Shown here: piece after piece, positions 1 to 64,000 of the stretch
Layout: each line of letters starts with the position of its first letter
How positions within the stretch are numbered: position 1 is the stretch's first letter
Assembly (NCBI RefSeq): GCF_036226685.1
Contig: NZ_CP109009.1
Coordinates: 3,534,001 to 3,598,000, forward strand
Direction: 5' to 3'
DNA: 64,000 nucleotides
DNA from: Streptomyces sp. NBC_00690
Lineage (GTDB): Bacteria; Actinomycetota; Actinomycetes; Streptomycetales; Streptomycetaceae
Position numbers and translations under genes: made by a program
Notes under the pieces: model-generated
Seen by the model: only the letters and a program-made list of their open reading frames with translations
Told to the model about the DNA's origin: nothing
Database searches by the model: none

Positions 1-198
1 GACGGTGCTGACGCGGGGGTCCTCGCGGACGAGTTCGGCGGCGATCTCGTCGGTGCGGTCCGTGGACGGTCCGAGCGCGATCACCACCTCCATTTCGCCG
101 TCGTACTCCTGCTCAAGGATGTGGCGGACCGAGTTGCGCAGATGCCGTTCCTCATTGAGGACCGGCATGATCACGGAAACGGGAGGCGTGGCGTTCAT
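1..198 (-). CDS. Family 2 glycosyltransferase, N-terminal part only
   Basis: The gene starts at the ATG complementary to 196-198 and runs off the left edge, so only its first 66 codons are present. The peptide begins MNATPPVSVIMPVLNEERHL and continues with IALGPSTDRTDEIAAEL. This is the nucleotide-sugar-binding start of a GT-A fold family 2 glycosyltransferase (VSVIMPVLNEE strand, then the ALGPSTDRT loop). It diverges from the LCP gene at 575, and both probably act on cell-envelope polymers. The acceptor and sugar cannot be told from this fragment. Confidence 0.85.
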   Translation of the reverse strand, partial: MNATPPVSVIMPVLNEERHLRNSVRHILEQEYDGEMEVVIALGPSTDRTDEIAAELVREDPRVSTV

Positions 199-256
199 CG
201 CCTGCCACGTTACCGCGAATGGGGGATGTGGAAGCGCGCCGGGCGAGCCGGTGCTG

Positions 257-284
257 TTGACCGCAGATCGTATGGGCCTACGGT
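257..284 (+). promoter_or_regulatory. Candidate vegetative promoter of the LCP gene
   Basis: A -35 like TTGACC (257-262) and a -10 like TACGGT (279-284) are separated by 16 bases, in the 376-base divergent gap between the glycosyltransferase and the LCP gene. This resembles the housekeeping sigma (HrdB-type) consensus. The transcript leader would be nearly 290 bases. The rest of the gap (285-574) shows only C-rich sequence on the plus strand. The call is inferred from spacing and sequence only. Confidence 0.35.
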
Positions 285-574
285 GTGCTGGATTCCCCCT
301 ACTGGTCCACTCTTGTCCCCCTCGCCCACCCCGTCCGCCCTGCTCACTGCACCCGCCCCGTTCACTCCGTCCGCCCTGTTTGCAGAGATCTCGCAGCTTC
401 CGTCCGCCTCCTTCCCTCCGTCGCTTCCGTGGTCCCCGCATGGGGCGTGCAGCCGGTCGTCGTACGAAGGCGCTGTCCGTTCGATGCCGGGCTCGGCGAC
501 CCGACAGATCGTGGCTCGATCACCCGTTCGCCCCGTCACGTCCCGCTCTCGCCACCCGCGGAGGTGTCCCCCTC

Positions 575-2026
575 GTGCCCATGCCGCCCCCTTCCCCGCG
601 TCCCCGACCACGTCCAGGGCCCCGGCCCCGGACCAGACGGCCGGTGATCCGGCCGCGCTGGGGGCTGCGGGTGGCGACCACCCTCTCCATGTTGGTGCTG
701 GGGGCCGGCGGCATCGGGTACGGGCTGATGAACGGGCTGGACACCGGGATCAGCCGGGTGGACCCCTTCCGCGATATGAAGAACCGGCCCGAGGCCGGGC
801 ACGGCATGAATCTGCTGCTGGTGGGCACCGACGGGCGCGACCGGATCACCGCGGAGGAGAAGGAGAAGTACCGGCTGGGTGGGGCGCCCTGCCATTGCAC
901 CGACACGATCATGCTGGTGCACATCTCGCGGGATCGGAGCCGGGCGAGCGTGGTGAGCCTGCCGCGCGACAGCTATGCGGAGATCCCCGCGCACACGGAC
1001 CGCAACAGCGGCAGCATCCATCGTCCGCATCCGGTGAAGCTGAACGCCGCCTACGCGGAGGGCGGGCCCGCGCTGACCGTGCGGACGGTCGAGCAGCTCA
1101 CCAAGGTCAAGATCGATCACTATCTGGAGGTCGACTTCACCAGCTTCATGAAGACGGTCGACGCGATGGGCGGGGTGGAGATCTGCACCACGCAACCGAT
1201 GAAGGACTCCTACACCGGGCTTGACCTGGCCGCCGGCTCCCATCGGCTCGACGGCGGCGAGGCCCTCCAATACGTGCGCTCCCGGCATGTCGACGGCGCA
1301 TCCGACCTGGGCCGGATGCAGCGCCAGCAACGGTTCCTCGCCGCCCTGATCAAAAAGGCGACCGGCAGCGGGGTGCTCCTCAACCCGGTGAAGTTCCGCC
1401 AGGTGACCTCCGCCATGCTCGGCTCCGTACGGGCCGACAAGGGGTTCGGCACCGATGAGATGCTGGCGCTCAGCCGGGCGATGCGCGGCTTTTCGATGTC
1501 CTCGTCAGAATTCGCATCGGTACCGATCGGCTCGATGGGGCCGATCGACGGCGTCGGCTCCGCGGTGCGGTGGGACCAGGCCAAGGCGCAGCGACTCTTC
1601 CAGATGCTCCGTGAGGACAAACCGCTCTCACGGACTCGTGCGAAGGGGAAGAAGGCGAAGCTGGTGGATGTCTCACCCCAGCAGATCCGGGTGCAGGTCT
1701 ACAACGGGACGCGCGCCGAGGGCCTGGGACGGAAGGTGGATGCCGCGCTGAGGTCCACGGGCTTCGACACCACACGCGCCCCTCTCAACGGCGCCGCTGC
1801 GGAGGTGGATCAGACGGTCGTCTCCTATGACCCCCGCTGGGACCGATCGGCGCTTTCGCTGGCCACGGCGCTGCCCGGATGCCGGATGCAGCCGGTGCCC
1901 GGACAGGGACGGACGCTCAAGGTGACGGCGGGGAGCGACTATCAGGGTGTTGTGCCGGTCCGGGCGCAGGACGCCTACCAGGGCGAGTTCGGTGCCGTCA
2001 CCGGCGATCAGGTCGTGTGCCCCTGA
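575..2026 (+). CDS. LytR-CpsA-Psr (LCP) family cell-wall protein with LytR_C domain
   Basis: LCP proteins are membrane-anchored phosphotransferases that attach glycopolymers to peptidoglycan outside the membrane. With the GTG at 575 (GGAGGTG about nine bases upstream; an ATG at 581 is the alternative) the protein has 483 residues. It has a Pro/Arg-rich cytoplasmic start, one membrane segment at about 31-51, and an LCP domain from about 78. Family motifs seen are LLVGTDGRDR, SLPRDSYAEIP and KLNAAYAEGGP, with the substrate-binding Arg cluster later. From about 360 a LytR_C domain follows (VQVYNGTRAEGLG). The open frame continues upstream of 575, but that part has no protein-like composition. 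A second LCP gene lies at 2944; this one is distinguished by its C-terminal domain. Confidence 0.9.
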   Translation: MPMPPPSPRPRPRPGPRPRTRRPVIRPRWGLRVATTLSMLVLGAGGIGYGLMNGLDTGISRVDPFRDMKNRPEAGHGMNLLLVGTDGRDRITAEEKEKYRLGGAPCHCTDTIMLVHISRDRSRASVVSLPRDSYAEIPAHTDRNSGSIHRPHPVKLNAAYAEGGPALTVRTVEQLTKVKIDHYLEVDFTSFMKTVDAMGGVEICTTQPMKDSYTGLDLAAGSHRLDGGEALQYVRSRHVDGASDLGRMQRQQRFLAALIKKATGSGVLLNPVKFRQVTSAMLGSVRADKGFGTDEMLALSRAMRGFSMSSSEFASVPIGSMGPIDGVGSAVRWDQAKAQRLFQMLREDKPLSRTRAKGKKAKLVDVSPQQIRVQVYNGTRAEGLGRKVDAALRSTGFDTTRAPLNGAAAEVDQTVVSYDPRWDRSALSLATALPGCRMQPVPGQGRTLKVTAGSDYQGVVPVRAQDAYQGEFGAVTGDQVVCP

Positions 2027-2061
2027 GCAGGGCAGGGGAGCGCCCCGTTCACCGCATCCGG

Positions 2062-2610
2062 TCAGTCCTCGATGCCGTCGGCGGCCCGCTTCTCCCGGAG
2101 TTCCATGATCGCTCGGCGGCGGGCCAGGCGATGGGTGCGCCGGATCTGGGCCTCCTGGTAGCGCCGGTTGTCCCGCTCGGTCTCGGGCATCACGGGCGGT
2201 ACGGGCCGGGGCTTGCCGTCCGCGTCGACGGCCGCGAAGACGAGGTAGGCGGAGCCGACCTGCTGCGCGGGGGTCGATTCGTTCCACCTCTCGGCCAGCA
2301 CTCGTACGCCGACCTCCATCGAGGATCGACCGGTCCAGTTCACCTGGGCCTTCACATGCACCAGATCGCCGACCCTGACCGGCTCCAGGAAGACCATCTC
2401 GTCCATGGAGGCCGTCACGGCGGGCCCGCCCGAGTGCCGCCCCGCGACCGCACCGGCGGCGTCGTCCACCAGCTTCATGATCACACCGCCGTGCACGGTC
2501 CCGAGGAGGTTGGTGTCCGAGCCGGTCATGATGTGGCTGAGAGTGGTACGGGAAGCGGACGTCGGCTTGCCCGGTATATCGGGGTCGGTGCGCTGGGCCT
2601 GGTCTGTCAT
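2062..2610 (-). CDS. Acyl-CoA thioesterase, hotdog fold
   Basis: This is a 182-residue single hotdog-fold thioesterase of the cytosolic acyl-CoA hydrolase type (YciA/BFIT-like), which splits acyl-CoA into free acid and CoA. The region TNLLGTVHGGVIMKLVDDAAG forms the hotdog helix, followed by HSGGPAVTASMDEMVFLEPV and VHVKAQVNWTGRSSMEVGV, the usual active-site and oligomer surfaces. A charged tail (RRAIMELREKRAADGIED) ends the protein. The ATG at 2610 is preceded by GGTGGAGGGC; a GTG three codons upstream would use up that ribosome-binding site. It converges on the LCP gene at 575-2026 and stands alone. The chain length of its substrate is unknown. Confidence 0.85.
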   Translation of the reverse strand: MTDQAQRTDPDIPGKPTSASRTTLSHIMTGSDTNLLGTVHGGVIMKLVDDAAGAVAGRHSGGPAVTASMDEMVFLEPVRVGDLVHVKAQVNWTGRSSMEVGVRVLAERWNESTPAQQVGSAYLVFAAVDADGKPRPVPPVMPETERDNRRYQEAQIRRTHRLARRRAIMELREKRAADGIED

Positions 2611-2943
2611 GCCCTCCACCCTAAGCGGGACGTTTCACCAGGTCTCGCGCGGGCGAACCCGACCGTACGGAGACGACGGACGCAGGGTCCTGTGCGATCT
2701 CCCGCCGTCGGGCCTTCGGGAGCAGCGCGGTGCGCGCCGACGGCTTCCCGGGCGTACGGTGGACCGCTGGGGTGGGTGAGGCTGGAGCGCGGTGCGAGCA
2801 GAGCGAGACGGGGCCACCCGGCCCACGTGCTGCGACCAGGCCCGTAAACCTTCCTGGTGCATTGCATCAGCTTGGCAACAGGCCCGGCCCGATTCCTCTT
2901 CCACCCTGTTGGTGCCGGCCCGACCCCCGGCACACTTACCGGC

Positions 2944-4245
2944 ATGAACGATTGGCCCGAAGGATACGGACGCGGCAGCCAGGGCTCCCAGCCCGAAGGC
3001 GCTCGCGCGATGCGCCATGTGCAGCGACGACCGGTCCCGCAGCAGCAGTCGCAGGGACATGACGACGGTCATAGTGCCCCGTACGACAGCGGCTACAACA
3101 CGGGCCAGGTCTACGGCTCCCCCGCCGGACGGGCGAATCGTCAAGATCCCCAAGGTGGTCAGCCCGCGTACGGCGGACAGGGCAACCAAGGGGGGTACGA
3201 CAACCAGGGCGGCTACGGCAACAACGGTGCTCCCCCGCCGCCGCCCGCCGGCCCGCCGCGTCCCGCACCGGACTGGAGGCGCCGGATAAAGATCGGGTCG
3301 CTGGTCCTGGTCGGCTCGCTCCTCGTGGTCTCGATCGGCACCTACTTCTGGGCCGATTCCAAGATGAAGCGCGAGGTCGATCTCGCCAAGGTCATCGAGA
3401 GACCGAGGGAGAACGACTGCACGACGTATCTGATCGTCGGCTCCGACAGTCGAGAAGGCATGTCGGCCGAGGACAAGAAGCGGCTGCGCACCGGTTCCGC
3501 CGAGGGCAAGCGCACCGACTCGATGATGATCCTCGCCGAGTGCTCCAGCGGAAACACCATGATCTCGCTGCCGCGCGACTCCGACGTGGAGATCCCGTCG
3601 TTCAAGGGCTCGGAGTCGGGCAAGCTGTTCGAAAACACCGGCCGGCGGGTGAAGTTGAACGCCGCGTACGCCGAGGACGGTCCTGAACTGCTGGTGCGCA
3701 CGATCGAGCACAACACGGGTCTGCGGATCGATCACTACGCGGAGATCGGTTTCGCGGGCTTCGCGCAGATCGTGGATGCGATCGGCGGGGTGGAGTTGGA
3801 CATCCCCAAGGCGTTCAAGGACAAGAAGTCGGGCGCGGACTTCCAGGCGGGCAAGCAGACGCTCGACGGCGAACAGGCGCTCGCGTTCGTACGGACCCGC
3901 TATGCGTTCGGCGAGGGCGATCTGGCGCGTACGAAGAACCAGCAGAAGTTCCTGTCCGCGCTCGCCAGCCAGACGGCCACCCCGGGGACGGTCCTCAACC
4001 CGTTCAAGCTCTATCCGGTGATGGGCGCGGGGCTGGACACGGTCGTCGTCGACAAGGAGATGTCGCTCTGGGACCTGAGCCAGATGTTCTTGTCGATGAA
4101 GAGCGTCACGGGCGGCGACGGCAAGTCGATGAACATGCCCATCTCGGGCAACCGCGGCGGCAATCTGGTCTGGGACAAGACCAAGGTGAGCCAGTTGGTC
4201 AAGCAGATCCAGAACAACGAGAAGGTGACGGTGTCGGGCAACTGA
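2944..4245 (+). CDS. LCP family protein without LytR_C domain
   Basis: This 433-residue protein is a second LytR-CpsA-Psr phosphotransferase. The first 110 residues are cytoplasmic and rich in Gly, Gln and Tyr, with repeats such as NQGGYDNQGGYGNNG and a proline run. One membrane segment follows (about 116-136), then the LCP domain with DCTTYLIVGSDSREG, ISLPRDSDVEIP, KLNAAYAEDGPELL and an Arg-rich FVRTRYAFGEGDLART motif. The protein ends shortly after the LCP domain, unlike the LCP protein at 575. The ATG at 2944 is chosen because upstream codons do not look like protein; no strong ribosome-binding site is seen. It is followed by a clear hairpin terminator, so it is probably monocistronic. Confidence 0.9.
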   Translation: MNDWPEGYGRGSQGSQPEGARAMRHVQRRPVPQQQSQGHDDGHSAPYDSGYNTGQVYGSPAGRANRQDPQGGQPAYGGQGNQGGYDNQGGYGNNGAPPPPPAGPPRPAPDWRRRIKIGSLVLVGSLLVVSIGTYFWADSKMKREVDLAKVIERPRENDCTTYLIVGSDSREGMSAEDKKRLRTGSAEGKRTDSMMILAECSSGNTMISLPRDSDVEIPSFKGSESGKLFENTGRRVKLNAAYAEDGPELLVRTIEHNTGLRIDHYAEIGFAGFAQIVDAIGGVELDIPKAFKDKKSGADFQAGKQTLDGEQALAFVRTRYAFGEGDLARTKNQQKFLSALASQTATPGTVLNPFKLYPVMGAGLDTVVVDKEMSLWDLSQMFLSMKSVTGGDGKSMNMPISGNRGGNLVWDKTKVSQLVKQIQNNEKVTVSGN

Positions 4246-4263
4246 CCGACTGAACCGTTCGCG

Positions 4264-4290
4264 GGCCCGCCCTACCGGGGCGGGCCTTTG
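4264..4290 (+). terminator. Rho-independent-like terminator after the LCP gene
   Basis: A perfect 9-bp stem (GGCCCGCCC at 4264-4272 with GGGCGGGCC at 4278-4286) and 5-base loop is followed by TTTG, 18 bases after the stop codon of the LCP gene. Confidence 0.7.
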
Positions 4291-4410
4291 CATGTGCTGG
4301 ACGGCGCGTCGATCGAGGGACGGCCCGCGCCCCGCCAGCATCTGGTCCTGTACGAAGCACAGTTACTGTCGTGCGTTCCTCAGTCGTCCTCAGTCGTCGC
4401 TCAGTTGCCC

Positions 4411-4950
4411 TCAGTCGTCGCTCAGACGGCGTGACGGCCGTTCACCGAGGCCGTCGGGCGACGACTGCGCCTGCCGGGCGATCACCGCCCTGAGCTCATG
4501 GCAGGCGGCGGCAAGCCGAAAGTCCTCGTCCTGCGAATCGGTGAACTCGAAGCTGTGGCCACCGGGATGGAGCGCGAAGAGGGAGCACACCTCGTTCTGC
4601 GCAACCGACTTGCGGTTGTGGGATGCCGAACGGGCTTCGACTGGGACGGTGTTCGGACCGGATGCGCGACCACGAGCGGAGCAGTCGGGCTGGATGACCA
4701 CTAATTCGGGCGTGTCGCCCTCGGCCCAGAGCGCCCACATATCCCCGCTGTCGGGGTCGTCGAGTTGCCATACGACGTCGTAGTGCCAGCCGGTTGCATG
4801 CGCCTCCAACGGGCAGCGGAGAACCGTCTCCAACTCCTCGGGGTCACGCGCCGCGGGAGTGGCGTCCAGGACGAGCGACACCAGGCCCAGGGGCATCACC
4901 GCCCGCGCCCCACACATGCGTCTCTCCCCGCCATCCGTTCGATCCGTCAT
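4411..4950 (-). CDS. Conserved hypothetical protein, paralogue of the protein at 43625
   Basis: The function of this 179-residue soluble protein is not known. It shares a clear pattern with the protein at 43625: LRCPLE, then D-W-A-W around GDMWALW, an isolated DC, and a closing CSLFALHPGGHSFEF. It differs by an inserted stretch near residues 100-115 and an extra C-terminal helix. The start ATG overlaps the stop of the upstream gene (ATGA at 4947-4950), so the two are translationally coupled. Codon 83 (complement of 4702-4704) is TTA, a codon that in Streptomyces needs the bldA tRNA, so expression may be developmentally delayed. Such proteins often lie beside XRE/DUF397/ATPase modules; none is adjacent here. 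Confidence 0.7.
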   Translation of the reverse strand: MTDRTDGGERRMCGARAVMPLGLVSLVLDATPAARDPEELETVLRCPLEAHATGWHYDVVWQLDDPDSGDMWALWAEGDTPELVVIQPDCSARGRASGPNTVPVEARSASHNRKSVAQNEVCSLFALHPGGHSFEFTDSQDEDFRLAAACHELRAVIARQAQSSPDGLGERPSRRLSDD

Positions 4951-5234
4951 GTCAAAGCTCCCCATCTGCTCATGGCATTGGCCTGCGCAACGTCCGCACT
5001 CATCGCGTCCGAGGCCCTGGCAGGAGCGAGGTCCTCGACCCGAGCCGCCCACTCCCGCCCACCGTTGAGCGGCCGAACCCGGTACTCCGCCCCCACGTGC
5101 CCCATCACCTGCCCCACCCGCTTGCAACAGGCATCCCGCACGATGTCCCCCGCCCGTGGCTCGTACGGGTGCTCCCGCGCACCCGTCTCGGCCAGGTCTT
5201 CCATCTGTTCGTGGGAGATGCCATTGCCGTTCAT
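4947..5234 (-). CDS. Small conserved hypothetical protein
   Basis: A 95-residue protein from the ATG at 5234; a TTG at 5240 would add two residues and sits better behind the GAAGGGTGG sequence. The core GDIVRDACCKRVGQVMGHVGAEYRVRPLNGGREWAARVEDL looks like a small SH3-like beta barrel of a kind common in Streptomyces, usually next to regulators. It is coupled to the downstream gene by an ATGA overlap. The role is unknown; the pairing suggests that the two products act together. Confidence 0.65.
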   Translation of the reverse strand: MNGNGISHEQMEDLAETGAREHPYEPRAGDIVRDACCKRVGQVMGHVGAEYRVRPLNGGREWAARVEDLAPARASDAMSADVAQANAMSRWGALT

Positions 5235-5914
5235 GGCCAATTACCACCCTTCGCCAACGAAATTATGTCTGTGTGTAATCAGATGAACACGGATTGCCAT
5301 GTGCTTGCTGTGCTTGAGCTGCGGCCGTTCGAGTGCGAGCCATCGGATGAGCCTGGATCAAAGTGCGAATCATGAGGTCATACGCATGAGCGATGAAGTT
5401 TCCTCAGAGAAATCGAATCCCTTGCACTCCTCGACCGGAACGCCGAAGAGTCACGCCGGGCCGACGAGGGGAGGCTCGCGCTGGAGCGCCGGCCACAGAT
5501 GAGTGAGCCGGCGCTGACTGCGGCCGGCTTCCTGTTCCGTCAACCGTGATCGCTTGACCCCCGCGGCTCCCCTCGGGAGCATCGACTCACACGCGGCCAC
5601 GGGCAGGGCGAGACTCCCGCCGGTTCCTGAACTGGCCTGCCCGGTCGCGTAGACGAAGTGGCAGGGGCCGCTCGGATGGCAGAGGCCGTTCCGGGCGGGG
5701 AGAAGGGCCAGAGGTTCTGATCGGCGTACGACAACAGCCCCCGGCATCGCGCCGAGGGCTGTTCCGTCTGTGCAGGTCAACAGCTGCTTCAGCGCTGTGC
5801 CTGGTCGGGGACTACAGCGGGCCACCCAGGAACGGTCCCGATCGGGCCACAGTGGCAAGAAGCGGCAGAAGTTCCGTTTTGCCCCCTCAAGAGGCTCTAC
5901 CCTGCGAAAACCCG
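5235..5914. other. 680 bases without a convincing gene; possible gene remnants
   Basis: No open frame here has both a plausible start and protein-like composition. On the plus strand a short helical piece (around 5405-5550, reading REIESLALLDRNAEESRRADEGR in part) has no start and looks like a fragment. The minus strand is open for about 150 codons from roughly 5905 to 5451, but its Cys/Ser/Arg-rich content is not typical of a gene here. An orphan hairpin lies at 5733-5763. The stretch may be a relic of an inserted element. Confidence 0.5.
5733..5763. terminator. Orphan terminator-like hairpin
   Basis: AACAGCCC (5733-5740) pairs with GGGCTGTT (5756-5763), and inside it CGGC pairs with GCCG around a 5-base loop. 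This gives a 12-bp stem with one mismatch. No T-run follows on either strand, and no recognised gene ends here. Confidence 0.4.
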
Positions 5915-7081
5915 CTACGGCAGGTTTCGCGCCATCACGATTCGCTGGATCTGGTTCGTGCCCTCGTAAATCTGGGTGATCTTGGCGTCGCGCATCATGC
6001 GTTCCACCGGGTAGTCGCGGGTGTAGCCGTAGCCGCCGAGCAGTTGGACGGCGTCCGTGGTGATCTCCATGGCCGCGTCGGATGCGTAGCACTTGGCCGC
6101 GGCGCCGAAGAACGTGAGGTCGGCGTCCACCCGCTCGGACTTGGCTGCCGCCGCGTAGGTGAGCTGGCGGGCGGCCTCCAGTTTCATCGCCATGTCGGCG
6201 AGCATGAACTGCACGCCCTGGAAGTCGCTGATCGGCTTGCCGAACTGCTTGCGCTCCTTGACGTACCCCTTGGCGTAGTCGAGGGCGCCCTGAGCGATGC
6301 CCAGCGCCTGGGCGGCGATGGTGATGCGGGTGTGGTCGAGGGTCTTCATGGCCGTGGCGAAGCCCGTGCCCTCCGCGCCGATCATGCGGTCGGCGGGGAT
6401 GCGGACGTTGTCGAGGTAGACCTCGCGGGTCGGGGAGCCCTTGATGCCGAGCTTCTTCTCCGGTGCGCCGAAGGAGACCCCGGCGTCGGACTTCTCGACG
6501 ACGAAGGCGGAGATGCCCTTGGAGCGCTTGTCGGGGTCGGTGACGGCCATCACCGTGTAGTACTCGGAGACGCCCGCGTTGGTGATCCAGCGCTTCACGC
6601 CGTTGAGGACGTAGGAGTCCCCGTCGCGCACCGCCCGGGTCTTCATGCCCGCCGCGTCCGAGCCCGCATCGGGTTCGGAGAGGCAGTACGAGAACATCCC
6701 CTCACCCTTGGCGAGCGGGCCGAGGTAGCGCTTCTTGAGGTCCTCCGAACCGGAGAGGACGAGGGGGAGCGAGCCGAGTTTGTTGACGGCGGGGATCAGC
6801 GAGGACGAGGCGCAGACCCGGGCGACCTCCTCGATGACGATGACGGTGGCCAGCGCATCGGCGCCGGCGCCGCCGTACTCCTCGGGTACGTGGACCGCGT
6901 GCAGGTCGTTGGCGGTGAGGGCATCCAGCGCTTCCTGCGGGAAGCGGGACTCCTCGTCAACGGCAGCGGCGTGCGGGGCGATCTTGGCCTCGGCCAAGGC
7001 GCGGATGGCGTCCCGGAGCATGTCGTGCTCCTCGGACGGGCGGTATAGGTCGAACTCTGAGCTCCCGGTCGATCCGGCCAC
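5915..7081 (-). CDS. Acyl-CoA dehydrogenase
   Basis: A 388-residue FAD-dependent acyl-CoA dehydrogenase, which introduces the alpha-beta double bond in fatty or branched-chain acyl-CoA degradation. Family signatures are [16 protein letters not shown] (FAD and substrate loop), [21 protein letters not shown], and [22 protein letters not shown] followed by [10 protein letters not shown]. The Glu of IYEGT (about residue 373) is in the place of the catalytic base of the short-chain/butyryl class. The length is normal for the family. The GTG start is ten bases after GGGGAG. It stands alone, divergent from the UDP-sugar dehydrogenase gene. Confidence 0.93.
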
Positions 7082-7103
7082 GTTCTGTCACTCCCCAAAG
7101 AAG

Positions 7104-7123
7104 CTAACTACCGTTAAGTAACC
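7104..7123. promoter_or_regulatory. Possible TetR-type operator upstream of the acyl-CoA dehydrogenase gene
   Basis: Read on the minus strand the site is TTACTTAACGGTAG, an imperfect inverted repeat of YTACY halves in an AT-rich patch just upstream of the acyl-CoA dehydrogenase start. Acyl-CoA dehydrogenase genes in actinobacteria are often controlled by TetR-family repressors with such sites. This is inference from one weak palindrome. Confidence 0.25.
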
Positions 7124-7239
7124 TATTTTAGTGGTGCCTCTCCCCCCGGCGTACGTGAGCTACGCGACAGGGGCAAAGCTGCCCTCGGAGGTGCCCGACT
7201 ATGCTCGGGTCGCATCCCTCAGAGCTGTTTGGAGCACCC

Positions 7240-8577
7240 ATGGCCCTCAAGATCACCGTGATCGGCACCGGCTACCTCGGGGCGACCCATGCCGCGGCCA
7301 TGGCGGAGTTGGGTTTCGAGGTGCTGGGGCTCGATGTCGTCCCCGAGAAGATCGAGATGCTCTCGACCGGCAGAGTGCCGATGTATGAGCCCGGTCTGGA
7401 AGAGCTGCTGGCCAGACATGTCGCCGGCATCGAGGGGTCCAGTGGACGGCTGCGCTTCACGACGTCCTGGGAGGAGGTCGGCGAGTTCGGCGATGTCCAC
7501 TTCGTCTGTGTGAACACCCCGCAGAAGCGCGGAGAGTACGCCTGCGACATGAGTTACGTGGACGCCGCCTTCTCCTCGCTCGCCCCGCGGTTGAAGCGCG
7601 GCGCGCTGGTCGTCGGCAAGTCGACCGTGCCGGTCGGCAGCGCCGCGCGGCTGGCGAAACTGCTGGCCGAGCAGGCGGCCGAAGACGTCGAGCTGGCATG
7701 GAATCCGGAGTTCCTGCGCGAGGGCTTCGCCGTGCAGGACACCCTGCGCCCCGACCGGATCGTCGCCGGTGTGGGCAGCGAGCGCGCGGAGAAGCTGCTC
7801 CGGGACGTGTACGCCACGCCGATCTCCGAGGGGTCCCCCTTCGTGGTGACGGACTTCCCGACGGCCGAACTGGTGAAGACCTCGGCGAACTCCTTCCTCG
7901 CCACCAAGATCTCCTTCATCAACGCCATGGCCGAGGTGTGCGAGGCCGCCGACGGTGATGTGGTGAAGCTGGCGGAGGCCATCGGCCACGACGAGCGCAT
8001 CGGGTCCAAGTTCCTACGGGCCGGGATCGGCTTCGGTGGCGGCTGTCTACCCAAGGACATCCGGGCCTTCATGGCGCGTGCCGGCGAGTTGGGCGTGGAC
8101 CAGGCCCTCACCTTCCTCCGGGAGGTCGACTCCATCAACATGCGTCGCCGCGGGCACATGGTGGAGCTCGCCCGGGAATCCGTGGGCGGCGGGTCATTCC
8201 TCGGAAAGCGGATCGCGGTCCTGGGCGCCACCTTCAAACCCGACTCGGACGACGTACGCGACTCCCCGGCCCTCAATGTGGCCGGGCAGATCCACCTCCA
8301 GGGCGGCCAGGTCACCGTCTACGACCCCAAGGGCATGGCGAACGCCGAGCGTCTCTTCCCGACCCTGGGGTACGCGGAAACGGCCCTGGAGGCGGTGCGC
8401 GGTGCGGACGCGGTGCTGCACCTTACGGAGTGGCGTGAGTTCCGTGAACTCGACCCGGCGGAGCTGGGCGAGGTGGCGAGCGCGCGGATCGTGCTGGACG
8501 GGCGCAATGCCCTCGATCCGGTGAAGTGGCGCGAGGCCGGCTGGACGTATCGCGCGATGGGGCGTCCCACCGCCTGA
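7240..8577 (+). CDS. UDP-glucose/GDP-mannose 6-dehydrogenase family protein
   Basis: This 445-residue NAD-dependent dehydrogenase oxidises the C6 alcohol of a nucleotide sugar to the uronic acid, giving for example UDP-glucuronate for surface polymers. Three family domains are present: a Rossmann domain with GTGYLG (residues 9-14), a central domain with the catalytic cysteine C269 in FGGGCLPKD, and a C-terminal UDP-binding domain with GATFKPDSDDVRDSPALN. The ATG at 7240 follows GGAG; the open frame extends 13 codons further upstream without support. It may supply precursors for the polysaccharide cluster at 23-34 kb, but it is not linked to it. Confidence 0.93.
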   Translation: MALKITVIGTGYLGATHAAAMAELGFEVLGLDVVPEKIEMLSTGRVPMYEPGLEELLARHVAGIEGSSGRLRFTTSWEEVGEFGDVHFVCVNTPQKRGEYACDMSYVDAAFSSLAPRLKRGALVVGKSTVPVGSAARLAKLLAEQAAEDVELAWNPEFLREGFAVQDTLRPDRIVAGVGSERAEKLLRDVYATPISEGSPFVVTDFPTAELVKTSANSFLATKISFINAMAEVCEAADGDVVKLAEAIGHDERIGSKFLRAGIGFGGGCLPKDIRAFMARAGELGVDQALTFLREVDSINMRRRGHMVELARESVGGGSFLGKRIAVLGATFKPDSDDVRDSPALNVAGQIHLQGGQVTVYDPKGMANAERLFPTLGYAETALEAVRGADAVLHLTEWREFRELDPAELGEVASARIVLDGRNALDPVKWREAGWTYRAMGRPTA

Positions 8578-8734
8578 CCCGGTCCGACACGGTCCGGCAC
8601 GGTCCGACACGAGAGAGTCCCGGGTGGGAGCGAGATAGGCGTCGAGCCCATCTCCGGGCGCAGGACCGTCGCAGTGACCGCGTGAGCTTTCAGTGGTAAC
8701 CAAGAGACCTCGCTTCCCGACCGAGGAGGAATCC

Positions 8735-9097
8735 ATGACCATCGCAACCCTGCGCGCCGTCGTCCTGGACTGTCCGGACCCGATCGCGCTGGCGCACTTC
8801 TACCAACAGGTGCTGGGCGGTGAGGTCACACCGGACGGATACGACTGGGTGGACCTCGTGAGCCCATCGGGGACGACACTCGCCTTCCAGTTGGCCCCGG
8901 GGCACACCCCACCGGTCTGGCCGTCGGTGCAAGGCGCCCAGCAGTTCCACCTCGACTTCACGGTGACCGATCTGGATGCGGCCGAGCGGGAGGTGCTGGC
9001 GTTGGGCGCGAAGGTGTTGGAGATGGACGAGGAGCGCCGCAGTTGGCGGGTGTACGCGGACCCGGCGGGCCATCCGTTCTGCCTCTGCATCGACTGA
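8735..9097 (+). CDS. VOC (glyoxalase/bleomycin-resistance fold) family protein
   Basis: A 120-residue vicinal-oxygen-chelate fold protein with two beta-alpha-beta-beta-beta modules: LRAVVLDCPDPIALAHFYQQVLGG, and FTVTDLDAAEREVLALGAKVLE followed by VYADPAGHPFCLCID. The C-terminal DPAGHPFCL is the usual end of the family. Members bind metals, or act in drug resistance or small-molecule turnover; the substrate is unknown here. The ATG follows GAGGAGGA directly. The gap before it (8578-8734) contains three copies of a 10-bp unit GGTCCGRCAC at 8581-8610 and nothing else of note. Confidence 0.85.
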   Translation: MTIATLRAVVLDCPDPIALAHFYQQVLGGEVTPDGYDWVDLVSPSGTTLAFQLAPGHTPPVWPSVQGAQQFHLDFTVTDLDAAEREVLALGAKVLEMDEERRSWRVYADPAGHPFCLCID

Positions 9098-9269
9098 ACC
9101 GGCTCCGGGTCCGGTCCCCGGGGGGCTTCCGTCCGTCGGAGCGCCCGCGGCTCGGCAAGTGCCTCCGGGGGAAGGGCGGTTCAGGCATCGGACGCCAGCG
9201 GCAGGCGTGGTGGACCGTGCAGACTGTGGTCATTCAACAAGAGACCACCCGAGGGGAACCGCACTCACC

Positions 9270-9596
9270 ATGAGTAGATGGATCGTCCTGGTCAGCCCCT
9301 TGCAGGGCGTTTCGACCATGAACTGCAACACCAAGATCGTCCGTGAGGTGGACGGCACCGAGGAAGAGGCGCGGGAGGCCCTCTTGACCGCGGCGAACAC
9401 CTACTCGGACAGTATTATGAAGCTCCGGCGGAGAGAGGTGTTCCGGGTCTCCGAGCGCTCCTACTTCATCCGGATCCAGAACCGGATGAACAAATACGCC
9501 TATATGGTCCAGCTCGCGGAGTTGGTCTCCGACTCGGATCGACCGGACGACGCCGCCGTTACGCCTGCGGACGCCGTGCCCACAGACAGCCCTTAG
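9270..9596 (+). CDS. Conserved hypothetical protein
   Basis: A 108-residue basic-to-neutral soluble protein with no recognised domain. Its middle part (REVDGTEEEAREALLTAANTY, then RREVFRVSERSYFIRIQNRMNKY) predicts a mixed helix/strand fold and seems well formed. It has no signal peptide and no membrane segment. The ATG follows GAGGGGAACC. It is alone on the plus strand and faces the dipeptidase gene; a hairpin lies between them. The function is unknown. Confidence 0.65.
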   Translation: MSRWIVLVSPLQGVSTMNCNTKIVREVDGTEEEAREALLTAANTYSDSIMKLRRREVFRVSERSYFIRIQNRMNKYAYMVQLAELVSDSDRPDDAAVTPADAVPTDSP

Positions 9597-9678
9597 GGAG
9601 CAGCACCCAGGGCGCGCGACACCAGCCGCGGGCCAGGACGGGGACGAAGGCGCCGGCGAACGGGCGTGACCGTTGTTT

Positions 9679-9706
9679 CGTGGGGGCAGGTTTCCCCGCC
9701 CCCACG
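9679..9706. terminator. Bidirectional terminator-like hairpin
   Basis: A perfect 9-bp stem (CGTGGGGGC 9679-9687, GCCCCCACG 9698-9706) with a 10-base loop sits between the convergent genes ending at 9596 and 9714. TTGTTT precedes it on the plus strand, which gives an A/T-rich tail on the minus-strand transcript. Confidence 0.6.
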
Positions 9707-9713
9707 CTCCCGT

Positions 9714-10994
9714 TCAGCCGTCGAGTTGCCCGATGGTCGCCACCGACGGCCCCCTGCGGGACTGCTCGTCGCGGGCCACCGACTCGGCGTCCCCGAGGAC
9801 CCGTACGGCATTGCCCCAGGTCAGCTTGGCCAGATCGGCTTCGGACCAGCCCCGGCGCAGCAGCTCCGCGATGAGGTTCGGATAGCCGGCGACATCATCG
9901 AGCCCGGCCGGGGTGAACGCCGTTCCGTCGAAGTCACCGCCGATTCCCACGTGATCGATGCCCGCGACCTCGCGCATGTGCTCGAGGTGGTCGGCGACCG
10001 TGTGTGCGGTGGCGATCGGACGGGGGTTGGCGTCTTCGAAGACGGCGTGCAGCTTCATCGCCTCCGCGGACATGTCCAGCGGATGGAAGCCGTTCCTGCG
10101 CAGGTTCTCATCGGCGGCCAGGGTCCAGTCGACCGCCTCGGGCAAGATGAACTTCGGTACGAAGGTGGCCATCGCCAGCCCGCCGTTGGACGGGAGCAGC
10201 GCCAGTACATCGTCCGGCACATTGCGGACGTGGTCGCAGATCGCCCGCGCCGACGAGTGCGAGAAGACCACCGGGGCGGTGGACGTGGCCAGGGCGTCAC
10301 GCATGGTGGAGGGCGCCACATGGGAGAGGTCCACCAGCATGCCCAGCCGGTTCATCTCCCGGACGACCTCGTGCCCGAAGGGCGAGAGGCCACCGACGCC
10401 GGGGCTGTCGGTGGCGGAGTCGGCCCAGGGCACGTTGTCGTTGTGGGTGAGCGTCAGATAGCGCACGCCCAGGGTGAACAGAGCGCGCAGGGTGGCGAGG
10501 GAGCTGTTGATCGAGTGGCCGCCCTCCGCTCCCATCAGTGAGGCGATCCTGCCCTCGGCGCGTGCGGCCTCCATGTCCGCCGCGGTCAGTGCGGGGGCCA
10601 GTTCGGCGGGATAGCGGTCCAGCAGTTGGCGTACGCAGTCGATCTGCTCCAGCGTGGCGCTCACCGCGTCGTCGCCGGACATCCCGGAGCGGACGTAGAC
10701 GGACCAGAACTGGGCGCCGACCTTGCCCGCGCGCAGCCTGGGGAGGTCCGTGTGGAGGCTGCCGGTGAGGTCTGCGGAGATGTCGAGCCGGTCGAGGTCG
10801 TAGCGGACCTTCTCGCGCAGGGCCCACGGCAGGTCGTTGTGGCCGTCGACGACCGGATGGTCGCCGAGCAGTTCCAGGGCACGGGCGAGATGTGCGGGGT
10901 CCGGGGCGTCGGCGAGGGTGAGCGTCTCCTGGCCGTTCGCACCGCCCTCGGGGTTCTCGGGGTCGCCGTGCGTACCGTTCGTATCGTTTGGCAT
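9714..10994 (-). CDS. Membrane dipeptidase (peptidase family M19)
   Basis: A 426-residue renal-dipeptidase-type metallo-amidohydrolase. Family M19 enzymes cleave dipeptides, including D-amino-acid-containing ones, using two zinc ions. Metal-site and fold motifs appear in order: [10 protein letters not shown] (HxD), [42 protein letters not shown] and GIGGDFDGT. No signal peptide or anchor is seen, so it is probably cytoplasmic despite the family name. It starts seven bases after the purE stop and probably belongs to a purK-purE-dipeptidase transcript. The first 30 residues are a Gly/Asn/Glu-rich, poorly conserved leader. Confidence 0.9.
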
Positions 10995-11001
10995 GTCGTC
11001 T

Positions 11002-11538
11002 TTACTTCCCGAAGCCGAAGGAACCAGTGCCCTCGACTTTGGCGCGAAGGCGCTTGCCCTTGTCGGTGGCCTGCTCGTTCAGCTCATCCTGGAACTCGCG
11101 CATCCGGCTCAGCAGTTCGGAGTCGTGGGTGGCGAGGATGCGGGCTGCCAGCAGTCCCGCGTTGCGGGCGCCGGCGACGGAGACGGTGGCGACGGGGACG
11201 CCCGCGGGCATCTGCACGATCGACAGCAGGGAGTCCATGCCGTCGAGGTACTTCAGCGGTACGGGCACGCCGATGACGGGCAGTGGGGTGACGGAAGCGA
11301 GCATGCCCGGCAGATGGGCCGCTCCCCCGGCACCCGCGATGATCACCTTGAGGCCGCGGGCGTCCGCCTGCTCTCCGTACGCGACCATCTCGCGCGGCAT
11401 CCGGTGTGCGGAGACCACGTCGACCTCGAAGGGGATCTCGAACTCGGTCAGGGCCTGGGCCGCGGCCTCCATGACGGGCCAGTCGGAGTCGGAGCCCATC
11501 ACGATGCCCACGAGCGGGCCGGGTACGGGGGTGCTCAT
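11002..11538 (-). CDS. purE: 5-(carboxyamino)imidazole ribonucleotide mutase
   Basis: PurE (178 residues) moves the carboxyl group of N5-CAIR to give CAIR in purine synthesis, acting right after PurK. Motifs seen are [14 protein letters not shown] (nucleotide phosphate loop), VVSAHRMP (catalytic His) and [13 protein letters not shown], so this is the class I enzyme. The start ATG overlaps the purK stop (ATGA at 11535-11538), which gives tight coupling. The C-terminal tail after about residue 160 is longer than the core needs and is basic. Confidence 0.95.
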
Positions 11539-12674
11539 TCGGTGATCGTTCCTCTGAGGTAGTCGGCTGCGTGGCGGGCGCGGTCGCGGACGTCCGCGAG
11601 GTCGTTGCCGTAGGTGTTGACATGACCGACCTTGCGGCCGGGCTTCACGTCCTTGCCATACATATGGATCTTGAGCTGGGGGTCCCGGGCCATGCAGTGC
11701 AGATACGCCGCGTACATGTCCGGATAGTCGCCGCCGAGGACGTTGCACATCACCGTCCACGGCGCACGGGGGCGGGGATCTCCGAGCGGGAGATCGAGTA
11801 CGGCGCGCACATGGTTGGCGAACTGCGAGGTCACCGCGCCGTCCTGGGTCCAGTGGCCCGAGTTGTGGGGGCGCATCGCCAGCTCGTTGACGAGGATGCG
11901 GCCATCGGGCGTCTCGAAGAGCTCGACGGCGAGGTGACCGACCACGCCCAGCTCTGCGGCGATCTTCAGGGCGAGCTGCTGGGCCCGGCCCGCCAGTTCC
12001 TCATCGAGGTCGGGCGCGGGGGCGATGACGGTGTCGCAGACGCCGTCGACCTGCTGGGACTCCACCACCGGGTAGGCGACGGCCTGGCCGTGCGGGGAGC
12101 GGACGACATTGGCCGCCAGCTCGCGGGTGAAGTCGACCTTCTCCTCGGCGAGCACGGGCACACCGGCACGGAAGGGGTCGGCCGCATCGGCTGCGGTCCG
12201 TACGAACCAGACGCCCTTGCCGTCGTACCCGCCGCGCACCGTCTTCAGGATCACGGGGAAGCCGCCGACCTCGTCGGCGAAGGCCGCGACATCGGCCGGA
12301 TCGGTCACGATCCGATGGCGGGGGCAGGGCACGCCCAGTTCCATCAGCCGCGCCCGCATCACGCCCTTGTCCTGGGCGTGGACCAGCGCGGCAGGTCCCG
12401 GCCGTACGGGGATGCCCTCAGCCTCCAGGGCACGCAGATGCTCGATCGGAACATGCTCGTGATCGAAAGTGATCACGTCGCAGCCCCGCGCGAACTCACG
12501 CAGCGTGCCCAGATCGCGATAGTCGCCAATGACGACATCGCTGACCACCTGGGCCGCAGAGTCCTGCGGGGTGTCACTCAAGAGCTTGAAACGGATGCCG
12601 AGGGGGATGCCCGCCTCGTGGGTCATACGGGCGAGCTGACCGCCGCCGACCATGCCGACTACCGGGAACGTCAC
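11535..12674 (-). CDS. purK: 5-(carboxyamino)imidazole ribonucleotide synthase
   Basis: PurK (379 residues) is an ATP-grasp enzyme that makes N5-CAIR from AIR, bicarbonate and ATP. Typical features are [12 protein letters not shown] at the N-terminus, [25 protein letters not shown] in the ATP-grasp domain, and [29 protein letters not shown] near the metal site. It is the first gene of the purK-purE-dipeptidase unit. The GTG start has no separate ribosome-binding site. A TACCCT sequence lies nine bases upstream of the start on the coding strand, so a leaderless or nearly leaderless message is possible. Confidence 0.95.
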
Positions 12675-12821
12675 CCTTATAGGGTATCTGTCGCACCCGA
12701 ACGCCGAACGAGCGTGTCACGGCCTCGCCACACCATCACCGGCGTCCCCGGGCGGGAGCACGCAAGGGTGGTTAGCATGACTGGGTTGACGACACCGATC
12801 TGATGGGGCTGGACTCTCACT

Positions 12822-13442
12822 ATGAGTGAACGAGGCGGTGCGCTGCGCGGGCAGCTGCAACAGCTCCTGCGGGAAGTCGCCAAGTTCGGAGCGGTGGGTG
12901 GCGCGGGTGTCATCGTCAACCTCGCGATCTTCAACCTGGTGCGCGCCACCACCGAGATCCCCGTGGTGCGGGCGTCGCTGATCGCCAACGCGGTCGCCAT
13001 CATCACCAACTACCTCGGCTACCGGTACTTCACCTACCGTGACCGCGACAAGAGCGGACGTACGCGCGAGCTCTCGCTGTTCATGGTGTTCAGCCTGGTC
13101 GGCATGGTCATCGAGAACGGCATCCTGTACGTCGCGACCTACGGCTTCGGCTGGGACAGCTCGTTGCAGAGCAATCTCTTCAAGTTCCTCGGCATCGGGA
13201 TCGCCACCCTCTTCCGGTTCTGGTCGTACCGGACCTGGGTCTTCCGTACGCTGCCCGACCGGGAGCCGGAGCCCGTGGCCGCCGATCCCGCGTACCGCGT
13301 GGTGAAGCCCCAGGGCGAGGCGTGCCCGGACAACGGCATCGACCATGCTCTGGCGCCCTCCTTGGACGAGGAGCTGGAGTTGGAGACGCTGGAGCAGGAG
13401 GCCCGCTCGGCCGAGCCGGACGCCGTGGGTCCGCGCAGCTAG
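12822..13442 (+). CDS. GtrA-like membrane protein
   Basis: A 206-residue GtrA-family protein. The family has four membrane segments and is linked to transfer of lipid-linked sugars across the membrane for cell-surface polymers. The segments are visible: FGAVGGAGVIVNLAIFNLV, ASLIANAVAIITNYLGYRYF, LSLFMVFSLVGMVIENGILYV, and FKFLGIGIATLFRFWSYRTWVF. The sequence FRFWSYRTWVF is the family's closing motif. A 60-residue acidic cytoplasmic tail follows. It is divergent from purK. TTGACG (about 12787) lies in the 147-base gap and may serve its promoter. Confidence 0.85.
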   Translation: MSERGGALRGQLQQLLREVAKFGAVGGAGVIVNLAIFNLVRATTEIPVVRASLIANAVAIITNYLGYRYFTYRDRDKSGRTRELSLFMVFSLVGMVIENGILYVATYGFGWDSSLQSNLFKFLGIGIATLFRFWSYRTWVFRTLPDREPEPVAADPAYRVVKPQGEACPDNGIDHALAPSLDEELELETLEQEARSAEPDAVGPRS

Positions 13443-13514
13443 CGACCGGCCCCGCATCCGGCGAGACCTGACCCACGCCAGGCGCCACCCACTGCGTCCG
13501 AAGCCCGGTAGCTG

Positions 13515-14783
13515 TCAGCGCACGGTCAGATAGCTGTTGTCCTTGCGCTTGCGTGCCACCCGGCTGAGGAACAGCGCGAACACGGGCGGGTGCTGCTGCA
13601 AGAGCTCCAGCCGTCCGCCGTCCGCCTCGGCGAGGTCCCGGGCGACCGCCAGCCCGATGCCCGTGGAGTTTCGGCCACTGATGGCCCGTTCGAAGATTCT
13701 CGCCCCCAGCTCTCCCGGGACGCCGGGCCCCTCGTCGGTCACCTCGATCACCGCCTGGTTGCCGGTGACGCGTGTACGGAGCGCCACCGTGCCACCACCG
13801 TGCATCAACGAGTTCTCGATGAGCGCCGCGAGCACCTGGGCCACGGCGCCGGGGGTCCCCACCGCACGCATCCCCTGCTTGCCCGAGCAGACCAGGGCAC
13901 GGCCGGCGCTGCGATAGGCCGAGCGCCACTCGGCGATCTGCTGCTTCACCACCTCGTCGAGGTCGAAGACGATGGCGGAGCCGGTGCGCGGGTCGCGGGC
14001 GTTGGTCAGGAGTCGTTCGACCACATCGGTGAGCCGTTCCACCTGGGTCAGGGCGATGTTGGCCTCCTCCTTCACCGTCTCGGGGTCGTCGGTGGCCGAG
14101 ATCTCCTCCAACCGCATGGACAGGGCGGTCAGCGGGGTGCGGAGTTGGTGCGAGGCGTCGGCCGCGAGTCTGCGTTCGGCGGTGAGCATCCGGGCGATCC
14201 GCTCGGCGCTGGCGTCGAGGACGTCGGCGACCCGATCCAGTTCGGGCACCCCGTAGCGACGATGGCGGGGGCGGGGGTCACCGGAGCCGAGGCGCTCGGC
14301 GGTCTCGGCGAGGTCGGTGAGCGGCGCGCTGAGTCGGTTGGCCTGTCGAACGGCCAGCAGGATCGCCGCGATCACCGCGACCAGCGCGACCCCGCCGATG
14401 ATGAGCAGGGTGCGCCCCACCTCACGGGTGATGGAGGAGCGTGACTCCTCCACGATGACGGTCTCCTCCCGCTGCCCCTGTGCCTCACTGCGGATCACGC
14501 TGCCGCGGGGGCGGTCGCCGACCTCAATGTCGGGCCGTCCCGGGATCTCGATCCGTACGTACCGTCCGCCGCCGACCTGTTTGGCGAGGACGGCGCTGTT
14601 GAGGGGCTCGCCGCCGATGATCCGGCTGTCCACGATGTTCGCGAGCCGAAGGGCCTCGGCCTTGACGCTCTGCTCCGCGCTGCTGGTGATCGTGCGGGTC
14701 TCCACGAGGACCAGCGAGACGCCGAAGACGCCGATCACCACCAGGACGACGGCGAGGGTGGAGTTGATGAGTCGTCGGCGCAA
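13515..14783 (-). CDS. Sensor histidine kinase
   Basis: A two-component sensor kinase of 422 residues from the TTG at 14783, which follows GGAGG with good spacing; a GTG at 14867 would add 28 residues of low-quality Arg/Gly-rich sequence. Domains: membrane segment 1 (about 6-27), an extracytoplasmic loop (30-122), membrane segment 2 (about 124-145), HAMP, H-box ADASHQLRTPLTAL with phospho-acceptor H212, N-box ALIENSLMHGGG, and G-box EVTDEGPGVPGELG plus GIGLAVARDLAEADGG. The last gene in a minus-strand run, it is probably the partner of the response regulator at 17282-17959, although two other genes lie between them. Confidence 0.9.
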   Translation of the reverse strand: MRRRLINSTLAVVLVVIGVFGVSLVLVETRTITSSAEQSVKAEALRLANIVDSRIIGGEPLNSAVLAKQVGGGRYVRIEIPGRPDIEVGDRPRGSVIRSEAQGQREETVIVEESRSSITREVGRTLLIIGGVALVAVIAAILLAVRQANRLSAPLTDLAETAERLGSGDPRPRHRRYGVPELDRVADVLDASAERIARMLTAERRLAADASHQLRTPLTALSMRLEEISATDDPETVKEEANIALTQVERLTDVVERLLTNARDPRTGSAIVFDLDEVVKQQIAEWRSAYRSAGRALVCSGKQGMRAVGTPGAVAQVLAALIENSLMHGGGTVALRTRVTGNQAVIEVTDEGPGVPGELGARIFERAISGRNSTGIGLAVARDLAEADGGRLELLQQHPPVFALFLSRVARKRKDNSYLTVR

Positions 14784-14928
14784 GGGGCCCTCCGGGGTGG
14801 GGTGACGGCTCCTTGAGCCTATGCGCCGGCGCGCGGCCCTCCCGGTCCTTTGCCCTCCTGAGGGCACTTCTTGGGTACGCCCTGGTGAGCGGGTGCGCGG
14901 TAGGGCTCGCTCCGGGCGTCGCGGGGAA

Positions 14929-14966
14929 GCCCCGGCGCGCGCCTTGGGGGTGGCGCGAGCCGGGGC
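14929..14966 (-). terminator. Terminator-like hairpin after the secreted-protein gene
   Basis: A 15-bp stem with a single mismatch (14929-14943 with 14952-14966) and an 8-base loop lies just downstream of the minus-strand gene ending at 14985. It separates that gene from the sensor kinase gene, so the kinase may have its own promoter or depend on read-through. Confidence 0.5.
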
Positions 14967-14984
14967 GGGCAGGCTCCCGTTCGC

Positions 14985-15335
14985 TCAGCTGAAGATCACC
15001 GAGCGGAGCTGGAGCCGGTCGGTGGTCTGCTCCCCGTGGGGGCGCAGTCGAAAGGACTGACCGGTGCAGTCGGGCTCGGTGTAGACGATGGCGACGGAGC
15101 CGGTGTCGTTGCGCGGCCCGAAGGCGGGCGACGAGGAGCCCGGGTTGGCCGCTTCGGGGATGACCACGCACCGCTGGCTGGGCGGATCGACGAGCACGCC
15201 AGGTTGGGGCTGTCCGTTCAAGCCGGTGTAGCGGTAGTGGAAGTCGCCTTCGGCCGCGCTGGCCGGGGAGGCGAGCGGCACCACGAGGGCGAGCGCTCCG
15301 AGGGCTACGGCGGCGGCTGAGGTACGGGGTCGCAC
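14985..15335 (-). CDS. Small secreted protein of unknown function
   Basis: A 116-residue protein with a clear Sec signal peptide: basic start MRPRTS, hydrophobic AAAVALGALALVVPLA, and cleavage likely after ASA near residue 28. The mature part of about 88 residues contains two cysteines that could form a disulfide (QRCVVIP and EPDCTGQSFRL). It ends in LQLRSVIFS, a pattern seen in small secreted Streptomyces proteins with a gamma-crystallin-like or I36-inhibitor-like look. The GTG follows AAGGAGCACCC. It lies between the two halves of a two-component system, which suggests that it is a target or modulator of that system. No enzymatic motif is present. Confidence 0.7.
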   Translation of the reverse strand: MRPRTSAAAVALGALALVVPLASPASAAEGDFHYRYTGLNGQPQPGVLVDPPSQRCVVIPEAANPGSSSPAFGPRNDTGSVAIVYTEPDCTGQSFRLRPHGEQTTDRLQLRSVIFS

Positions 15336-15519
15336 GGGTGCTCCTTGTCCTTCGGGGGTCCCGGATGAGCGGGGACGCCGGGGGACTACCCCGCGCGATC
15401 GCCCCAGCCCACCTCCTCGGGCTGCGGAAACGATCACTTGTCGCCCGTTCGGCGCAGCAGGGCACCCGGCGACGTACATCGAGGTCAACAGGGGCAGCGG
15501 GGCAGCGGGCGCGATGCGG

Positions 15520-15552
15520 GACACCCCGCCGGCTGGGTCCGGACGGGGTGTC
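15520..15552 (-). terminator. Hairpin downstream of the carboxypeptidase/propeller gene
   Basis: A perfect 9-bp stem (GACACCCCG at 15520-15528, CGGGGTGTC at 15544-15552) with a 15-base loop lies 25 bases after the stop of the gene ending at 15578, on the minus strand. No T-run is present. Confidence 0.4.
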
Positions 15553-15577
15553 TGCTCGGTGGGGTCGCTCGTTCGGC

Positions 15578-17176
15578 TCAGACCGGGCTGGTCGCCTCGG
15601 CGGATGCGGATGCGGATGCGGGTGCAGATGCGGAGGGCAGCGGGTCGGGGGCGAGAGCGCCTTCCATGTCGACCCAGCGGTCGTTCCAGGCGAAGCCGTG
15701 TTCCGGGCCGCGCTGCCAGGTGTGGGTCACCCGGCCTTCGGGGTCGCGACCGAAGGCGGACAGTCCGCCCAGGGGCCCCAGCACGACGGCGGGGTCGGCG
15801 CTGAGATGGCCGTGCAGCGGGGTCCAGGCCGACCACGGACCACCCGTACCGCCCTGCCAACGATGGTGCAGCCCACCATCCACACCCCGCGCGAACAGCA
15901 CCATCCCACCATCACGCCCCACCAACGCCGTAGGACGCCCCACCACCGCACCCTCCATATCCACCCAACCCTCATTCCACGCATGCCCATGCTCAGGCCC
16001 CCGCTGCCACGTATGCGTCACCCGACCCCCCGGATCACGAGCAAACACCGACAACGAACCGTTCGGACTCAGCACGACGGCGGGGTCGGCGCTGAGATGG
16101 CCGTGCAGCGGGGTCCAGGCCGACCACGGACCACCCGTACCGCCCTGCCAACGATGGTGCAGCCCACCATCCACACCCCGCGCGAACAGCACCATCCCAC
16201 CATCACGCCCCACCAACACCGCAGGACGCCCCACCACCGCACCCTCCATATCCACCCAACCCTCATTCCACGCATGCCCATGCTCAGGCCCCCGCTGCCA
16301 CGTATGCGTCACCCGACCCCCCGGATCACGAGCAAACACCGACAACGAACCATTCGGACTCAGCACCACCGAAGGGTCACCGGCCAATCTGCCGCCCAGA
16401 CGGACCCAGTCCGGGGCCCATTCCCCCGCCTCCGACTGCCAGGTGTGCCACAGCTCGCCGTCCTCCCCCCGTAGGAAGACGGCGAGCTTGCCATAGCGGC
16501 CGACCAACGCATACGGGCGGCCCACGGCGCCCGGTGCAGGTCGGCCGAGCCCGGTCCACGCCGACCAGGCGCCGCCCGGGGCGTTCTGCCAGCGGTGGGT
16601 GACGCCGCCCGCCGGATCGACTCCGAAGATCACCATGCCGGTGCCGGTGTCGACGACCGAGGGGACGCCCACACTGACGCGCGGCACCCAGTGCGGTCCC
16701 TGGCCCCCGGTCCACCAGCTGGTCTGTTTCCGGGCGCCGGCCCAACCGAAGCTGAAGTGGATGTGGTCGGTGTGAGGGCTGCTGCCCCGATAGGGCTGCC
16801 ATCCGGCGCTCGACCGGTTCGCCATCCAGATACGGCGATTCCAGATCATGTACATGATTCCGAAGCGGCGGACGAGCGCATGGGCGTTGCCGTGCCGGTC
16901 GGTGGCCAGGAGCCAGTTGATGAGGTCGTCCGCCAGATGCTCCTGGCCGGCCAGATCGACCCCCCAGTCCCAGGCCCGGCCCTCCTTGTGTTCACTCTGG
17001 CCGCCGCTGCCGCAGGCCCGGCTGATCCCCAGGTTGGACGTGCCGGGGTAGGCGGCCAACAGCAGGTCACGGAAGTCCAGGACCCCCGGCTTGGCCGTGG
17101 GATCGCAGTCGCGCTGGGGCTCGTACAGCGCGTAGGGGTCGATGTCCGGGCCGAAGTCGGGTGCTGTCGGTGCCAT
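15578..17176 (-). CDS. M15-like D,D-carboxypeptidase domain fused to a lectin-like beta-propeller
   Basis: A 532-residue protein in two parts. Residues about 1-150 carry the zinc-ligand pattern of M15/VanY-type peptidases and related extensin-like domains: SEHKEGRAWDWGVD (H63, D70) and HTDHIHFSFG (H138/H140). Such enzymes trim peptidoglycan stem peptides. Residues about 165-510 are repeats of a four-strand unit (DPAVVL..SVFARDP.GRVTHTWQ..PGW.W...) of the PLL/tachylectin-like propeller kind, which can bind sugars. Two 97-residue units are almost identical even at DNA level. The Ser/Ala-rich tail looks like a linker. No signal peptide is visible, although an extracellular role is expected. The start has an ideal GAGGAG site. 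Confidence 0.8.
   Translation of the reverse strand: MAPTAPDFGPDIDPYALYEPQRDCDPTAKPGVLDFRDLLLAAYPGTSNLGISRACGSGGQSEHKEGRAWDWGVDLAGQEHLADDLINWLLATDRHGNAHALVRRFGIMYMIWNRRIWMANRSSAGWQPYRGSSPHTDHIHFSFGWAGARKQTSWWTGGQGPHWVPRVSVGVPSVVDTGTGMVIFGVDPAGGVTHRWQNAPGGAWSAWTGLGRPAPGAVGRPYALVGRYGKLAVFLRGEDGELWHTWQSEAGEWAPDWVRLGGRLAGDPSVVLSPNGSLSVFARDPGGRVTHTWQRGPEHGHAWNEGWVDMEGAVVGRPAVLVGRDGGMVLFARGVDGGLHHRWQGGTGGPWSAWTPLHGHLSADPAVVLSPNGSLSVFARDPGGRVTHTWQRGPEHGHAWNEGWVDMEGAVVGRPTALVGRDGGMVLFARGVDGGLHHRWQGGTGGPWSAWTPLHGHLSADPAVVLGPLGGLSAFGRDPEGRVTHTWQRGPEHGFAWNDRWVDMEGALAPDPLPSASAPASASASAEATSPV
15780..16361. repeat. 291-bp tandem duplication within the propeller coding region
   Basis: Copy 1 (15780-16070) and copy 2 (16071-16361) are 291 bp each (97 codons) and differ at only a few bases, for example CCAACGCCGTAGG versus CCAACACCGCAGG and CCGTTCGG versus CCATTCGG. 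Adjacent repeat units outside this stretch are clearly diverged. This points to a recent duplication or ongoing gene conversion. Frame is kept, so the duplication adds one full repeat of the propeller. Confidence 0.9.
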
Positions 17177-17281
17177 CTGGTGCTCCTCGGGCTGAGCCCC
17201 CGCCCCGTGCGAGGTGGCTCTGCCCGTCAGGCGCCAGATCCCGACCGTCCGGCCCGCCAGATCGGATCACGCAGGTGCGGC

Positions 17282-17959
17282 TCAGCTCTTTTCGAAGCGG
17301 AAGCCCACACCCCGAACCGTGGCGATGTAGCGGGGGTTCGCCGCGTCGTCGCCGAGCTTCTTGCGCAGCCAGGAGATGTGCATGTCGAGCGTCTTGGTCG
17401 AGGACCACCAGGTGGTGTCCCAGACCTCGCGCATCAACTGGTCGCGGGTGACGACCCGACCGGCGTCGCGGACCAGTACCCGCAGCAGGTCGAACTCCTT
17501 GGCCGTGAGCTGGAGTTCTTCATCGCCCATCCAGGCCCGGTGCGACTCGACGTCGATGCGCACGCCGTGCGTGGCTGGCGGGGGTGCTGGCTCGGTCGCA
17601 CCGCGGCGCAGCAGCGCCCGGACGCGGGCCAGCAGTTCGGCCAGCCGGAACGGCTTGGTGACGTAGTCGTCCGCGCCGGCGTCGAGGCCGACCACGGTGT
17701 CCACCTCGTCCGCGCGGGCCGTCAGCACCAGGATGGGGACCGTGTGCTTTTCGGCCCGCAGCCGTCTGGCGACCTCCAGGCCGTCCATGCCGGGCAGTCC
17801 GAGGTCGAGGACGACGAGGTCGACACCGCCCGCGAGTCCGGCGTCCAGCGCTGCCGGTCCGTCCTCGCGCACCTCGACCTCGTATCCCTCCCTGCGCAGC
17901 GCGCGAGCCAGGGGCTCCGAGATGGATGCGTCGTCTTCGGCGAGCAGTACACGCGTCAT
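17282..17959 (-). CDS. OmpR-family response regulator
   Basis: A 225-residue two-component response regulator. The receiver domain (1-115) has acidic pocket LLAEDD, phospho-acceptor D52 in VVLDLGLPGMDG, the switch Thr in LVLTARAD and K102 in YVTKPF. The OmpR/PhoB winged-helix domain follows, with LTAKEFDLLRVLVRDAGRVVTRDQLM, TKTLDMHISWLRKKLG and ATVRGVGFRFEKS. It heads the minus-strand run that ends with the sensor kinase at 13515, so the two probably form one system. It is divergent from the peptide transporter gene and may control it or the two secreted-type genes between the pair. Confidence 0.92.
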   Translation of the reverse strand: MTRVLLAEDDASISEPLARALRREGYEVEVREDGPAALDAGLAGGVDLVVLDLGLPGMDGLEVARRLRAEKHTVPILVLTARADEVDTVVGLDAGADDYVTKPFRLAELLARVRALLRRGATEPAPPPATHGVRIDVESHRAWMGDEELQLTAKEFDLLRVLVRDAGRVVTRDQLMREVWDTTWWSSTKTLDMHISWLRKKLGDDAANPRYIATVRGVGFRFEKS

Positions 17960-18457
17960 GGAGTGATGGTAGTCCGCGGGGCGTTCGAACCGGGGTGCGA
18001 TGCGGAACCCCTGCGGGTCTATGAGCGGATCTTGCTGAAGACCTTGGAATCAGCGACTGCGGTTCCAAGATCGCCTGTGATCCAGCTCTCCAGTGCTTTC
18101 GTATTGCGTTGTGTCGTGTCGTATGGTGTCGACTACGCCTGTAGCACTACACGGAGACCTTTGGCCTGCGCGCAAGCAGCTAGCAGTGAGCGCGGCAGTG
18201 AATCCAAGGGTCTCTTTCTGTGCTCGAAGCCGGAACTACCGGCATCGAAGACAGTGAATGACCTGTGGGCCGGGCCCTGAGCGCAAGAAGCATTCGGGGC
18301 GTGGATCCCGGTGCGTACTGTCCCTGCAACTGCGGCCAACCCAGCCGGAGCAGCCCCTTGGCGTGGGGCGGGGCAATCTCGTACCGGTGCCGGCCACCCC
18401 CCACCGGGCGCTCGACCGCTCACGAAGCGGTGCGTCCCGAGCACGCAAGGATCGACC
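17960..18457. other. 498-base intergenic region upstream of the peptide transporter gene
   Basis: No gene is seen. A hairpin-forming inverted repeat is present at 18043-18069 (CTTGGAA, 13-base loop, TTCCAAG). A T/G-rich stretch around 18085-18130 (TCGTATTGCGTTGTGTCGTGT and on) is the most likely promoter area for the transporter or for the divergent response regulator gene. The long leader could hold regulation that I cannot resolve by eye. Confidence 0.5.
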
Positions 18458-19957
18458 ATGGCGTCAAGCCTGACGAAGGACTCGACCGGTTCCACCGGTA
18501 CCGAGAAGACCTTCCTCGGCCACCCCCGCGGACTGGCCTTCCTCTTTATGACCGAGATGTGGGAGCGCTACAGCTTCTACGGGATGCGGGCGCTGCTCGT
18601 CCTCTACCTCTCCACGGAAGTGGTCGAGGGCGGACTCGGTATGAAGACCGCGACGGCGGTCGCGATCTACTCCGTCTACAACGCGATGGTCTATCTGCTG
18701 GCGCTCCCCGGCGGCTGGCTCGGCGACCGCGTCTGGGGTGCGCGCAAGGCGACCGCCATCGCCGGCGTGATCATCATGAGCGGCCACTTCATGTTGGCCG
18801 TGCCGGTGGACGCGATGTTCTTCGTGGGGCTTGCGTTCATCGCGGCGGGTTCTGGTCTGCTGAAGTCCAATATCTCCACGATGGTGGGCCATCTCTACCC
18901 CGACCGGAGCGACCCCCGTCGTGACGGTGGCTTCACGATCTTCTACATGGGCATCAACCTGGGTGCCGTCGCCGCCCCGCTGACGATCGGCTCGGTCGGC
19001 CAGAACGTCGACTGGCACCTGGCGTTCGCGATGTCCGGCGTCGGCATGGCGCTGGGTCTGGTCTTCTTCTTCCTGGGCTTTAGGCATCTGAGCCCCGACT
19101 CCAACCAGGTCCCCTCGCCGGCGTCCGCCGAGGAGCGTGCCGGGCTGCTGCGCAAGGGTCTGATCTGGGTCACCGTGGCCGCAGCCGCTTATGCAATCGT
19201 CGGTCTGACCGGCGCCTTCACCGTGGACTGGGTGCTCTGGCCGCTGACGATCCTCGGTCTGCTGCTGCCCGCGTGGTACCTGTTCAAGATCCGTCGTGAC
19301 AAGGATCTGACCCAGGTCGAGCGGTCCCGCATGTCCGGCTACATCTGGTTCTTCATCGCCGCAGCCGCGTTCTGGGCGATCTACGACCAGACCGGTTCGG
19401 TGCTCGCGCTCTTCGCGAAGGACAACACCGAGGCGACCCTGCTGGGCTTCGAGTTCCCGACCACCTGGTTCCAGTCGCTGAACCCGCTGTTCGTGATGAC
19501 GCTCGCGCCGCTGTTCGCCATGCTCTGGGTGGCGCTGTACAGGCGGAGCAAGGAGCCCAGCACCCTGTCGAAGTTCGCCTTCGCCCTGCTGATGGTCGGC
19601 GGCTCCTTCTTCGTGATGATGGTGGCGCAGGGGGTGGCCACGGGCGATGTGAAGGTGTCGCCGATGTGGCTGGTCAGCGTCTACTTCATGCAGACCGTGG
19701 GTGAGCTGTGCCTCTCCCCGGTGGGCATGTCGCTGACGACCAAGCTCGCCCCGCGGAAGTACGCGTCCCAGATGATGGGCGTCTGGTTCCTCGCCATGAC
19801 GGCGGGCAACTCGGTCATCGCCCTGTTGCAGTTGCTGGGCGCGTCCACGGACACACAGGGATGGTTCGCCAGCCAAGGCGTCGTCGCCGTACTGGCCGGT
19901 GTGGCGATCTTCATGTGGCGGCGGAAGGTACAGCCGCTCATGGGAGGCGTGAACTGA
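18458..19957 (+). CDS. POT-family proton-dependent peptide transporter
   Basis: A 499-residue member of the proton-coupled oligopeptide transporter family (DtpT-like), which imports di- and tripeptides with protons. The N-terminal family motif EMWERYSFYGMRALLVLYL contains the conserved ExxER and YG, in the first membrane helix. About 12-14 hydrophobic segments follow, with the second signature FTIFYMGINLGAVAAPL and the later SPVGMSLTTKLAPRKYASQMMGVWFL. The ATG at 18458 follows AAGGATCGACC; longer open frame upstream is not supported. It is monocistronic, closed by a hairpin terminator. Confidence 0.93.
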   Translation: MASSLTKDSTGSTGTEKTFLGHPRGLAFLFMTEMWERYSFYGMRALLVLYLSTEVVEGGLGMKTATAVAIYSVYNAMVYLLALPGGWLGDRVWGARKATAIAGVIIMSGHFMLAVPVDAMFFVGLAFIAAGSGLLKSNISTMVGHLYPDRSDPRRDGGFTIFYMGINLGAVAAPLTIGSVGQNVDWHLAFAMSGVGMALGLVFFFLGFRHLSPDSNQVPSPASAEERAGLLRKGLIWVTVAAAAYAIVGLTGAFTVDWVLWPLTILGLLLPAWYLFKIRRDKDLTQVERSRMSGYIWFFIAAAAFWAIYDQTGSVLALFAKDNTEATLLGFEFPTTWFQSLNPLFVMTLAPLFAMLWVALYRRSKEPSTLSKFAFALLMVGGSFFVMMVAQGVATGDVKVSPMWLVSVYFMQTVGELCLSPVGMSLTTKLAPRKYASQMMGVWFLAMTAGNSVIALLQLLGASTDTQGWFASQGVVAVLAGVAIFMWRRKVQPLMGGVN

Positions 19958-19996
19958 CGATCCACGGTGGACGGGTACGGACCGTCCGCGGGTGAT

Positions 19997-20010
19997 CTCG
20001 TACGTACGAG
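19997..20010. promoter_or_regulatory. Perfect 14-bp palindrome CTCGTACGTACGAG
   Basis: An uninterrupted dyad lies 40 bases after the transporter stop and directly before its terminator hairpin. Without a loop it is not a good RNA hairpin; it looks more like a protein-binding site. No gene starts nearby. Confidence 0.4.
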
Positions 20011-20012
20011 AG

Positions 20013-20049
20013 GGCCGTCGATCCGGAATCACTCCGGACGGCGGCCTTC
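20013..20049 (+). terminator. Terminator after the peptide transporter gene
   Basis: GGCCGTC (20013-20019) pairs imperfectly with GACGGCGGCC (20037-20046) around an inner CCGGA/TCCGG stem. CTTCTTGG follows. The remaining bases up to 20379 hold no gene that I can support, only short repeats such as GATCAGGCGGG around 20315 and 20378. Confidence 0.55.
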
Positions 20050-20379
20050 TTGGCTGATGGCTGCCGACCGGACGGAAGTGGTTCGGCGCCGGCCCGGGGC
20101 CGCCTCGCCGTAGTGGAGTGGGGTGCTGGTGCCTCTCCGAGGTGCACAGAGGGACGGCCTGCAACGTCCAGAACGCCTCGGCAAGGGTGCGAGCAGGGCG
20201 GGGAACGTCCAACCGGATGCCAGGAAAGCCGAAAGAGCACGCCTCGGCGGCGTGCTCGGCAACAGACGTGCGCCGCCCGGACCGGACGGCGGGAAATCAG
20301 ACGGAACCACTAGATCAGGCGGGACTGCGGGGTCGGACGGGACTTGCGGGATCGGGCGGACCCCTTGGATGAGTCGGGA

Positions 20380-20871
20380 TCAGGCGGGCGCGGCCAGCTC
20401 CGCCCATACGGTCTTGCCCGGCGCGCCCGGCACCCGGACGACGCCCCAGTCCAGGCAGAGCCGCTGGACGATGAACATGCCATGGCCACCGGGACGACCG
20501 GCGCGGTGCGGTGTACGGGGCGCGGGCTGGCCGGCGCCCCGGTCGGAGACCTCAAGCCGCAGCACCTTGCCGTCGCAGCCCACCTTCAGCTCCTCGGGGC
20601 CCTCGGCGTGCAGACAGGCGTTCGTGACCAGCTCCGAGACGACCAGCAGCACATCTTCGGCTGCGGCACGGCGATCGGCGGTGGCGGCGGGCAGCCAGCC
20701 CCAGTCGTAGAGCGCCTGGCGCGTGAAGTCCCGGGCGAGCGGAACAATGCCGCTGGCGCTCCCCAGGGCAAGGGTGCGCACCCGCCCACCGGGTACGCCG
20801 GAAGCAGCGCCAACGACGTCCTCCGGCTCGGGGCCGAGGTCGCCCGGCTGCTGCGGCCGGGTGGTGCTCAT
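20380..20871 (-). CDS. ATP-binding anti-sigma-factor-type kinase (RsbW-like)
   Basis: A 163-residue protein with a GHKL/HATPase_c fold of the RsbW/SpoIIAB type. Motifs are VLLVVSELVTNACLHAEG (N-box), RLEVSDRGAGQPAP (G1) and GGHGMFIVQRLCLDWGV (G2). Proteins of this class bind a SigB/SigF-type sigma factor and phosphorylate an STAS antagonist. Both partner types are encoded next door (21101 and 21899), so they form a likely partner-switching module. The first 40 residues are a Pro/Gly-rich extension. The order resembles the sigI-arsI locus of S. coelicolor; this is recalled, not checked. Confidence 0.85.
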   Translation of the reverse strand: MSTTRPQQPGDLGPEPEDVVGAASGVPGGRVRTLALGSASGIVPLARDFTRQALYDWGWLPAATADRRAAAEDVLLVVSELVTNACLHAEGPEELKVGCDGKVLRLEVSDRGAGQPAPRTPHRAGRPGGHGMFIVQRLCLDWGVVRVPGAPGKTVWAELAAPA

Positions 20872-21100
20872 CAGCGCTTCACCTCACCGATTCACCAATT
20901 CGCGTTCGTATCTCAACAGGTCAGCGTGGCCGCCGCGCGTCAGAGCGCCGCCGCACACACATTCAGAGTGCCGGACGGCGGACCTTCGCGTGGCCCCGCG
21001 GAAGTTCTCCTGCCCTGTCGCGTGGTGACAACACTCACTACGCCGAAAGCGGATCTCACCGCGCGGACGGCGCATGCGCCGCATCCACCGCATAGGGCAC

Positions 21101-21469
21101 TCAGCTCGCCAGAGCGTCCTCAACCGTGTCATGCACGGTGAAGACCGCTTCTGCTCCGGTGATCTCCAGCACCCGCGCCACAACGGGCAGCATGCCGGCC
21201 AAATGGACCCCTCCCCCGGCCGCCTCGGCCTTGAGTCGCGCACCGAGCAGCACATTGAGCCCGGTGGAGTCGCAGAACTCCAGTTCGGAGCAGTCCACGA
21301 CCAGGCGTGACCGCCCCTTGGCGAGCGCCTCGTCCAGAGGAACGCTCAGCAGGTCGGCCGTGTGGTGATCCAATTCACCTGCCGGCCGCACCACTTCACT
21401 GCCGCCCTCGGTCCGAACCTCGACCTGAAGTCGGCCACGATTCGCGCTACCGACCGTCCCGCGATCCAT
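21101..21469 (-). CDS. STAS-domain anti-sigma factor antagonist
   Basis: A 122-residue SpoIIAA/RsbV-like STAS protein. It shows the typical strand VVRPAGELDHHTADLL, the phosphorylation loop ELEFCDSTGLNVLLGA with S68 as likely phospho-acceptor, and HLAGMLPVVARVLEITG. Unphosphorylated antagonists bind the anti-sigma ATPase and free the sigma factor; the neighbouring genes at 20380 and 21899 would be its partners. The gene starts eight bases after the stop of the small gene at 21478-21693, which suggests co-transcription. Confidence 0.9.
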   Translation of the reverse strand: MDRGTVGSANRGRLQVEVRTEGGSEVVRPAGELDHHTADLLSVPLDEALAKGRSRLVVDCSELEFCDSTGLNVLLGARLKAEAAGGGVHLAGMLPVVARVLEITGAEAVFTVHDTVEDALAS

Positions 21470-21477
21470 GTCCGTCC

Positions 21478-21693
21478 CTACTTCGCCGTGTGAGCCGTGT
21501 GAGCCGTGTCACCGGATATAGCCGTCCGTCGCGCGGCACCGGCCATGGCGTGCGCCACAGCCCGTCTCCGCTCTCCGCGGGCCTTCGCCAGCCGGTCCGC
21601 AGGACGGCGAGGCGCCGGCTGCGTGACCGGTGGTGTCCGGTGCGGAACCACCGCGACGTCATACGACTCATCACGGCGGCTTCCCTCGAACAT
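21478..21693 (-). CDS. Small hypothetical protein upstream of the STAS gene
   Basis: A 71-codon frame starts at the ATG complementary to 21691-21693 with an excellent ribosome-binding site (GGAGGAGGCGTA before the ATG). It ends eight bases before the STAS start. The product is basic (ADRLAKARGERRRAVAHAMAGAARR) with no known domain. The strong site and close spacing make it a likely first gene of the STAS transcript, or a leader peptide that sets its translation. It could still be chance. Confidence 0.5.
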   Translation of the reverse strand: MFEGSRRDESYDVAVVPHRTPPVTQPAPRRPADRLAKARGERRRAVAHAMAGAARRTAISGDTAHTAHTAK

Positions 21694-21898
21694 TACGCCT
21701 CCTCCATGGGACTCGGCCAGCAGAACTCCCCAACAAACCAAGCATTTCGGACATTTGACACTTGCAACGCCCCCGGGGGAGCGGGTAGGTCTGGAAGGGA
21801 CCACGAGAACCAACCCCACGACGGCTTTGGAGGCGCCGCTCACCGCAGCGCATGTAGAGGCATCGGCAGCCTTGTGCCGAGCACGATGGAGGAGACCC

Positions 21899-22876
21899 AT
21901 GTCAGCCCCCACCCCGCACCACCCCCGACGCCCCGACGTCCCCGCCGCCCCTCGCGTCGGCACCGCCCTGGTGGAGCACCCAGGGCAGCCCACCCGTGCC
22001 GAAGCCGCCCACGGCGCGGAACTCGACGAGGCCGACGCCCCCGCAGCCACGGAGTTCACCGGAAGCCGCGACATCAACGGGAACGCCCCCTTCGACGAGA
22101 TGGCACCGCTGGACGCGCGAGCCCTGTCGAAGACCCTCTTCGCCCGGTTGGAAAACCTCGAAGAAGGCACCTACGAGTACGCGTACGTCCGCAACACCCT
22201 CGTCGAGCTCAATCTGGCGCTGGTCAAGTTCGCCGCCTCCCGCTTCCGCTCCCGCAGCGAGCCGATGGAGGACATCATCCAGGTCGGCACGATCGGCCTG
22301 ATCAAGGCGATCGACCGGTTCGACCTCGACCGCGGCGTGGAGTTCCCCACCTTCGCCATGCCGACGATCGTCGGCGAGATCAAGCGGTTCTTCCGCGACA
22401 CCAGTTGGTCGGTGCGCGTCCCCCGCAGACTCCAGGAGCTCCGTCTCGAACTGGCCCGCGCGGGCGACGAGCTCTCACAGCGGCTCGACCGGGCCCCGAC
22501 CACGGCCGAACTCGCCGCCCACCTCGACCTCGGCGTGGACGAGGTCGTCGAAGGCATGGTCGCCAGCAACGCCTACACGGCCGCCTCGCTGGACGCCCAG
22601 TCGGACGGCGAGGACGTCGGTGACACCGAGGGCACCCTCGCCGATCGCATCGGCTACGAGGACCATGGACTCGAAGGCGTCGAGTACATCGAATCCCTCA
22701 GGCCGCTGATTGCAACCCTTCCGCCACGGGACCGTAAAATTCTCTCCCTGCGTTTCGTCGCAAACATGACACAGTCCGACATCGGCGAAGAGTTGGGCCT
22801 GTCTCAAATGCATGTGTCCCGACTGCTCTCCCGTACCCTCGCCAAGCTGCGCAAAGGGCTCACACTCGATGAGTGA
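21899..22876 (+). CDS. SigB/SigF-type RNA polymerase sigma factor
   Basis: A 325-residue group 3 (SigB/F/G) sigma factor. Region 2 is seen in LVKFAASRFRSRSEPMEDIIQVG and IDRFDLDRGVEFPTFAMPTIVGEIKRFFRD, region 3 in SVRVPRRLQELRLELARAGDELSQRL, and region 4 with a helix-turn-helix in LPPRDRKILSLRFVANMTQSDIGEELGLSQMHVSRLLSRTL. The N-terminal 75 residues are a variable leader. Start ATG at 21899 follows GGAGGAGACCC. It is divergent from the STAS and small genes. Upstream, TTGACA at about 21754 and GGGTAG near 21783 may mark vegetative and SigB-type promoters. It probably serves stress or development; the exact regulon is unknown. Confidence 0.93.
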   Translation: MSAPTPHHPRRPDVPAAPRVGTALVEHPGQPTRAEAAHGAELDEADAPAATEFTGSRDINGNAPFDEMAPLDARALSKTLFARLENLEEGTYEYAYVRNTLVELNLALVKFAASRFRSRSEPMEDIIQVGTIGLIKAIDRFDLDRGVEFPTFAMPTIVGEIKRFFRDTSWSVRVPRRLQELRLELARAGDELSQRLDRAPTTAELAAHLDLGVDEVVEGMVASNAYTAASLDAQSDGEDVGDTEGTLADRIGYEDHGLEGVEYIESLRPLIATLPPRDRKILSLRFVANMTQSDIGEELGLSQMHVSRLLSRTLAKLRKGLTLDE

Positions 22877-22902
22877 ACACCCCCCTCGCGACCTCCCGGG
22901 AC

Positions 22903-22935
22903 AGGGCCTTTTCCCCTAGGGAAGGGGCCCTTCCT
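22903..22935 (+). terminator. Terminator after the sigma factor gene
   Basis: AGGGCC (22903-22908) pairs with GGCCCT (22926-22931), with further inner pairing of TTTTCCC and GGGAA. TTCCTC follows. It lies 26 bases after the sigma stop codon. Confidence 0.6.
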
Positions 22936-22995
22936 CATGTTGACGAGGCTGGCTGGATCGGTTCCCATTGAGCCCGCATCAATGGGGGGACAATA

Positions 22996-24318
22996 ATGGC
23001 TCTTGGGGAGGGCTGCCCGTCCGCGTATTCAGCACTGGAAGAGCTGATGCGCCGACGCCTGGGCAGAGAATGTCTGTATGTGCCGTCATGCCGTTTGGGG
23101 CTCTACATCGCGCTGCGCCACTGGTGCCCGCCGGGCGGACGGGTGTTGATGTCACCCGTCAACGACGATGTGATCTTCTTCGTCGTCCTCGCCGCAGGAC
23201 TGCGCCCGGTGCAGGCGCCGCTGCGCGCCGACGACGCCTCGATCGACGTCGATGCGGTGCCCGCGTCGCTGTGGTCCGGTCTCTCGGCCGTGCTCACCAC
23301 CAATCTGTACGGAAATCCCGACCCCGCACCCGAACTGCGGGCCCGCTGCGACCGACTCGGCATCCCCCTCCTTGAGGACGCCGCACACGCCATAGGCAGC
23401 GAGGTGGCCGGCCAGCCCGTGGGAAGCTTTGGTGACGCGTCCGTCTTCAGCCTCTCCAAACACACGGGAGCCAAAACGGGCGGCTTCCTCGCCGTCGCCG
23501 ATCCGGCGCTGCGGGGGACACTTGAGCGGGCCCGGGACGAACTCCTCCAGCCGACGCGGCTGACGGCGGAACTGACCTACGGCCTGCGACCGTACGCCGA
23601 GGCCGGTGTGCGGGGACTGCGGCTCACGGGAGCGGCCCGGGCCGCCCTGAGGCTGCTCGGCCTTGAGGAGCGCGAGGACATCCGAATGGCACTGCGGCCC
23701 GGCGAGCTGAAGGACGCGGTCGCGGTCGCCCCCGCGCTCGACGACTTCGACTCCTGGATACGAGTGGACATGCACGACTACCGACTCAGCCCGGGTAGAA
23801 CGCGCCTACGGCGCACCGAGCGACTGCTCAACCGATTGGAACCGAGGCTGGACGCCTGCCGCAGCGGTACGGAGCGCCTCGCCGCCTCCCGCTGGGCGGC
23901 CCCGCACTCGGGACCCCACCAGCCCCTCTTTCGCGTACCCCTGCTGGTGGATGACCGGACGGCGGCGATGACCGCGCTCGCCCGGCACCGGATCACCACC
24001 GGATACCTCTACGACCCGCCGCTCGACACCTATGCGAGCGAGGCGTTCACCGACCCCTCGCCGGCACCCGGCAGCGCCGACTACTTCGCGCGGCACGCGC
24101 TGCCCGTCGATCCGCTCCGCGCCGAGCAGGTCATGTCGATACTGCACCGGTCCGGCATACGACCGGCGCCACCCGCTCCCGATGCCTCCCGCCCCACCGA
24201 TCCGTCCAGCGGCACCAGCCGGACCACCGAGGTGGCGACGGGCCTACGCAGCACCGCAGCACCGCACCCGAGGACCGCGGCGGGACACCCCGCCACCCAG
24301 GGCGAGACCGGTGGCTGA
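22996..24318 (+). CDS. DegT/DnrJ/EryC1/StrS-type sugar aminotransferase
   Basis: A 440-residue PLP-dependent aminotransferase of the sugar type, which turns a keto-sugar nucleotide into an amino sugar. Family marks are YVPSCRLGLYIAL, LTTNLYGNPDP, LLEDAAHAIGS (D128 for the PLP ring nitrogen) and SVFSLSKHTGAKTGG with the Schiff-base K155. The last 60 residues are a Pro/Thr-rich tail that belongs to no domain. It is the first gene of the plus-strand half of the polysaccharide cluster and overlaps the next gene by eight bases. GGGGGAC precedes the ATG. The normal DegT C-terminal region is shortened, so an unusual substrate is possible. Confidence 0.85.
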   Translation: MALGEGCPSAYSALEELMRRRLGRECLYVPSCRLGLYIALRHWCPPGGRVLMSPVNDDVIFFVVLAAGLRPVQAPLRADDASIDVDAVPASLWSGLSAVLTTNLYGNPDPAPELRARCDRLGIPLLEDAAHAIGSEVAGQPVGSFGDASVFSLSKHTGAKTGGFLAVADPALRGTLERARDELLQPTRLTAELTYGLRPYAEAGVRGLRLTGAARAALRLLGLEEREDIRMALRPGELKDAVAVAPALDDFDSWIRVDMHDYRLSPGRTRLRRTERLLNRLEPRLDACRSGTERLAASRWAAPHSGPHQPLFRVPLLVDDRTAAMTALARHRITTGYLYDPPLDTYASEAFTDPSPAPGSADYFARHALPVDPLRAEQVMSILHRSGIRPAPPAPDASRPTDPSSGTSRTTEVATGLRSTAAPHPRTAAGHPATQGETGG

Positions 24319-26611
24319 CATCACCCGACTGCGCAAGCCGTCCAATCCCGGCTCCGGGGACGCCCCGGTAGATCCGGGCCCACCCGACGTGCACGATCCG
24401 CGGCCCCCCGGGGAGATCCCGGAGCCGGCCGCGGGAGAACCGGCCGGGGACGCGGAAGGCGGCAGCGGAGACTCCATGTTCCGCAACGCCTACATGCTGA
24501 TGCTCTCCACCGGAGTCTCCGCGGGGCTCGGACTCGGCTTCTGGCTCGTCGCCGCCCGCTACTACAGCAAGGACGCCGTCGGCGAGGGTTCCGCGGCGAT
24601 CGCGGCGATGCGACTGCTCGCCTCCATCACCGCGACCACCATGATCGGCGCGGTGGTGCGCTACGTACCGCGCGCCGGACGCGCAACCGGTCCGCTGGTG
24701 TGGCGCACCTACCTGGCCAGTTCGCTCGTGGTCTGTCTGGCCTCGGTGGTCTTCCTCTTCACGCTCGACCTGTGGGGACCTTCGTACGAACCGCTCGACG
24801 GCGTCGGCCCCGGGCTCTTCTTCATCGCGGCCTGCGTCGGTTGGGCGCTGTTGACCCTCCAGGACGGAGTGCTCACCGGTCTGCGCAAGGCCGTCTGGGT
24901 GCCGGTCGGCAACGCCGTCTTCTCCATCGGGAAGCTGCTGCTGCTCGCCGCGTTCGCCGCGACCCTGCCCGTGCTGGGGATCTTCGTGTCCTGGGCGGCG
25001 GCCATGGTGCTGTCGGTGTTCCCGCTGGCCTGGCTGATCTTCCGCAAGCTGATACCCCAGCAGGCGGCGGCCGACCGGGACCGCGAGCCGCCGCGGATGA
25101 AGGAGATCGGCCGCTTCCTCGCCGGTGACTCGGTGGGTTCGCTGTTCTCACTGGCGATGATCAACCTGCTGCCGGTGATGGTCGCCGTCAACTTCGACGC
25201 CGAACACAACGGCTTCTTCTACATCGCGTACACGGTCGGCGGCACGATGGAGTTCATGGCCATCAACATGGCCTCGTCGCTCACCGCGCACGCCTCGCAC
25301 AGCCCCGAGACCCTGGCCGCCGGCGTACGCGGAGCCCTGCGCCGGATGGCGCTGCTGTTGGTGCCGGTCGTGCTGTTCCTGGTGCTCTTCGCCCCGCTGA
25401 TCCTCGCCCCCTTCGGGGCCGCCTACGCCGAGAACGGCACCACGGTCCTACGGCTGCTGGCCGCCGCAGCGCTGCCCCGGGTCGCCGTCGAGTTGTACAT
25501 CGGCGTGCTGCGCGTCCAGGGCCGCACCGGAATGCTCGCCGCGCTCCAGTGCACCATGTGCGCGCTGGTGCTGGGCAGTGCGGCGATGCTGCTCGGCGAG
25601 GTCGGCATCGCCGGCGCGGGCTGGGCGATGCTCGGCTCGATGCTGCTGATGGCGGTCGTGTCCGCACCGGGGCTGCGGGCCACGCTCGTCGGCCGGGAGC
25701 CCGCGCCTTCGCGGACCGCCAAGGTGCTGGGCCGCCTCGCCCGCTCGCTGCGCAAGGACGCAGCACCGGACGTCGAGTACGGCACCAGTTGGGCCCGCAA
25801 GGCCGCCGAGCGCCGCGAGGCGGCGGCGGAGGAGTACGCCAAGGAGTACGGCGAGGACTGGGCCCGCCAGACGGCGTACCTGCGCGGTGTGCACGACGAC
25901 ACCGCGACACCGGCGTTCGGCATCCCCATGTACGTACCGGACCGGACCGCGCAACAGGCCGCACAGCAGCGGGCCGCCAGTACACAGGTGTCGGTCAGCG
26001 ATGCGGCCGAGGGTCGGATCGCGCTCACGCTCTGGGTGCTGCTGGGGCTGGCGACCGTACTGTTCTGGGCGCCGCTGTTCCGGGCCCCGAACATCACCGG
26101 GGGCGAACTCTCCGGGACCGAGTTGATGAAGGCGCTGCCGCCCATCACCCTGACCGCGGGCGTACTGCTGATCGTGGTGCACAGCGCTGCGCTCTCCCTG
26201 CTGCGTCCGCGTCCATGGCTGTTGGGCGCCGGAATGCTGGCCACCTTCGCCGCTCTGCACAGCGCTCCCGCGGTGCTCGGCTGGGAACCGGAGCCGGTGG
26301 AGGGCGCGTGGTACGAGACACTGGCACGCTTCCTCGCGTCGGCCGGGGGGATGGAGAGCACCGAGCCCCTGTTGCGCTGGCTGCCGACCGTCTGCCAACT
26401 GTTCTGCCTGGTGGCGGTGCTGGCACTGGCACGCGGCCTGGAGCTTCCGGTGCCGGCCCAGTGGGGGGTCCTCTGGCTGCTCGCGGTGTGTGGTTGGGCA
26501 CTCCAGCGCCCGCTGGCACCCGTTGCGCTGCCGCTTCAGCTGATCCTTGCCTGTGCGGCATTGGCACTCATCTGGATACGCGCGGCGCGTAGTACGCCGT
26601 CAAGGAACTGA
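24311..26611 (+). CDS. Wzx-like polysaccharide flippase with extra C-terminal membrane domain
   Basis: A 766-residue membrane protein. Residues about 55-475 have the 12-helix composition of the MOP superfamily (Wzx/MATE) lipid-linked sugar flippases: MLMLSTGVSAGLGLGFWLVAARYYSKDAVGEGS, FLAGDSVGSLFSLAMINLLPVMVA and so on. A charged cytoplasmic linker (about 480-575, EYAKEYGEDWARQTAYL) follows. A second block of about five to six helices (580-766) contains WVLLGLATVLFW and ALHSAPAVLGWEPEPVEG and is not part of a standard flippase. It starts with GTG inside the aminotransferase gene (eight-base overlap). The probable job is moving a lipid-linked unit outward, with the added domain perhaps linking export to polymerisation. 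Confidence 0.75.
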   Translation: MADITRLRKPSNPGSGDAPVDPGPPDVHDPRPPGEIPEPAAGEPAGDAEGGSGDSMFRNAYMLMLSTGVSAGLGLGFWLVAARYYSKDAVGEGSAAIAAMRLLASITATTMIGAVVRYVPRAGRATGPLVWRTYLASSLVVCLASVVFLFTLDLWGPSYEPLDGVGPGLFFIAACVGWALLTLQDGVLTGLRKAVWVPVGNAVFSIGKLLLLAAFAATLPVLGIFVSWAAAMVLSVFPLAWLIFRKLIPQQAAADRDREPPRMKEIGRFLAGDSVGSLFSLAMINLLPVMVAVNFDAEHNGFFYIAYTVGGTMEFMAINMASSLTAHASHSPETLAAGVRGALRRMALLLVPVVLFLVLFAPLILAPFGAAYAENGTTVLRLLAAAALPRVAVELYIGVLRVQGRTGMLAALQCTMCALVLGSAAMLLGEVGIAGAGWAMLGSMLLMAVVSAPGLRATLVGREPAPSRTAKVLGRLARSLRKDAAPDVEYGTSWARKAAERREAAAEEYAKEYGEDWARQTAYLRGVHDDTATPAFGIPMYVPDRTAQQAAQQRAASTQVSVSDAAEGRIALTLWVLLGLATVLFWAPLFRAPNITGGELSGTELMKALPPITLTAGVLLIVVHSAALSLLRPRPWLLGAGMLATFAALHSAPAVLGWEPEPVEGAWYETLARFLASAGGMESTEPLLRWLPTVCQLFCLVAVLALARGLELPVPAQWGVLWLLAVCGWALQRPLAPVALPLQLILACAALALIWIRAARSTPSRN

Positions 26612-26628
26612 GCTACCTGGGGTGAACC

Positions 26629-29514
26629 GTGCAACAACGAGCCACTGACACCGGGAAACCCGTGGCACCCCCTGGCGAACGTGTCCCTGACGAGCCCAGC
26701 GACGCACCCGTACAGGACCAGTCCACGATGGCGCTGTCCGTCGTGGACCTCCGCAAGGCGCAGCAGGCGGCGGCGGAGCGGAAGGCCGAACCGGAGGACT
26801 CAGCGAAGGCCGAACCGGAAGACAAACCGGAGGACTCAGCGAAGGCCGAACCGGAGGACGGGCCGACCGACGGCCTGAAGACCGAACCGGAGGGCGGCCC
26901 GAAGGGCGGGGCGAAGGTAGGGGCCGAGCCGGCTCAGGAGCAGCCGGGCACGACCCGACCGGCGTCGAAGGACGGTCGGCCGGAAGCGGATTCCGCCGAG
27001 GAGCGGCCCAACGAGTCGACCATGGCGCTGTCCGTCGCCGACCTGCGCAAAAAACAGCACGCAGCAACCAGCCCAAAGACAGCAGAACCCACCGAGGAAC
27101 GACCCAACGAATCCACCATGGCCCTCTCCGTCGCCGACCTCCGCGAAGCACAAAAAGCGGCACAGGAAGCGGCCCGACAGAAGGCAGCACAGAAGGCGGC
27201 CCGGCAGCAGGCCGACACCGCCGAGGAGCGGCCCAACGAGTCGACCATGGCGCTGTCCGTCGCCGACCTGCGCAAAAAACAGCGCGCAGCAACCAGCCCA
27301 AAGACAGCAGAACCCACCGAGGAACAGCCCAACGAATCCACCATGGCCCTCTCCGTCGCCGACCTCCGCGAAGCACAAAAAGCGGCACAGGAAGCGGCCC
27401 GACAGAAGGCGGCCAAGCGAACGGGCCGCACATCGCCGGACGAGTCGCTGAACGAGTCGACGCTGGCGCTCGCGGTTGCCGATCTCAGGATGGCGGAGGC
27501 CCGAAGGGCGGCTGCGGCCAACGGGACCGCTCTGGACGACCAGGCCACGATGAACCTGTCGGTCGCCGGTCTGCGGGCCGCGGTCACCGAGCGGGTGCGT
27601 TGGCCCCAGTTGCTCAGACTGGCGGCTCCACTGGCCGTGGGGCTGGTGCTGTGGGCGGTGGCGATGGCGCTCACCGACACCTCGAACCTGACGGACTACG
27701 GGCTCGTACCCGAACTCCCGATCATCTTCTGGGTGGGGCTGGCGACACTGACGGTCGGCTTCTGGGTGGTCGTCCGCGATCCCCAACGAAGCAACTGGTG
27801 GCCCTTCGCCTACACCGTGGGCCTCCTGGTGATGGAACGCGCCACGACGGCGGTCGTCTATCCCACCCCGCTCTACGCCTGGGCGTGGAAGCACGACGCG
27901 GTCATCGACCACCTGATCGACGCGGGTCGTCTCCAGCGTGGTGCGGAACTGGGCGACATGGCCGTGTACGACCAGTGGCCGGGATTCTTCACGGCGCAGG
28001 CCGCACTGGTGAAGCTCACCGGCGCGGAGACCGCAGCGTCCTTCATGGCGTGGTGGCCGCTGTTCTCCAGTCTGCTGCTGCTCGCCCCGCTGCTGCTGAT
28101 CTACCGGACGTTCACCCAGGACCGTCGACTGGTCTGGACGGCGGTCTGGCTGTTCTACGTCGCCAACTGGGTCGGTCAGGACTACTACTCGCCCCAGTCG
28201 CTCGCCTTCGCCCTGCATCTGGGGGTCATCGCGGTGGCGTTGCGGCGGGCGGAGCGTAGGGCTCCGGGGCGGCGCTCCCGCCAGATGGTGTGGACCGCGC
28301 TGCTGGTGCCGTTGATCGCCGGCATCGTGATCGCCCACCAACTGACGCCGGTGATGCTGGCGGTCAGTCTCGGTTCGCTGCTGCTGATGCGGCGCTATCG
28401 CGACTGGACACTGCTGATCATCCTCATGTTGGTGTTCCTCTCCTGGAATCTGACCGCGTCGCTGCCGTTCCTCAAGGAAGCGGTCCCCGACATGATCAAT
28501 TCCTTTGGCAAGGTCGCCGACAACCTGGAGCGGGGCTATGGCTCCAAACCGACGGGTACGGGCGCGCTGGTCGCATCCTGGGCCGCGCGGCTGCTGTCGG
28601 CCGCCGTGCTCCTGCTGGCGGCCGTGGGGTTGGTGCGGGGCGGCAAGCTGCTGAGACATCGGGCCCGGCCGCTGTTGCTGCTGGCCGTGATGCCCCCGAT
28701 GCTCGCCATCGCCAATGGCTACGGCAGCGAAATGATCTTCCGGGTGCTGATGTTCATGCTGCCGGCGATCTGCTTCTTCGCGGCTGCGGCGCTCCTGCCG
28801 GTGCCCCGGCCGCTGGCGGCCGAACCCGCCGGGCAGGGCCGTCCGACCACCGTGAAGGGACTGCGCTACGGCGTGGTGCCGGCCGTGGTGCTGGTGGTCC
28901 TGACGGCGCTGTTCGTGCCCAGCTACTCGGGTAAGGACCGGCTCAGCTACTTCCCGCCGGAGGAAGTCGACCTGGTGCAGCAGCTGTTCGACCAGGCGCC
29001 GAAGGGCTCTCTGGTCGTTGCCGCACATCGGAACTATCCCCTCGCGTACGATTCGTACTGGGATGTCGGGCACTACTGGTTCCTGGACGACGCCAAGACG
29101 CACGTCGACAAGATCGTCAAGGATCCGGCCGGCACCCTGGCGTCGGACATGGGGGGCGTGGAAGCACCGGGCAAGGCGTATCTCCTGCTCACCCAGGGTC
29201 AGATCGCCAACTCGGAGATGAACGGCATGCTCACGGGGGACGATCTGCGTCGCATCGAGCGTTCGGTGGCTGCCTCCCCGCTCTTCAAGGAGTTGGGGCG
29301 CAACAGCGCGGGTGTCTTCTTCGAGCTCAAGCGCCCCGCGGCGCCGCCCGCCAAGGCCGACGCCAAGACCCCCGACACCGAGACGGCCGACACCGAGGAC
29401 AGAGCGCAAGAGAAGGTCGCACAGGAACCCGAGGCCACGGCCGGGAGAGCGGACACAGCGGCCACTGCGGCCGGTTCGCTCGATGTCGCCGGCCTCACGA
29501 GGAGGACTCCATGA
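26629..29514 (+). CDS. Large polytopic membrane protein with seven N-terminal STMALSVADLR repeats
   Basis: A 961-residue protein in the polysaccharide cluster. Residues 1-322 are cytoplasmic and low in complexity but contain seven copies of a 13-residue motif with consensus [DN][EQ]STMALSVADLR, at about 30, 128, 160, 203, 235, 275 and 304. Spacers are Ala/Glu/Lys/Gln-rich, including AEPED repeats. From 323 to about 735 there are ten or so membrane helices of the GT-C/polymerase type (YDQWPGFFTAQAALVKL lies in the first outer loop). An outer domain of about 170 residues and an acidic Ala/Thr-rich tail follow. It is probably a glycosyltransferase or polymerase; no catalytic motif is certain. 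GTG start 17 bases after the flippase gene. Confidence 0.75.
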   Translation: MQQRATDTGKPVAPPGERVPDEPSDAPVQDQSTMALSVVDLRKAQQAAAERKAEPEDSAKAEPEDKPEDSAKAEPEDGPTDGLKTEPEGGPKGGAKVGAEPAQEQPGTTRPASKDGRPEADSAEERPNESTMALSVADLRKKQHAATSPKTAEPTEERPNESTMALSVADLREAQKAAQEAARQKAAQKAARQQADTAEERPNESTMALSVADLRKKQRAATSPKTAEPTEEQPNESTMALSVADLREAQKAAQEAARQKAAKRTGRTSPDESLNESTLALAVADLRMAEARRAAAANGTALDDQATMNLSVAGLRAAVTERVRWPQLLRLAAPLAVGLVLWAVAMALTDTSNLTDYGLVPELPIIFWVGLATLTVGFWVVVRDPQRSNWWPFAYTVGLLVMERATTAVVYPTPLYAWAWKHDAVIDHLIDAGRLQRGAELGDMAVYDQWPGFFTAQAALVKLTGAETAASFMAWWPLFSSLLLLAPLLLIYRTFTQDRRLVWTAVWLFYVANWVGQDYYSPQSLAFALHLGVIAVALRRAERRAPGRRSRQMVWTALLVPLIAGIVIAHQLTPVMLAVSLGSLLLMRRYRDWTLLIILMLVFLSWNLTASLPFLKEAVPDMINSFGKVADNLERGYGSKPTGTGALVASWAARLLSAAVLLLAAVGLVRGGKLLRHRARPLLLLAVMPPMLAIANGYGSEMIFRVLMFMLPAICFFAAAALLPVPRPLAAEPAGQGRPTTVKGLRYGVVPAVVLVVLTALFVPSYSGKDRLSYFPPEEVDLVQQLFDQAPKGSLVVAAHRNYPLAYDSYWDVGHYWFLDDAKTHVDKIVKDPAGTLASDMGGVEAPGKAYLLLTQGQIANSEMNGMLTGDDLRRIERSVAASPLFKELGRNSAGVFFELKRPAAPPAKADAKTPDTETADTEDRAQEKVAQEPEATAGRADTAATAAGSLDVAGLTRRTP
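26995..27444. repeat. 225-bp tandem repeat encoding motif pairs
   Basis: Block A (26995-27219) and block B (27220-27444) are 225 bp (75 codons) apart and nearly identical until about 27411. Differences are few, for example CAGCACGCA versus CAGCGCGCA. Each block carries two copies of the motif with different spacers (RKKQ and REAQ types), so the pair was duplicated as a unit. Confidence 0.85.
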
Positions 29515-29954
29515 AGCACCGCCCCCTCGCCATCCGACTGCTGACTCCCGCCGCGGGCCTGGTGGCCATGGCCGCCACCGCCCTGCCCGCCGCGTCTCCG
29601 CTGCGAATAGCCCCCGTGGCCCTGTTCCTCGCCGCAGGCCCCGGCTTCGCCGTCCTGCGGATCTGCGGTCCGGCCCTGAACCGCAATCGTGCGGTCGGGC
29701 CGGCGGAGAGCTGGGACCGGAACTTCGAGCGGGACTCGGACCGTATCGAGCAGTTCCTCCTCGTCATCCTGTTGAGCCTGAGTGCCAGCGTCATCGTCGC
29801 CACGGCGTTGATCGCGGTCGAACTCTTCAGCGGGTTCCTGGTCCTGGCGCTGCTCACCCTCGCAACCATGCTCGCCGCCTGCTGTCCGCAGCTGCCTCCC
29901 ACCATCGGAAGGCACCGATCGGCACGCGTGGCATCACCGCCTCGGAAAGGCTGA
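29511..29954 (+). CDS. Small membrane protein of the polysaccharide cluster
   Basis: A 147-residue protein with two hydrophobic segments near the N-terminus (IRLLTPAAGLVAMAATALPAA and IAPVALFLAAGPGFAVLRI) and two towards the C-terminus (FLLVILLSLSASVIVATALIAV and FLVLALLTLATMLAACC). A charged loop (ESWDRNFERDSDRIEQ) lies between them. No family is recognised. It begins inside the stop of the large membrane protein (ATGA at 29511-29514), so it is coupled to it and is probably an accessory subunit. The hydrolase gene follows five bases later. Confidence 0.75.
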   Translation: MKHRPLAIRLLTPAAGLVAMAATALPAASPLRIAPVALFLAAGPGFAVLRICGPALNRNRAVGPAESWDRNFERDSDRIEQFLLVILLSLSASVIVATALIAVELFSGFLVLALLTLATMLAACCPQLPPTIGRHRSARVASPPRKG

Positions 29955-29959
29955 ACTCT

Positions 29960-31048
29960 GTGACGGAACCCCGACGCCCCGAGCCTGGGGCGCCAGGCAT
30001 TCTTCGCAGGCCGCACGGACGACGAAAGCTGTGGACCCTGTCCGCGGCTCTCGTCGGCGTGCTGCTCGTGGGGACCCTCACCCTCCAGAACACCATGGCG
30101 GACGACTCCAAGTCCTCCGTGGCCGTGGACCCCAAGTGCAAACCGACCGAATTGCTGGAGCCCCGGTGCGGGGCCTGGTTCGGTGCGTACGTCCGACATG
30201 AGAAGCCGGACCTGGAAGAGAAGGTCCTGGCCTACGAGAAGCGCATCGACCGCAAGCTGGACATCGTCTACGCCTACCACGACATGTCCACGGACGGTCT
30301 GGAAGGCCAGTTGCTGACCGACCAGGAGAAGCGGGTCGGCAAGGACCGCATGCTGCTGCTGTCCTGGGAGAGCAAGTGGTGGGGCGGCACACCGCAACAG
30401 CAGCCGAAGTGGCCCCAGATCTCCTCCGGTGCGCTCGACCGGACCGTGATCGACGTCCAGGCCAAGCGGATCAAGGAGTACGGGAAGCCGGTCTTCCTCT
30501 CCTTCGACCTGGAGATGGACACCCGGACACCAGCTGAGGGCACTCCGGCGCAGTACGTGGCGGCCTACCGGCACATCCACGACCGATTCCGCGCGTTGGG
30601 CGTCACCAATGTGGTGTGGACGTGGATCATCACCGGCTACTCGGGGCACAACAAGCTCTTCCCGCAGCTCTACCCGGGCGATCGGTACGTCGACTGGGTC
30701 GGCTACAACCAGTACAACTACTACCGCTGCCACGATGCGCCGTGGATGACGTTCGAGCAGACGCAGAAGACGGCGCACGCATGGATCCGGAAGAACATCT
30801 CCGGCACCAAGCCGTTGATGCTGTCGGAGTTCGGAACGGCGGACGATCCGTCCAAGCCCTCCGCCCAGGCCGGCTGGTACAAGGAGGTGCCGCGGGTGGT
30901 GAAGGAGCTCGACGGTGTGAAGGCGGCGCTCCAGTGGAACTGGCGTGACCCGGGCCCGCACTGCGATCTCTCGCTCGCGCGGGACGCATCGTGGAAGAGC
31001 TTGAAGAAGGCCGTCTCCGATCCGTACTTCAACCAGCCCAGGCCCTGA
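29960..31048 (+). CDS. GH26-like endo-glycosidase, membrane anchored
   Basis: A 362-residue protein with an N-terminal signal anchor (LWTLSAALVGVLLVGTLTL) and an outer domain resembling glycoside hydrolase family 26 (beta-mannanase clan, TIM barrel). Supporting pieces are GAWFGAYVRHEKPDLE, KPVFLSFDLEMDTRTPAEG (possible acid/base Glu), TNVVWTWIITGYSGHNKLFPQLYPG, VDWVGYNQYNYYRC, and KPLMLSEFGTADDP (likely nucleophile Glu). It is the last gene of the plus-strand polysaccharide operon. It probably trims or releases the polymer made by the cluster. The GTG start follows GGAAAGG, and a strong terminator follows the gene. Confidence 0.8.
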   Translation: MTEPRRPEPGAPGILRRPHGRRKLWTLSAALVGVLLVGTLTLQNTMADDSKSSVAVDPKCKPTELLEPRCGAWFGAYVRHEKPDLEEKVLAYEKRIDRKLDIVYAYHDMSTDGLEGQLLTDQEKRVGKDRMLLLSWESKWWGGTPQQQPKWPQISSGALDRTVIDVQAKRIKEYGKPVFLSFDLEMDTRTPAEGTPAQYVAAYRHIHDRFRALGVTNVVWTWIITGYSGHNKLFPQLYPGDRYVDWVGYNQYNYYRCHDAPWMTFEQTQKTAHAWIRKNISGTKPLMLSEFGTADDPSKPSAQAGWYKEVPRVVKELDGVKAALQWNWRDPGPHCDLSLARDASWKSLKKAVSDPYFNQPRP

Positions 31049-31082
31049 CGCCGAGGGGCAGTACGAGACGTACGCAGCAGGG

Positions 31083-31117
31083 GCCGGGCCGCGCATCGCG
31101 GCCCGGCTCTCGATTTT
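31083..31117 (+). terminator. Strong terminator of the plus-strand polysaccharide operon
   Basis: An 11-bp perfect stem GCCGGGCCGCG / CGCGGCCCGGC (31083-31093, 31097-31107) with a CAT loop is followed by CTCTCGATTTTCT. The 31118-31255 stretch holds only short CGCCCGACGCC-type repeats between convergent genes. Confidence 0.85.
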
Positions 31118-31255
31118 CTGTCCCGGGGACCGCGCGGGCTCTCGTGACACCGGCCCTGGCCGCCCGGGTGCGCCCGGTGTGCGCCCGACGCCCGACGCCC
31201 GACCCGATACCCGGTACCCGCGGCACTCGGCATTCGGTACTCGACGAGCTGCGAC

Positions 31256-32071
31256 CTAGCCTGCGAAGACCGGACCCTTGATCGCCGCGCGGGCCCTGCG
31301 GAACAGCCGCCAGCCCACCGTCTGGAACGAGTCCGGGAAGGGTGCCATCGGCGCTCCTCTTCCCTCCATCCACTCCTCGACGTCCTTCACCGTGTGCGTG
31401 CACCTCAGGATGAGGCGCGCGATGCGGTACGCCTCGTCCGTCTGGGAGCTCAGGGCGTGGCGTACCGCCACCGCCGAGACGTACCCCTCGTGCAGAGCCG
31501 CCTTGCGCACACCGCGGCTGTTGTACCCGTGGGGGTACGCCAGGTGCTGCACCTCGTGCCCCAACACGTCTTCCAGCACGGACTTCGACTCGCGCAGCTC
31601 ACGGCGCAGCGCCTTGCCCGGCAGGGTGTCCAACTGGGCGTGGGTGACGGTGTGGGCCCCGACCTCCATCCCGTACTGCTCCAGGAGGGGTGTCTGCTCC
31701 AGCGTCATCATGGGTGCGGGTGGCAGCAGGCTGCGCCGGCCCGGGGTGATCGCCCCGGTGGTGAGGTAGGCCGTCGCGGGGAGCGAGCGGGAGGCGAGCG
31801 CCTCCGCGGTCGGCCCGGGCAGATCAGCGAAGCCGTCGTCGAAGGTGAGGATCACGGGCCGCTCGGGCAGCCGTTCCCCGCCCGCGAGATGGGCGGCGAG
31901 GGCGCTGACCGTCACCGGTGTGCGCCCACTGGCGACGATCGCGTCCAGCTGTGCCTCGAAGTCTCTCGGGGTGACCGTGAACTCCGCGATCCACTCCGGT
32001 GGGTCGTCCATGACGGCGTGGTACAGCAGGACGGGGATATGAGGCGCGGTCGCCTCACCGCCGTCGTTCAT
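31256..32071 (-). CDS. Polysaccharide deacetylase (NodB homology)
   Basis: A 271-residue carbohydrate esterase family 4 protein that would remove acetyl groups from N-acetylated sugars. NodB motif 1 is LTFDDGF (D78, D79) and motif 2 is GAHTVTH (H140, H144); LAYPHGYNS is close to motif 3. No signal peptide is visible, so it may act inside the cell on a precursor, or be exported in another way. The ATG at 32071 overlaps the stop of the glycosyltransferase gene (ATGA, 32068-32071) and follows GAGGAG. It is the last gene of the minus-strand half of the polysaccharide cluster. Confidence 0.88.
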   Translation of the reverse strand: MNDGGEATAPHIPVLLYHAVMDDPPEWIAEFTVTPRDFEAQLDAIVASGRTPVTVSALAAHLAGGERLPERPVILTFDDGFADLPGPTAEALASRSLPATAYLTTGAITPGRRSLLPPAPMMTLEQTPLLEQYGMEVGAHTVTHAQLDTLPGKALRRELRESKSVLEDVLGHEVQHLAYPHGYNSRGVRKAALHEGYVSAVAVRHALSSQTDEAYRIARLILRCTHTVKDVEEWMEGRGAPMAPFPDSFQTVGWRLFRRARAAIKGPVFAG

Positions 32072-33357
32072 CTCTGCTCCTCTCTGTCCCACGGCAGGGC
32101 TACGCCGCGGACCCGACGCCGGGCCTTCGCGTACCCGATGGGCCCCGCCAGCATGCCGCGGCGCTCCAGCCGTGAGAGGTGGCGCGGCCAGGGGTAGTCC
32201 TGGGCGCCGTGCGCACCGGGCACGGCTGCGTCACCGGAATCACGGTGAGCCGTGATCGTACGGGCATGGGCCAGGCCACGGGGCAGTTTCCGCAGCAGAG
32301 AAGGGAGCATGGAGGGGCGTCGGACCAGGGTGGCGGTGAGGAAGGCGGTGAGCCCGGCGCCGTATCCGTACGCCTGGTTCTTCAGGTCCTGCCAGGTCTC
32401 GCGGTGGTGGTGCCAGACCAGCGCTTCGGGCGAATAGCGCAGCTTGTGACCTGCGGCGAGGACGCTGACGAAGGCATAGAGGTCATCGCCGCCGCGGGCC
32501 GGTGTGCCGGTGCCGGTGGCGGGGTCGAAGCCGCCCGCGGAGCGCAGCGCAGCCGCGCGGAAGGCCATGTTGGCGCCGGAGCCGAAACTGCCCGCGGTGA
32601 AGGGGAAGAGCGGTTCGTCGGCCGGTGGGTCGGCCGGGTCGTACAGGCGCGGTGCGAACCCCTTGGCGAAGCCGCCGTGGCTCTCCAGCAGGATCTGTGC
32701 GGGAGTGCCGAGTTGGGCGGGCAGGATCAGGCCCGTCGCGCAGCCGAGTGCCGGGTCGGCGGCGAAGGGGGTGGTCAGTGCGGTGAGCCAGTTGGGGTCG
32801 GCGATGACATCGTCGTCGGTGAAGGCGAGGACCTCGCCACCTGCGACGGCGACTCCGCGGTTGTGGGCGATCGCGAGCCCGGGGACCTCTTCGCGGGCGT
32901 AGCGGACCCGGCCCTCGTACTTCTGCTCGACCAGATCCTGCGTGGCAGTGGTCACCGGTGCGTTGTCGACGACGATGACCTCGAAATCGGGGTGGTTCTG
33001 TGCGAGGAGCGAGTCCAGTGCACGGGCGAGCGAGTCGGCGCGCTCCCGGGTGGCGACGATGACGCTGGTGCGCGGCAGTGGGCCGGGGGCGGTGAGGACG
33101 GGCTGCTCGGGGGCGGAGCGGGCGAGCAGGGCCCTGGCTTCGGCGGCGACCGCATCCGCCGCGTTCTTCCCGGGGGCCACCCGGCAGACGACGGTCGCCA
33201 CGGGCCGGCCGTTCAGCCGCACCAGCGCATAGACGTCACCGCCTCCGATCTCGGCCCCCGAGCCCAGCGCGGGGCGGAAGTCGAGTACGGCGCCCTCGGG
33301 TCCGTCCAGGTCGAGCTGGGCGACCTGGATCGGAGGCAGCTTGGGTGGGTTTTCCAT
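32068..33357 (-). CDS. Family 2 glycosyltransferase
   Basis: A 429-residue GT-A fold glycosyltransferase. An N-terminal domain of about 95 residues (ALVRLNGRPVATVVCRVAPG) precedes the catalytic part with SVIVATRERADSLARALDSLL, EVIVVDNAPV, and the metal-binding LAFTDDDVIADPNW (D181-D183). A later GGDDLYAFVSVLAAG gives the acceptor/base region and WHHHRETW a conserved tail. It is probably cytoplasmic. The ATG at 33357 is behind AAGGAAGAAC; the longer open frame upstream is not supported. It sits between the acyltransferase and deacetylase genes and would add one sugar of the polymer. Confidence 0.9.
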   Translation of the reverse strand: MENPPKLPPIQVAQLDLDGPEGAVLDFRPALGSGAEIGGGDVYALVRLNGRPVATVVCRVAPGKNAADAVAAEARALLARSAPEQPVLTAPGPLPRTSVIVATRERADSLARALDSLLAQNHPDFEVIVVDNAPVTTATQDLVEQKYEGRVRYAREEVPGLAIAHNRGVAVAGGEVLAFTDDDVIADPNWLTALTTPFAADPALGCATGLILPAQLGTPAQILLESHGGFAKGFAPRLYDPADPPADEPLFPFTAGSFGSGANMAFRAAALRSAGGFDPATGTGTPARGGDDLYAFVSVLAAGHKLRYSPEALVWHHHRETWQDLKNQAYGYGAGLTAFLTATLVRRPSMLPSLLRKLPRGLAHARTITAHRDSGDAAVPGAHGAQDYPWPRHLSRLERRGMLAGPIGYAKARRRVRGVALPWDREEQR

Positions 33358-33404
33358 GTTCTTCCTTGCTGTGTAAGACGTGCGGCCGGTGAGGGAACCG
33401 GCCG

Positions 33405-34544
33405 TCAGTTGCCGCGCAGTTTGCCGATGCGCGTCAGCGTCTGCTGGGCGAGCCCGGCGAGCCTCGGCCTGTTGCGGACGAAGCCGTGGGCTCTGCGCGA
33501 GGGCTCCCGACTCACCCAGTACAGGGCGGCTCCCGCGCCCGGCCGGGTGGAGGAGCCCTCGTGGACGCGTAGTTGTCCGGTCTTGAGGGAGTCCTTGTAC
33601 TCGGCCGAGCCGCGCCCCATGTCGAGCATGCCGATGCCTTCCGCCGCTGCGGCTTCCGCCATCCGCAGATGCAGTATCAGCCCTGGCGAGTACTTGGCGA
33701 ACTCGGGATCGTAGGCCGGGAACCAACAGGAGAGCACGGTGGAGGAACGCAGCCCGAAATGTGCCGCAATCGGGCGGTCTTCGACATAGAGGACGGAGAG
33801 AACGCCGGAGCAGCCGGGCGCCCGGGTCTCATGGAGGAGTCCCACCAGGGTGTGGATCCAGTCCTTGGCGAACCGGTCACGGCGTCCCGTCCTGCGGTAC
33901 TGGGCGGACTTCCACTCCATGAGGGTGCGCAGCATGGCCGGGTCGCGCTCGTCGAAGACGAAGCGCACCTCGCCCACCTGCCGGCCGAGCTTGCGCTCCT
34001 TGGCCAGTGTGCTCTTGAGGAACTTGGGCGACTCGCCGCGGAGCTGCTCCTCGTAGACGTCGTACCCCTCGCCGATTTCGATCACCGGTGAGTCGAATCC
34101 CTCGGCGACGGCGGGGGTGAACAGTTCCTGGCCCGCTTCGAGGTTGTCGAACTCCCAGGCGGTGAGGGAGCACGCACGCAGCAGATCGCGTGCGGTGATG
34201 TCGAGGCCGGACTTGAGGACGGCACCCTGGCAGTCGGAGACGCCGAAGCCGATGGCCCTGCCGTGGCCCAGCGCACCTCGCTCGTACGGGAAGAATCCGG
34301 CGTCCTCGCCGTCCTGGCGCAGCACGGCCACCCGGGCGGCGGGCCGTACCCTGCCGACGGTGAGGGTGAACTCGGGCTCCATGAAGGGGCTCGCGGGCAG
34401 GCCGGTCTTGGCGCGCAGCATCCGCCAGGACTCGATCTCGTCTTCCCCCAGCTGCTCGGGTTTGACCACTCGGATGCGGACGCCCTCATTCTGAGCACCG
34501 CAGTTCTGAAAACCGCTCAACGCGACCCCCCGGTCCCTCCCCAC
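33405..34544 (-). CDS. CelD/BcsL-like GNAT acyltransferase
   Basis: A 379-residue protein with two GNAT-like domains of the CelD/FemAB-like type found in polysaccharide clusters. Recognisable parts are SWRMLRAKTGLPASPFMEPEFTLTVG, FLKSTLAKERKLGRQVGEVRF, and AAHFGLRSSTVLSCWFPAYDPEFAKYSPGLILHLRMAEAAA followed by LDMGRGSAEYKDSLKTG, the usual acyl-CoA-binding end of the family. It would acylate a sugar of the polymer. First gene of the minus-strand half of the cluster. The GTG at 34544 is seven bases after GGAG; a TTG eight codons further is a fair alternative start. Confidence 0.85.
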   Translation of the reverse strand: MGRDRGVALSGFQNCGAQNEGVRIRVVKPEQLGEDEIESWRMLRAKTGLPASPFMEPEFTLTVGRVRPAARVAVLRQDGEDAGFFPYERGALGHGRAIGFGVSDCQGAVLKSGLDITARDLLRACSLTAWEFDNLEAGQELFTPAVAEGFDSPVIEIGEGYDVYEEQLRGESPKFLKSTLAKERKLGRQVGEVRFVFDERDPAMLRTLMEWKSAQYRRTGRRDRFAKDWIHTLVGLLHETRAPGCSGVLSVLYVEDRPIAAHFGLRSSTVLSCWFPAYDPEFAKYSPGLILHLRMAEAAAAEGIGMLDMGRGSAEYKDSLKTGQLRVHEGSSTRPGAGAALYWVSREPSRRAHGFVRNRPRLAGLAQQTLTRIGKLRGN

Positions 34545-34876
34545 GACCCATCTCCACGGACGGTACCGGCAGGGGGATGGGCGGCGGAGGGGACCCCACC
34601 ATCTTGTGGCGGATTCGTGAAGAATCGTGGGGCCAGATACACCTGGTGTTCATGTTGCATCTGGGGCCTAGCACGAATCCGTGCGCGGCGCAGCAACAAT
34701 CTGAAGTGAGTTGGCCAACTGATATTCGAACCCTGCCCGTTGATCGTAGGATTCCTCACGCTCCCCGATTCTCCGCGGGAGTCCGGTGTGTCCTGGTAGG
34801 GCTCAGTCTTCGTGAAGGGCTCGGTCTTCGTGGTCGTGGTCTACAGAGACATCCTGTCGAGCAGGGCTGGATCGTC
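34545..34876. other. 332-base divergent intergenic region, polysaccharide operon / conservon
   Basis: No gene is seen. The central part (34610-34760) is relatively AT-rich and must hold both divergent promoters. Short dyads occur: GATTCGTGAAGAATC at about 34612 and CACGAATCCGTG at about 34672. Near 34800-34840 TCTTCGTGAAGGGCTC and TCTTCGTGGTCG form a short direct repeat. No clear sigma consensus was found by eye. Confidence 0.45.
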
Positions 34877-37093
34877 ATGGTGAGCCGGACGCCCGGCGCA
34901 ATCACCTCCTCTGGCTCCTCCGGCACCGGACCCACCGTGTGGTGGCCGCCCCTCATGGGGTTGGCGGTCGTGATCACGGCCTCGGCGCTCACCGACCTCT
35001 ACACCAGCGCCGAACTCGGGAAGATACTCGCCTGGGCCTGCGCCGCCACGGCCGTTCTCGCACTGGCGTGGACCCTCTTCCTGATACGGCTGCTCCGGCT
35101 GGAGCGCACGGGCCGACGAGCCGATGTACGGATGTCCGAGGCCCGCGCCGACGAGGTGGCCCACCTCGTGGAGGTGCGCATTCCGGCGATCGTGGAGTAC
35201 CTGCGGACCGGCGAGCGGCCCGATGCGGCGCCGGGCCCGCTCGCCGGCGCCGACGAGGTCGGCCAGGGCTTCACCGATGCGCTGGAGGCCGTCGTCGAGG
35301 CGCTCGGCTCGGAGGATGCGGTACGCAGGGAACGCACCCTGCGGGACTCCGTGCAGGCGGCCTTCGAATCGGTCGCCCGGAACATGCACGCCATGGCCAC
35401 GGTCCAACAGCAGGTGCTGGACCGGGTCGAGCAGACCATCGAGGACCCCCGGCTGCTCGCGGAGGTGATGAAGGCCGACCACGCGGCGGCCCAGATGACC
35501 CGCAAGGCACAGACCCTGCTGGTGATGTGCGGCATCTGGCCCGCACGGCGCGAGATCAACCCGGTCTCGCTCTACGACTGCGTGCGCGGCGCCCAGTCCC
35601 GGATCGTGGAGTTCACCCGGATCGAGGTCCACGGCGGTCAGACGCTGTACGTGGTGCCCCCTGCGGTCGAGGGTCTGATGCACACCATCGCGGAGCTGCT
35701 GGAGAACGCCACCGTGTTCTCGCCGTCGCGCACCCAGGTGGTGGTCACCATCCGCGAGGTGGGGGCCGGGGCAGTGGTGGAGATCGACGACGCCGGGCTG
35801 GGGATGCCGCCCGACGTGCTGACCCAGTCGACGGCCCGGCTGAAGGCCGATCTGGACCTCGCCAACCTCGGGGCCGTGCCCCGGTTGGGGCTCGCCTGCG
35901 TGGGGCGCTGGAGCCGGGAGTTGGGCTTCGGCGTGGAGCTGACCGGCACTTCGGCGTACGGCGGCACCCGCGCGGTGGCCTTCGTGCCCTACCGGCTGCT
36001 GACCGAACCGCTGTCGCACTTCTCGGACGGTCGGCACCGGGGGAACGTCCGGTTCGACGAAGTCCGGGCCCGGGAGCAGGCGGGCCGGGCCGGGTGGCCC
36101 GCACCCGGATCGCCGCCGTCGGCCGCCCGGCACACGGATGCCGTGAACGTAGGCGCCGCGTACGCGGGAGGCGGATACGGCCCTACGGAATACACCGGAG
36201 CGGGTCCGGACGACGGCCAGTACGAGGGTGCGCAGTACGCGGGACCTTCGCCGAGCGGTACGGAGTACGGCGGAATCGGTCGCCCAAGCGAGCGCGCCAC
36301 GGGCGAGGGCGAGGACTCGCCCGGTGCCGTGTACCGGGCGAGGGGGCGCAGCACAGCATCCGCCGCCTACCACAGCCAGGTCAGGGCGACAGCCGCCTAC
36401 CGGGACCGCCAGGCCGCCCAGCAGGAGGACGTTTCCCACGGGTACGAGGAGCCGTCGGGCCCGGTGTTCGGGAACCCCCCGGCGGACGGGATGATCGGGG
36501 GCTCCGAGGCGTACCGGGGGGCGGTCGCGGCCCAGGCGGCTGCCGCCTATCGCGGTATGGTCCAATCTCCGGTCCCCCAGCCGGGCGCGCCCCAGCACAC
36601 GACGGCGTACCAGGACGGGCAGGGCGCGGCGCAGCACCCCGGCGCCCACCCGACCCAGGGACGATCCGACACCCAGCCGACCGCACCCCGCACGGACGTC
36701 CACCAGACGGCTGCGCGGGTCGAACCCGGGCGGTACGGCGGGGCCCAGCAGGGCGGTACGGCGGACACACCCCTTCGCCCTCCGGGACTGCGCGAGAGCG
36801 CCCGACAGAACCAGGGCCAGACGCAGAACTCCACCCCACAGCCCCTGCCCCGGCGACGGAGCCGTCGCGGGGCCGCCGTGGAAGCGGCTGCCCAACAGGC
36901 CCTCCAGCCCCAGCCGTCCGTACCTGCGGCACCCCCCGTGCCGGCCGACCGGCCCGCGTGGACACCGGAGGCGGCCCGAGCGTCCATATCCAGTGTGGTC
37001 TCCGGCTCCCGCCGCGGTCGCGCGGCCGTGGCCGGTGCCGCGCCCTCCGAGCACCTTTCCGAACCCAATCCGCACCATGGAGGCCGGCTGTGA
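34877..37093 (+). CDS. cvnA: Conservon sensor kinase-like protein CvnA
   Basis: A 738-residue conservon histidine-kinase-like protein. Two N-terminal membrane segments (about 20-65), then a coiled region (AFESVARNMHAMATVQQQVLDRVEQ) and a GHKL ATPase with N-box HTIAELLENATVFSP and G-box VEIDDAGLGMPPDV, LGLACVGRWSRELGFGVEL. A classic H-box with HExxTP is absent, as usual in CvnA. The last 330 residues are low-complexity, rich in Tyr, Gly, Pro, Gln and Ala. It begins a five-gene unit in which every junction overlaps. In known conservons CvnA-D form a membrane complex around the GTPase CvnD. Confidence 0.92.
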   Translation: MVSRTPGAITSSGSSGTGPTVWWPPLMGLAVVITASALTDLYTSAELGKILAWACAATAVLALAWTLFLIRLLRLERTGRRADVRMSEARADEVAHLVEVRIPAIVEYLRTGERPDAAPGPLAGADEVGQGFTDALEAVVEALGSEDAVRRERTLRDSVQAAFESVARNMHAMATVQQQVLDRVEQTIEDPRLLAEVMKADHAAAQMTRKAQTLLVMCGIWPARREINPVSLYDCVRGAQSRIVEFTRIEVHGGQTLYVVPPAVEGLMHTIAELLENATVFSPSRTQVVVTIREVGAGAVVEIDDAGLGMPPDVLTQSTARLKADLDLANLGAVPRLGLACVGRWSRELGFGVELTGTSAYGGTRAVAFVPYRLLTEPLSHFSDGRHRGNVRFDEVRAREQAGRAGWPAPGSPPSAARHTDAVNVGAAYAGGGYGPTEYTGAGPDDGQYEGAQYAGPSPSGTEYGGIGRPSERATGEGEDSPGAVYRARGRSTASAAYHSQVRATAAYRDRQAAQQEDVSHGYEEPSGPVFGNPPADGMIGGSEAYRGAVAAQAAAAYRGMVQSPVPQPGAPQHTTAYQDGQGAAQHPGAHPTQGRSDTQPTAPRTDVHQTAARVEPGRYGGAQQGGTADTPLRPPGLRESARQNQGQTQNSTPQPLPRRRSRRGAAVEAAAQQALQPQPSVPAAPPVPADRPAWTPEAARASISSVVSGSRRGRAAVAGAAPSEHLSEPNPHHGGRL

Positions 37094-37536
37094 CCGGGAT
37101 CATCACCAGACTTCCCGACCTGGGCTGGATGCTCCACCCGTTGACCGAGATCCCCGGCGTCCGGCATGCCGTGGTGGTCTCCGAGGACGGTCTGCGCCTC
37201 GGGCACGTCTCCGCGGAGCGACTGTCCGGTCCGGTTCCCGCGCTGTCCGTGGCGGAAGCCGAGTCACTGGCGGCGGCCTGCGCCGCCATGACGATGACCG
37301 GTCGTTCCACCGCTTCGCTGCTGTTCGGCCGGGGTGCGGGGGTGCGTCAGTTGATGTTGGAGTCCGAGCATGGCTTCGTCCTGTTCACCCATGCCGGAGT
37401 GGGCGCACACCTGGGCGTGGCCACCGAGACCGATGCGGACGTCGGTCTGGTCGCCCAGCAGATGCAACTCCTGGTGGCGAAGATCGGCGCACACATGGGC
37501 AGCCAGCCACGGGACCCGGTGATCGACTCCTCATGA
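37090..37536 (+). CDS. cvnB: Conservon roadblock/LC7 protein CvnB
   Basis: A 148-residue roadblock/LC7-family protein, the expected second conservon component, thought to regulate the GTPase CvnD. The core is LGWMLHPLTEIPGVRHAVVVSEDGLRLGH, then AAACAAMTMTGRSTASLLFGRGAGVRQLMLESEHGFVLF, LGVATETDADVGLVAQQMQLLV. GTG start within the cvnA stop (GTGA 37090-37093). Compare the separate roadblock cluster at 57504-59755. Confidence 0.93.
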   Translation: MTGIITRLPDLGWMLHPLTEIPGVRHAVVVSEDGLRLGHVSAERLSGPVPALSVAEAESLAAACAAMTMTGRSTASLLFGRGAGVRQLMLESEHGFVLFTHAGVGAHLGVATETDADVGLVAQQMQLLVAKIGAHMGSQPRDPVIDSS

Positions 37537-37892
37537 CCAACCGTCCGGAGCACCGGACCCCTTCGGCGGTACGCCCGTACGTGATCACCCTGGGACGTTC
37601 GCAGACCGGCACGGCACCGCTGGACTGGGAGACGCTGGTGATGGCCACGGACGCCGCATTCCCCGCGTCCCTCCAACCGGAGCACCACAGGATTCTGACG
37701 TTCTGTCAAGGGCTGTTGTCGGTCGCCGAAGTGGCCGCGCATCTCGGTCAGCCACCCCCGGTCGTACAGGTCCTGCTGTCCGACCTCATCGCGTGGGGGC
37801 TCATCGTGATCCGCCCGCCCATCCCGCCGGCCGAACACCACGATGTGACCATGCTGAGAAAGGTCCTCCATGGCCTCGAAAGCCGTCTCTGA
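37533..37892 (+). CDS. cvnC: Conservon DUF742 protein CvnC
   Basis: A 119-residue DUF742 protein, the third conservon component. It has VRPYVITLGRSQTG near the start, a winged-helix-like core (EHHRILTFCQGLLSVAEVAAHLGQPPPVVQVLLSDLIAWGLI) and a terminal VLHGLESRL. ATGA overlap with cvnB at 37533-37536, and a 23-base overlap with cvnD. Its molecular role is not settled in the family. Confidence 0.93.
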   Translation: MTNRPEHRTPSAVRPYVITLGRSQTGTAPLDWETLVMATDAAFPASLQPEHHRILTFCQGLLSVAEVAAHLGQPPPVVQVLLSDLIAWGLIVIRPPIPPAEHHDVTMLRKVLHGLESRL

Positions 37893-38913
37893 CGCCCAGG
37901 ACGGGGCGTCGGGACACGAGCAGGGCCCGGGCACGGCGCCGGGCCTTCGACCCCACGCTCCGCCCCGGCAGCCGGCCGGCACAGGTCCCTCGGGCGGCGC
38001 ACCGGGTCCGGGCGGGCCACCGCAGCCCGGAGCACGGCCCGGGTGGGACACATACGCCGACGGCGCGCACCCGGCCGGCACGCACCGGTCCGACACCTAC
38101 CCACCCGCCCCGTATCCGCAGGGCACACACGCGCCCACCGCGGCGTTCGGGCCCGGGTCCCCGTACCCACCGCAGCCCGTGGGCAGGAACGGGGAAACGG
38201 TTCCTCCGACGCCCCCCTCGGGAACCGGCCCACTGATCGAGCCGGGCCGACCGTGGGGTCCCGCCCAGGAGACCGCCGCACCGGGTCGACCACCGGTCGA
38301 CCACCCTTCCCCCGCCCCGGGAGGAATCTTCGTCAACCCCACCGTCACGGGCTCCGCGAAGATCCTGATCGTCGGCCCGATCGGCGTGGGCAAGACCACC
38401 ATGATCGGCACGGTGTCGGAGATCAAACCGCTCTCCACCGAGGCCGTGATGACCCAGGCCGGTGCGCTCGTCGACACCCTGCACTCCCCGGGCAAGACCA
38501 CCACCACCGTCGCCCTCGACTTCGGCCGCATCACCATCGACGGCGCCCTGGTGCTCTACCTCTTCGGTACACCCGGACAGCAGCGGTTCCTCCCCGCCTG
38601 GCGCGACCTGGCCCGCGGCGCCCTCGGTGCGCTCGCCCTCGTCGACACCCGTGACCTCGCCGCCTCCTTCGACGCACTGGGCAATCTGGAGGACCTGGGG
38701 CTGCCGTTCGCGGTCGCCGTCAACTCGTTCCCCGACAGTCCTCCCTATCGGGACGAGGAGTTGCGGACGGCACTCGATCTGCTGCCCGAGACCCCGTTGG
38801 TGCGTTGTGACGCCCGGGACCTGCGCTCGTCGGTCGGTGCGCTGATCGCCCTGCTCACCCATCTCATCAACACGGCCCGGCCCGCAGTGCCGGCCGTCAC
38901 GGAGTCCTGGTGA
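37870..38913 (+). CDS. cvnD: Conservon small GTPase CvnD
   Basis: A 347-residue Ras/Arf-like GTPase. The first 155 residues are a Pro/Gly-rich, probably disordered extension that is longer than the usual CvnD start. The G domain has P-loop ILIVGPIGVGKTTM (169-176), a switch/DxxG-equivalent LYLFGTPGQQRFLPAW and VAVNSFPDS in place of NKxD, typical of CvnD. CvnB probably acts on its cycle. The following P450 gene overlaps its stop (GTGA). Confidence 0.92.
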   Translation: MASKAVSDAQDGASGHEQGPGTAPGLRPHAPPRQPAGTGPSGGAPGPGGPPQPGARPGWDTYADGAHPAGTHRSDTYPPAPYPQGTHAPTAAFGPGSPYPPQPVGRNGETVPPTPPSGTGPLIEPGRPWGPAQETAAPGRPPVDHPSPAPGGIFVNPTVTGSAKILIVGPIGVGKTTMIGTVSEIKPLSTEAVMTQAGALVDTLHSPGKTTTTVALDFGRITIDGALVLYLFGTPGQQRFLPAWRDLARGALGALALVDTRDLAASFDALGNLEDLGLPFAVAVNSFPDSPPYRDEELRTALDLLPETPLVRCDARDLRSSVGALIALLTHLINTARPAVPAVTESW

Positions 38914-40214
38914 CCCTGCCGCCGCCCTCCGGACCGCCCCGCGGGCGGTCCCGGCTCCTCGGCCGCTGTCCTGCGGTCGCCCTCTACGGTCCCGAGTTGG
39001 ACGGCGACTCGCTCCCCGCCCTTTACGAACAACTGCGGCGGGTACACGGCCCCGTGGCCCCCGTGATGATCGCGCCGGGGGTCTCGGCCTGGCTCGTCAT
39101 CGGTCATCGCGAAGTCCTCCGGCTCACCCGCGAGGAACAGGACTTCTCCCACGACCCCCGGCACTGGACCCTGCTGCGCGAAGGCCGGGTGCCGCCCGAC
39201 TCGCCCCTGTTGCCCATCGTCGGCTGGCGTCCCGCGCTGCTCTACACCGACGGGCAACAACACCGCCGGATGCGGACCGCGGTGTCCGACGCGCTCGCCG
39301 CGATCGACGGACACGCGCTGCGCCGCACCGTGCGGGCCTCGGCCGAAGCGCTGATCGTCTCCTTCGCGGATCGCCGGGAAGCCGATCTCGTACCGCACTA
39401 CGCCCGTAGACTCTCGCTCCAGGTCCTGACCGGTCTGCTGGGGCTCGACGACCGCAACGGACAGCTCCTGGCGCAGGCGATCATGGGAGTGATCGTCACC
39501 AACGCGGACTCCATCAACGCCAGCGGACGCATGGACTCCATCCTGCGCGAGCTGATCAAGGAGAAGCGGCGCCGGCCGACCGGCGATCTCACCTCGGCGC
39601 TGCTGAACCACCCGGCGAACCTCACCGAGGACGAGGTCCTGCACAACCTGGTCGTGATGTTCGTGGCCGGCCACCAGACCACGGTGAACTGGATCACGAC
39701 CACTCTGCGGGTACTGATCTGCGATCCCGGATTCCGCTCCTCGGTCAGCATCGGTCACCTCAGTGTGGACGACGCCCTGGACCTGGTGCTGTGGCGGTAT
39801 CCGCCGACGCAGAACGTGCCCGCCCGGTACGCCACCAGGGATCTGGAGCTCGGCGGCCGGCACATTCGCGCGGGAGACATGCTCGTCCTCGGTCTCGCCG
39901 GCGCGAACCAGGACCCGGAGGTGTTGCCCGAGGGCGGCACGCCCGTCGTCGGGAACCGCTCGCACCTGTCGTTCGGCGCCGGCCCGCACATGTGTCCCGC
40001 CCAGGACCCCGCGCGGCTGATCACCCGTACCGCGGTGGACACCATCCAACATCGGCTGCCCGAACTGGAACTGGCGGTACCGGAATCGGAGCTGGCCTGG
40101 GTGCGCTCGCCATGGAGCAAGGGGCTCGCGGCGCTCCCGGTGCGCTTCGCCAAGCCACAACTGCCCCACGCGCCCGAGCACCGCGAACCGTCGGCACAAG
40201 CACAGGAGAGCTGA
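38910..40214 (+). CDS. Cytochrome P450, CYP157-like, without the ExxR motif
   Basis: A 434-residue P450. The heme-binding loop is FGAGPHMCPAQDPAR with thiolate C362. The I-helix has FVAGHQTTVN. In the K-helix, where ExxR is expected, it reads DLVLWRYPP (291-299), so the Glu/Arg pair is not in register. Loss of ExxR is known for the CYP157 family, whose genes sit at the end of conservons, so this is probably a CYP157 member. Expected conservon context and GTGA coupling to cvnD are both present. Its substrate and whether it is catalytically active are unknown. Confidence 0.9.
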   Translation: MTLPPPSGPPRGRSRLLGRCPAVALYGPELDGDSLPALYEQLRRVHGPVAPVMIAPGVSAWLVIGHREVLRLTREEQDFSHDPRHWTLLREGRVPPDSPLLPIVGWRPALLYTDGQQHRRMRTAVSDALAAIDGHALRRTVRASAEALIVSFADRREADLVPHYARRLSLQVLTGLLGLDDRNGQLLAQAIMGVIVTNADSINASGRMDSILRELIKEKRRRPTGDLTSALLNHPANLTEDEVLHNLVVMFVAGHQTTVNWITTTLRVLICDPGFRSSVSIGHLSVDDALDLVLWRYPPTQNVPARYATRDLELGGRHIRAGDMLVLGLAGANQDPEVLPEGGTPVVGNRSHLSFGAGPHMCPAQDPARLITRTAVDTIQHRLPELELAVPESELAWVRSPWSKGLAALPVRFAKPQLPHAPEHREPSAQAQES

Positions 40215-40296
40215 CCCCAGAGCTCATCCGGGGAGACTCCACAGCAGGTCACAGCAGGTACGGGAGGCTCGGGGCGGTCGGTAGGCTGAACGGCCT

Positions 40297-41454
40297 ATGC
40301 CGACCCACCTCCCGTCCCTCGCCGGTCCGCCCCCGCGGGGCTCCGCGCCCCGCACCGAACCCCCCGCGTCCCCGCGCCGAGCGCTGGCGCTGTTCGTGGC
40401 GGTCAAGGCGCTGTGCCTCGCCGTCCTCTTCCTCTGGGCGCAGCTGGCGAACCGCGATGCGTACACACTGCTCTCCGCGCGTTGGGACTCCCTCTGGTAC
40501 GTCAGGGTCGTCGAGCACGGCTACGACTTCACCCTGACCGCCCCGGACGGTCGGGTCCTGTCCGACATGGCGTTCTTCCCGCTGCTCCCCTGGCTGGAGG
40601 AGGGACTCTCCGCAATCACCCCACTGGGCCCGGCGGACGCGGGCGTACTGATCAGCGCGGTCGCGTCCATCGCTGCCGCCTGGGGGATCTTCCGCGTGGT
40701 CGACGCGGTGTACGGGGAGCGTGCCGCGCTCTTCACGGTGGCGATCTGGGGGGCACTGCCGGTCGCGATCGTCCAGTCGATGGCGTACAGCGAATCGCTG
40801 TTCACGGCCCTGGCCGCATGGGCGCTGTACACGGTGCAACGACGGAACTGGCTGCTCGCCGGGGTGCTCGCATCGCTCGCCGGTCTGACGCGGCCGGTGG
40901 GTCTCGCGGTCGCGGCGGCGCTCTGGGTGGCCGCGCTGCTGGCCTGGAAATCGTCGACCGATCGGCGTCGACTGGTGGCCGGGGTGGTGCTCGCCCCCCT
41001 CGGCGCGGCCGGATACGTCCTGTGGGTGGGACAGCGGACCGGGAGCCTCTTCGGCTATCTCGATGTCCAGGGCGCCTGGGGCAACGGCTTCGACGGCGGG
41101 GTCGCCTTCGCCCGGTTCATCGGCGAACACCTCTTCAGCCCGGCCTTCGCGGCCGGACTCGGTCTGCTGGCGGCCGTCGTCCTGGTGGGCTGGCTCTACG
41201 TACGGGGCGTACGACAGGGGCAGCCGCCGTCCCTGCTCGTGTACTGCGGGATCGTGGTGGTCCTGGCGTTGTGCTCCTCGGGGTTCTTCGGCTCCAAACC
41301 GCGACTGCTGATGCCCGCCTTCCCCCTGCTGATCCCCCTCGGGCTGGCCCTCGCGCGTACCAGGGCGGCGGTGGCCTGGTCGGTGGTGGCGGGGGCGGCG
41401 GCGGTGGCCGCGGTGTACGGCGCGTTCTGGCTGCACGGTTCGGGTCCGCCGTAG
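40297..41454 (+). CDS. PIG-V-like mannosyltransferase, GT-C fold
   Basis: A 385-residue polytopic membrane protein with the hallmark order of the PIG-V family: ARWDSLWYVRVVEHGYDF in the first outer loop, SDMAFFPLLPWLE, and QSMAYSESLFTALAAWALY. About nine hydrophobic segments are visible. Bacterial members use polyprenyl-phosphate mannose to mannosylate lipids or proteins at the outer face of the membrane. TAGGCT about nine bases before the ATG and lack of a ribosome-binding site suggest a leaderless transcript. It stands alone between the conservon and the reductase gene. Confidence 0.82.
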   Translation: MPTHLPSLAGPPPRGSAPRTEPPASPRRALALFVAVKALCLAVLFLWAQLANRDAYTLLSARWDSLWYVRVVEHGYDFTLTAPDGRVLSDMAFFPLLPWLEEGLSAITPLGPADAGVLISAVASIAAAWGIFRVVDAVYGERAALFTVAIWGALPVAIVQSMAYSESLFTALAAWALYTVQRRNWLLAGVLASLAGLTRPVGLAVAAALWVAALLAWKSSTDRRRLVAGVVLAPLGAAGYVLWVGQRTGSLFGYLDVQGAWGNGFDGGVAFARFIGEHLFSPAFAAGLGLLAAVVLVGWLYVRGVRQGQPPSLLVYCGIVVVLALCSSGFFGSKPRLLMPAFPLLIPLGLALARTRAAVAWSVVAGAAAVAAVYGAFWLHGSGPP

Positions 41455-41578
41455 GCGCGGGGGGCGGTCGGGCTGCGGACGCTCCCCGGCTGACCGAGAC
41501 TGGCTTACCGGGACCGGCTCACCGAGGCTGGCTCTCGCGGACAACACGCACGGCCGCCAGGCCCGGAGAGGACCCTCC

Positions 41579-42445
41579 ATGCCTTCTGTCATCGCCGTCA
41601 CCGGCGCGAGTGGACGCATCGGCGGCCGGGTCGCCGAACGACTCGCCGCGCAGGGGGAGGACGTACGGCTCCTCGGCCGCAACCCCGCCCGACTGCCGAA
41701 GATCGCGGGAGCCCGCGTCGGTCCGGCCGCCGCCTACGGCGACGGCGAGGCGATGCGGACCGCCTGCACCGGTGCGAAGACGCTGTTCCTGGTCTCGGCA
41801 CACGAGTCCCGGGGCCGGGTGCGGGAACATATGACGGCCGTCGACGCCGCCGTGGCCGCCGGAGTGGAACGCCTGGTGTACGTGTCCTTCCTGAACGCCG
41901 CACCCGATGCCACGTTCACCTTCGCCCGCGACCACTGGCACACCGAGGAGTACATCCGCGCCTCCAACCTCCGCTACACCTTCCTGCGCGACAGCTTCTA
42001 CCTCGACTCGCTCCCCCGGATGGCCGGCGCGGACGGGGTGATCAGGGGGCCCGGAGGCGCCGGCCGGGTGTCGGCGGTCGCCCATGACGACATCGCCGAC
42101 TCGGCCGTCGGCGTACTCCTCGGCGAGGGCCATGACAGCGCCACCTACGACCTCACCGGCCCCAGCGCCATCACCCTCGCGGAGGCCGCCGACGAACTGA
42201 CCCTGATCACCGGCCGCACCATCAGCTATGTCACGGAGTCCGAGGACGAGGCATACGCCTCCAGGTCCGTCTACGGCGCCGAGTCATGGGAGGTCGCCGG
42301 CTGGGTCACCTCGTACGAGGCGATCGCCAGCGGTGAGATGGCGACCGTCTCGGACTCGGTGCCCAAACTGGCGGGACACCCCGCACAGTCATTCGCGCAG
42401 TTCCTCCGCGAGAACCCGGAGTCCTACGCGCACTTGATCCCATGA
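41579..42445 (+). CDS. NmrA-like NAD(P)-binding protein / quinone reductase type
   Basis: A 288-residue atypical short-chain dehydrogenase of the NmrA/QOR2 group. The Rossmann glycine motif is [16 protein letters not shown], with [10 protein letters not shown] after the second strand, and [35 protein letters not shown] in the middle. No Tyr-x-x-x-Lys catalytic pair is seen, which fits the group. Members are redox sensors or quinone reductases. The ATG has GGAGAGGACCCTCC upstream. Its 3' end overlaps the convergent hutI gene by 22 bp. Confidence 0.85.
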
Positions 42446-43596
42446 CGCCAGACGTCGGTCACCAGCGGAACACCGGGCCGGTAGGCAAGATGGACATGGC
42501 TGGGCGCGTCCAACAGCACCAGATCCGCGTGCGCCCCCGGCGCGACCCTGCCCTCTGACGTACTGCGCAGAGCAGCGGCCCCACCCGCGGTCGCCGCCCA
42601 CAGCGCCTCGTCCGGGGTCATCCCCATGTCACGCACGGCGAGCGCGATGCAGAACGGCATGGACGACGTGTACGACGACCCGGGGTTGCAGTCGGTGGAG
42701 AGCGCGACCTTCACTCCCGCATCGAGCAGCCGCCGCGCATCGGGCCACGGGGCACGGGTGGAGAACTCGGCCCCGGGCAACAGGGTGGCGACCGTGGAGC
42801 CACTGGCGAGCGCATCCACATCGGCATCCGTCAGATGGGTGCAGTGATCGGCGCTGGCCGCCCCCAACTCGACCGCGAGTTGCACACCGGGGCCGTGGCC
42901 CAGTTGGTTGGCGTGCACACGGGCGATGAGGTCCTGCGCGATCCCGGCGGTGAGGACCGCCCGGGCCTGGTCCTCGTCGAAGGCGCCCTTCTCGCAGAAC
43001 ACATCGACCCAGCGGGCGTGCGGGGCACAGGCGTCCAGCATCTCCCCGGTTACCAGGTCCACATAGCCGGCGGGGTCATCGGCGTACTCGGGAGGCACGA
43101 TGTGGGCGCCGAGATAGGTCACGTCGTCGGTGTGCCGCCCGGCGATCCGCAGTGCCCGGACCTCGTCCTCGACGGTGAGTCCATAACCGGACTTGACCTC
43201 GATGGTCGTGGTGCCCTGGCGCAGGGCCTCCGCGATATGACGGCTGAGGTTGGCCTCCAGTTCCGCGTCCGACGCGGCCCGGGTGGCGGCGACCGTGGTC
43301 CTGATGCCCCCGGCCGCATACGCCTGACCGGACATCCGGGCATTGAACTCGGCCGTACGGTCCCCCGCGAACACGAGGTGTGAGTGGGAGTCGACGAACC
43401 CGGGGATGCCGGCGCGGCCTTCGGCGTCGTGCACGGTGTCCGCGGCGGGCGCGTCCGCGGCCCGGCCCACCCAGGCGTAGCGCTCCCCCTCGATGACCAC
43501 CGCCGCATCCTCGATGAGGTGAAGCGGTCCGTCATCGCCGAACGCGGGGTCATTGGTGACGAGGCTGCCGATATGGGTGATGAGGGTGGTGCTCAT
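42424..43596 (-). CDS. hutI: Imidazolonepropionase
   Basis: HutI (390 residues) opens imidazolone-propionate to N-formimino-L-glutamate, the third step of histidine degradation. It is an amidohydrolase-fold metalloenzyme: [15 protein letters not shown] (metal HxH), RIRTT-type [48 protein letters not shown] and [13 protein letters not shown]. The ATG at 43596 follows GAGAGG; upstream codons are not protein-like. hutF lies 4.4 kb upstream on the same strand, beyond a block of unrelated genes. Its 3' end overlaps the reductase gene tail to tail. Confidence 0.95.
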
Positions 43597-43624
43597 GACG
43601 TCCTCTCGCAGGTCATGCCACACG

Positions 43625-44023
43625 TTACGACGCACTGCCGGCCCGGTCAGCCTCCGGGACGGTGTCGAACCCGGCATCGACGAAGGTGAACCCGTGCCCA
43701 CCGGGGTGCCCCAGGAAGAGGGTGCAGGCGTCCTGGGCACCTCCGGGCAGTCCGTTGTCCGCGGTGCAGTCCGCTAGAACGGCCACGGCCCGGGGCTCCT
43801 GCCCGTCCTCCCACCGCGCCCAGACATCGCCGCGATCACCGTCGAGCGCGCGCACCAGATCGAGGTGCGGACCGAGGTGGCCGCCCTCCAACGGGCACCG
43901 CAGTCGGGTCACGACCTCCAGCGGATGCCCGGGCTCGTCCGGTGCGATCTCCAGGGCGAACAACAGCAGTTGGAGCGGGAGATCGGCGCTTGCCGCACAC
44001 ACCTGCCCGGTGTGCCGGCTCAT
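43625..44023 (-). CDS. Conserved hypothetical protein, paralogue of the protein at 4411
   Basis: A 132-residue acidic protein of unknown function. It shares [17 protein letters not shown], an isolated DC, and [15 protein letters not shown] with the protein at 4411-4950. Start ATG overlaps the stop of the ATPase gene (ATGA at 44020-44023). The arrangement ATPase + this protein, divergent from XRE + DUF397, looks like one regulatory module. A role as partner or antagonist in that module is inference. Confidence 0.75.
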
Positions 44024-44508
44024 GTCGACTCCCCTCGGGCGACCAGGCACCAGATCCGCCCGCCGTCAGCGATCCCCCAGGCATCGGCCACGGCCGCGAC
44101 CAGCCCGAGACCCCGCCCGCTCTCGTCGAACAACCCGGGCACCCGAGGACAGGGCACCTGCGGCCCGCTCCCACTGGCCACCTCGATTCCGACGTGACCA
44201 CCGGTGCGCCACAGCCGTACGTCGACGGTCTCGCCCTGCCCGTGCTGAAAGCCATTGGTGACAAGCTCCGACAGCAACAGATCGACCCTGTCGGCGAGCG
44301 CTTCCCACTGCCAGATCCGCAGATGCACCAACCCGATGCGCCGCATCAGACCGGCCCAGGTCCGATCCTGCACACTCATCGGCTCCCCGACCCGCCCGGT
44401 CCTGCACACGCTGACCTGAAACCCGAGCTCTATGTCCGACTGCGCGATGGTCAGTTGCCCGATGTGGTGGGCGGTGGGGGCGTCGGGCTGAACGACGGCG
44501 AGGGGCAT
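44020..44508 (-). CDS. RsbW-like ATP-binding regulatory protein
   Basis: A 162-residue GHKL-ATPase protein of the anti-sigma kinase type. N-box VDLLLSELVTNGFQHGQG, followed by VDVRLWRTGGHVGIEVASG and GLFDESGRGLGLVAAVADAWGI. The N-terminal 70 residues include a helical segment before the ATPase core. ATG at 44508 has GGAGG nine bases upstream; the frame is open for 35 codons more without support. In Streptomyces such ATPases commonly accompany XRE/DUF397 gene pairs (WhiJ- and AbaA-like loci). That pair is divergent here. Confidence 0.85.
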   Translation of the reverse strand: MPLAVVQPDAPTAHHIGQLTIAQSDIELGFQVSVCRTGRVGEPMSVQDRTWAGLMRRIGLVHLRIWQWEALADRVDLLLSELVTNGFQHGQGETVDVRLWRTGGHVGIEVASGSGPQVPCPRVPGLFDESGRGLGLVAAVADAWGIADGGRIWCLVARGEST

Positions 44509-44801
44509 GGGTGTGGTCCTCCACGATCTTCGGACAGGCAAAAGCCGGACCTCAAGAGGCAGAGAAGGTCCAGTTTTGTTCATCGGCGTCCGACTTGGCT
44601 GTGACTCAACCACCGTGGGGCATCGGCGAGTTACTGTGCAAGCGCAACAGAGAGCATTCGGAAATTGGCAATTGCCAGAGCACTGACACGGGCTTCTGGA
44701 GCCTCGACAAGGGGTGGGACACTCGGGGGCACGACCTGCGTCGGCGCCCCACAGAGGTCACGGCATGCGCCAACAGACCGATGGCGAAAGGAGACATCGA
44801 A

Positions 44802-45671
44802 GTGGCAGCAAAACGGGGAGCTACGTTCCGACGCAGAGAGCTTGGCAAGGAGCTTCGCAAGCTTCGTGAAAAGGCCGGCTTAACCCTTCAGGAAGCATCT
44901 GAAGAGCTGGGTTTCTCGCACACCAAACTGGCTCGGGTGGAGATCGGCGAGAACGATCTGCCCAGGTCAGGCGATCTCGAAGCCCTCATGGACCTATACG
45001 ACGCCCACATGCCCCGGGAGGACCGGGACACACTGCTCAAGCTCCACCGTGAGTCACTGAGCAAGGAGCCGTGGACGCCGTACAAAGCATTCATGCCGTC
45101 GAAGATGCCGACGTTTCGAGGACTGGAGCAGGACGCACGGGTGATGCGCGCGTTCCAGCCCAGTTTCGTTTACGGGCTGCTTCAGACGGACGCGTACGCC
45201 CGAGCGCTGTACTCGATTGCCAAGCCCGTGGACGAAACCACCTCCGAGTACATCGAGCGCAACGTCCATCTCCGGATGGAGCGGAAGGAGTTGATCACCC
45301 GTTCGGAAAGCCCATTGGAGCTGCGCGTTGTGATGGACGAGACATCAGTGAGACGCGTGATCGGCGGACCCGAGGTCATGCGGGACCAGCACAGAGCGAT
45401 CGCAGAAATGGGCCAACTAGACAATGTGACGGTGCAGATCCTCCCCCACGATGTCGTGACCTATCGCGCAGAGATGAACTTCGCGATTCTCGACTTCGAC
45501 GACGCGTTGGCATCCGTCCTACAGATCGACATGTGGAACACCATCAGCGTGACGGACGAGTGGAGTGATGTACAGCGCAGCATCCGCCGATTCGATGCGA
45601 TGCGTGACAGCGCCCTCCCTCCGACCAAGACAGCCGACTTTCTCCAGAAGCTAGCTAGCGAGTGGGAGTAG
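44802..45671 (+). CDS. XRE-family regulator with DUF5753 (WhiJ-like)
   Basis: A 289-residue helix-turn-helix regulator. The HTH is at about 13-70 (LGKELRKLREKAGLTLQEASEELGFSHTKLARVEIGEN). From about 100 the DUF5753 domain follows (RAFQPSFVYGLLQTDAYARAL, RVIGGPEVMRDQHRAIAE, VTVQILPHDV). The GTG at 44802 has AAGGAG at ideal distance; an ATG at 44781 is the alternative. Codon 27 is TTA (44880-44882), implying bldA dependence. The DUF397 gene overlaps its end. Proteins of this class repress development or antibiotic genes, with the DUF397 partner modulating them. Confidence 0.9.
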   Translation: MAAKRGATFRRRELGKELRKLREKAGLTLQEASEELGFSHTKLARVEIGENDLPRSGDLEALMDLYDAHMPREDRDTLLKLHRESLSKEPWTPYKAFMPSKMPTFRGLEQDARVMRAFQPSFVYGLLQTDAYARALYSIAKPVDETTSEYIERNVHLRMERKELITRSESPLELRVVMDETSVRRVIGGPEVMRDQHRAIAEMGQLDNVTVQILPHDVVTYRAEMNFAILDFDDALASVLQIDMWNTISVTDEWSDVQRSIRRFDAMRDSALPPTKTADFLQKLASEWE

Positions 45672-45877
45672 CCATCAGCAGCCACACCGAAGAGTCCGCC
45701 TGGTTCAAGTCCTCGCACAGCAACGACTCTGGAGGCAACTGCCTGGAAGTCGCACAGCTAACCTCTCGGGTCGGCATCCGCGACTCCAAACGCAAGCAGG
45801 GCCCGGCTCTGGCCGTCCCATCGACCGCTTGGCACAAGTTCGTCGCCTTCGCAGCCAATCGCGCGCCACTGGACTGA
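45662..45877 (+). CDS. DUF397 small regulator partner
   Basis: A 71-residue DUF397 protein with the family pattern WFKSSHSNDSGGNCLEVAQL, VGIRDSKRKQGPALAV and AWHKFVAF. It starts at GTG 45662 within the XRE gene (10-base overlap), the usual coupling. DUF397 proteins work with the neighbouring XRE regulator. A 16-bp perfect hairpin follows it. Confidence 0.9.
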   Translation: MGVAISSHTEESAWFKSSHSNDSGGNCLEVAQLTSRVGIRDSKRKQGPALAVPSTAWHKFVAFAANRAPLD

Positions 45878-45906
45878 CCACCAGCCAAGCTCCCATGGGG
45901 ACGAGC

Positions 45907-45952
45907 GTGCGGAGTGCCCCTCCCTCCTACTCGGACGAGGGGCACTCCGCAC
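45907..45952 (+). terminator. 16-bp perfect hairpin after DUF397 gene
   Basis: GTGCGGAGTGCCCCTC (45907-45922) pairs exactly with 45937-45952 around a 14-base loop. No T-run follows, so a strong structure that stops or stabilises RNA is more certain than a classic terminator. Confidence 0.65.
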
Positions 45953-46020
45953 GTGGCACTTCCGGGCAGCAGCAAGTTCGTCATCTTCGCAGCCTGGTGG
46001 ACACGGCTGGAGGGCGAAGG

Positions 46021-46347
46021 CTAGTCCCAGGTGGGTGGCGGCACAACAGAAGCCGCGTCCATGCCATTGTGTTCGAAGGAGCGTGAACTCAGTTCAATGC
46101 TACTGATGAGCACACCCGGAACCTGCTCCATCCGAGAAAGGGCTTCCTTCATCGCACCCATGAGGTTGTCCGCCTCGAAGTAGCACTCGAACTTGGTGAA
46201 ACCGGGCCCTTGTTCAATTCCGACGAACCCATCGGCGAAGCAGTCAAGATGGGCCATGATGTCGTCCTGCTCCGGCGTAATTGGCTCATGCGCATGCATG
46301 ATGAAGTGCCAACTAGGCGCATCCGCGATGCTTTCGTGTGAATTCAT
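46021..46347 (-). CDS. Partner protein of the HicA-like gene, unknown function
   Basis: A 108-residue acidic protein (WHFIMHAHEPITPEQDDIMAHLDCFADGFVGIEQGPGFTKFECYFEADNLMGAMKEALSRMEQV). The pattern predicts a ferredoxin-like or HicB-like alpha/beta fold. The ATG at 46347 follows AGAGGATCG and the gene overlaps the end of the HicA-like gene by 35 bases. The pairing suggests antitoxin and toxin, here with the toxin-like gene first as in hicAB. No family is recognised with certainty. Confidence 0.65.
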   Translation of the reverse strand: MNSHESIADAPSWHFIMHAHEPITPEQDDIMAHLDCFADGFVGIEQGPGFTKFECYFEADNLMGAMKEALSRMEQVPGVLISSIELSSRSFEHNGMDAASVVPPPTWD

Positions 46348-46543
46348 CGATCCTCTTTGCTTCATTCCCTGGGTTCCGAGGGGTGCAGTACACGGTGAAG
46401 GTCTCGCTACACGGACAGCAGAGGACATAGCCCCAGTGATGACCATTTCTATCGTGCTTCACCTTAAGTCCACACCCCTCGGCCCTCTTCAGCGCTGCCT
46501 CAATGTCCTTCTTCTGATGTCGATCCCCAAGCCCCATGACCAT
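46313..46543 (-). CDS. HicA-like small protein (candidate RNA-binding toxin)
   Basis: A 76-residue basic protein: a helix KKDIEAALKRAEGCGLKV followed by KHDRNGHHWGYVLC and ETFTVYCTPRNPGNEAKRIDEFTRKH. The Gly-His-His-Trp turn after the first helix and strand is where HicA toxins, which have a dsRNA-binding-like fold, carry their catalytic His. Four Cys residues in LCCPC and elsewhere could bind metal, which is not typical for HicA. ATG at 46543 follows AGGAGTAATAAGT, and AT-rich sequence upstream probably holds the promoter. Confidence 0.6.
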   Translation of the reverse strand: MVMGLGDRHQKKDIEAALKRAEGCGLKVKHDRNGHHWGYVLCCPCSETFTVYCTPRNPGNEAKRIDEFTRKHRGCA

Positions 46544-46826
46544 ACTTATTACTCCTGCCGCTCACAGCGGGAGTACCGACCGACAAGCACACCACTCGAA
46601 AGAGTGCCGACAACGAGACAGCCGGCAGGCCGCGCCAGAGTAGTCGGCGCACGGCCGCAGCCAGTCAGACAGGAGGCGGACCCACAGAAGCCGCGGTCCT
46701 GGTTCTGTATGGGCATTCTGCTGCGCCTCGCTGACCCCCAAGGGTCAACGGCGATGAGGCCGTGAGAGTAGTCGTTGCAGCCACACAGCGCGTCGGTGCT
46801 TTCGTTCCACCGTTGAGGGCCACACG
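46544..46826. other. 283-base gap between the Fic and HicA-like genes
   Basis: I see no gene. The end next to the HicA-like gene (46540-46560) is AT-rich and should hold its minus-strand promoter. The rest shows no repeat or hairpin of note. Confidence 0.4.
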
Positions 46827-47963
46827 TCAGTCGGCATACGGATCGGCGTACGGTTCCAAGTTGCCCCGTACTTCCGCGTTCGCCGCCGCCATGCGGGGCC
46901 CCGCCGCGTAGTAGCGGGCGCGTGCCTTGCCGTGGGGTGTGAGCCAGCCCAGTCGGACCAGTTCGCGGATGTCGCGGATCGCCTGCTGGTCGGAGAGTTC
47001 GGCGTCCTGCTGGTAGACCGTGCGCCGCACCTTCGATCCCCAGAACGCAGGCAGCAGCGCATAGACGACCCGTTCGTCCAGACCGCTTTCTGCGGCGGTA
47101 TCGCCCAGATGGATCCATGCCCGCGACAGCAGGTCCGTACGGCGTTGTGCCTGTTGGGCCTGACGGTGGTGGGCTTCCAGACAGAAGCGAATCCACGGGT
47201 GGGTATCGCGCTCGGGAGTCCACCGGGGCCCGCCCACCTGCTGGAGTACGCGGTAGTAGCCGTATGTGTTCTGGCCCCGCCCCAGCCACTCCTCGATGGA
47301 GGAGAACTCAGGCGGCATCAGCGCCTCGCGGGCGAACACCAGCGTCGACAGTGCCCGGGACATCCGCCCGTTCCCGTCCTTCCACGGGTGGATGTTCACC
47401 AGGTTCAGATGGGCCATGGATGCCCTGACATGCACCGGCGCATCCAGTTCGCCGTCGTTCAGCCACTCGATCAGTTCGCCCGCGAGGGAGGGAACCAGTT
47501 CGGAGTCCGGGGCCGTGTAGGCGGGCACCAACGGATCGTCGGGGCTGGTGACGAACACCGGCCCATCGCGCCAACGGCCCGGGCGCTTGTTCAGGTGGTG
47601 GCCTTGGAGCATGAAGTGAAGACCGTTGAGCAGGCCAGCGTCGTAGCGGAAGTCGTCTGCCGCGTCCGCGAGGGCCTGGATGTAGGTCATGGCACGCTGG
47701 TAGCCCTCCAGCTCCGCCCGGGTGCGATCAGCCGTCTCCAACGGCTCCTCGCCCGTCATCAATGCTTCGACATCGTCCACGGTCGCTGCGTAGCCCTCGA
47801 TCGTGTTCGATCCCGCGATCGCTCGCGCGGTCAGGTTCCGTCGCAGGTGAACCATCCAAGGTGGCCCGCCGTTGGTGACGTCTAGAAGCCCATCACTCAT
47901 CTTCTCGATATCGGAGAGCACACGGAGATCGTCGGCATCGAGTGCGGGGGTTGCGTACAGCAT
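46827..47963 (-). CDS. Fic-domain AMP-transferase, self-inhibited class II type
   Basis: A 378-residue Fic-family protein. The catalytic loop is IHPWKDGNGRMSR (H192-R203), matching HPFxxGNGRxxR except W for F. An N-terminal inhibitory helix has SNTIEG (S52-E56-G57), the (S/T)xxxE(G/N) motif of class II Fic proteins, which blocks ATP binding until relieved. A C-terminal winged-helix-like region (YQQDAELSDQQAIRDIRELVRLGWLTPHGKARARYY) may bind DNA. Fic enzymes usually AMPylate proteins. The ATG at 47963 (MLYATPALDADD) is the usual family start, although its ribosome-binding site is weak. It is the last gene of the block inserted within the hut genes. Confidence 0.9.
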   Translation of the reverse strand: MLYATPALDADDLRVLSDIEKMSDGLLDVTNGGPPWMVHLRRNLTARAIAGSNTIEGYAATVDDVEALMTGEEPLETADRTRAELEGYQRAMTYIQALADAADDFRYDAGLLNGLHFMLQGHHLNKRPGRWRDGPVFVTSPDDPLVPAYTAPDSELVPSLAGELIEWLNDGELDAPVHVRASMAHLNLVNIHPWKDGNGRMSRALSTLVFAREALMPPEFSSIEEWLGRGQNTYGYYRVLQQVGGPRWTPERDTHPWIRFCLEAHHRQAQQAQRRTDLLSRAWIHLGDTAAESGLDERVVYALLPAFWGSKVRRTVYQQDAELSDQQAIRDIRELVRLGWLTPHGKARARYYAAGPRMAAANAEVRGNLEPYADPYAD

Positions 47964-48021
47964 GTCCCGATCACACGGCGGCCCGAAGGAAGTGTCAAAA
48001 CCCCCCGCCCCGAACAGGCGG

Positions 48022-49377
48022 CTACGCCCGCAGGGCCCCGATCGCGTCCCCCAGGGCCAGTGCGACATCCGGGACCAGCAGGTGTTCGCCGTCGCGGACG
48101 ATGGTGCGACCGCCCACCACCACATGTCTGACGTCCGCCGCCGTGCCGGCGAACACCACCGCCTCCGCGGCCATCCGGCGTGGGGGGCCGATCGTGCGGA
48201 CCGAGTCCAGGGCGATCGTGGTGAAGTCGGCGAGGGCGCCCTGTTCGAGGGTGCCGGCGTCCGGCCAGCCGAGTGCGGCGTGGCCGTCGGCGGTGGCTGC
48301 GCGGAGGAGGGCGGGGGTGGTCCAGTGGCCGCGGGTGCGGGTGCGCAGGCGCTCGTCGAGTTCCATGGCGCGTGCCTCTTCCAGCAGGTCGATCACCGCA
48401 TGGCTGTCGCTGCCGAGGGAGAGCGGGGAGCCAGCGCGTTGGAGGGCGACGGCCGGGCCGATGCCGTCCGCGAGGTCGCGTTCGGTGGTGGGACACATGC
48501 AGATGCCGGTACCCGCGCCGCCCAGGGTGGTGATGTCGTCATCGGTGAGATGGGTGGCGTGGACCGCGGTGACCGTGGGCTTCCAGAAGCCGGCGTCGGC
48601 CAACAGTCGGGTGGGGGTGCGCCCGTGGACGGCGAGGCACGCCTCGTTCTCGGCGGGCTGTTCGGAGAGGTGGATGTGGACGGGTACCCCGTCGGTGCGG
48701 GCGGCGAAGTCCTCGTAGCCGTCGCGGTCGGAGAAGGCCCGTACGGAGTGGATCGCCGCTCCGATCCGTACCCGGTCGCTGGCCTGGAGCAGGCTCCAGC
48801 GCTCGTGCCAGGCGTCGAGCGAGGCGTCGCCGAAGCGTAGTTGGGGTCCCTCCAGGGGCCGGTGACCGTTGTGGTCGAGGCCGCCGCGGAGGTACACGGT
48901 GTCGAGGAGTGTGATGCGGATGCCCGCTTCGACAGCCGCGGCGATCAGGGCTTCGCCCATGGCGTTGGGGTCGGCGTAGGGCGTGCCGCCCGGGCCGTGG
49001 TGGAGGTAGTGGAACTCGCCGACGGACGTCACTCCCGCCAGGGCCATTTCGGCGTAGACGGCCCGGGCCAGGGCGAAGTAGTTGTCGGGGGTGAGGCGGT
49101 GGACGGCGGTGTACATCATTTCGCGCCAGGTCCAGAATGAACCGCCGCCGACCTGGACCGTGCCACGCAGGGCTCGGTGGAAGGCATGTGAGTGGGTGTT
49201 GGCCAGGCCGGGGATGGTCAGGCCGCGCAGCACTTCCGCGCCGGGCGGTGGGGTGTCCGCGCCGGTGCGGACGGCCGAGATGCGACCGTCCGCTACCTCC
49301 AGCACCACACCGGGTTCGGTGTGGACGCCCAGCCAGGCGTGTTCGGCCCAGTACACGATTCCCGGGGTCAGCGGCAC
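48022..49377 (-). CDS. hutF: Formimidoylglutamate deiminase
   Basis: HutF (451 residues) is a metal-dependent amidohydrolase that deiminates N-formimino-L-glutamate to N-formyl-L-glutamate in histidine breakdown. Metal and substrate motifs: TIPGLANTHSHAFHRALRG, VGEFHYLHHGPGG, PVHIHLSEQPAENEAC, AVHATHLTDDDI and SLGSDSHAVIDLLEEAR. The GTG at 49377 overlaps the upstream M20 gene by ten bases and has GGAAGG before it. Third gene in hutU-M20-hutF. In this window hutI follows only after the inserted block. Confidence 0.9.
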   Translation of the reverse strand: MPLTPGIVYWAEHAWLGVHTEPGVVLEVADGRISAVRTGADTPPPGAEVLRGLTIPGLANTHSHAFHRALRGTVQVGGGSFWTWREMMYTAVHRLTPDNYFALARAVYAEMALAGVTSVGEFHYLHHGPGGTPYADPNAMGEALIAAAVEAGIRITLLDTVYLRGGLDHNGHRPLEGPQLRFGDASLDAWHERWSLLQASDRVRIGAAIHSVRAFSDRDGYEDFAARTDGVPVHIHLSEQPAENEACLAVHGRTPTRLLADAGFWKPTVTAVHATHLTDDDITTLGGAGTGICMCPTTERDLADGIGPAVALQRAGSPLSLGSDSHAVIDLLEEARAMELDERLRTRTRGHWTTPALLRAATADGHAALGWPDAGTLEQGALADFTTIALDSVRTIGPPRRMAAEAVVFAGTAADVRHVVVGGRTIVRDGEHLLVPDVALALGDAIGALRA

Positions 49378-50591
49378 GCGAGACCTTCCAGTACGTCGGC
49401 GAGTGCGAGGACCCCGGCCGTGCAGTCGTCCTCGTCCGCGCGTTCGGCCGGGGAGTGGGAGACGCCCGTGGGGTTGCGTACGAACAGCATGGCGGTCGGG
49501 ACGGCTGCGGAGAGGATTCCGGCGTCGTGTCCCGCTCCCGTACCGAGAACGGGGGTCGCGCCGCCCAGCAGGCGGTTGATCTCGTCCCGCAGGGCGTGCT
49601 CGAACTCCACGACCGGGGTGAAGGACTCCCGGACGACGGCGAGGTCCACCCCGTTGCGTTCCGCGTGCTCCCGTGCGGCCCGCTCGACCTCGGCGAGGAC
49701 CGTGTCCAGCGCCGACTGGTCGGCGGCCCGGGAGTCGAGCCAGCCCCGGACCAGGGAGGGGATCGCATTGACGCCGTTGGGTTCGACGGCGACCTTGCCG
49801 AAGGTGGCGACCGCGCCCGCCAACTCGGCCGCGCGACGGGCGGCGAGGACGGTTTCCGCGTAGGTGAGCATGGGGTCGCGGCGGTCGACGAGTCGGGTGG
49901 TGCCGGCGTGGTTGGCTTCGCCGCGGAAGTCGAAGCGCCACCGTCCGTGCGGCCAGATCGCGCTGGCGATGCCGACCGCGTCCCCGGTGAGGTCGAGGGC
50001 CCGGCCCTGTTCGACGTGGAGTTCGACGTACGCGCCGATGCGGTCGAGTCGTTCCCGGTCGGGGCCGATGGCCTCGGGGTCGTATCCGGCGTCCGCCATG
50101 GCCTGCGGCAGGCTGGTGCCGGCCGCGTCCTTCAACTCGTACGCCTGCTCGCGGCTGAGGAGGCCCGCGGTGAGGCGGGAGCCGACGCACGCCAGACCGA
50201 AGCGGGCGCCCTCCTCGTCGCCGAAGTTGGTGATGGCTAGTGGGCGTGTGAACCGTGCTCCCCTGCCGCGGAGTTCATCGAGCGCGGCGAAGGCGCTGAC
50301 CACGCCGAGGGGGCCGTCGAAGGCGCCGCCGTCGGGGACGGAGTCCAGATGGGAGCCGGTGACCACGGCGTCCCCTGCGGCGGGGTCGCCGAGCCAGGCC
50401 CACTGGTTGCCGTTGCGGTCGGTCTCGTAGTGGAGTCCGCGGGCGTGCGCCTGCTCCTGGAACCAGGTGCGGCAGTCGGCGTCGGCGCCGGTCCAGGCGT
50501 AGCGCCGGTAGCCGCCGCTGTCCCGGTCGCGGCCGATGGGGGCGAGCTCCTTCCACATGGTGTGGAAGGAACTCGGTGCGGCGGTGGTCAC
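49368..50591 (-). CDS. M20-family amidohydrolase of the hut operon (allantoate amidohydrolase-like)
   Basis: A 407-residue zinc amidohydrolase of the allantoate/N-carbamoyl-amino-acid hydrolase group of M20. Metal ligands are in [21 protein letters not shown] (H, D), [19 protein letters not shown] (double Glu), [11 protein letters not shown] and [12 protein letters not shown]. Homology suggests allantoate, but it lies between hutU and hutF and is translationally coupled to both (GTGA overlap with hutU). The likely job is to hydrolyse N-formyl-L-glutamate to glutamate and formate, the step after HutF, in place of HutG. That assignment is inference from context. Confidence 0.85.
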
Positions 50592-52276
50592 TCGCCCTCC
50601 CGCATCGGGATGCGGACGCCCCGGGCGTCGGCGACCGCTTCGGCGGTGTCGTACCCGGCGTCCACATGACGGATGACGCCCATCCCGGGGTCGTTGGTGA
50701 GCACCCGGCGGACCTTCTCGCCTGCGAGTGCGGTGCCATCGGCGACCGTGACCTGACCGGCGTGGATGGAGCGGCCCATGCCGACGCCTCCGCCGTGGTG
50801 GATGGAGACCCAGGAGGCGCCGGAGGCCACATTGACCATGGCGTTCAGGAGCGGCCAGTCGGCGATGGCGTCGGAGCCGTCGAGCATGGCTTCGGTCTCC
50901 CGGTAAGGGGAGGCGACCGAGCCGCAGTCGAGGTGGTCGCGGCCGATGGCCAGCGGTGCTGCCAACTCTCCGCTGGCGACCATGTCGTTGAAGCGCTCGC
51001 CGGCGCGGTCGCGTTCGCCGTAGCCGAGCCAGCAGATGCGGGCGGGCAGTCCCTGGAAGTGGACGCGTTCTCCGGCGAGGGTGATCCAGCGGCGCAGCGA
51101 TTCGTTCTCGGGGAAGAGTTCGAGCATGGCGCGGTCGGTCTTGGCGATGTCAGCGGGGTCGCCGGAGAGCGCCGCCCAGCGGAAGGGGCCCTTGCCCTCG
51201 GTGAACAGCGGGCGAATGTAGGCGGGCACGAAGCCGGGGAAGGCGAACGCCCGCTCATAGCCGGCGAGTTGGGCTTCGCCACGGATGGAGTTTCCGTAGT
51301 CGAAGACCTCGGCGCCCGCGTCCTGGAAGCCGACCATGGCTTCGACATGGCGGGCCATCGACTCCCGGGCCCTGAGGGTGAAGTCCGCGGGCTTCTCCGC
51401 CGCGTAGGACGCCATCTCGTCGAAGGGGACGCCCAGCGGGAGGTAGGCCAGGGGGTCGTGGGCCGAGGTCTGGTCGGTGACGATGTCGATGGGCGCGCCC
51501 ATGGCGAGCAGCTGCGGCAGCAGTTCGGCGGCGTTGCCGAGGACGCCGATGGACAGCGGGCGGCGGGCGTCCCGTGCTTCGGTGGCGAGCTGGAGTGCGT
51601 GTTCCAGGGAGTCGGCGCGGGTGTCGAGGTAGCGGTGTTCGATGCGGCGCTCGATGGCGCGCGGGTCGCAGTCGATGCAGATCGCGACACCGTCGTTCAT
51701 GGTGACGGCGAGCGGTTGCGCCCCGCCCATGCCGCCGAGGCCGGCGGTGAGGGTGATGGTGCCGGCCAGGGTGCCGCCGAAGCGCTTGGCGGCGACGGCG
51801 GCGAAGGTCTCGTAGGTGCCCTGGAGGATGCCCTGGGTGCCGATGTAGATCCAGGAGCCGGCCGTCATCTGTCCGTACATGGTCAGCCCGAGGGCTTCGA
51901 GGCGACGGAACTCCTCCCAGTTCGCCCAGTCGCCGACCAGGTTGGAGTTGGCGATCAGTACGCGCGGGGCCCATTCGTGGGTCTGCATCACACCGACCGG
52001 GCGGCCGGACTGGACGAGCATGGTCTCGTCCTGCTTGAGCGTTTGCAGGGTGCGAACCATGGCGTCGAAGGAGCGCCAGTCGCGGGCCGCCTTGCCGGTG
52101 CCGCCGTAGACGACGAGCTGGTCGGGGTGTTCCGCGACTTCGGGGTCGAGGTTGTTCTGGAGCATGCGGAGGGCGGCTTCCTGCTGCCAGCCCAGGGTGC
52201 TCAGTTCCGTACCGCGCGGAGCCCTGACCGGGCGGGGACCCGAAGGGGGCCCTGCGGGCTTCGAAGGTGCTGACAT
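50588..52276 (-). CDS. hutU: Urocanate hydratase
   Basis: HutU (562 residues) hydrates urocanate to imidazolone propionate with a tightly bound NAD. Family regions: [62 protein letters not shown] (NAD-binding glycines), [16 protein letters not shown], and [24 protein letters not shown] around a conserved Cys. The length is normal. It is the first gene of the hut operon; the ATG at 52276 follows GAGGAGG. Its promoter and a strong inverted repeat lie at 52328-52356. No hutH is present nearby. Confidence 0.95.
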
Positions 52277-52327
52277 GGAACGAGCCTCCTCATGGCCGCG
52301 ACGACCAATATTGTGTCCGTTATTCAC

Positions 52328-52356
52328 ATCCTGACTAGATGAATACCTCTAGTCAA
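52328..52356 (-). promoter_or_regulatory. hutU promoter overlapped by an 8-8-8 inverted repeat
   Basis: On the minus strand a -35 TTGACT (52351-52356) and a -10 CAGGAT (52328-52333) are 17 bases apart, close to the housekeeping consensus. Between them lies the perfect repeat TGACTAGA (52332-52339), 8-base spacer, TCTAGTCA (52348-52355), which reaches into both promoter elements. A repressor bound here would block RNA polymerase. The expected transcript start is about 45 bases before the hutU ATG. Confidence 0.75.
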
Positions 52357-52395
52357 CAGATGCGCCGGGGTCGACCCGAATGATTGGCTATTGCA

Positions 52396-53709
52396 ATGAC
52401 TGTTGACCGTCGTCACCACGCCGTACGTGCCGCCCTCCAACAGGGACTCCTCACCGAGGAACAACCGGTGGTCGCCCTCCTCGACATCGCAGGTATCCGA
52501 GCCTCCGCCACCGCTCTGCGCGCCGCGTTCGCGGCCGTGACGGACGCCCCCGTACTGCACGCGTTCGCCGTCAAGGCCGCACCGCTCGTACCCGTACTCG
52601 CCCTGTTGAACGACGAAGGCATCGGCGCGGAGGTGGCGAGCCCCGGAGAGTTGGCGCTCGCCCGCGCGGCCGGGGTGCCGGCGAACCGCATCGTCCTCGA
52701 CTCCCCCGCCAAGACACCCGCCGAACTCGCCGAAGCGCTCACCCTCGGCATCGCGGTCAACGCGGACAACCCCCAGGAGCTCGCCCGGCTCGACGCCTGG
52801 GCCGAGGGCACCGCATCGGCCCTCGGCATACGGGTCAATCCGCAGGTCGGCGGTGGTTCCATCGAGGCACTGTCCACAGCGACGGCAACCTCCAAGTTCG
52901 GAATCGCGCTCCGGGACGAAGGCGCACGCGCCGCGGTCGTACGCGCCTACCTCGACCGGCCCTGGCTGACCCGACTGCACACCCACTCCGGCTCACAGGG
53001 CATACCGCTGGCCCGAATGATCGACGGCGTACGGGAGGTCCACGGCCTCGCCGAGGAGATCAACGCGGCGGCCGGACGGCAACAGATCACCACTATCGAC
53101 ATCGGCGGCGGGCTGCCCGTCAACTTCGCATCGGACGAGACGGCACCGACGTTCGCGCAGTACGCACAGCTACTCAAGGAGCAGGTGCCCGGACTGCTGG
53201 ACGGGCGGTACGGGCTGGTGACCGAGTTCGGCCGTTCGCTGCTCGCCAAGAACGGCTTCTTCCTGGCCAGGGTGGAGTACACCAAGGTGTCCGGCTCCCG
53301 GCCGATCGCGGTCACGCACGCGGGGGTGCAGGTGGCCACCCGTACCGTCTACGACCCGGCGTCCTGGCCTCTGCGGATCGCCGCCTACGACGACAAGGGG
53401 TCGCCCAAGACGGGCGAGCCGGTCGTGCAGGACGTGGCGGGGCCCGCGTGCTTCGCCGGCGATCTGCTCGCGGCGGGGCGTCCGCTGCCGCTGCTGGAGC
53501 CGGGCGATGTGGTGGCCGCCCTGGACACGGGCGCCTACTACTTCTCCAACCACTACGGCTACAACAGCCTGCCGCGGGTCGGGGTGCACGGCTATGCGGT
53601 GGAGGGTGACGAGTCCGACTCCGTGCGCTTCTCGCTGGTACGCGCCCCACAGACCATGGCGGAGATCGTGGCCGAGTCGGGCGGGGGGCTCGCGGGGTCG
53701 CTGCTGTAA
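52396..53709 (+). CDS. PLP-dependent decarboxylase of the diaminopimelate/ornithine family
   Basis: A 437-residue fold-type III PLP enzyme (alanine racemase-like barrel plus beta domain). PLP lysine K60 is in HAFAVKAAP. Other family parts are IGAEVASPGELALA, RLHTHSGSQGIPL, TTIDIGGGLPVNF (phosphate glycine loop), LVTEFGRSLLAKNGFF, GPACFAGDLLA and LDTGAYYFSNHYGYNS. The end differs from true LysA (no clear EsGDvf), and a dedicated LysA is usually elsewhere, so its substrate is open. The ATG at 52396 has no ribosome-binding site; the message may be leaderless. It is divergent from hutU and shares the operator region. Confidence 0.85.
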   Translation: MTVDRRHHAVRAALQQGLLTEEQPVVALLDIAGIRASATALRAAFAAVTDAPVLHAFAVKAAPLVPVLALLNDEGIGAEVASPGELALARAAGVPANRIVLDSPAKTPAELAEALTLGIAVNADNPQELARLDAWAEGTASALGIRVNPQVGGGSIEALSTATATSKFGIALRDEGARAAVVRAYLDRPWLTRLHTHSGSQGIPLARMIDGVREVHGLAEEINAAAGRQQITTIDIGGGLPVNFASDETAPTFAQYAQLLKEQVPGLLDGRYGLVTEFGRSLLAKNGFFLARVEYTKVSGSRPIAVTHAGVQVATRTVYDPASWPLRIAAYDDKGSPKTGEPVVQDVAGPACFAGDLLAAGRPLPLLEPGDVVAALDTGAYYFSNHYGYNSLPRVGVHGYAVEGDESDSVRFSLVRAPQTMAEIVAESGGGLAGSLL

Positions 53710-54011
53710 CGGTGGCAGTACGACCACCGGGGGTGCGGTGCTCAGTACTCAAAGGGGCCGGGGGTGCTCAAAGGAGCTGGGGTTTGAACGGGTAGATCCC
53801 CACCTCGACCTCTTACACACCGTAAGACATAGCGCTCACCCATGGTGCCTGACAGGGCTGTAAGAGTTAGCTGCTTCGGGGCTCCGGGCGACTTCTGGGA
53901 GGTCGCCCGGCACCCTGTGCACGACATGGGCCCGGCTGGCCGTATGGCCGCTCGGCATCCACCGCCGTCGCTCCGGGGGCGATTGTCACAGCCGACTGCT
54001 TTCCTGGAGTC
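53710..54011. other. 302-base intergenic region with two hairpins
   Basis: A perfect 9-bp stem, CCGGGCGAC/GTCGCCCGG (53884-53892, 53902-53910), may end the decarboxylase transcript. Upstream of it TCTTAC-ACACC-GTAAGA (about 53811-53827) is a short inverted repeat, and CTGTAAGAGTTA (about 53860) repeats part of it. Direct repeats GGGGGTGC and GTGCTCAAAGG occur at 53732-53780. No gene is seen. Confidence 0.45.
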
Positions 54012-54482
54012 ATGGCGAACAGAAGCGTGGTCGTGGAGCGCCGGATCGCGGCCCCCGCAGAGCGGGTCTGGCGCGCACTGACGGACCTGGAGAGAGCACC
54101 CGCCGTCCTCAGCGGAGTGGACGCGGTCGAAGTGCTCTCGCCAGGGCCCTTCGGGGTCGGGACGCGCTGGCGGGAGACCCGGCGCATGATGGGCAAGCAG
54201 GCGACGGAAGAGATGTACGTGACGTCCAGCGAGCCACCGCTCCGGTATGTGGTGGAGGCCGACTCCCAAGGCGCCCACTACACCTCGGAGTTCGTCCTAC
54301 GGGAGGTGGGGCCCGAGGAGACACAGGTGCGGATGGTGTTCACGGCGGTGCCGCCCTCGGGGATCAGTGGGTTGCTCGCCAGGGTCTTCGGGGCGATCGG
54401 TGCCAGAGCCGTGGCCAAGACGATCGGCCGGGATCTGGCGGACGTGGCGGCGGCGGTCGAGCAGGGATACGGCACGGTCTGA
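54012..54482 (+). CDS. SRPBCC-family (START/cyclase-like) protein
   Basis: A 156-residue helix-grip protein of the polyketide cyclase/dehydrase and lipid transport group: SVVVERRIAAPAERVWRALTDLERAPAVLSGVDAVEVL at the start and a C-terminal helix KTIGRDLADVAAAVEQGYG. The fold binds small hydrophobic molecules in a cavity; the ligand is unknown. The ATG has GGAGTC upstream. It stands alone and converges on the DUF5984-like gene. Confidence 0.82.
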   Translation: MANRSVVVERRIAAPAERVWRALTDLERAPAVLSGVDAVEVLSPGPFGVGTRWRETRRMMGKQATEEMYVTSSEPPLRYVVEADSQGAHYTSEFVLREVGPEETQVRMVFTAVPPSGISGLLARVFGAIGARAVAKTIGRDLADVAAAVEQGYGTV

Positions 54483-54611
54483 GCAGGCGGGGCCCTTGGC
54501 ACCGGGCCCCGGGCTCCGCCCCTGCACATGCCCGCTCGGCGCTCCCACCACTTGCTCGTACTCGCTCAGCGGTCCCGTGCTCGCTCAGCCCTCTCGCGCT
54601 CCGGTGCTCCC

Positions 54612-54648
54612 GTGCTGCTGTGCTGCTGTGCTGCTGTGCTGCTGTGCT
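54612..54648. repeat. 8-bp tandem repeat GTGCTGCT, four copies
   Basis: Four exact copies start at 54612, 54620, 54628 and 54636, followed by a partial copy, in the gap between the convergent SRPBCC and DUF5984-like genes. Copy number is likely to vary between strains. Confidence 0.85.
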
Positions 54649-54657
54649 CGCCGGATG

Positions 54658-55434
54658 TCAGTTGGCGGGGCCGCTCCAGCCGCCACCGAGCAGTTCCCTG
54701 ACCCCCAGCCTGATCGCGTCCGCATCGGTGGCCACCTCACGGGCCCTGGCCCGACCCAACCAGAGCGCTCGCTCCTGTTGCTCCTGGCGCAGTGCGGCCA
54801 GATCCACGATGACCCCGGCCGGCGGTCCGGTCGCCTCCAGAGCGAGGATGCGCTGATCCATGGCGGCCAGCAGCGCTCGATCGAATGCGGTGACCGCATC
54901 GAGGAACACACTGGTCGGCACCTCGACCCGCCCCATCAAGGGGCAGCTGAACTCGATCTCGACATCAGGGCGGTGCATCCAGTCGACGGTGACGAGATCG
55001 CCGTCCTCGGTGATCGTCCGCCACCACCGAATGTGGGGAGGGTTGCGCAGGGGACCGAGATAGATCGAATGCTCGGCGTGCCACTGCTCCGCGGTCTCCG
55101 CCTGCGGCGTGCGGTCACCACGCGGCCAGTCGTCCCGGTCCCGCGTCACAAAGCCGACGAGGTCGTCGGGGATCGGCTCCAACACCGTGGGGACCATCTC
55201 CAGCACGTCTTCCCAGAGACGGGCCACGTAGTAGTCGGCATAGGGGAACGCCCGCTCCGCACCGAACTTCGCCGCCCATCGGTGCAGCGTGCGATCTGAG
55301 TAGCGCAGCAGTTGGTGGCCGCCCACCTCGATCCAGTACCAGCCGTCCGTCAGTCCGAACCAATGCAGCGAGGGTTTCTCCCCACCCCACGGCCGGACGT
55401 CCGCCAACGGTCGCAGTTCGAATCGGAATCGCAT
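54658..55434 (-). CDS. DUF5984-like protein
   Basis: A 258-residue soluble protein of unknown function. The start FELRPLADVRPWGG...SLHWFGLTDGWYWIEVGGHQLLRYSD is the pattern I know as DUF5984 in Streptomyces; the family name is recalled from memory. Several Trp-rich strands follow (WWRTITEDGDLVTVDWMHRPDVE). The C-terminal part is an Ala/Arg-rich helix (ALRQEQQERALWLGRARAREVATDADAI). No catalytic or membrane motif is seen. The start at ATG 55434 (or GTG 55437) lacks a clear ribosome-binding site. The 268 bases between it and the permease gene hold no other gene. Confidence 0.75.
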   Translation of the reverse strand: MRFRFELRPLADVRPWGGEKPSLHWFGLTDGWYWIEVGGHQLLRYSDRTLHRWAAKFGAERAFPYADYYVARLWEDVLEMVPTVLEPIPDDLVGFVTRDRDDWPRGDRTPQAETAEQWHAEHSIYLGPLRNPPHIRWWRTITEDGDLVTVDWMHRPDVEIEFSCPLMGRVEVPTSVFLDAVTAFDRALLAAMDQRILALEATGPPAGVIVDLAALRQEQQERALWLGRARAREVATDADAIRLGVRELLGGGWSGPAN

Positions 55435-55702
55435 CACGACAGGAGTGTGGCAGCCCGCCGCAAGCCCCCGAACCCACCACAACCCACCCGCTCCGGGCGT
55501 TGCCGGAAGAACCGATACCAGGCCGTGCCCACCCGTACCCCCACGACGTCTTCCCAGGTCGCCGAAAGGCGGACGTCGCCCCACCGTCAGGGACAGGAGG
55601 GGTACACAACGAACGCAGAAGCTGCACATCCCCCAGGCATCAGAAGGGACTTCGGGGGCAGACCTCCTCCCACACCGCACCAGGAGATCGGGAGAGAGGC
55701 CC

Positions 55703-57082
55703 ATGACCACCGCATCCGAAACCGCCAGAGCCGCAGAGGTTCCGGACGGCGACGGTCCGCTGAAGCGGGCCATCGGGCCGAAGTTGCTCATCCTGTTCGT
55801 GATCGGCGACATCCTCGGCACCGGAATCTACGCAACGACCGGCAAGGTCGCTGGCAAGGTCGGCGGCGCCCTGTGGCTTCCGTTCCTCATCGGCTTCATC
55901 GTCGCCGTGCTCACCGCGGCCTCGTACGTGGAACTGGTCGGCAAGTACCCCAAGGCCGCGGGTGCCGCGCTGTACACGCAGAAGGCGTTCAAGGTCCCGT
56001 TCGTCACCTTTATTGTCGCGTTCCTGGTGATGTGCTCCGGCCTGGCGTCGGCCAGTGCCGCGGCACGGGCGTTCAGCGGTGACTACTTCCTGGAGTTCAC
56101 CGACGCCGTCCCGGCCACCCTCATCGCGATCCTCTTCATCCTCGCCCTCGCCGCACTCAATCTGCGCGGTGTCTCGGAGTCGGTGAAGGCCAATGTGGTG
56201 CTGACGATCGTCGAGCTCAGCGGACTGGCCATCATCCTCGGCATCGGCGCATGGGCGGTGTTCTCGGGCGACGGCGAGGCATCACGGCTCACCGAGTTCG
56301 AAGCGTCCGGCACCGGATACGCGCTGATCACCAGCGTGTTGGGAGCGACGGCCCTGGGCTTCTTCGCCTTCGTCGGCTTCGAGGACTCGGTGAACATGGC
56401 CGAGGAGACGAAGGACCCGATCCGCACCTTCCCCCGCGCGATCTTCATCGGGGTCGCCGTCACGGGAACCATCTATGTGCTGGTGGCGCTGGTCTCCTCA
56501 CTCCTGGTCGACCATCGCACCCTGGCGGGCTCCAGCGGCCCCCTGCTGGAAGTGGTCAAGGCCGGTGGCGTGGACTTCCCGCCCAAACTCTTCGCCCTGA
56601 TCGCCCTGTTCGCGGTCACCAACTCCGCCCTCATCAACATCATGATGGCCTCGCGGCTCTGCTACGGACTGGCCAACGAGGGCATCCTGCCGCGCGCCAT
56701 GGGCAAGGTGCTCCCCGGCCGCTGCACTCCCGTCGTCGGCATCGTGTTCGTGTCGGTGCTCGCGATCGGTCTGGTGACCACCGGCGAGATCGAGGGGCTC
56801 AGCGACACCACGGCCTTCCTGCTGCTCTGCGTCTTCGCCGTGGTCAACATCGCGGTCCTGGTGCTGCGTCGGGACCGGGTCGCCCACAAGCACTTCCGCA
56901 CTCCCACCGCGCTGCCCGTGCTCGGTGCGGTGACCGCACTGATCCTGGCCAGCCCGCTGGCGGACCGGGATGCCGAGGTCTACATCCGGGCGGGTGTGCT
57001 GCTCGCCATCGGCATCGTCCTGTGGGCGGTCAACAAGGCGGTGTTGAAGGCGCGCGGCGAGAGCGTCGCCGACAACGGCTGA
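55703..57082 (+). CDS. APC-family amino acid permease
   Basis: A 459-residue amino acid-polyamine-cation superfamily transporter with about 12 membrane helices. The first helix holds FVIGDILGTGIYATTGKVAGKVGGA, the G-[ST]-G-I-type unwound substrate motif. Later marks are YVELVGKYPKAAGAALYTQKAF and GFFAFVGFEDSVNMAEETKDPIRTFPRAI, the family signature in the sixth helix and loop. The substrate is an amino acid of unknown kind; proximity to hut genes (3.4 kb) allows, but does not show, histidine. ATG at 55703 follows GGGAGAGAGGCCC. A heptamer repeat and a terminator follow. Confidence 0.9.
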   Translation: MTTASETARAAEVPDGDGPLKRAIGPKLLILFVIGDILGTGIYATTGKVAGKVGGALWLPFLIGFIVAVLTAASYVELVGKYPKAAGAALYTQKAFKVPFVTFIVAFLVMCSGLASASAAARAFSGDYFLEFTDAVPATLIAILFILALAALNLRGVSESVKANVVLTIVELSGLAIILGIGAWAVFSGDGEASRLTEFEASGTGYALITSVLGATALGFFAFVGFEDSVNMAEETKDPIRTFPRAIFIGVAVTGTIYVLVALVSSLLVDHRTLAGSSGPLLEVVKAGGVDFPPKLFALIALFAVTNSALINIMMASRLCYGLANEGILPRAMGKVLPGRCTPVVGIVFVSVLAIGLVTTGEIEGLSDTTAFLLLCVFAVVNIAVLVLRRDRVAHKHFRTPTALPVLGAVTALILASPLADRDAEVYIRAGVLLAIGIVLWAVNKAVLKARGESVADNG

Positions 57083-57134
57083 CAGGCCACAGGTCACAGG
57101 CCACAGGTCACAGGTCACAGGCCACAGGTCACAG
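57083..57134. repeat. Heptanucleotide tandem repeat CAGGYCA, seven copies
   Basis: Seven copies of CAGG(C/T)CA run from 57083 to 57131, starting right at the permease stop codon. The order of the variable base is C,T,C,T,T,C,T. A partial CAG follows. Confidence 0.9.
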
Positions 57135-57190
57135 CAACGGCTGACGGCTACTGAATCACTGGTCACTGAATCACCGGTCATGGCTTTGAG

Positions 57191-57217
57191 GGGTCCGGCA
57201 GACGCCGGGCCCTTCTT
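57191..57217 (+). terminator. Terminator after the permease gene
   Basis: A 9-bp stem GGGTCCGGC / GCCGGGCCC (57191-57199, 57204-57212, one G-T pair) with a 4-base loop is followed by TTCTTTCC. Confidence 0.8.
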
Positions 57218-57343
57218 TCCATGCCCGCGAGCCATCGAGGGGCAAGCCATCGCACGGCCGTGGCATCGATCACGCCCAATACCAACGGAAGCCGACGGAA
57301 GCCGATAAGCCACGCACCGAACCCGCAACACCCCAAAAACGGG

Positions 57344-57432
57344 TATGTGGTGCACGAATCTTATGGAATTCATTCAACTTTCGATCAAACTCGGCGAAAA
57401 ATGAAAGTTCTCTCATCTGGGGCCACCACATA
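57344..57432. promoter_or_regulatory. AT-rich leader of the roadblock cluster with nested inverted repeats
   Basis: Outer arms TATGTGGTG (57344-57352) and CACCACATA (57424-57432) are perfect 9-bp complements 71 bases apart. Inside, AACTTTC (57376-57382) and GAAAGTT (57403-57409) form a second dyad. The enclosed sequence is far more AT-rich than the surroundings (AATTCATTCAACTTTCGATC). The start codon of the first roadblock gene is about 70 bases downstream. This may be the promoter with paired regulator sites, or a folded RNA leader. Confidence 0.5.
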
Positions 57433-57503
57433 GCGTAGCCTCCCGGTCACCGCCGCCGTACATCTGTGCGCGGAACACCTGCGCGGGAAAGGAGGGAGTC
57501 CAC

Positions 57504-57965
57504 GTGCCCGGAATAGACGAGTGCCTGCTCGAAGCCATGCTGGTGCCAGGCGCACGCGGCGCCTCCGTCGTGGACTGGGCCACTGGATTGGCCCTCGGCA
57601 GCGTGGGAGAAGCGGCCGGCGGCGACCACGAGAGCAATGCTGCGGAGACCAGCGAACTGGCCCGACTCAGCACGGAGTTCGCGGCGTTCGCCGCGACCAC
57701 GCCCGTACCGGAGCCGACAGAGGGCGAGCATCCGGCGGAGGACGAGGCGACGGTAGTCCCCCTCCCTCGGGCCGCGGCGGACGACGGTCCGCTGGTCGAG
57801 GACCTCATCCTCACCACCCGTACCGGCTACCACATGGTGCGATTCGTGGACACGGCCTTCGACAGCACCGTCTGCCTCCACCTCTGGCTCGATCGCGACC
57901 TCGGCAATCTCGCCCTGGCCCGCATACGCATGCGCGACCTGGCCGAACGGCTGGTACTCGGATGA
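57504..57965 (+). CDS. Roadblock/LC7-like protein 1
   Basis: A 153-residue protein related to that at 59381: the halves MLVPGARGASVVDWATGLALGSVG and VEDLILTTRTGYHMVRFVDTAFDSTVCLHLWLDRDLGNLALARIRMRDLAERL line up with it. A Glu/Pro/Thr-rich insert (about residues 55-95) separates the two. The length and strand order suggest a roadblock-like fold that pairs with itself or its neighbours. GTG start behind AAAGGAGGGAG. Its stop overlaps the next ATG (ATGA at 57962-57965). Confidence 0.7.
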   Translation: MPGIDECLLEAMLVPGARGASVVDWATGLALGSVGEAAGGDHESNAAETSELARLSTEFAAFAATTPVPEPTEGEHPAEDEATVVPLPRAAADDGPLVEDLILTTRTGYHMVRFVDTAFDSTVCLHLWLDRDLGNLALARIRMRDLAERLVLG

Positions 57966-58792
57966 ACAACCGGCTCTCGGTCGTCTCCCCCATGCTCCGA
58001 CGACTCACCGACGAGCGCGCCACCGGAGTGTTGATCCGGGACCACGGGGCGCTCTACCTCGTCGACGGCCAGGTGGTCCATGCCGAAGCCGCCGCCGCCC
58101 CCGGACTCGACGTCATCACCGCCGCCAGCGGCCGGCTGCGCCCCGACCACTGGGACGACGCCATAGCCGCCGCGGGCGCCAGGTGCCAGGTCGCCCGCCA
58201 ACTCGTCGACAGTGGGGCCATCACCGCCGGCGAACTGGAGATCTGCCATCTCGGCACCCTCTTCGACGCGGCCTTCTTCACCCTCGCCACCCGCAGCGGG
58301 GCAACCCGGTTCCGATACGGGGTCACCCACTGGTTGGGCCCGGTGCGGCCGGTGTCGCCCGGTGCGGTCGAGCGCGAATCGATGCGTCGCGTACGGCTGT
58401 TGAACTCCATCTGGCCCCATCCCGAGGTGGACACCGCACCCGTACGGCGACGCCCGCACCGCGGACGAGCCATCAGCCCCCACCGCCGCGCACTCCTGGA
58501 ACTGGCCGACGGGGTACACACACCGCCGACCATCGCCCGGGAGTTGGGGCGACCCGCCTTCAACACCCTGGTCGAAGTGCGCAGACTCGCCGCCGAAGGC
58601 TTGATCGACGCAACGGCCGGCGTACCAGGAGCAGGGGCCCAGACATCGTCGGACGACGGGACGCAGCAACAAGAGCAGGCGCACGAACCGCCCACCGCCC
58701 CGGACAGCGCCCTGCTCCGCCGCATCCGTGAAGCGCTGGACGTCCCGGCGAGTTCGCCGGCCGCCCGCCAGGCCCCTCGTCGTACCTCATGA
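57962..58792 (+). CDS. DUF4388-like protein with C-terminal winged helix
   Basis: A 276-residue protein. The first 130 residues (RRLTDERATGVLIRDHGALYLVDGQVVHAEAAAAPGLDVI) look like the PATAN/DUF4388 type of regulatory domain, whose members in other bacteria work with polarity GTPases and two-component systems. Residues about 180-225 (RRALLELADGVHTPPTIARELGRPAFNTLVEVRRLAAEGLID) resemble a winged helix. The tail is Gln/Ala/Pro-rich. Coupled to roadblock 1 by ATGA and 38 bases before roadblock 2. It could bind DNA; this is inference from pattern only. Confidence 0.65.
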   Translation: MNNRLSVVSPMLRRLTDERATGVLIRDHGALYLVDGQVVHAEAAAAPGLDVITAASGRLRPDHWDDAIAAAGARCQVARQLVDSGAITAGELEICHLGTLFDAAFFTLATRSGATRFRYGVTHWLGPVRPVSPGAVERESMRRVRLLNSIWPHPEVDTAPVRRRPHRGRAISPHRRALLELADGVHTPPTIARELGRPAFNTLVEVRRLAAEGLIDATAGVPGAGAQTSSDDGTQQQEQAHEPPTAPDSALLRRIREALDVPASSPAARQAPRRTS

Positions 58793-58830
58793 GGCGCGCC
58801 ACCCGGCTACGTGCCGAAAGGAGACAGCTG

Positions 58831-59250
58831 ATGACGACCGAGGCCGATGTCCTCGCCGAACTGCGGCGCCTTCGGGTCCGGATGCCTCAGCTGACGGCAG
58901 CGCTGGCGGCCAGTACGGATGGTGTGGTGCTGGCATCGGACACCGGCCATGCGCCGGAGGAGTCCAAGGAGCACGCGGACCGACTGGCGTCGTTGACCGT
59001 CTCCGTCCTTGGTGCGGCCTCGCACCTCGGCGCGGTCAGTGGCCGAGGCGGCTTCCGCGAACTCTTGATCCGTGGCGAACTCGGTTACACCGGGATCTAC
59101 GGAGCCGGCCCTTCGGCAGTGCTCGCCCTGCTGGCCGGTCCTCGGATCAATGTCGGCCGGCTCCATCTGGAGGCGCGGCGCTCCGGTGCCCGCATCGGCG
59201 ATCTGGTCGACGACGCCCTCGGCGCACTCGAACGGCCGGAGGCCACCTGA
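58831..59250 (+). CDS. Roadblock/LC7 protein 2
   Basis: A 139-residue roadblock/LC7-family protein: LRVRMPQLTAALAASTDGVVLASDTGHAPEESKEHADRLASLTVSVLGAASHLGAV is the characteristic helix-strand-strand-helix. It matches CvnB-like proteins more closely than the two flanking paralogues. The ATG at 58831 is chosen for AAGGAG seven bases before it; an in-frame ATG at 58789 overlaps the previous stop but lacks its own site. Confidence 0.8.
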   Translation: MTTEADVLAELRRLRVRMPQLTAALAASTDGVVLASDTGHAPEESKEHADRLASLTVSVLGAASHLGAVSGRGGFRELLIRGELGYTGIYGAGPSAVLALLAGPRINVGRLHLEARRSGARIGDLVDDALGALERPEAT

Positions 59251-59380
59251 CCGATCCCATCAACCGGTCCCACAGGCCGATCAGCACCAAGGGCGCGCGT
59301 CGCACGGTTCGAGCCGTCGACGGATCACCGCCCTGCACCACCAGCAGTAGCAGTGAAAATCGGAAGGAAGCACACAGCTC

Positions 59381-59755
59381 ATGGCCAACACCGAAGCCGC
59401 CCTCAAGGAAGCGACCACCGTCATCGAAGGCGCTCTGGGCGCCGCCCTCGTCGACTACACCAGCGGAATGGCGCTGGGGACGATAGGCGGCGGCAAGGAC
59501 CTCGACCTCCAGGTGGCCGCGGCGGGCAACACCGATGTGGTGCGCGCCAAGGTCCGCACGATGGAGCAGTTGGGTCTCAAGGACGGCATCGAGGACATCC
59601 TGATCACCCTGGGCACCCAGTACCACTTGATCCGGCTGCTGCGAGGGCGGGGGACCGACGGTCTCTTCCTGTATCTGGCGCTCGACAAGAACCGCTCCAA
59701 CCTGGCGATGGCGCGTCACCAGCTGAAGAAGATCGAGAGCGAGTTGGAGATCTGA
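59381..59755 (+). CDS. Roadblock/LC7-like protein 3
   Basis: A 124-residue compact roadblock-like protein (VIEGALGAALVDYTSGMALGTIGGGKDLDLQVAAAGNTDVVRAKVRTMEQL, GIEDILITLGTQYHLIRLLRG, LFLYLALDKNRSNLAMARHQLKKIESEL). It is the uninterrupted version of roadblock-like protein 1. ATG follows GGAAGGAAGC; the gap to roadblock 2 is 130 bases, so it may also have its own promoter. Hairpin GGCCCC/GGGGCC (59758-59786) follows the stop. Confidence 0.82.
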   Translation: MANTEAALKEATTVIEGALGAALVDYTSGMALGTIGGGKDLDLQVAAAGNTDVVRAKVRTMEQLGLKDGIEDILITLGTQYHLIRLLRGRGTDGLFLYLALDKNRSNLAMARHQLKKIESELEI

Positions 59756-59903
59756 TCGGCCCCGCAGGCGTCCGGCCGAAGGGGCCCTCATCGCAGGATG
59801 CCCCCCGGCCGTGTCTGATGGCTTCCGTCCGGCGCCGATCTCCATGGCGCCCGGCGCTCAGTCACGCCCGGCGCGGTTCGTCAGACGCCCTTCGTCAGAC
59901 GCG

Positions 59904-60464
59904 CTAGCGGCGTCGCGCCCCACCGGGCGCGGCGTCCCCGGCGGCGATGCCCGTCGTGCGGAAGCCCTTGACCCGCTTGCTCAGCGGTCCGGCGTCCGCC
60001 CAGTCGGTACGCAGCCACAGCAGCTTCTGTGCGTCCTGTTCGCGCCGGCCGAGCCAGAGCGCCTTCATCCACAGTCCTGCGCCCGCGCCGGCGAGCAACA
60101 GACCGCCGGCAGCCGGCAGCGCGAAGGAGCTGACGATGGCGGCGACCACCGCCGCCGCCCAGTACCACCGGTGTGCGCGACGCCAGTTGCGTAGGGTCAC
60201 CCGACGGTCCTGGAGGATGTCGGTGCGGCCCGCGCGGGTGGCGGATTCGGCGAAGTGGGCATAGCGACCGCGGCGCAGCAGGGCCGTGACGGCTGCCGCG
60301 ATCAGAAAGAGGGCGGCCCCGGACAGGACGCCGATGCGCCGTCCCGTCAGTCCGGGCAGGAGCACCCCGATACCCGCGGCGATCAGTCCCGACCACCACA
60401 GGGGCGCTGCCCCCGCCCGTACGACCACGGCGACCCTTGCCAGCGACTGCGCCCCGCGCCCCAC
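59904..60464 (-). CDS. Four-helix membrane protein of unknown function
   Basis: A 186-residue protein with likely membrane helices LWWSGLIAAGIGVLLPGL, GVLSGAALFLIAAAVTALL, WYWAAAVVAAIVSSFAL and AAGGLLLAGAGAGLWMKALWL. A basic cytoplasmic loop (RAGRTDILQDRRVTLRNWRRAHR) and tail are present. No family is recognised. GTG start at 60464 with no clear ribosome-binding site; 3' end faces the roadblock cluster. Confidence 0.7.
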   Translation of the reverse strand: MGRGAQSLARVAVVVRAGAAPLWWSGLIAAGIGVLLPGLTGRRIGVLSGAALFLIAAAVTALLRRGRYAHFAESATRAGRTDILQDRRVTLRNWRRAHRWYWAAAVVAAIVSSFALPAAGGLLLAGAGAGLWMKALWLGRREQDAQKLLWLRTDWADAGPLSKRVKGFRTTGIAAGDAAPGGARRR

Positions 60465-60505
60465 TTCCGTACTCCGTCCGTCGATCCTGTTGCTACTCGT
60501 TGCCG

Positions 60506-60562
60506 TTGCTCGGTGCTGCTGTTGTTGCTCAGTGCTGCTGTTGTTGCTCGGTGCTGCTGTTG
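60506..60562. repeat. 19-bp tandem repeat, three copies, upstream of the membrane protein gene
   Basis: TTGCTCGGTGCTGCTGTTG is present three times in tandem (60506-60562), the middle copy with one change (TTGCTCAG...). It lies between the divergently read start of the membrane protein gene and the end of the RpiR gene, and may affect the promoter of the former. The composition resembles the GTGCTGCT repeat at 54612. Confidence 0.85.
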
Positions 60563-60689
60563 TTTGCCCATCGCCAGGCTGCCGTCACGCGCCGGGATCA
60601 TGGGCGACCGGCTCGGTGTCGTGCGGCGGCTGTGCCGCGGAGATTAGCGACGATTTCTGAGTGCCGTCTGAGAATCCGCGCACGGCCGA

Positions 60690-61535
60690 TCACTCCGCGA
60701 AGAGTCCTCGGGCCGCCGCCCGGGCGTCGAAGTCCTCCAACCGGGCCTGCGCATCGGGCAGTGCGTCGCACATCGCCTCCAGCAGCACCCTGCCGAGCAG
60801 CATCGGGGCGCAGGCCGTGTCGAAGGAGAAGCCCGTGCCGACCGCCGCCGGGATGAGCAGATCGCTGTGTTCGGCGACCGGGGCGAACGCGGAGTCGGCG
60901 ACCGTGACCACCGTCAGCCCACGGGAGCGTGCGTACGCCAGCGCCTCCACGACCTCCTTGGGGTGGCGGGGCAGTGCGAAGCAGAGCAGGACCTCCGCGC
61001 CCGCACGCAGTGAGGAGTCGATGCGGTCGGCGAGGAGACTGCCGGCCTGGTCCAGCAGGCGCACGTCCGGGTGGACCTTGCTCGCGAAGTAGGCGAACCC
61101 GTGGGCCTGAGCGGAGGCCGCGCGCAGTCCGAGGACGGGCAGTGGCCGGGATGCGGCGAGGAGTCTGCCGGCGCGTTCGACGGGCGTCGGGTCGGCGAGC
61201 AGTTCGGAGAGTTGGCGCAGGTTCTCGATCTCGGCTTGCACGGCCTGCTGGTACTCGTTCGGTGCGCCATCGGCCGTGGTGGTGGCCGGTCGCCCGGGTG
61301 GGGTGATCTCGCGCAGGTGCCGGCGCAGTGCCGGGTAGCCGTCGAAGCCGAGGGCGACCGCGAAGCGGGTGACGGACGGCTGGCTGACGCCGGCGAGTTC
61401 GGCGAGTTCCACACTGGAGAGGAACGGCACGTCGGCCGCCCTGCGCACCATGTGGTGGGCGATGCGCCGCTGGGTGGGGGTGAGTCGATGCCCCTCGAAC
61501 AGCTCTTGCAGCCGGGTGGCGGGGGTGTCGCTCAT
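60690..61535 (-). CDS. MurR/RpiR-family transcriptional regulator
   Basis: A 281-residue regulator. The N-terminal helix-turn-helix is seen in LTPTQRRIAHHMVRRAADVPFLSSVELAELAGVSQPSVTRFAVALGFDGYPALRRHL, followed by a SIS sugar-phosphate-binding domain (VLGLRAASAQAHGFAYFASKVHPDVRLL, EVLLCFALPRHPKEVVEALAYARSRGLTVVTVADS). RpiR regulators respond to phosphosugars or related molecules. It lies 8 kb from hutU, so control of the hut operon is possible but unproved. ATG start at 61535; the 210 bases to the next gene contain no other feature. Confidence 0.9.
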   Translation of the reverse strand: MSDTPATRLQELFEGHRLTPTQRRIAHHMVRRAADVPFLSSVELAELAGVSQPSVTRFAVALGFDGYPALRRHLREITPPGRPATTTADGAPNEYQQAVQAEIENLRQLSELLADPTPVERAGRLLAASRPLPVLGLRAASAQAHGFAYFASKVHPDVRLLDQAGSLLADRIDSSLRAGAEVLLCFALPRHPKEVVEALAYARSRGLTVVTVADSAFAPVAEHSDLLIPAAVGTGFSFDTACAPMLLGRVLLEAMCDALPDAQARLEDFDARAAARGLFAE

Positions 61536-61745
61536 GCCGTCCTCTTCGTCGCGCCTGTCATCGCCTCTGCACTCCTTGGGTCCGTCGTCGTCTGCTGGTG
61601 GTCGGGGAGCCGGACCCTGACGGTCCCATCATCGGTCAGGGCGGCACGCCACGGCCTGGATCCGGTCGCTCCGGATCCTCGGGGCGCGAAACAGTGGGGA
61701 TAGCCCCACTGACGTGAGCGGTCCGTCCCCGTAGCGTGACGAGGT

Positions 61746-62177
61746 ATGGACGCCCGTGACCCTGAGCTCAAGAAGGAGCTCGACGCCACCTTGCACGCCC
61801 GCCGCGAACTCGGCGAAGACTATGACTCCGCCCTCGTCGAATCGTTTCTGGAGAAGGTCGAGCAAAGCCTCGACGGCACGGTGGACCGTCGAGTGCGACG
61901 TCAGCTCGCCGAGCAGCAGATGTCGGTGGCGCGCGGGGCCCGCCCGCCCCAGCAGCCGGCCGACCCCAATTTCGGGGAGCGGTTCGGCTACGGCATCATC
62001 ACCATGATCCTGGCGGTGCCGCTGTCCGCGATCGGTGTGGTGAACGCCGGTCTGCCCGGGCTGATCGTGACGTGGACCGGCATCGTGGGAGTGAACTTCG
62101 TCCATGCGTCGGGGGGCTTCTCCTGGTCGCGCAAGCGCCGCGCGAAGGAGGAGGGGCACTCCGAGTGGGAGGAGTGA
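61746..62177 (+). CDS. Conserved membrane protein of unknown function
   Basis: A 143-residue protein: an acidic/basic helical N-terminus (PELKKELDATLHARRELGEDYDSALVESFLEKVEQSLDGTVDRRV), then two close membrane helices (YGIITMILAVPLSAIGVVN and LPGLIVTWTGIVGVNFVHA) and a charged tail. This hairpin-anchor layout is common in actinobacteria, with no function assigned. The start lies close to a CGTAGCGTGACGAGGT sequence, and the site is weak. Confidence 0.75.
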   Translation: MDARDPELKKELDATLHARRELGEDYDSALVESFLEKVEQSLDGTVDRRVRRQLAEQQMSVARGARPPQQPADPNFGERFGYGIITMILAVPLSAIGVVNAGLPGLIVTWTGIVGVNFVHASGGFSWSRKRRAKEEGHSEWEE

Positions 62178-62523
62178 GCCCCGAGCTCCCGGAGGTCGTG
62201 CCTCCCCTTGATGGACGCCGGTACGACTGACACGGGGACCGCCGCACCCCCAGCCGCCGGCCGGGGGGCGGGATCGGCGATCCCCGTGGGGGACACGGGC
62301 CTGGTGAGGGCCGGACCCGCGTCCACGACGCCGTCGAGCCGGGAGCCGCTCCGGATCCACGACGCCGTTCGTGAGCCACCACTGTGCAGGACGGGTGTTA
62401 AGCGGATGCTGCCTGGATGTGACGCCCGTGTGCCGATCGTGCGACCCCGTACCCGCGGCGCAGGAACCACCTTTGACGTCGCCCTGCGCTCCGGGGGTAC
62501 GGGGTCGGCCCCCGCGAAGAGCG
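62178..62523. other. 346-base gap between convergent genes
   Basis: No gene is supported. G- and C-runs make several possible weak hairpins (for example CGGGG-TCGG-CCCCG near 62500) that could end the cystathionine synthase transcript. AAGCGGATGCTGCCTGGATGTG around 62400 has no matching feature that I recognise. Confidence 0.4.
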
Positions 62524-63924
62524 TTAGTTTCCGCCGCCGGCGAGGAACGCCAGCAGGTCCTGGCGGCTCACCACGCCCTTGGGCTTGCCCTCCACCAGCA
62601 CGATCGCGGCGTCCGCCGCATGCGTGGTGTCGCTGAGCACGCTCATCAGGTCGGCGACCGGCTCACCCGATCCGACCTGCGGCAGGGGGGCACTCATGTG
62701 CTTCTCCAGCGAGTCGCTCAGCGTGGCGCGCTCGGTGTAGAGGGCTCCGAGGAGTTCACGTTCCACCACCGAACCGATGACCTCGGCGGCCATCACATCG
62801 GGGTGGCCGGCGCCGGGCTTCACGATCGGCATCTGGGACACGCCGTACTCGCGCAGCACCTCGATCGCGTCGCCCACGGTCTCCTCCGGGTGCATGTGCA
62901 CCAGGCTGGGGATCTTGCCCCCTTCCTTGTGGCGCAGCACGTCGCCGACGGATGCGGAGGGACCAGAGCCCTCCAGGAAGCCGTAGTCGGCCATCCACTC
63001 GTCGTTGAAGATCTTGCTGAGGTAGCCGCGTCCGCTGTCGGGGAGCAGGACGACCACCACGTCGTCCGGTCCGAGGCGCTCGGCGACCCGCAGGGCGGCC
63101 ACGACCGCCATGCCGCAGGAGCCGCCGACCAGGAGGCCCTCTTCCTTCGCGAGGCGGCGGGTCATCTGGAAGGAGTCCTTGTCGGACACGGCGACGATCT
63201 CGTCGGTCACCGTCCGGTCGTAGGCGGTGGGCCAGAAGTCCTCACCGACGCCCTCGACCAGGTAGGGGCGACCGGAACCACCGCTGTAGACGGAGCCCTC
63301 CGGGTCGGCGCCGATCACCGCGACGGCGCCGTCGCTGACGTCCTTGAGGTAGCGACCGGTGCCGGAGATCGTGCCGCCCGTGCCGACGCCCGCGACGAAA
63401 TGGGTGATCTTTCCGTCGGTCTGATCCCATAGCTCGGGACCGGTCGTCTCATAGTGCGAACGGGGGTTGTTGGGGTTCGAGTACTGGTCGGGCTTCCAGG
63501 CACCCGGGGTCTCCTGGACCAGCCGGTCGGAGACGTTGTAGTACGAGTCGGGATGCTCCGGGTCGACGGCGGTGGGGCAGACGACGACCTCTGCGCCGTA
63601 CGCCCGCAGCACATTGATCTTGTCCGTGGAGACCTTGTCCGGGCAGACGAAGATGCACTTGTACCCCTTCTGCTGGGCCACGATCGCCAGCCCCACACCG
63701 GTGTTGCCGCTGGTCGGCTCCACGATGGTGCCCCCGGGCAGCAGCGCCCCGCTCTCCTCCGCCGCCTCGATCATGCGCACGGCGATGCGGTCCTTCACCG
63801 AGCCGCCTGGGTTGAAGTACTCGACCTTGGCCAGGACCGTCGCCTGAATGCCCTCGGTCACGCTGTTGAGCTTCACCAAAGGGGTATTGCCGACAAGACT
63901 GATCATCGAGTGGTGAATGCGCAC
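62524..63924 (-). CDS. Cystathionine beta-synthase
   Basis: A 466-residue PLP enzyme of the cysteine synthase fold with a C-terminal pair of CBS domains. It condenses serine with homocysteine to cystathionine in reverse trans-sulfuration. PLP lysine K44 is in NPGGSVKDRIA, followed by PTSGNTGVG (72-78) and VAGVGTGGTISGTG. From about 335 come two CBS domains (VGDVLRHKEGG...VGDAIEVLREYGVSQMPIV and PVADLMSVLSDT...GVVSRQDLLAFLAG). No heme domain is present. GTG start eight bases after CGGAG; an ATG six codons later (MISLVGNTPL) is possible. Confidence 0.92.
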   Translation of the reverse strand: MRIHHSMISLVGNTPLVKLNSVTEGIQATVLAKVEYFNPGGSVKDRIAVRMIEAAEESGALLPGGTIVEPTSGNTGVGLAIVAQQKGYKCIFVCPDKVSTDKINVLRAYGAEVVVCPTAVDPEHPDSYYNVSDRLVQETPGAWKPDQYSNPNNPRSHYETTGPELWDQTDGKITHFVAGVGTGGTISGTGRYLKDVSDGAVAVIGADPEGSVYSGGSGRPYLVEGVGEDFWPTAYDRTVTDEIVAVSDKDSFQMTRRLAKEEGLLVGGSCGMAVVAALRVAERLGPDDVVVVLLPDSGRGYLSKIFNDEWMADYGFLEGSGPSASVGDVLRHKEGGKIPSLVHMHPEETVGDAIEVLREYGVSQMPIVKPGAGHPDVMAAEVIGSVVERELLGALYTERATLSDSLEKHMSAPLPQVGSGEPVADLMSVLSDTTHAADAAIVLVEGKPKGVVSRQDLLAFLAGGGN

Positions 63925-64000
63925 AATGTTTCTCCGGGATCTCCGTAGTGAATGCGGCCAGAGTAAGCGGACCGGTGCGGGATTGGGCGATGGCGACTAC

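Follow-up and report, generated by a model that had tools for sequence, protein, structure and literature searches.

The closest described precedent for the locus reported here is the Streptomyces cellulose synthase-like enzyme CslA, which is reported to be phosphorylated at Thr17, to require this phosphorylation for glucan synthesis, and to be hyperphosphorylated in the absence of PknB (PMC13432765). PknA-dependent sites of Mycobacterium tuberculosis are reported to be enriched in acidic residues at -1 and from -3 to -6, in proline at -1, and in leucine or valine at +3, as well as in proline at +2, a basic residue at +4, and an acidic residue at +7 (PMC7164672). Residues at pT+3 are reported to add to the selectivity of FHA domains (PMC5549992). 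Our locus lies in a window of 64,000 nucleotides from Streptomyces sp. NBC_00690, the whole stretch of DNA that was analysed, and encodes a 961-residue membrane protein with a T-[M/L]-x-L-x-V-x-x-L-R motif repeated in its N-terminal tail (Table 1). Judged from sequence, the motif is best read as an amplified regulatory or docking motif of the phosphothreonine type.

The protein comprises the repeat tail (residues 1-324), a membrane core with a short globular part (325-905), and a C-tail (906-961) that is modelled with low confidence; the first membrane helix is predicted at residues 325-348 (model m8e1e76341f59). The model is mediocre (pLDDT 58.7), and statements on tail structure were never based on it alone. 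The GTG start at 26629 is backed by the N-terminus MQQxAT[DE]xG[KR]P, which is common to relatives such as P0005 and P0010; in the near relatives P0001-P0003, the annotated start is the Met within motif copy 1. Family searches with the protein returned no Pfam and no NCBIfam family, and comparison of the family profile with PDB sequences gave a single match (E 0.68). As the earlier note had proposed, the fold of the membrane part is of the GT-C type, and the best fold matches are to GT-C enzymes; the note's label of a polymerase is unsupported, as is its suggested placement at the hyphal tip. D350, directly after the first membrane helix and at least 90% conserved (39 sequences), is a candidate for the acidic catalytic residue of the first outer loop. 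In GT-C enzymes, the loop after this helix faces outside, and by this analogy the repeat tail should be cytoplasmic. The enzyme probably has a role in building a surface sugar polymer, and its gene neighbourhood is widely kept. The flippase-like protein, scanned as ORF 24032-26611, falls just below the curated cut-off of Polysacc_synt (27.7 versus 28.2 bits; E 2.2e-06), and the GH26-like protein was scanned as the longest ORF, 29312-31048. None of the ten locus proteins scanned has a Pfam match to an FHA domain or a Ser/Thr kinase; the genome as a whole holds 47 protein-kinase-domain matches, 43 of them above the cut-off, and eight FHA-domain matches.

Table 1. Features of the locus, in positions of the window.
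Feature	Position	Strand	Basis
DegT/DnrJ/EryC1 aminotransferase-family protein	22996..24318	+	Pfam; synteny
Flippase-like protein, next gene upstream, motif-free	24302..26611	+	Polysacc_synt; regex and N-termini
GT-C-type membrane protein, 961 aa	26629..29514	+	ORF; model m8e1e76341f59; GT-C fold matches
Motif copy 1, DQSTMALSVVDLR, Thr33	26716..26754	+	
Glu/Lys/Pro-rich linker, imperfect direct repeats at 12-36 bp spacing, motif-free	26767..26908	+	
Two tandem 225-bp units, two motif copies each; recent duplication	26967..27416	+	TRF and ungapped comparison
Motif copy 2, NESTMALSVADLR, Thr131	27010..27048	+	
Motif copy 3, NESTMALSVADLR, Thr163	27106..27144	+	
Motif copy 4, NESTMALSVADLR, Thr206; codons identical to copy 2	27235..27273	+	
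Motif copy 5, NESTMALSVADLR, Thr238; codons identical to copy 3	27331..27369	+	
Motif copy 6, NESTLALAVADLR, Thr278	27451..27489	+	
Motif copy 7, juxtamembrane, DQATMNLSVAGLR, Thr307	27538..27576	+	
Small downstream protein, no family match	29511..29954	+	synteny
GH26-like protein, 24.9 bits (cut-off 20.2)	29900..31048	+	Pfam; synteny
Polysaccharide deacetylase	31256..32092	-	Pfam; synteny
GT2 glycosyltransferase, true start uncertain, least conserved neighbour	32068..33726	-	Pfam; synteny
GNAT (Acetyltransf_6) protein	33405..34544	-	Pfam; synteny

The seven copies, each 39 bp long and on the + strand, occupy residues 30-316 of the tail (287 residues), and the array ends just N-terminal of the first membrane helix. 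The repetition that the earlier note had seen is real: when the 325-residue tail was shuffled 20,000 times, the motif matched 5e-05 times on average and never more than once. Its proposal that the array grew by internal duplication is borne out by the tandem 225-bp units (98% matches and 1.9 copies by TRF; 93% over 225 ungapped bases), one of which holds copies 2-3 and the other copies 4-5. The linkers of the two units are nearly as alike as the motifs, and drift of the spacers is therefore unreadable from copies 2-5. The peptide NESTMALSVADLREAQ bears the motif with its Thr.

In a tree of 145 proteins, 133 are without the motif, including 132 listed orthologues outside the motif clade; within this clade, 12 of 13 proteins carry one to seven copies and P0005 is motif-free. 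S. tsukubensis, for instance, has one copy and S. albipurpureus five. The motif has expanded in at least two lineages of the clade, and copy numbers of 7, 7, and 6 occur in three proteins whose cores hardly diverge. Given that 133 of the 145 proteins do without it while the neighbourhood is widely kept, the motif is, on this comparison, a clade-specific addition that the enzyme does not need, and not a core part of it. The earlier note had expected a functional motif neither to be absent from orthologues without effect on the locus nor to be confined to one strain at the conservation of the linkers. The first expectation fails on these counts and the second holds, with several species carrying the motif at a conservation far above that of the linkers.

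What is conserved is a single Thr together with L+3, V+5, L/I+8, and R+9; of these, Thr, L+3, V+5, and R+9 do not vary among the 33 complete copies, which comprise 13 distinct 13-mers from 11 proteins. Among the distinct 13-mers, position -3 is Asp in eight, Asn in four, and Pro in one (D/N in 12 of 13), and position -1 is Pro in six, Ser in five, and Ala and Gln in one each, so that of the conserved Ser-Thr pair described earlier only the Thr is invariant. When the tails of the 13-protein clade were scanned, 33 windows scored 6/6, three scored 5/6, and none scored 3 or 4; all three 5/6 windows sit at annotated starts that remove the Thr. Motif copies thus do not decay, as no windows of intermediate score occur. 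In the comparison with the S. albipurpureus orthologue, 23 of the changes in the 65 motif codons are synonymous and 2 are non-synonymous (dN/dS 0.022), against a dN/dS of 0.443 for the aligned linkers, 0.076 for the membrane core, and 0.885 for the C-tail; Fisher tests on the change counts give 1e-7 for motif versus linker and 0.12 for motif versus core. By these substitutions, the motif is under purifying selection between species while the linkers change. The earlier claim of a selected motif amid drifting linkers thus stands between species, although it could not be drawn from the window alone, where copies 2-5 stem from the recent duplication. A mostly neutral tail, in which slippage and unequal crossing-over made the array and the motif was kept by chance or by recent homogenisation, would be in line with the near-identical 225-bp units, with differing copy numbers despite almost no core divergence, with the many motif-free proteins, and with the orthologue P0119, which has a different, EASLRP-like repeat in the same tail. 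This account is likely for copy-number change and linker sequence, but it is hard to hold for the motif in view of the substitution pattern, the retention of the same positions whether one, two, three, or five to seven copies are present, and the missing intermediate scores; as an explanation of the whole we regard it as improbable.

A profile of the 13 motif segments produced 13 matches in the strain's own genome at E up to 10, seven of them in the 961-residue protein; the other six are partial (E 1.4 to 8.3) and were taken as chance, as were the single partial matches in 16 of 149 other Streptomyces genomes (E 0.012-0.099). At E 0.003, 392 genomes including our own (22 candidates scored per genome in the rows shown) had matches only in our genome and in one other, G186, among the matches listed. 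Searching the database with just the tail recovered P0001-P0003 and nothing else (7995 candidates scored), and solved structures gave one chance-level match (E 1.6). The regular expression T[ML][AGNSDTE]L[SADT]V..L[RKP], applied to the other reading frames of the window and of 79 related loci, matched nothing but this gene and the S. albipurpureus orthologue, and no motif was seen in flippase N-termini (many loci) or linkers (six loci). The string L-x-V-x-x-L-R resembles encapsulin cargo peptides, such as LTVGSLRR, and the copies might accordingly be pictured as targeting-peptide mimics that tether nanocompartments to the membrane. The genome has no match to the family 1 shell (PF04454), for which the same search was positive in 3 of 14 control genomes; its sole SrpI-like shell gene (PF19307) lies about 2.27 Mb away, and the Thr motif is absent from the shell ORF and the next ORF. 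The shell ORF itself contains one L-x-V-x-x-L-R string without Thr. The family 1 version is essentially refuted, and the idea in general is extremely improbable. Exact motif strings had no match in the literature searched, and broader literature searches were without pertinent result; the parts consulted of an S. rimosus phosphoproteome (PMC9600765) contained nothing on the 961-residue protein, and those of PMC4389566 no useful site motif.

A reading close to our preferred one is multivalent docking independent of phosphorylation, in which an extended T-M-x-L followed by a helix near the Val (V-x-x-L-R) would bind a partner, which might be a further enzyme encoded at the locus, a scaffold, or a protein of cell polarity, and the Thr would be retained for packing or a hydrogen bond. 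The conservation of L+3, V+5, L/I+8, and R+9 is close to that of the Thr, and a helix is predicted to begin at V+5 or the next residue in five of the seven copies, a weak indication with pLDDT mostly below 60. Many other orthologues, moreover, have a juxtamembrane segment, DPAMDLADLP or VTDLSDLPP, that aligns with the last motif copy and keeps its hydrophobic and acidic positions without a Thr at the aligned place. However, 106 of the 132 proteins outside the clade have this short segment (by a loose regular expression), which makes it dispensable too, and none of the 33 copies has Ser, Val, or Ala in place of the Thr, no copy is partly decayed, and the motif locally matches the CslA phosphosite. 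We hold docking of this kind to be possible, at somewhat less than even odds. Far less probable is that the copies form amphipathic helices on the inner membrane face, by which the array would tether the tail or sense the membrane. The hydrophobic M, L, V, and L with a basic end, and the Ala/Lys/Gln-rich helices predicted after some copies, would suit this role; but Leu, Ile, and Val exchange freely in amphipathic helices, so strict a retention of Thr, Leu, Val, and Arg would not be expected of them, and the first half of the motif is not predicted to be helical in five of the seven copies, albeit at low confidence.

We therefore return to the phosphothreonine reading, to which we assign, on sequence evidence, a probability of roughly 0.4. 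The tail would be a disordered cytoplasmic regulatory arm of the GT-C enzyme, and each T-M-x-L-x-V-x-x-L-R copy a short linear motif in which a Hanks-type Ser/Thr kinase would phosphorylate the invariant Thr. A partner, for which an FHA-domain protein reading pThr with Leu at +3 is a possibility, would bind phosphorylated or phosphorylation-gated copies, and this binding would control how active the polysaccharide-building enzyme is or where it is placed; multiple copies could confer higher avidity or a graded switch. A Thr acceptor with Leu or Val at +3, as in Hanks-kinase sites, is found in all 33 complete copies. The single-copy form DQPTMGL fits the PknA pattern at -3, -1, and +3, and the multiplied form NESTMAL, in which -3 is Asn and -1 is Ser, fits it less well; the preferences at +2 and +4 are not seen, and that at +7 only in part. 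The strictness of V+5, L/I+8, and R+9, about equal to that of the Thr, exceeds what FHA recognition by itself should require and counts against this reading.

The earlier idea of a kinase site or docking motif is plausible and is sharpened by comparison with CslA, which is not a GT-C enzyme. CslA N-termini follow the pattern DPSxTTQLR[VIL], and a Thr with L+3 occurs in 20 of 22, with V/I/L+5 as well in 19, and with Arg at +9 or +10 in addition in 16; the likeness to the motif was spotted only after the motif was known. As background, 8 of the 443 Thr in 18 other ORFs of the window have L+3 with V/I/L+5, and none also has the Arg. By its numbering, Thr17 of S. albus would be the Thr of the CslA TTxL segment. 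The CslA relatives L138 and L140 are without the Thr site, and L122 is without V/I/L at +5; among eight distant CslA-like loci (L141-L148), four N-termini were readable and none has the TTxL site, L145 having one unrelated T-x-x-L-x-L. The CslA search at E 1e-100 gave no match in 9 of 41 genomes. An ancestral regulatory site with the T-x-x-L-x-V core of CslA Thr17 may have been multiplied up to seven times into a valency-tuned cytoplasmic scaffold recruiting an FHA-type or other partner, which we consider rather unlikely. It pictures a copy-number-variable phosphothreonine array in one Streptomyces clade, serving recruitment to an envelope-building complex, and, if true, would imply that T-x-x-L-x-V serves as a regulatory code on polysaccharide synthases of streptomycetes in general.

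If the phosphothreonine reading is right, the tail is a natural multi-copy peptide bait for the kinase and readers that control polysaccharide synthesis in Streptomyces, with CslA Thr17 as a comparable site, and natural strains with 1, 2, 3, 5, 6, and 7 copies offer a direct test of valency against output. Should the idea of phosphorylation prove mistaken, a motif of 10 residues that is constrained no less than the enzyme bearing it would still need a partner, which can now be fished for.

Among known systems, the GT-C glycosyltransferases AftA, ArnT, PglB/STT3, and DPY19 share about 8-15% identity with the 961-residue protein (33 best rows). AfsS is a Streptomyces regulator that likewise carries a short motif in several copies, and these repeats are reported as probably crucial (PMC2267785); it is likened here by description, and unlike our protein it has 63 residues and three repeats of a 12-residue segment. 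Actinobacterial FHA/pThr circuits, such as Rv1747 FHA I with Rv2623, use a Thr with a defined +3 residue as the motif does (PMC5549992), whereas the motif adds invariant positions at +5, +8, and +9. CslA is likewise a polysaccharide-making membrane enzyme of Streptomyces with T-x-x-L-x-[VIL], often followed by Arg, in a cytoplasmic N-terminal tail; in contrast to the array described here, it has a single site, and L+8 is absent in most CslA proteins.

The tail of the 961-residue GT-C-type membrane protein holds a motif array that is real, selected, restricted to one clade and repeatedly amplified. The seven copies that an earlier note had read ahead of the membrane part are present in the ORF, where T-[M/L]-x-L-x-V-x-x-L-R occurs with its Thr at residues 33, 131, 163, 206, 238, 278, and 307; 20,000 shuffles of the 325-residue tail gave a mean of 5e-05 and at most one copy. 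The tail is rich in Ala, Glu, and Pro (46 Lys plus Arg and 58 Asp plus Glu in 322 residues), and its low-confidence model predicts helices downstream of several copies. The named near relatives are from Streptomyces.

Features and their coordinates (window numbering unless a contig or locus is named)
Feature	Coordinates	Strand	Basis or detail
Window	C1:3534001-3598000		9.17-Mb genome
ORF, 961 residues	26629-29514	+	ORF call
225-bp unit, 1.9 copies	26993-27410		TRF, 98% matches
Two 225-bp units	26967-27191, 27192-27416		repeat search, 93% alike, ungapped
P0146, 532-aa ORF	15578-17176	-	DUF346-type repeats
Two 291-bp tandem units in P0146	15779-16366		98% matches
Short tandem repeat	57082-57134		7/21 bp units
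Short tandem repeat	60505-60564		19 bp
SrpI-like encapsulin shell gene (L082)	G000:C1:5828811-5829560 (same genome)		adjoins an ORF read as polyprenyl-synthase-like
CslA loci	L118:1605-3542; L119-L137; L139		DPSxTTQLR[VIL] segment, kept in most of 22 Streptomyces genomes read

Two protein searches (the best 120 of 264 and the best 120 of 642 matches) combined to 145 proteins, or 146 with the window protein, and the tree was built on 145 with the fragment P0121 left out. All motif carriers in this tree fall into one clade of 13 proteins (SH-aLRT 100), 12 of which carry the motif, the exception being P0005 (S. inusitatus), basal in the clade; the motif is absent from the 132 listed proteins outside. 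A whole-protein regex over the 146 found complete copies in 11, all inside the clade, and in P0014, the twelfth carrier, the annotated start truncates the copy. Single copies occur in P0009, P0011, P0014, P0018, P0019, and P0020 (S. tsukubensis); P0004 carries two, P0006 three, and P0003 (S. albipurpureus, counted in its locus) five. P0002 has six and P0001 seven if the copy that the annotated start truncates is included in each. The cores of P0001, P0002, and the window protein are nearly the same (end branches of 0 to 0.003), but these proteins have 7, 6, and 7 copies with partly different linkers: copy number changes fast. P0006 has linkers of its own kind (GTGKGKGK type), so the array expanded independently in two or more lineages, to which P0004 may add a third. 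A short juxtamembrane segment, DPAMDLADLP or VTDLSDLPP, is present in many non-clade proteins; MAFFT aligns it with the last copy, and a loose pattern matches a segment of this kind in 106 of the 132. The suggestion is that the motif may derive from it. The motif-free orthologue P0119 (S. viridiviolaceus) has a different, EASLRP-like repeat in the same tail (within residues 80-140), and the tail may thus be prone to repeat expansion in general. In P0072 (Streptomyces sp. NPDC001273, 1298 aa), the upstream flippase-like protein is naturally fused to the GT-C protein, which suggests that the two act together.

The array was also held to have grown by internal duplication, and two near-identical 225-bp units, each with two motif copies, agree with this. 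Copies 2 and 4, like copies 3 and 5, are codon-identical, so these four exact copies are recent and alone are no proof of selection. The tandem pair in P0146 is another recent in-frame duplication.

That the motif is selected while linkers drift is borne out between species. Nei-Gojobori counts against the five-copy S. albipurpureus orthologue, a single species pair with motif columns picked for being conserved, gave 23 synonymous and 2 non-synonymous changes in 65 motif codons (dN/dS 0.022) versus a dN/dS of 0.443 in 159 aligned linker codons, where uncertain alignment inflates dN (Fisher p 1e-7 on change counts). The membrane core (565 codons) gave 0.076 and the C-tail (56 codons) 0.885; as motif and core counts differ at p 0.12, tighter constraint on the motif than on the core is a trend, not significant. 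Copies 1, 6, and 7 alone, whose orthology is fixed by their flanks, have 14 synonymous changes and 1 non-synonymous. Alignment-free scoring of 10-residue windows in the 13 clade tails found 0, 1, or 2 of six motif positions in 1,652 windows, five in three (each at an annotated start cutting off the Thr), six in 33 and three or four in none; half-decayed copies are absent from these tails.

The motif, of which the literature searched held no description, is plausible as a multiplied regulatory site, whose Thr would accept phosphate from a Ser/Thr kinase and be read by an FHA domain. We put the probability of this phosphothreonine reading at roughly 0.4. Counting Thr as 0, T0, L+3, V+5, and R+9 are invariant in the 33 complete copies (13 distinct 13-mers, 11 proteins), with L or I at +8 and mostly M at +1; the Thr, never replaced by Ser, favours phosphorylation. 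The surroundings of the Thr are also a partial match to what Ser/Thr kinases and FHA readers of actinobacteria prefer: PMC7164672 describes M. tuberculosis PknA-dependent sites in which acidic residues (-1 and -3 to -6), Pro (-1), and Leu/Val (+3) are over-represented, and PMC5549992 has the pT+3 residue contributing to FHA selectivity. However, two further features of this PknA pattern (PMC7164672), Pro at +2 and a basic +4 residue, are missing here, the amplified NES form matches kinase preferences less closely than the DQP form seen as a single copy, and the motif is absent from most of the orthologues listed. Because V+5, L/I+8, and R+9 are also about as strict as the Thr, as fits a longer docking motif, phosphorylation-independent docking is an alternative judged nearly as probable, against which the Thr that is never Ser has to be set.

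For the phosphothreonine reading, the cellulose synthase CslA offers a comparison; PMC13432765 reports that it is phosphorylated on Thr17, that its glucan synthesis depends on this, and that it is hyperphosphorylated without PknB. The window's own genome has a cslA-like gene adjoining a glxA-like gene, and 32 of 41 genomes searched gave a match, of which the 22 closest N-termini were read, one per genome. Most read DPSxTTQLR[VIL], a segment kept while its surroundings drift, which fits a functional phosphosite; 13 of the 20 sequences with the site have the pair's first Thr as residue 17, and from this numbering we infer that it is Thr17 of S. albus CslA. A Thr with L+3 occurs in 20/22, with V/I/L+5 in addition in 19/22, and with Arg at +9 or +10 as well in 16/22, whereas among 443 Thr in 18 other window ORFs, chosen as plausible genes, eight have L+3 and V/I/L+5 and none also the Arg.
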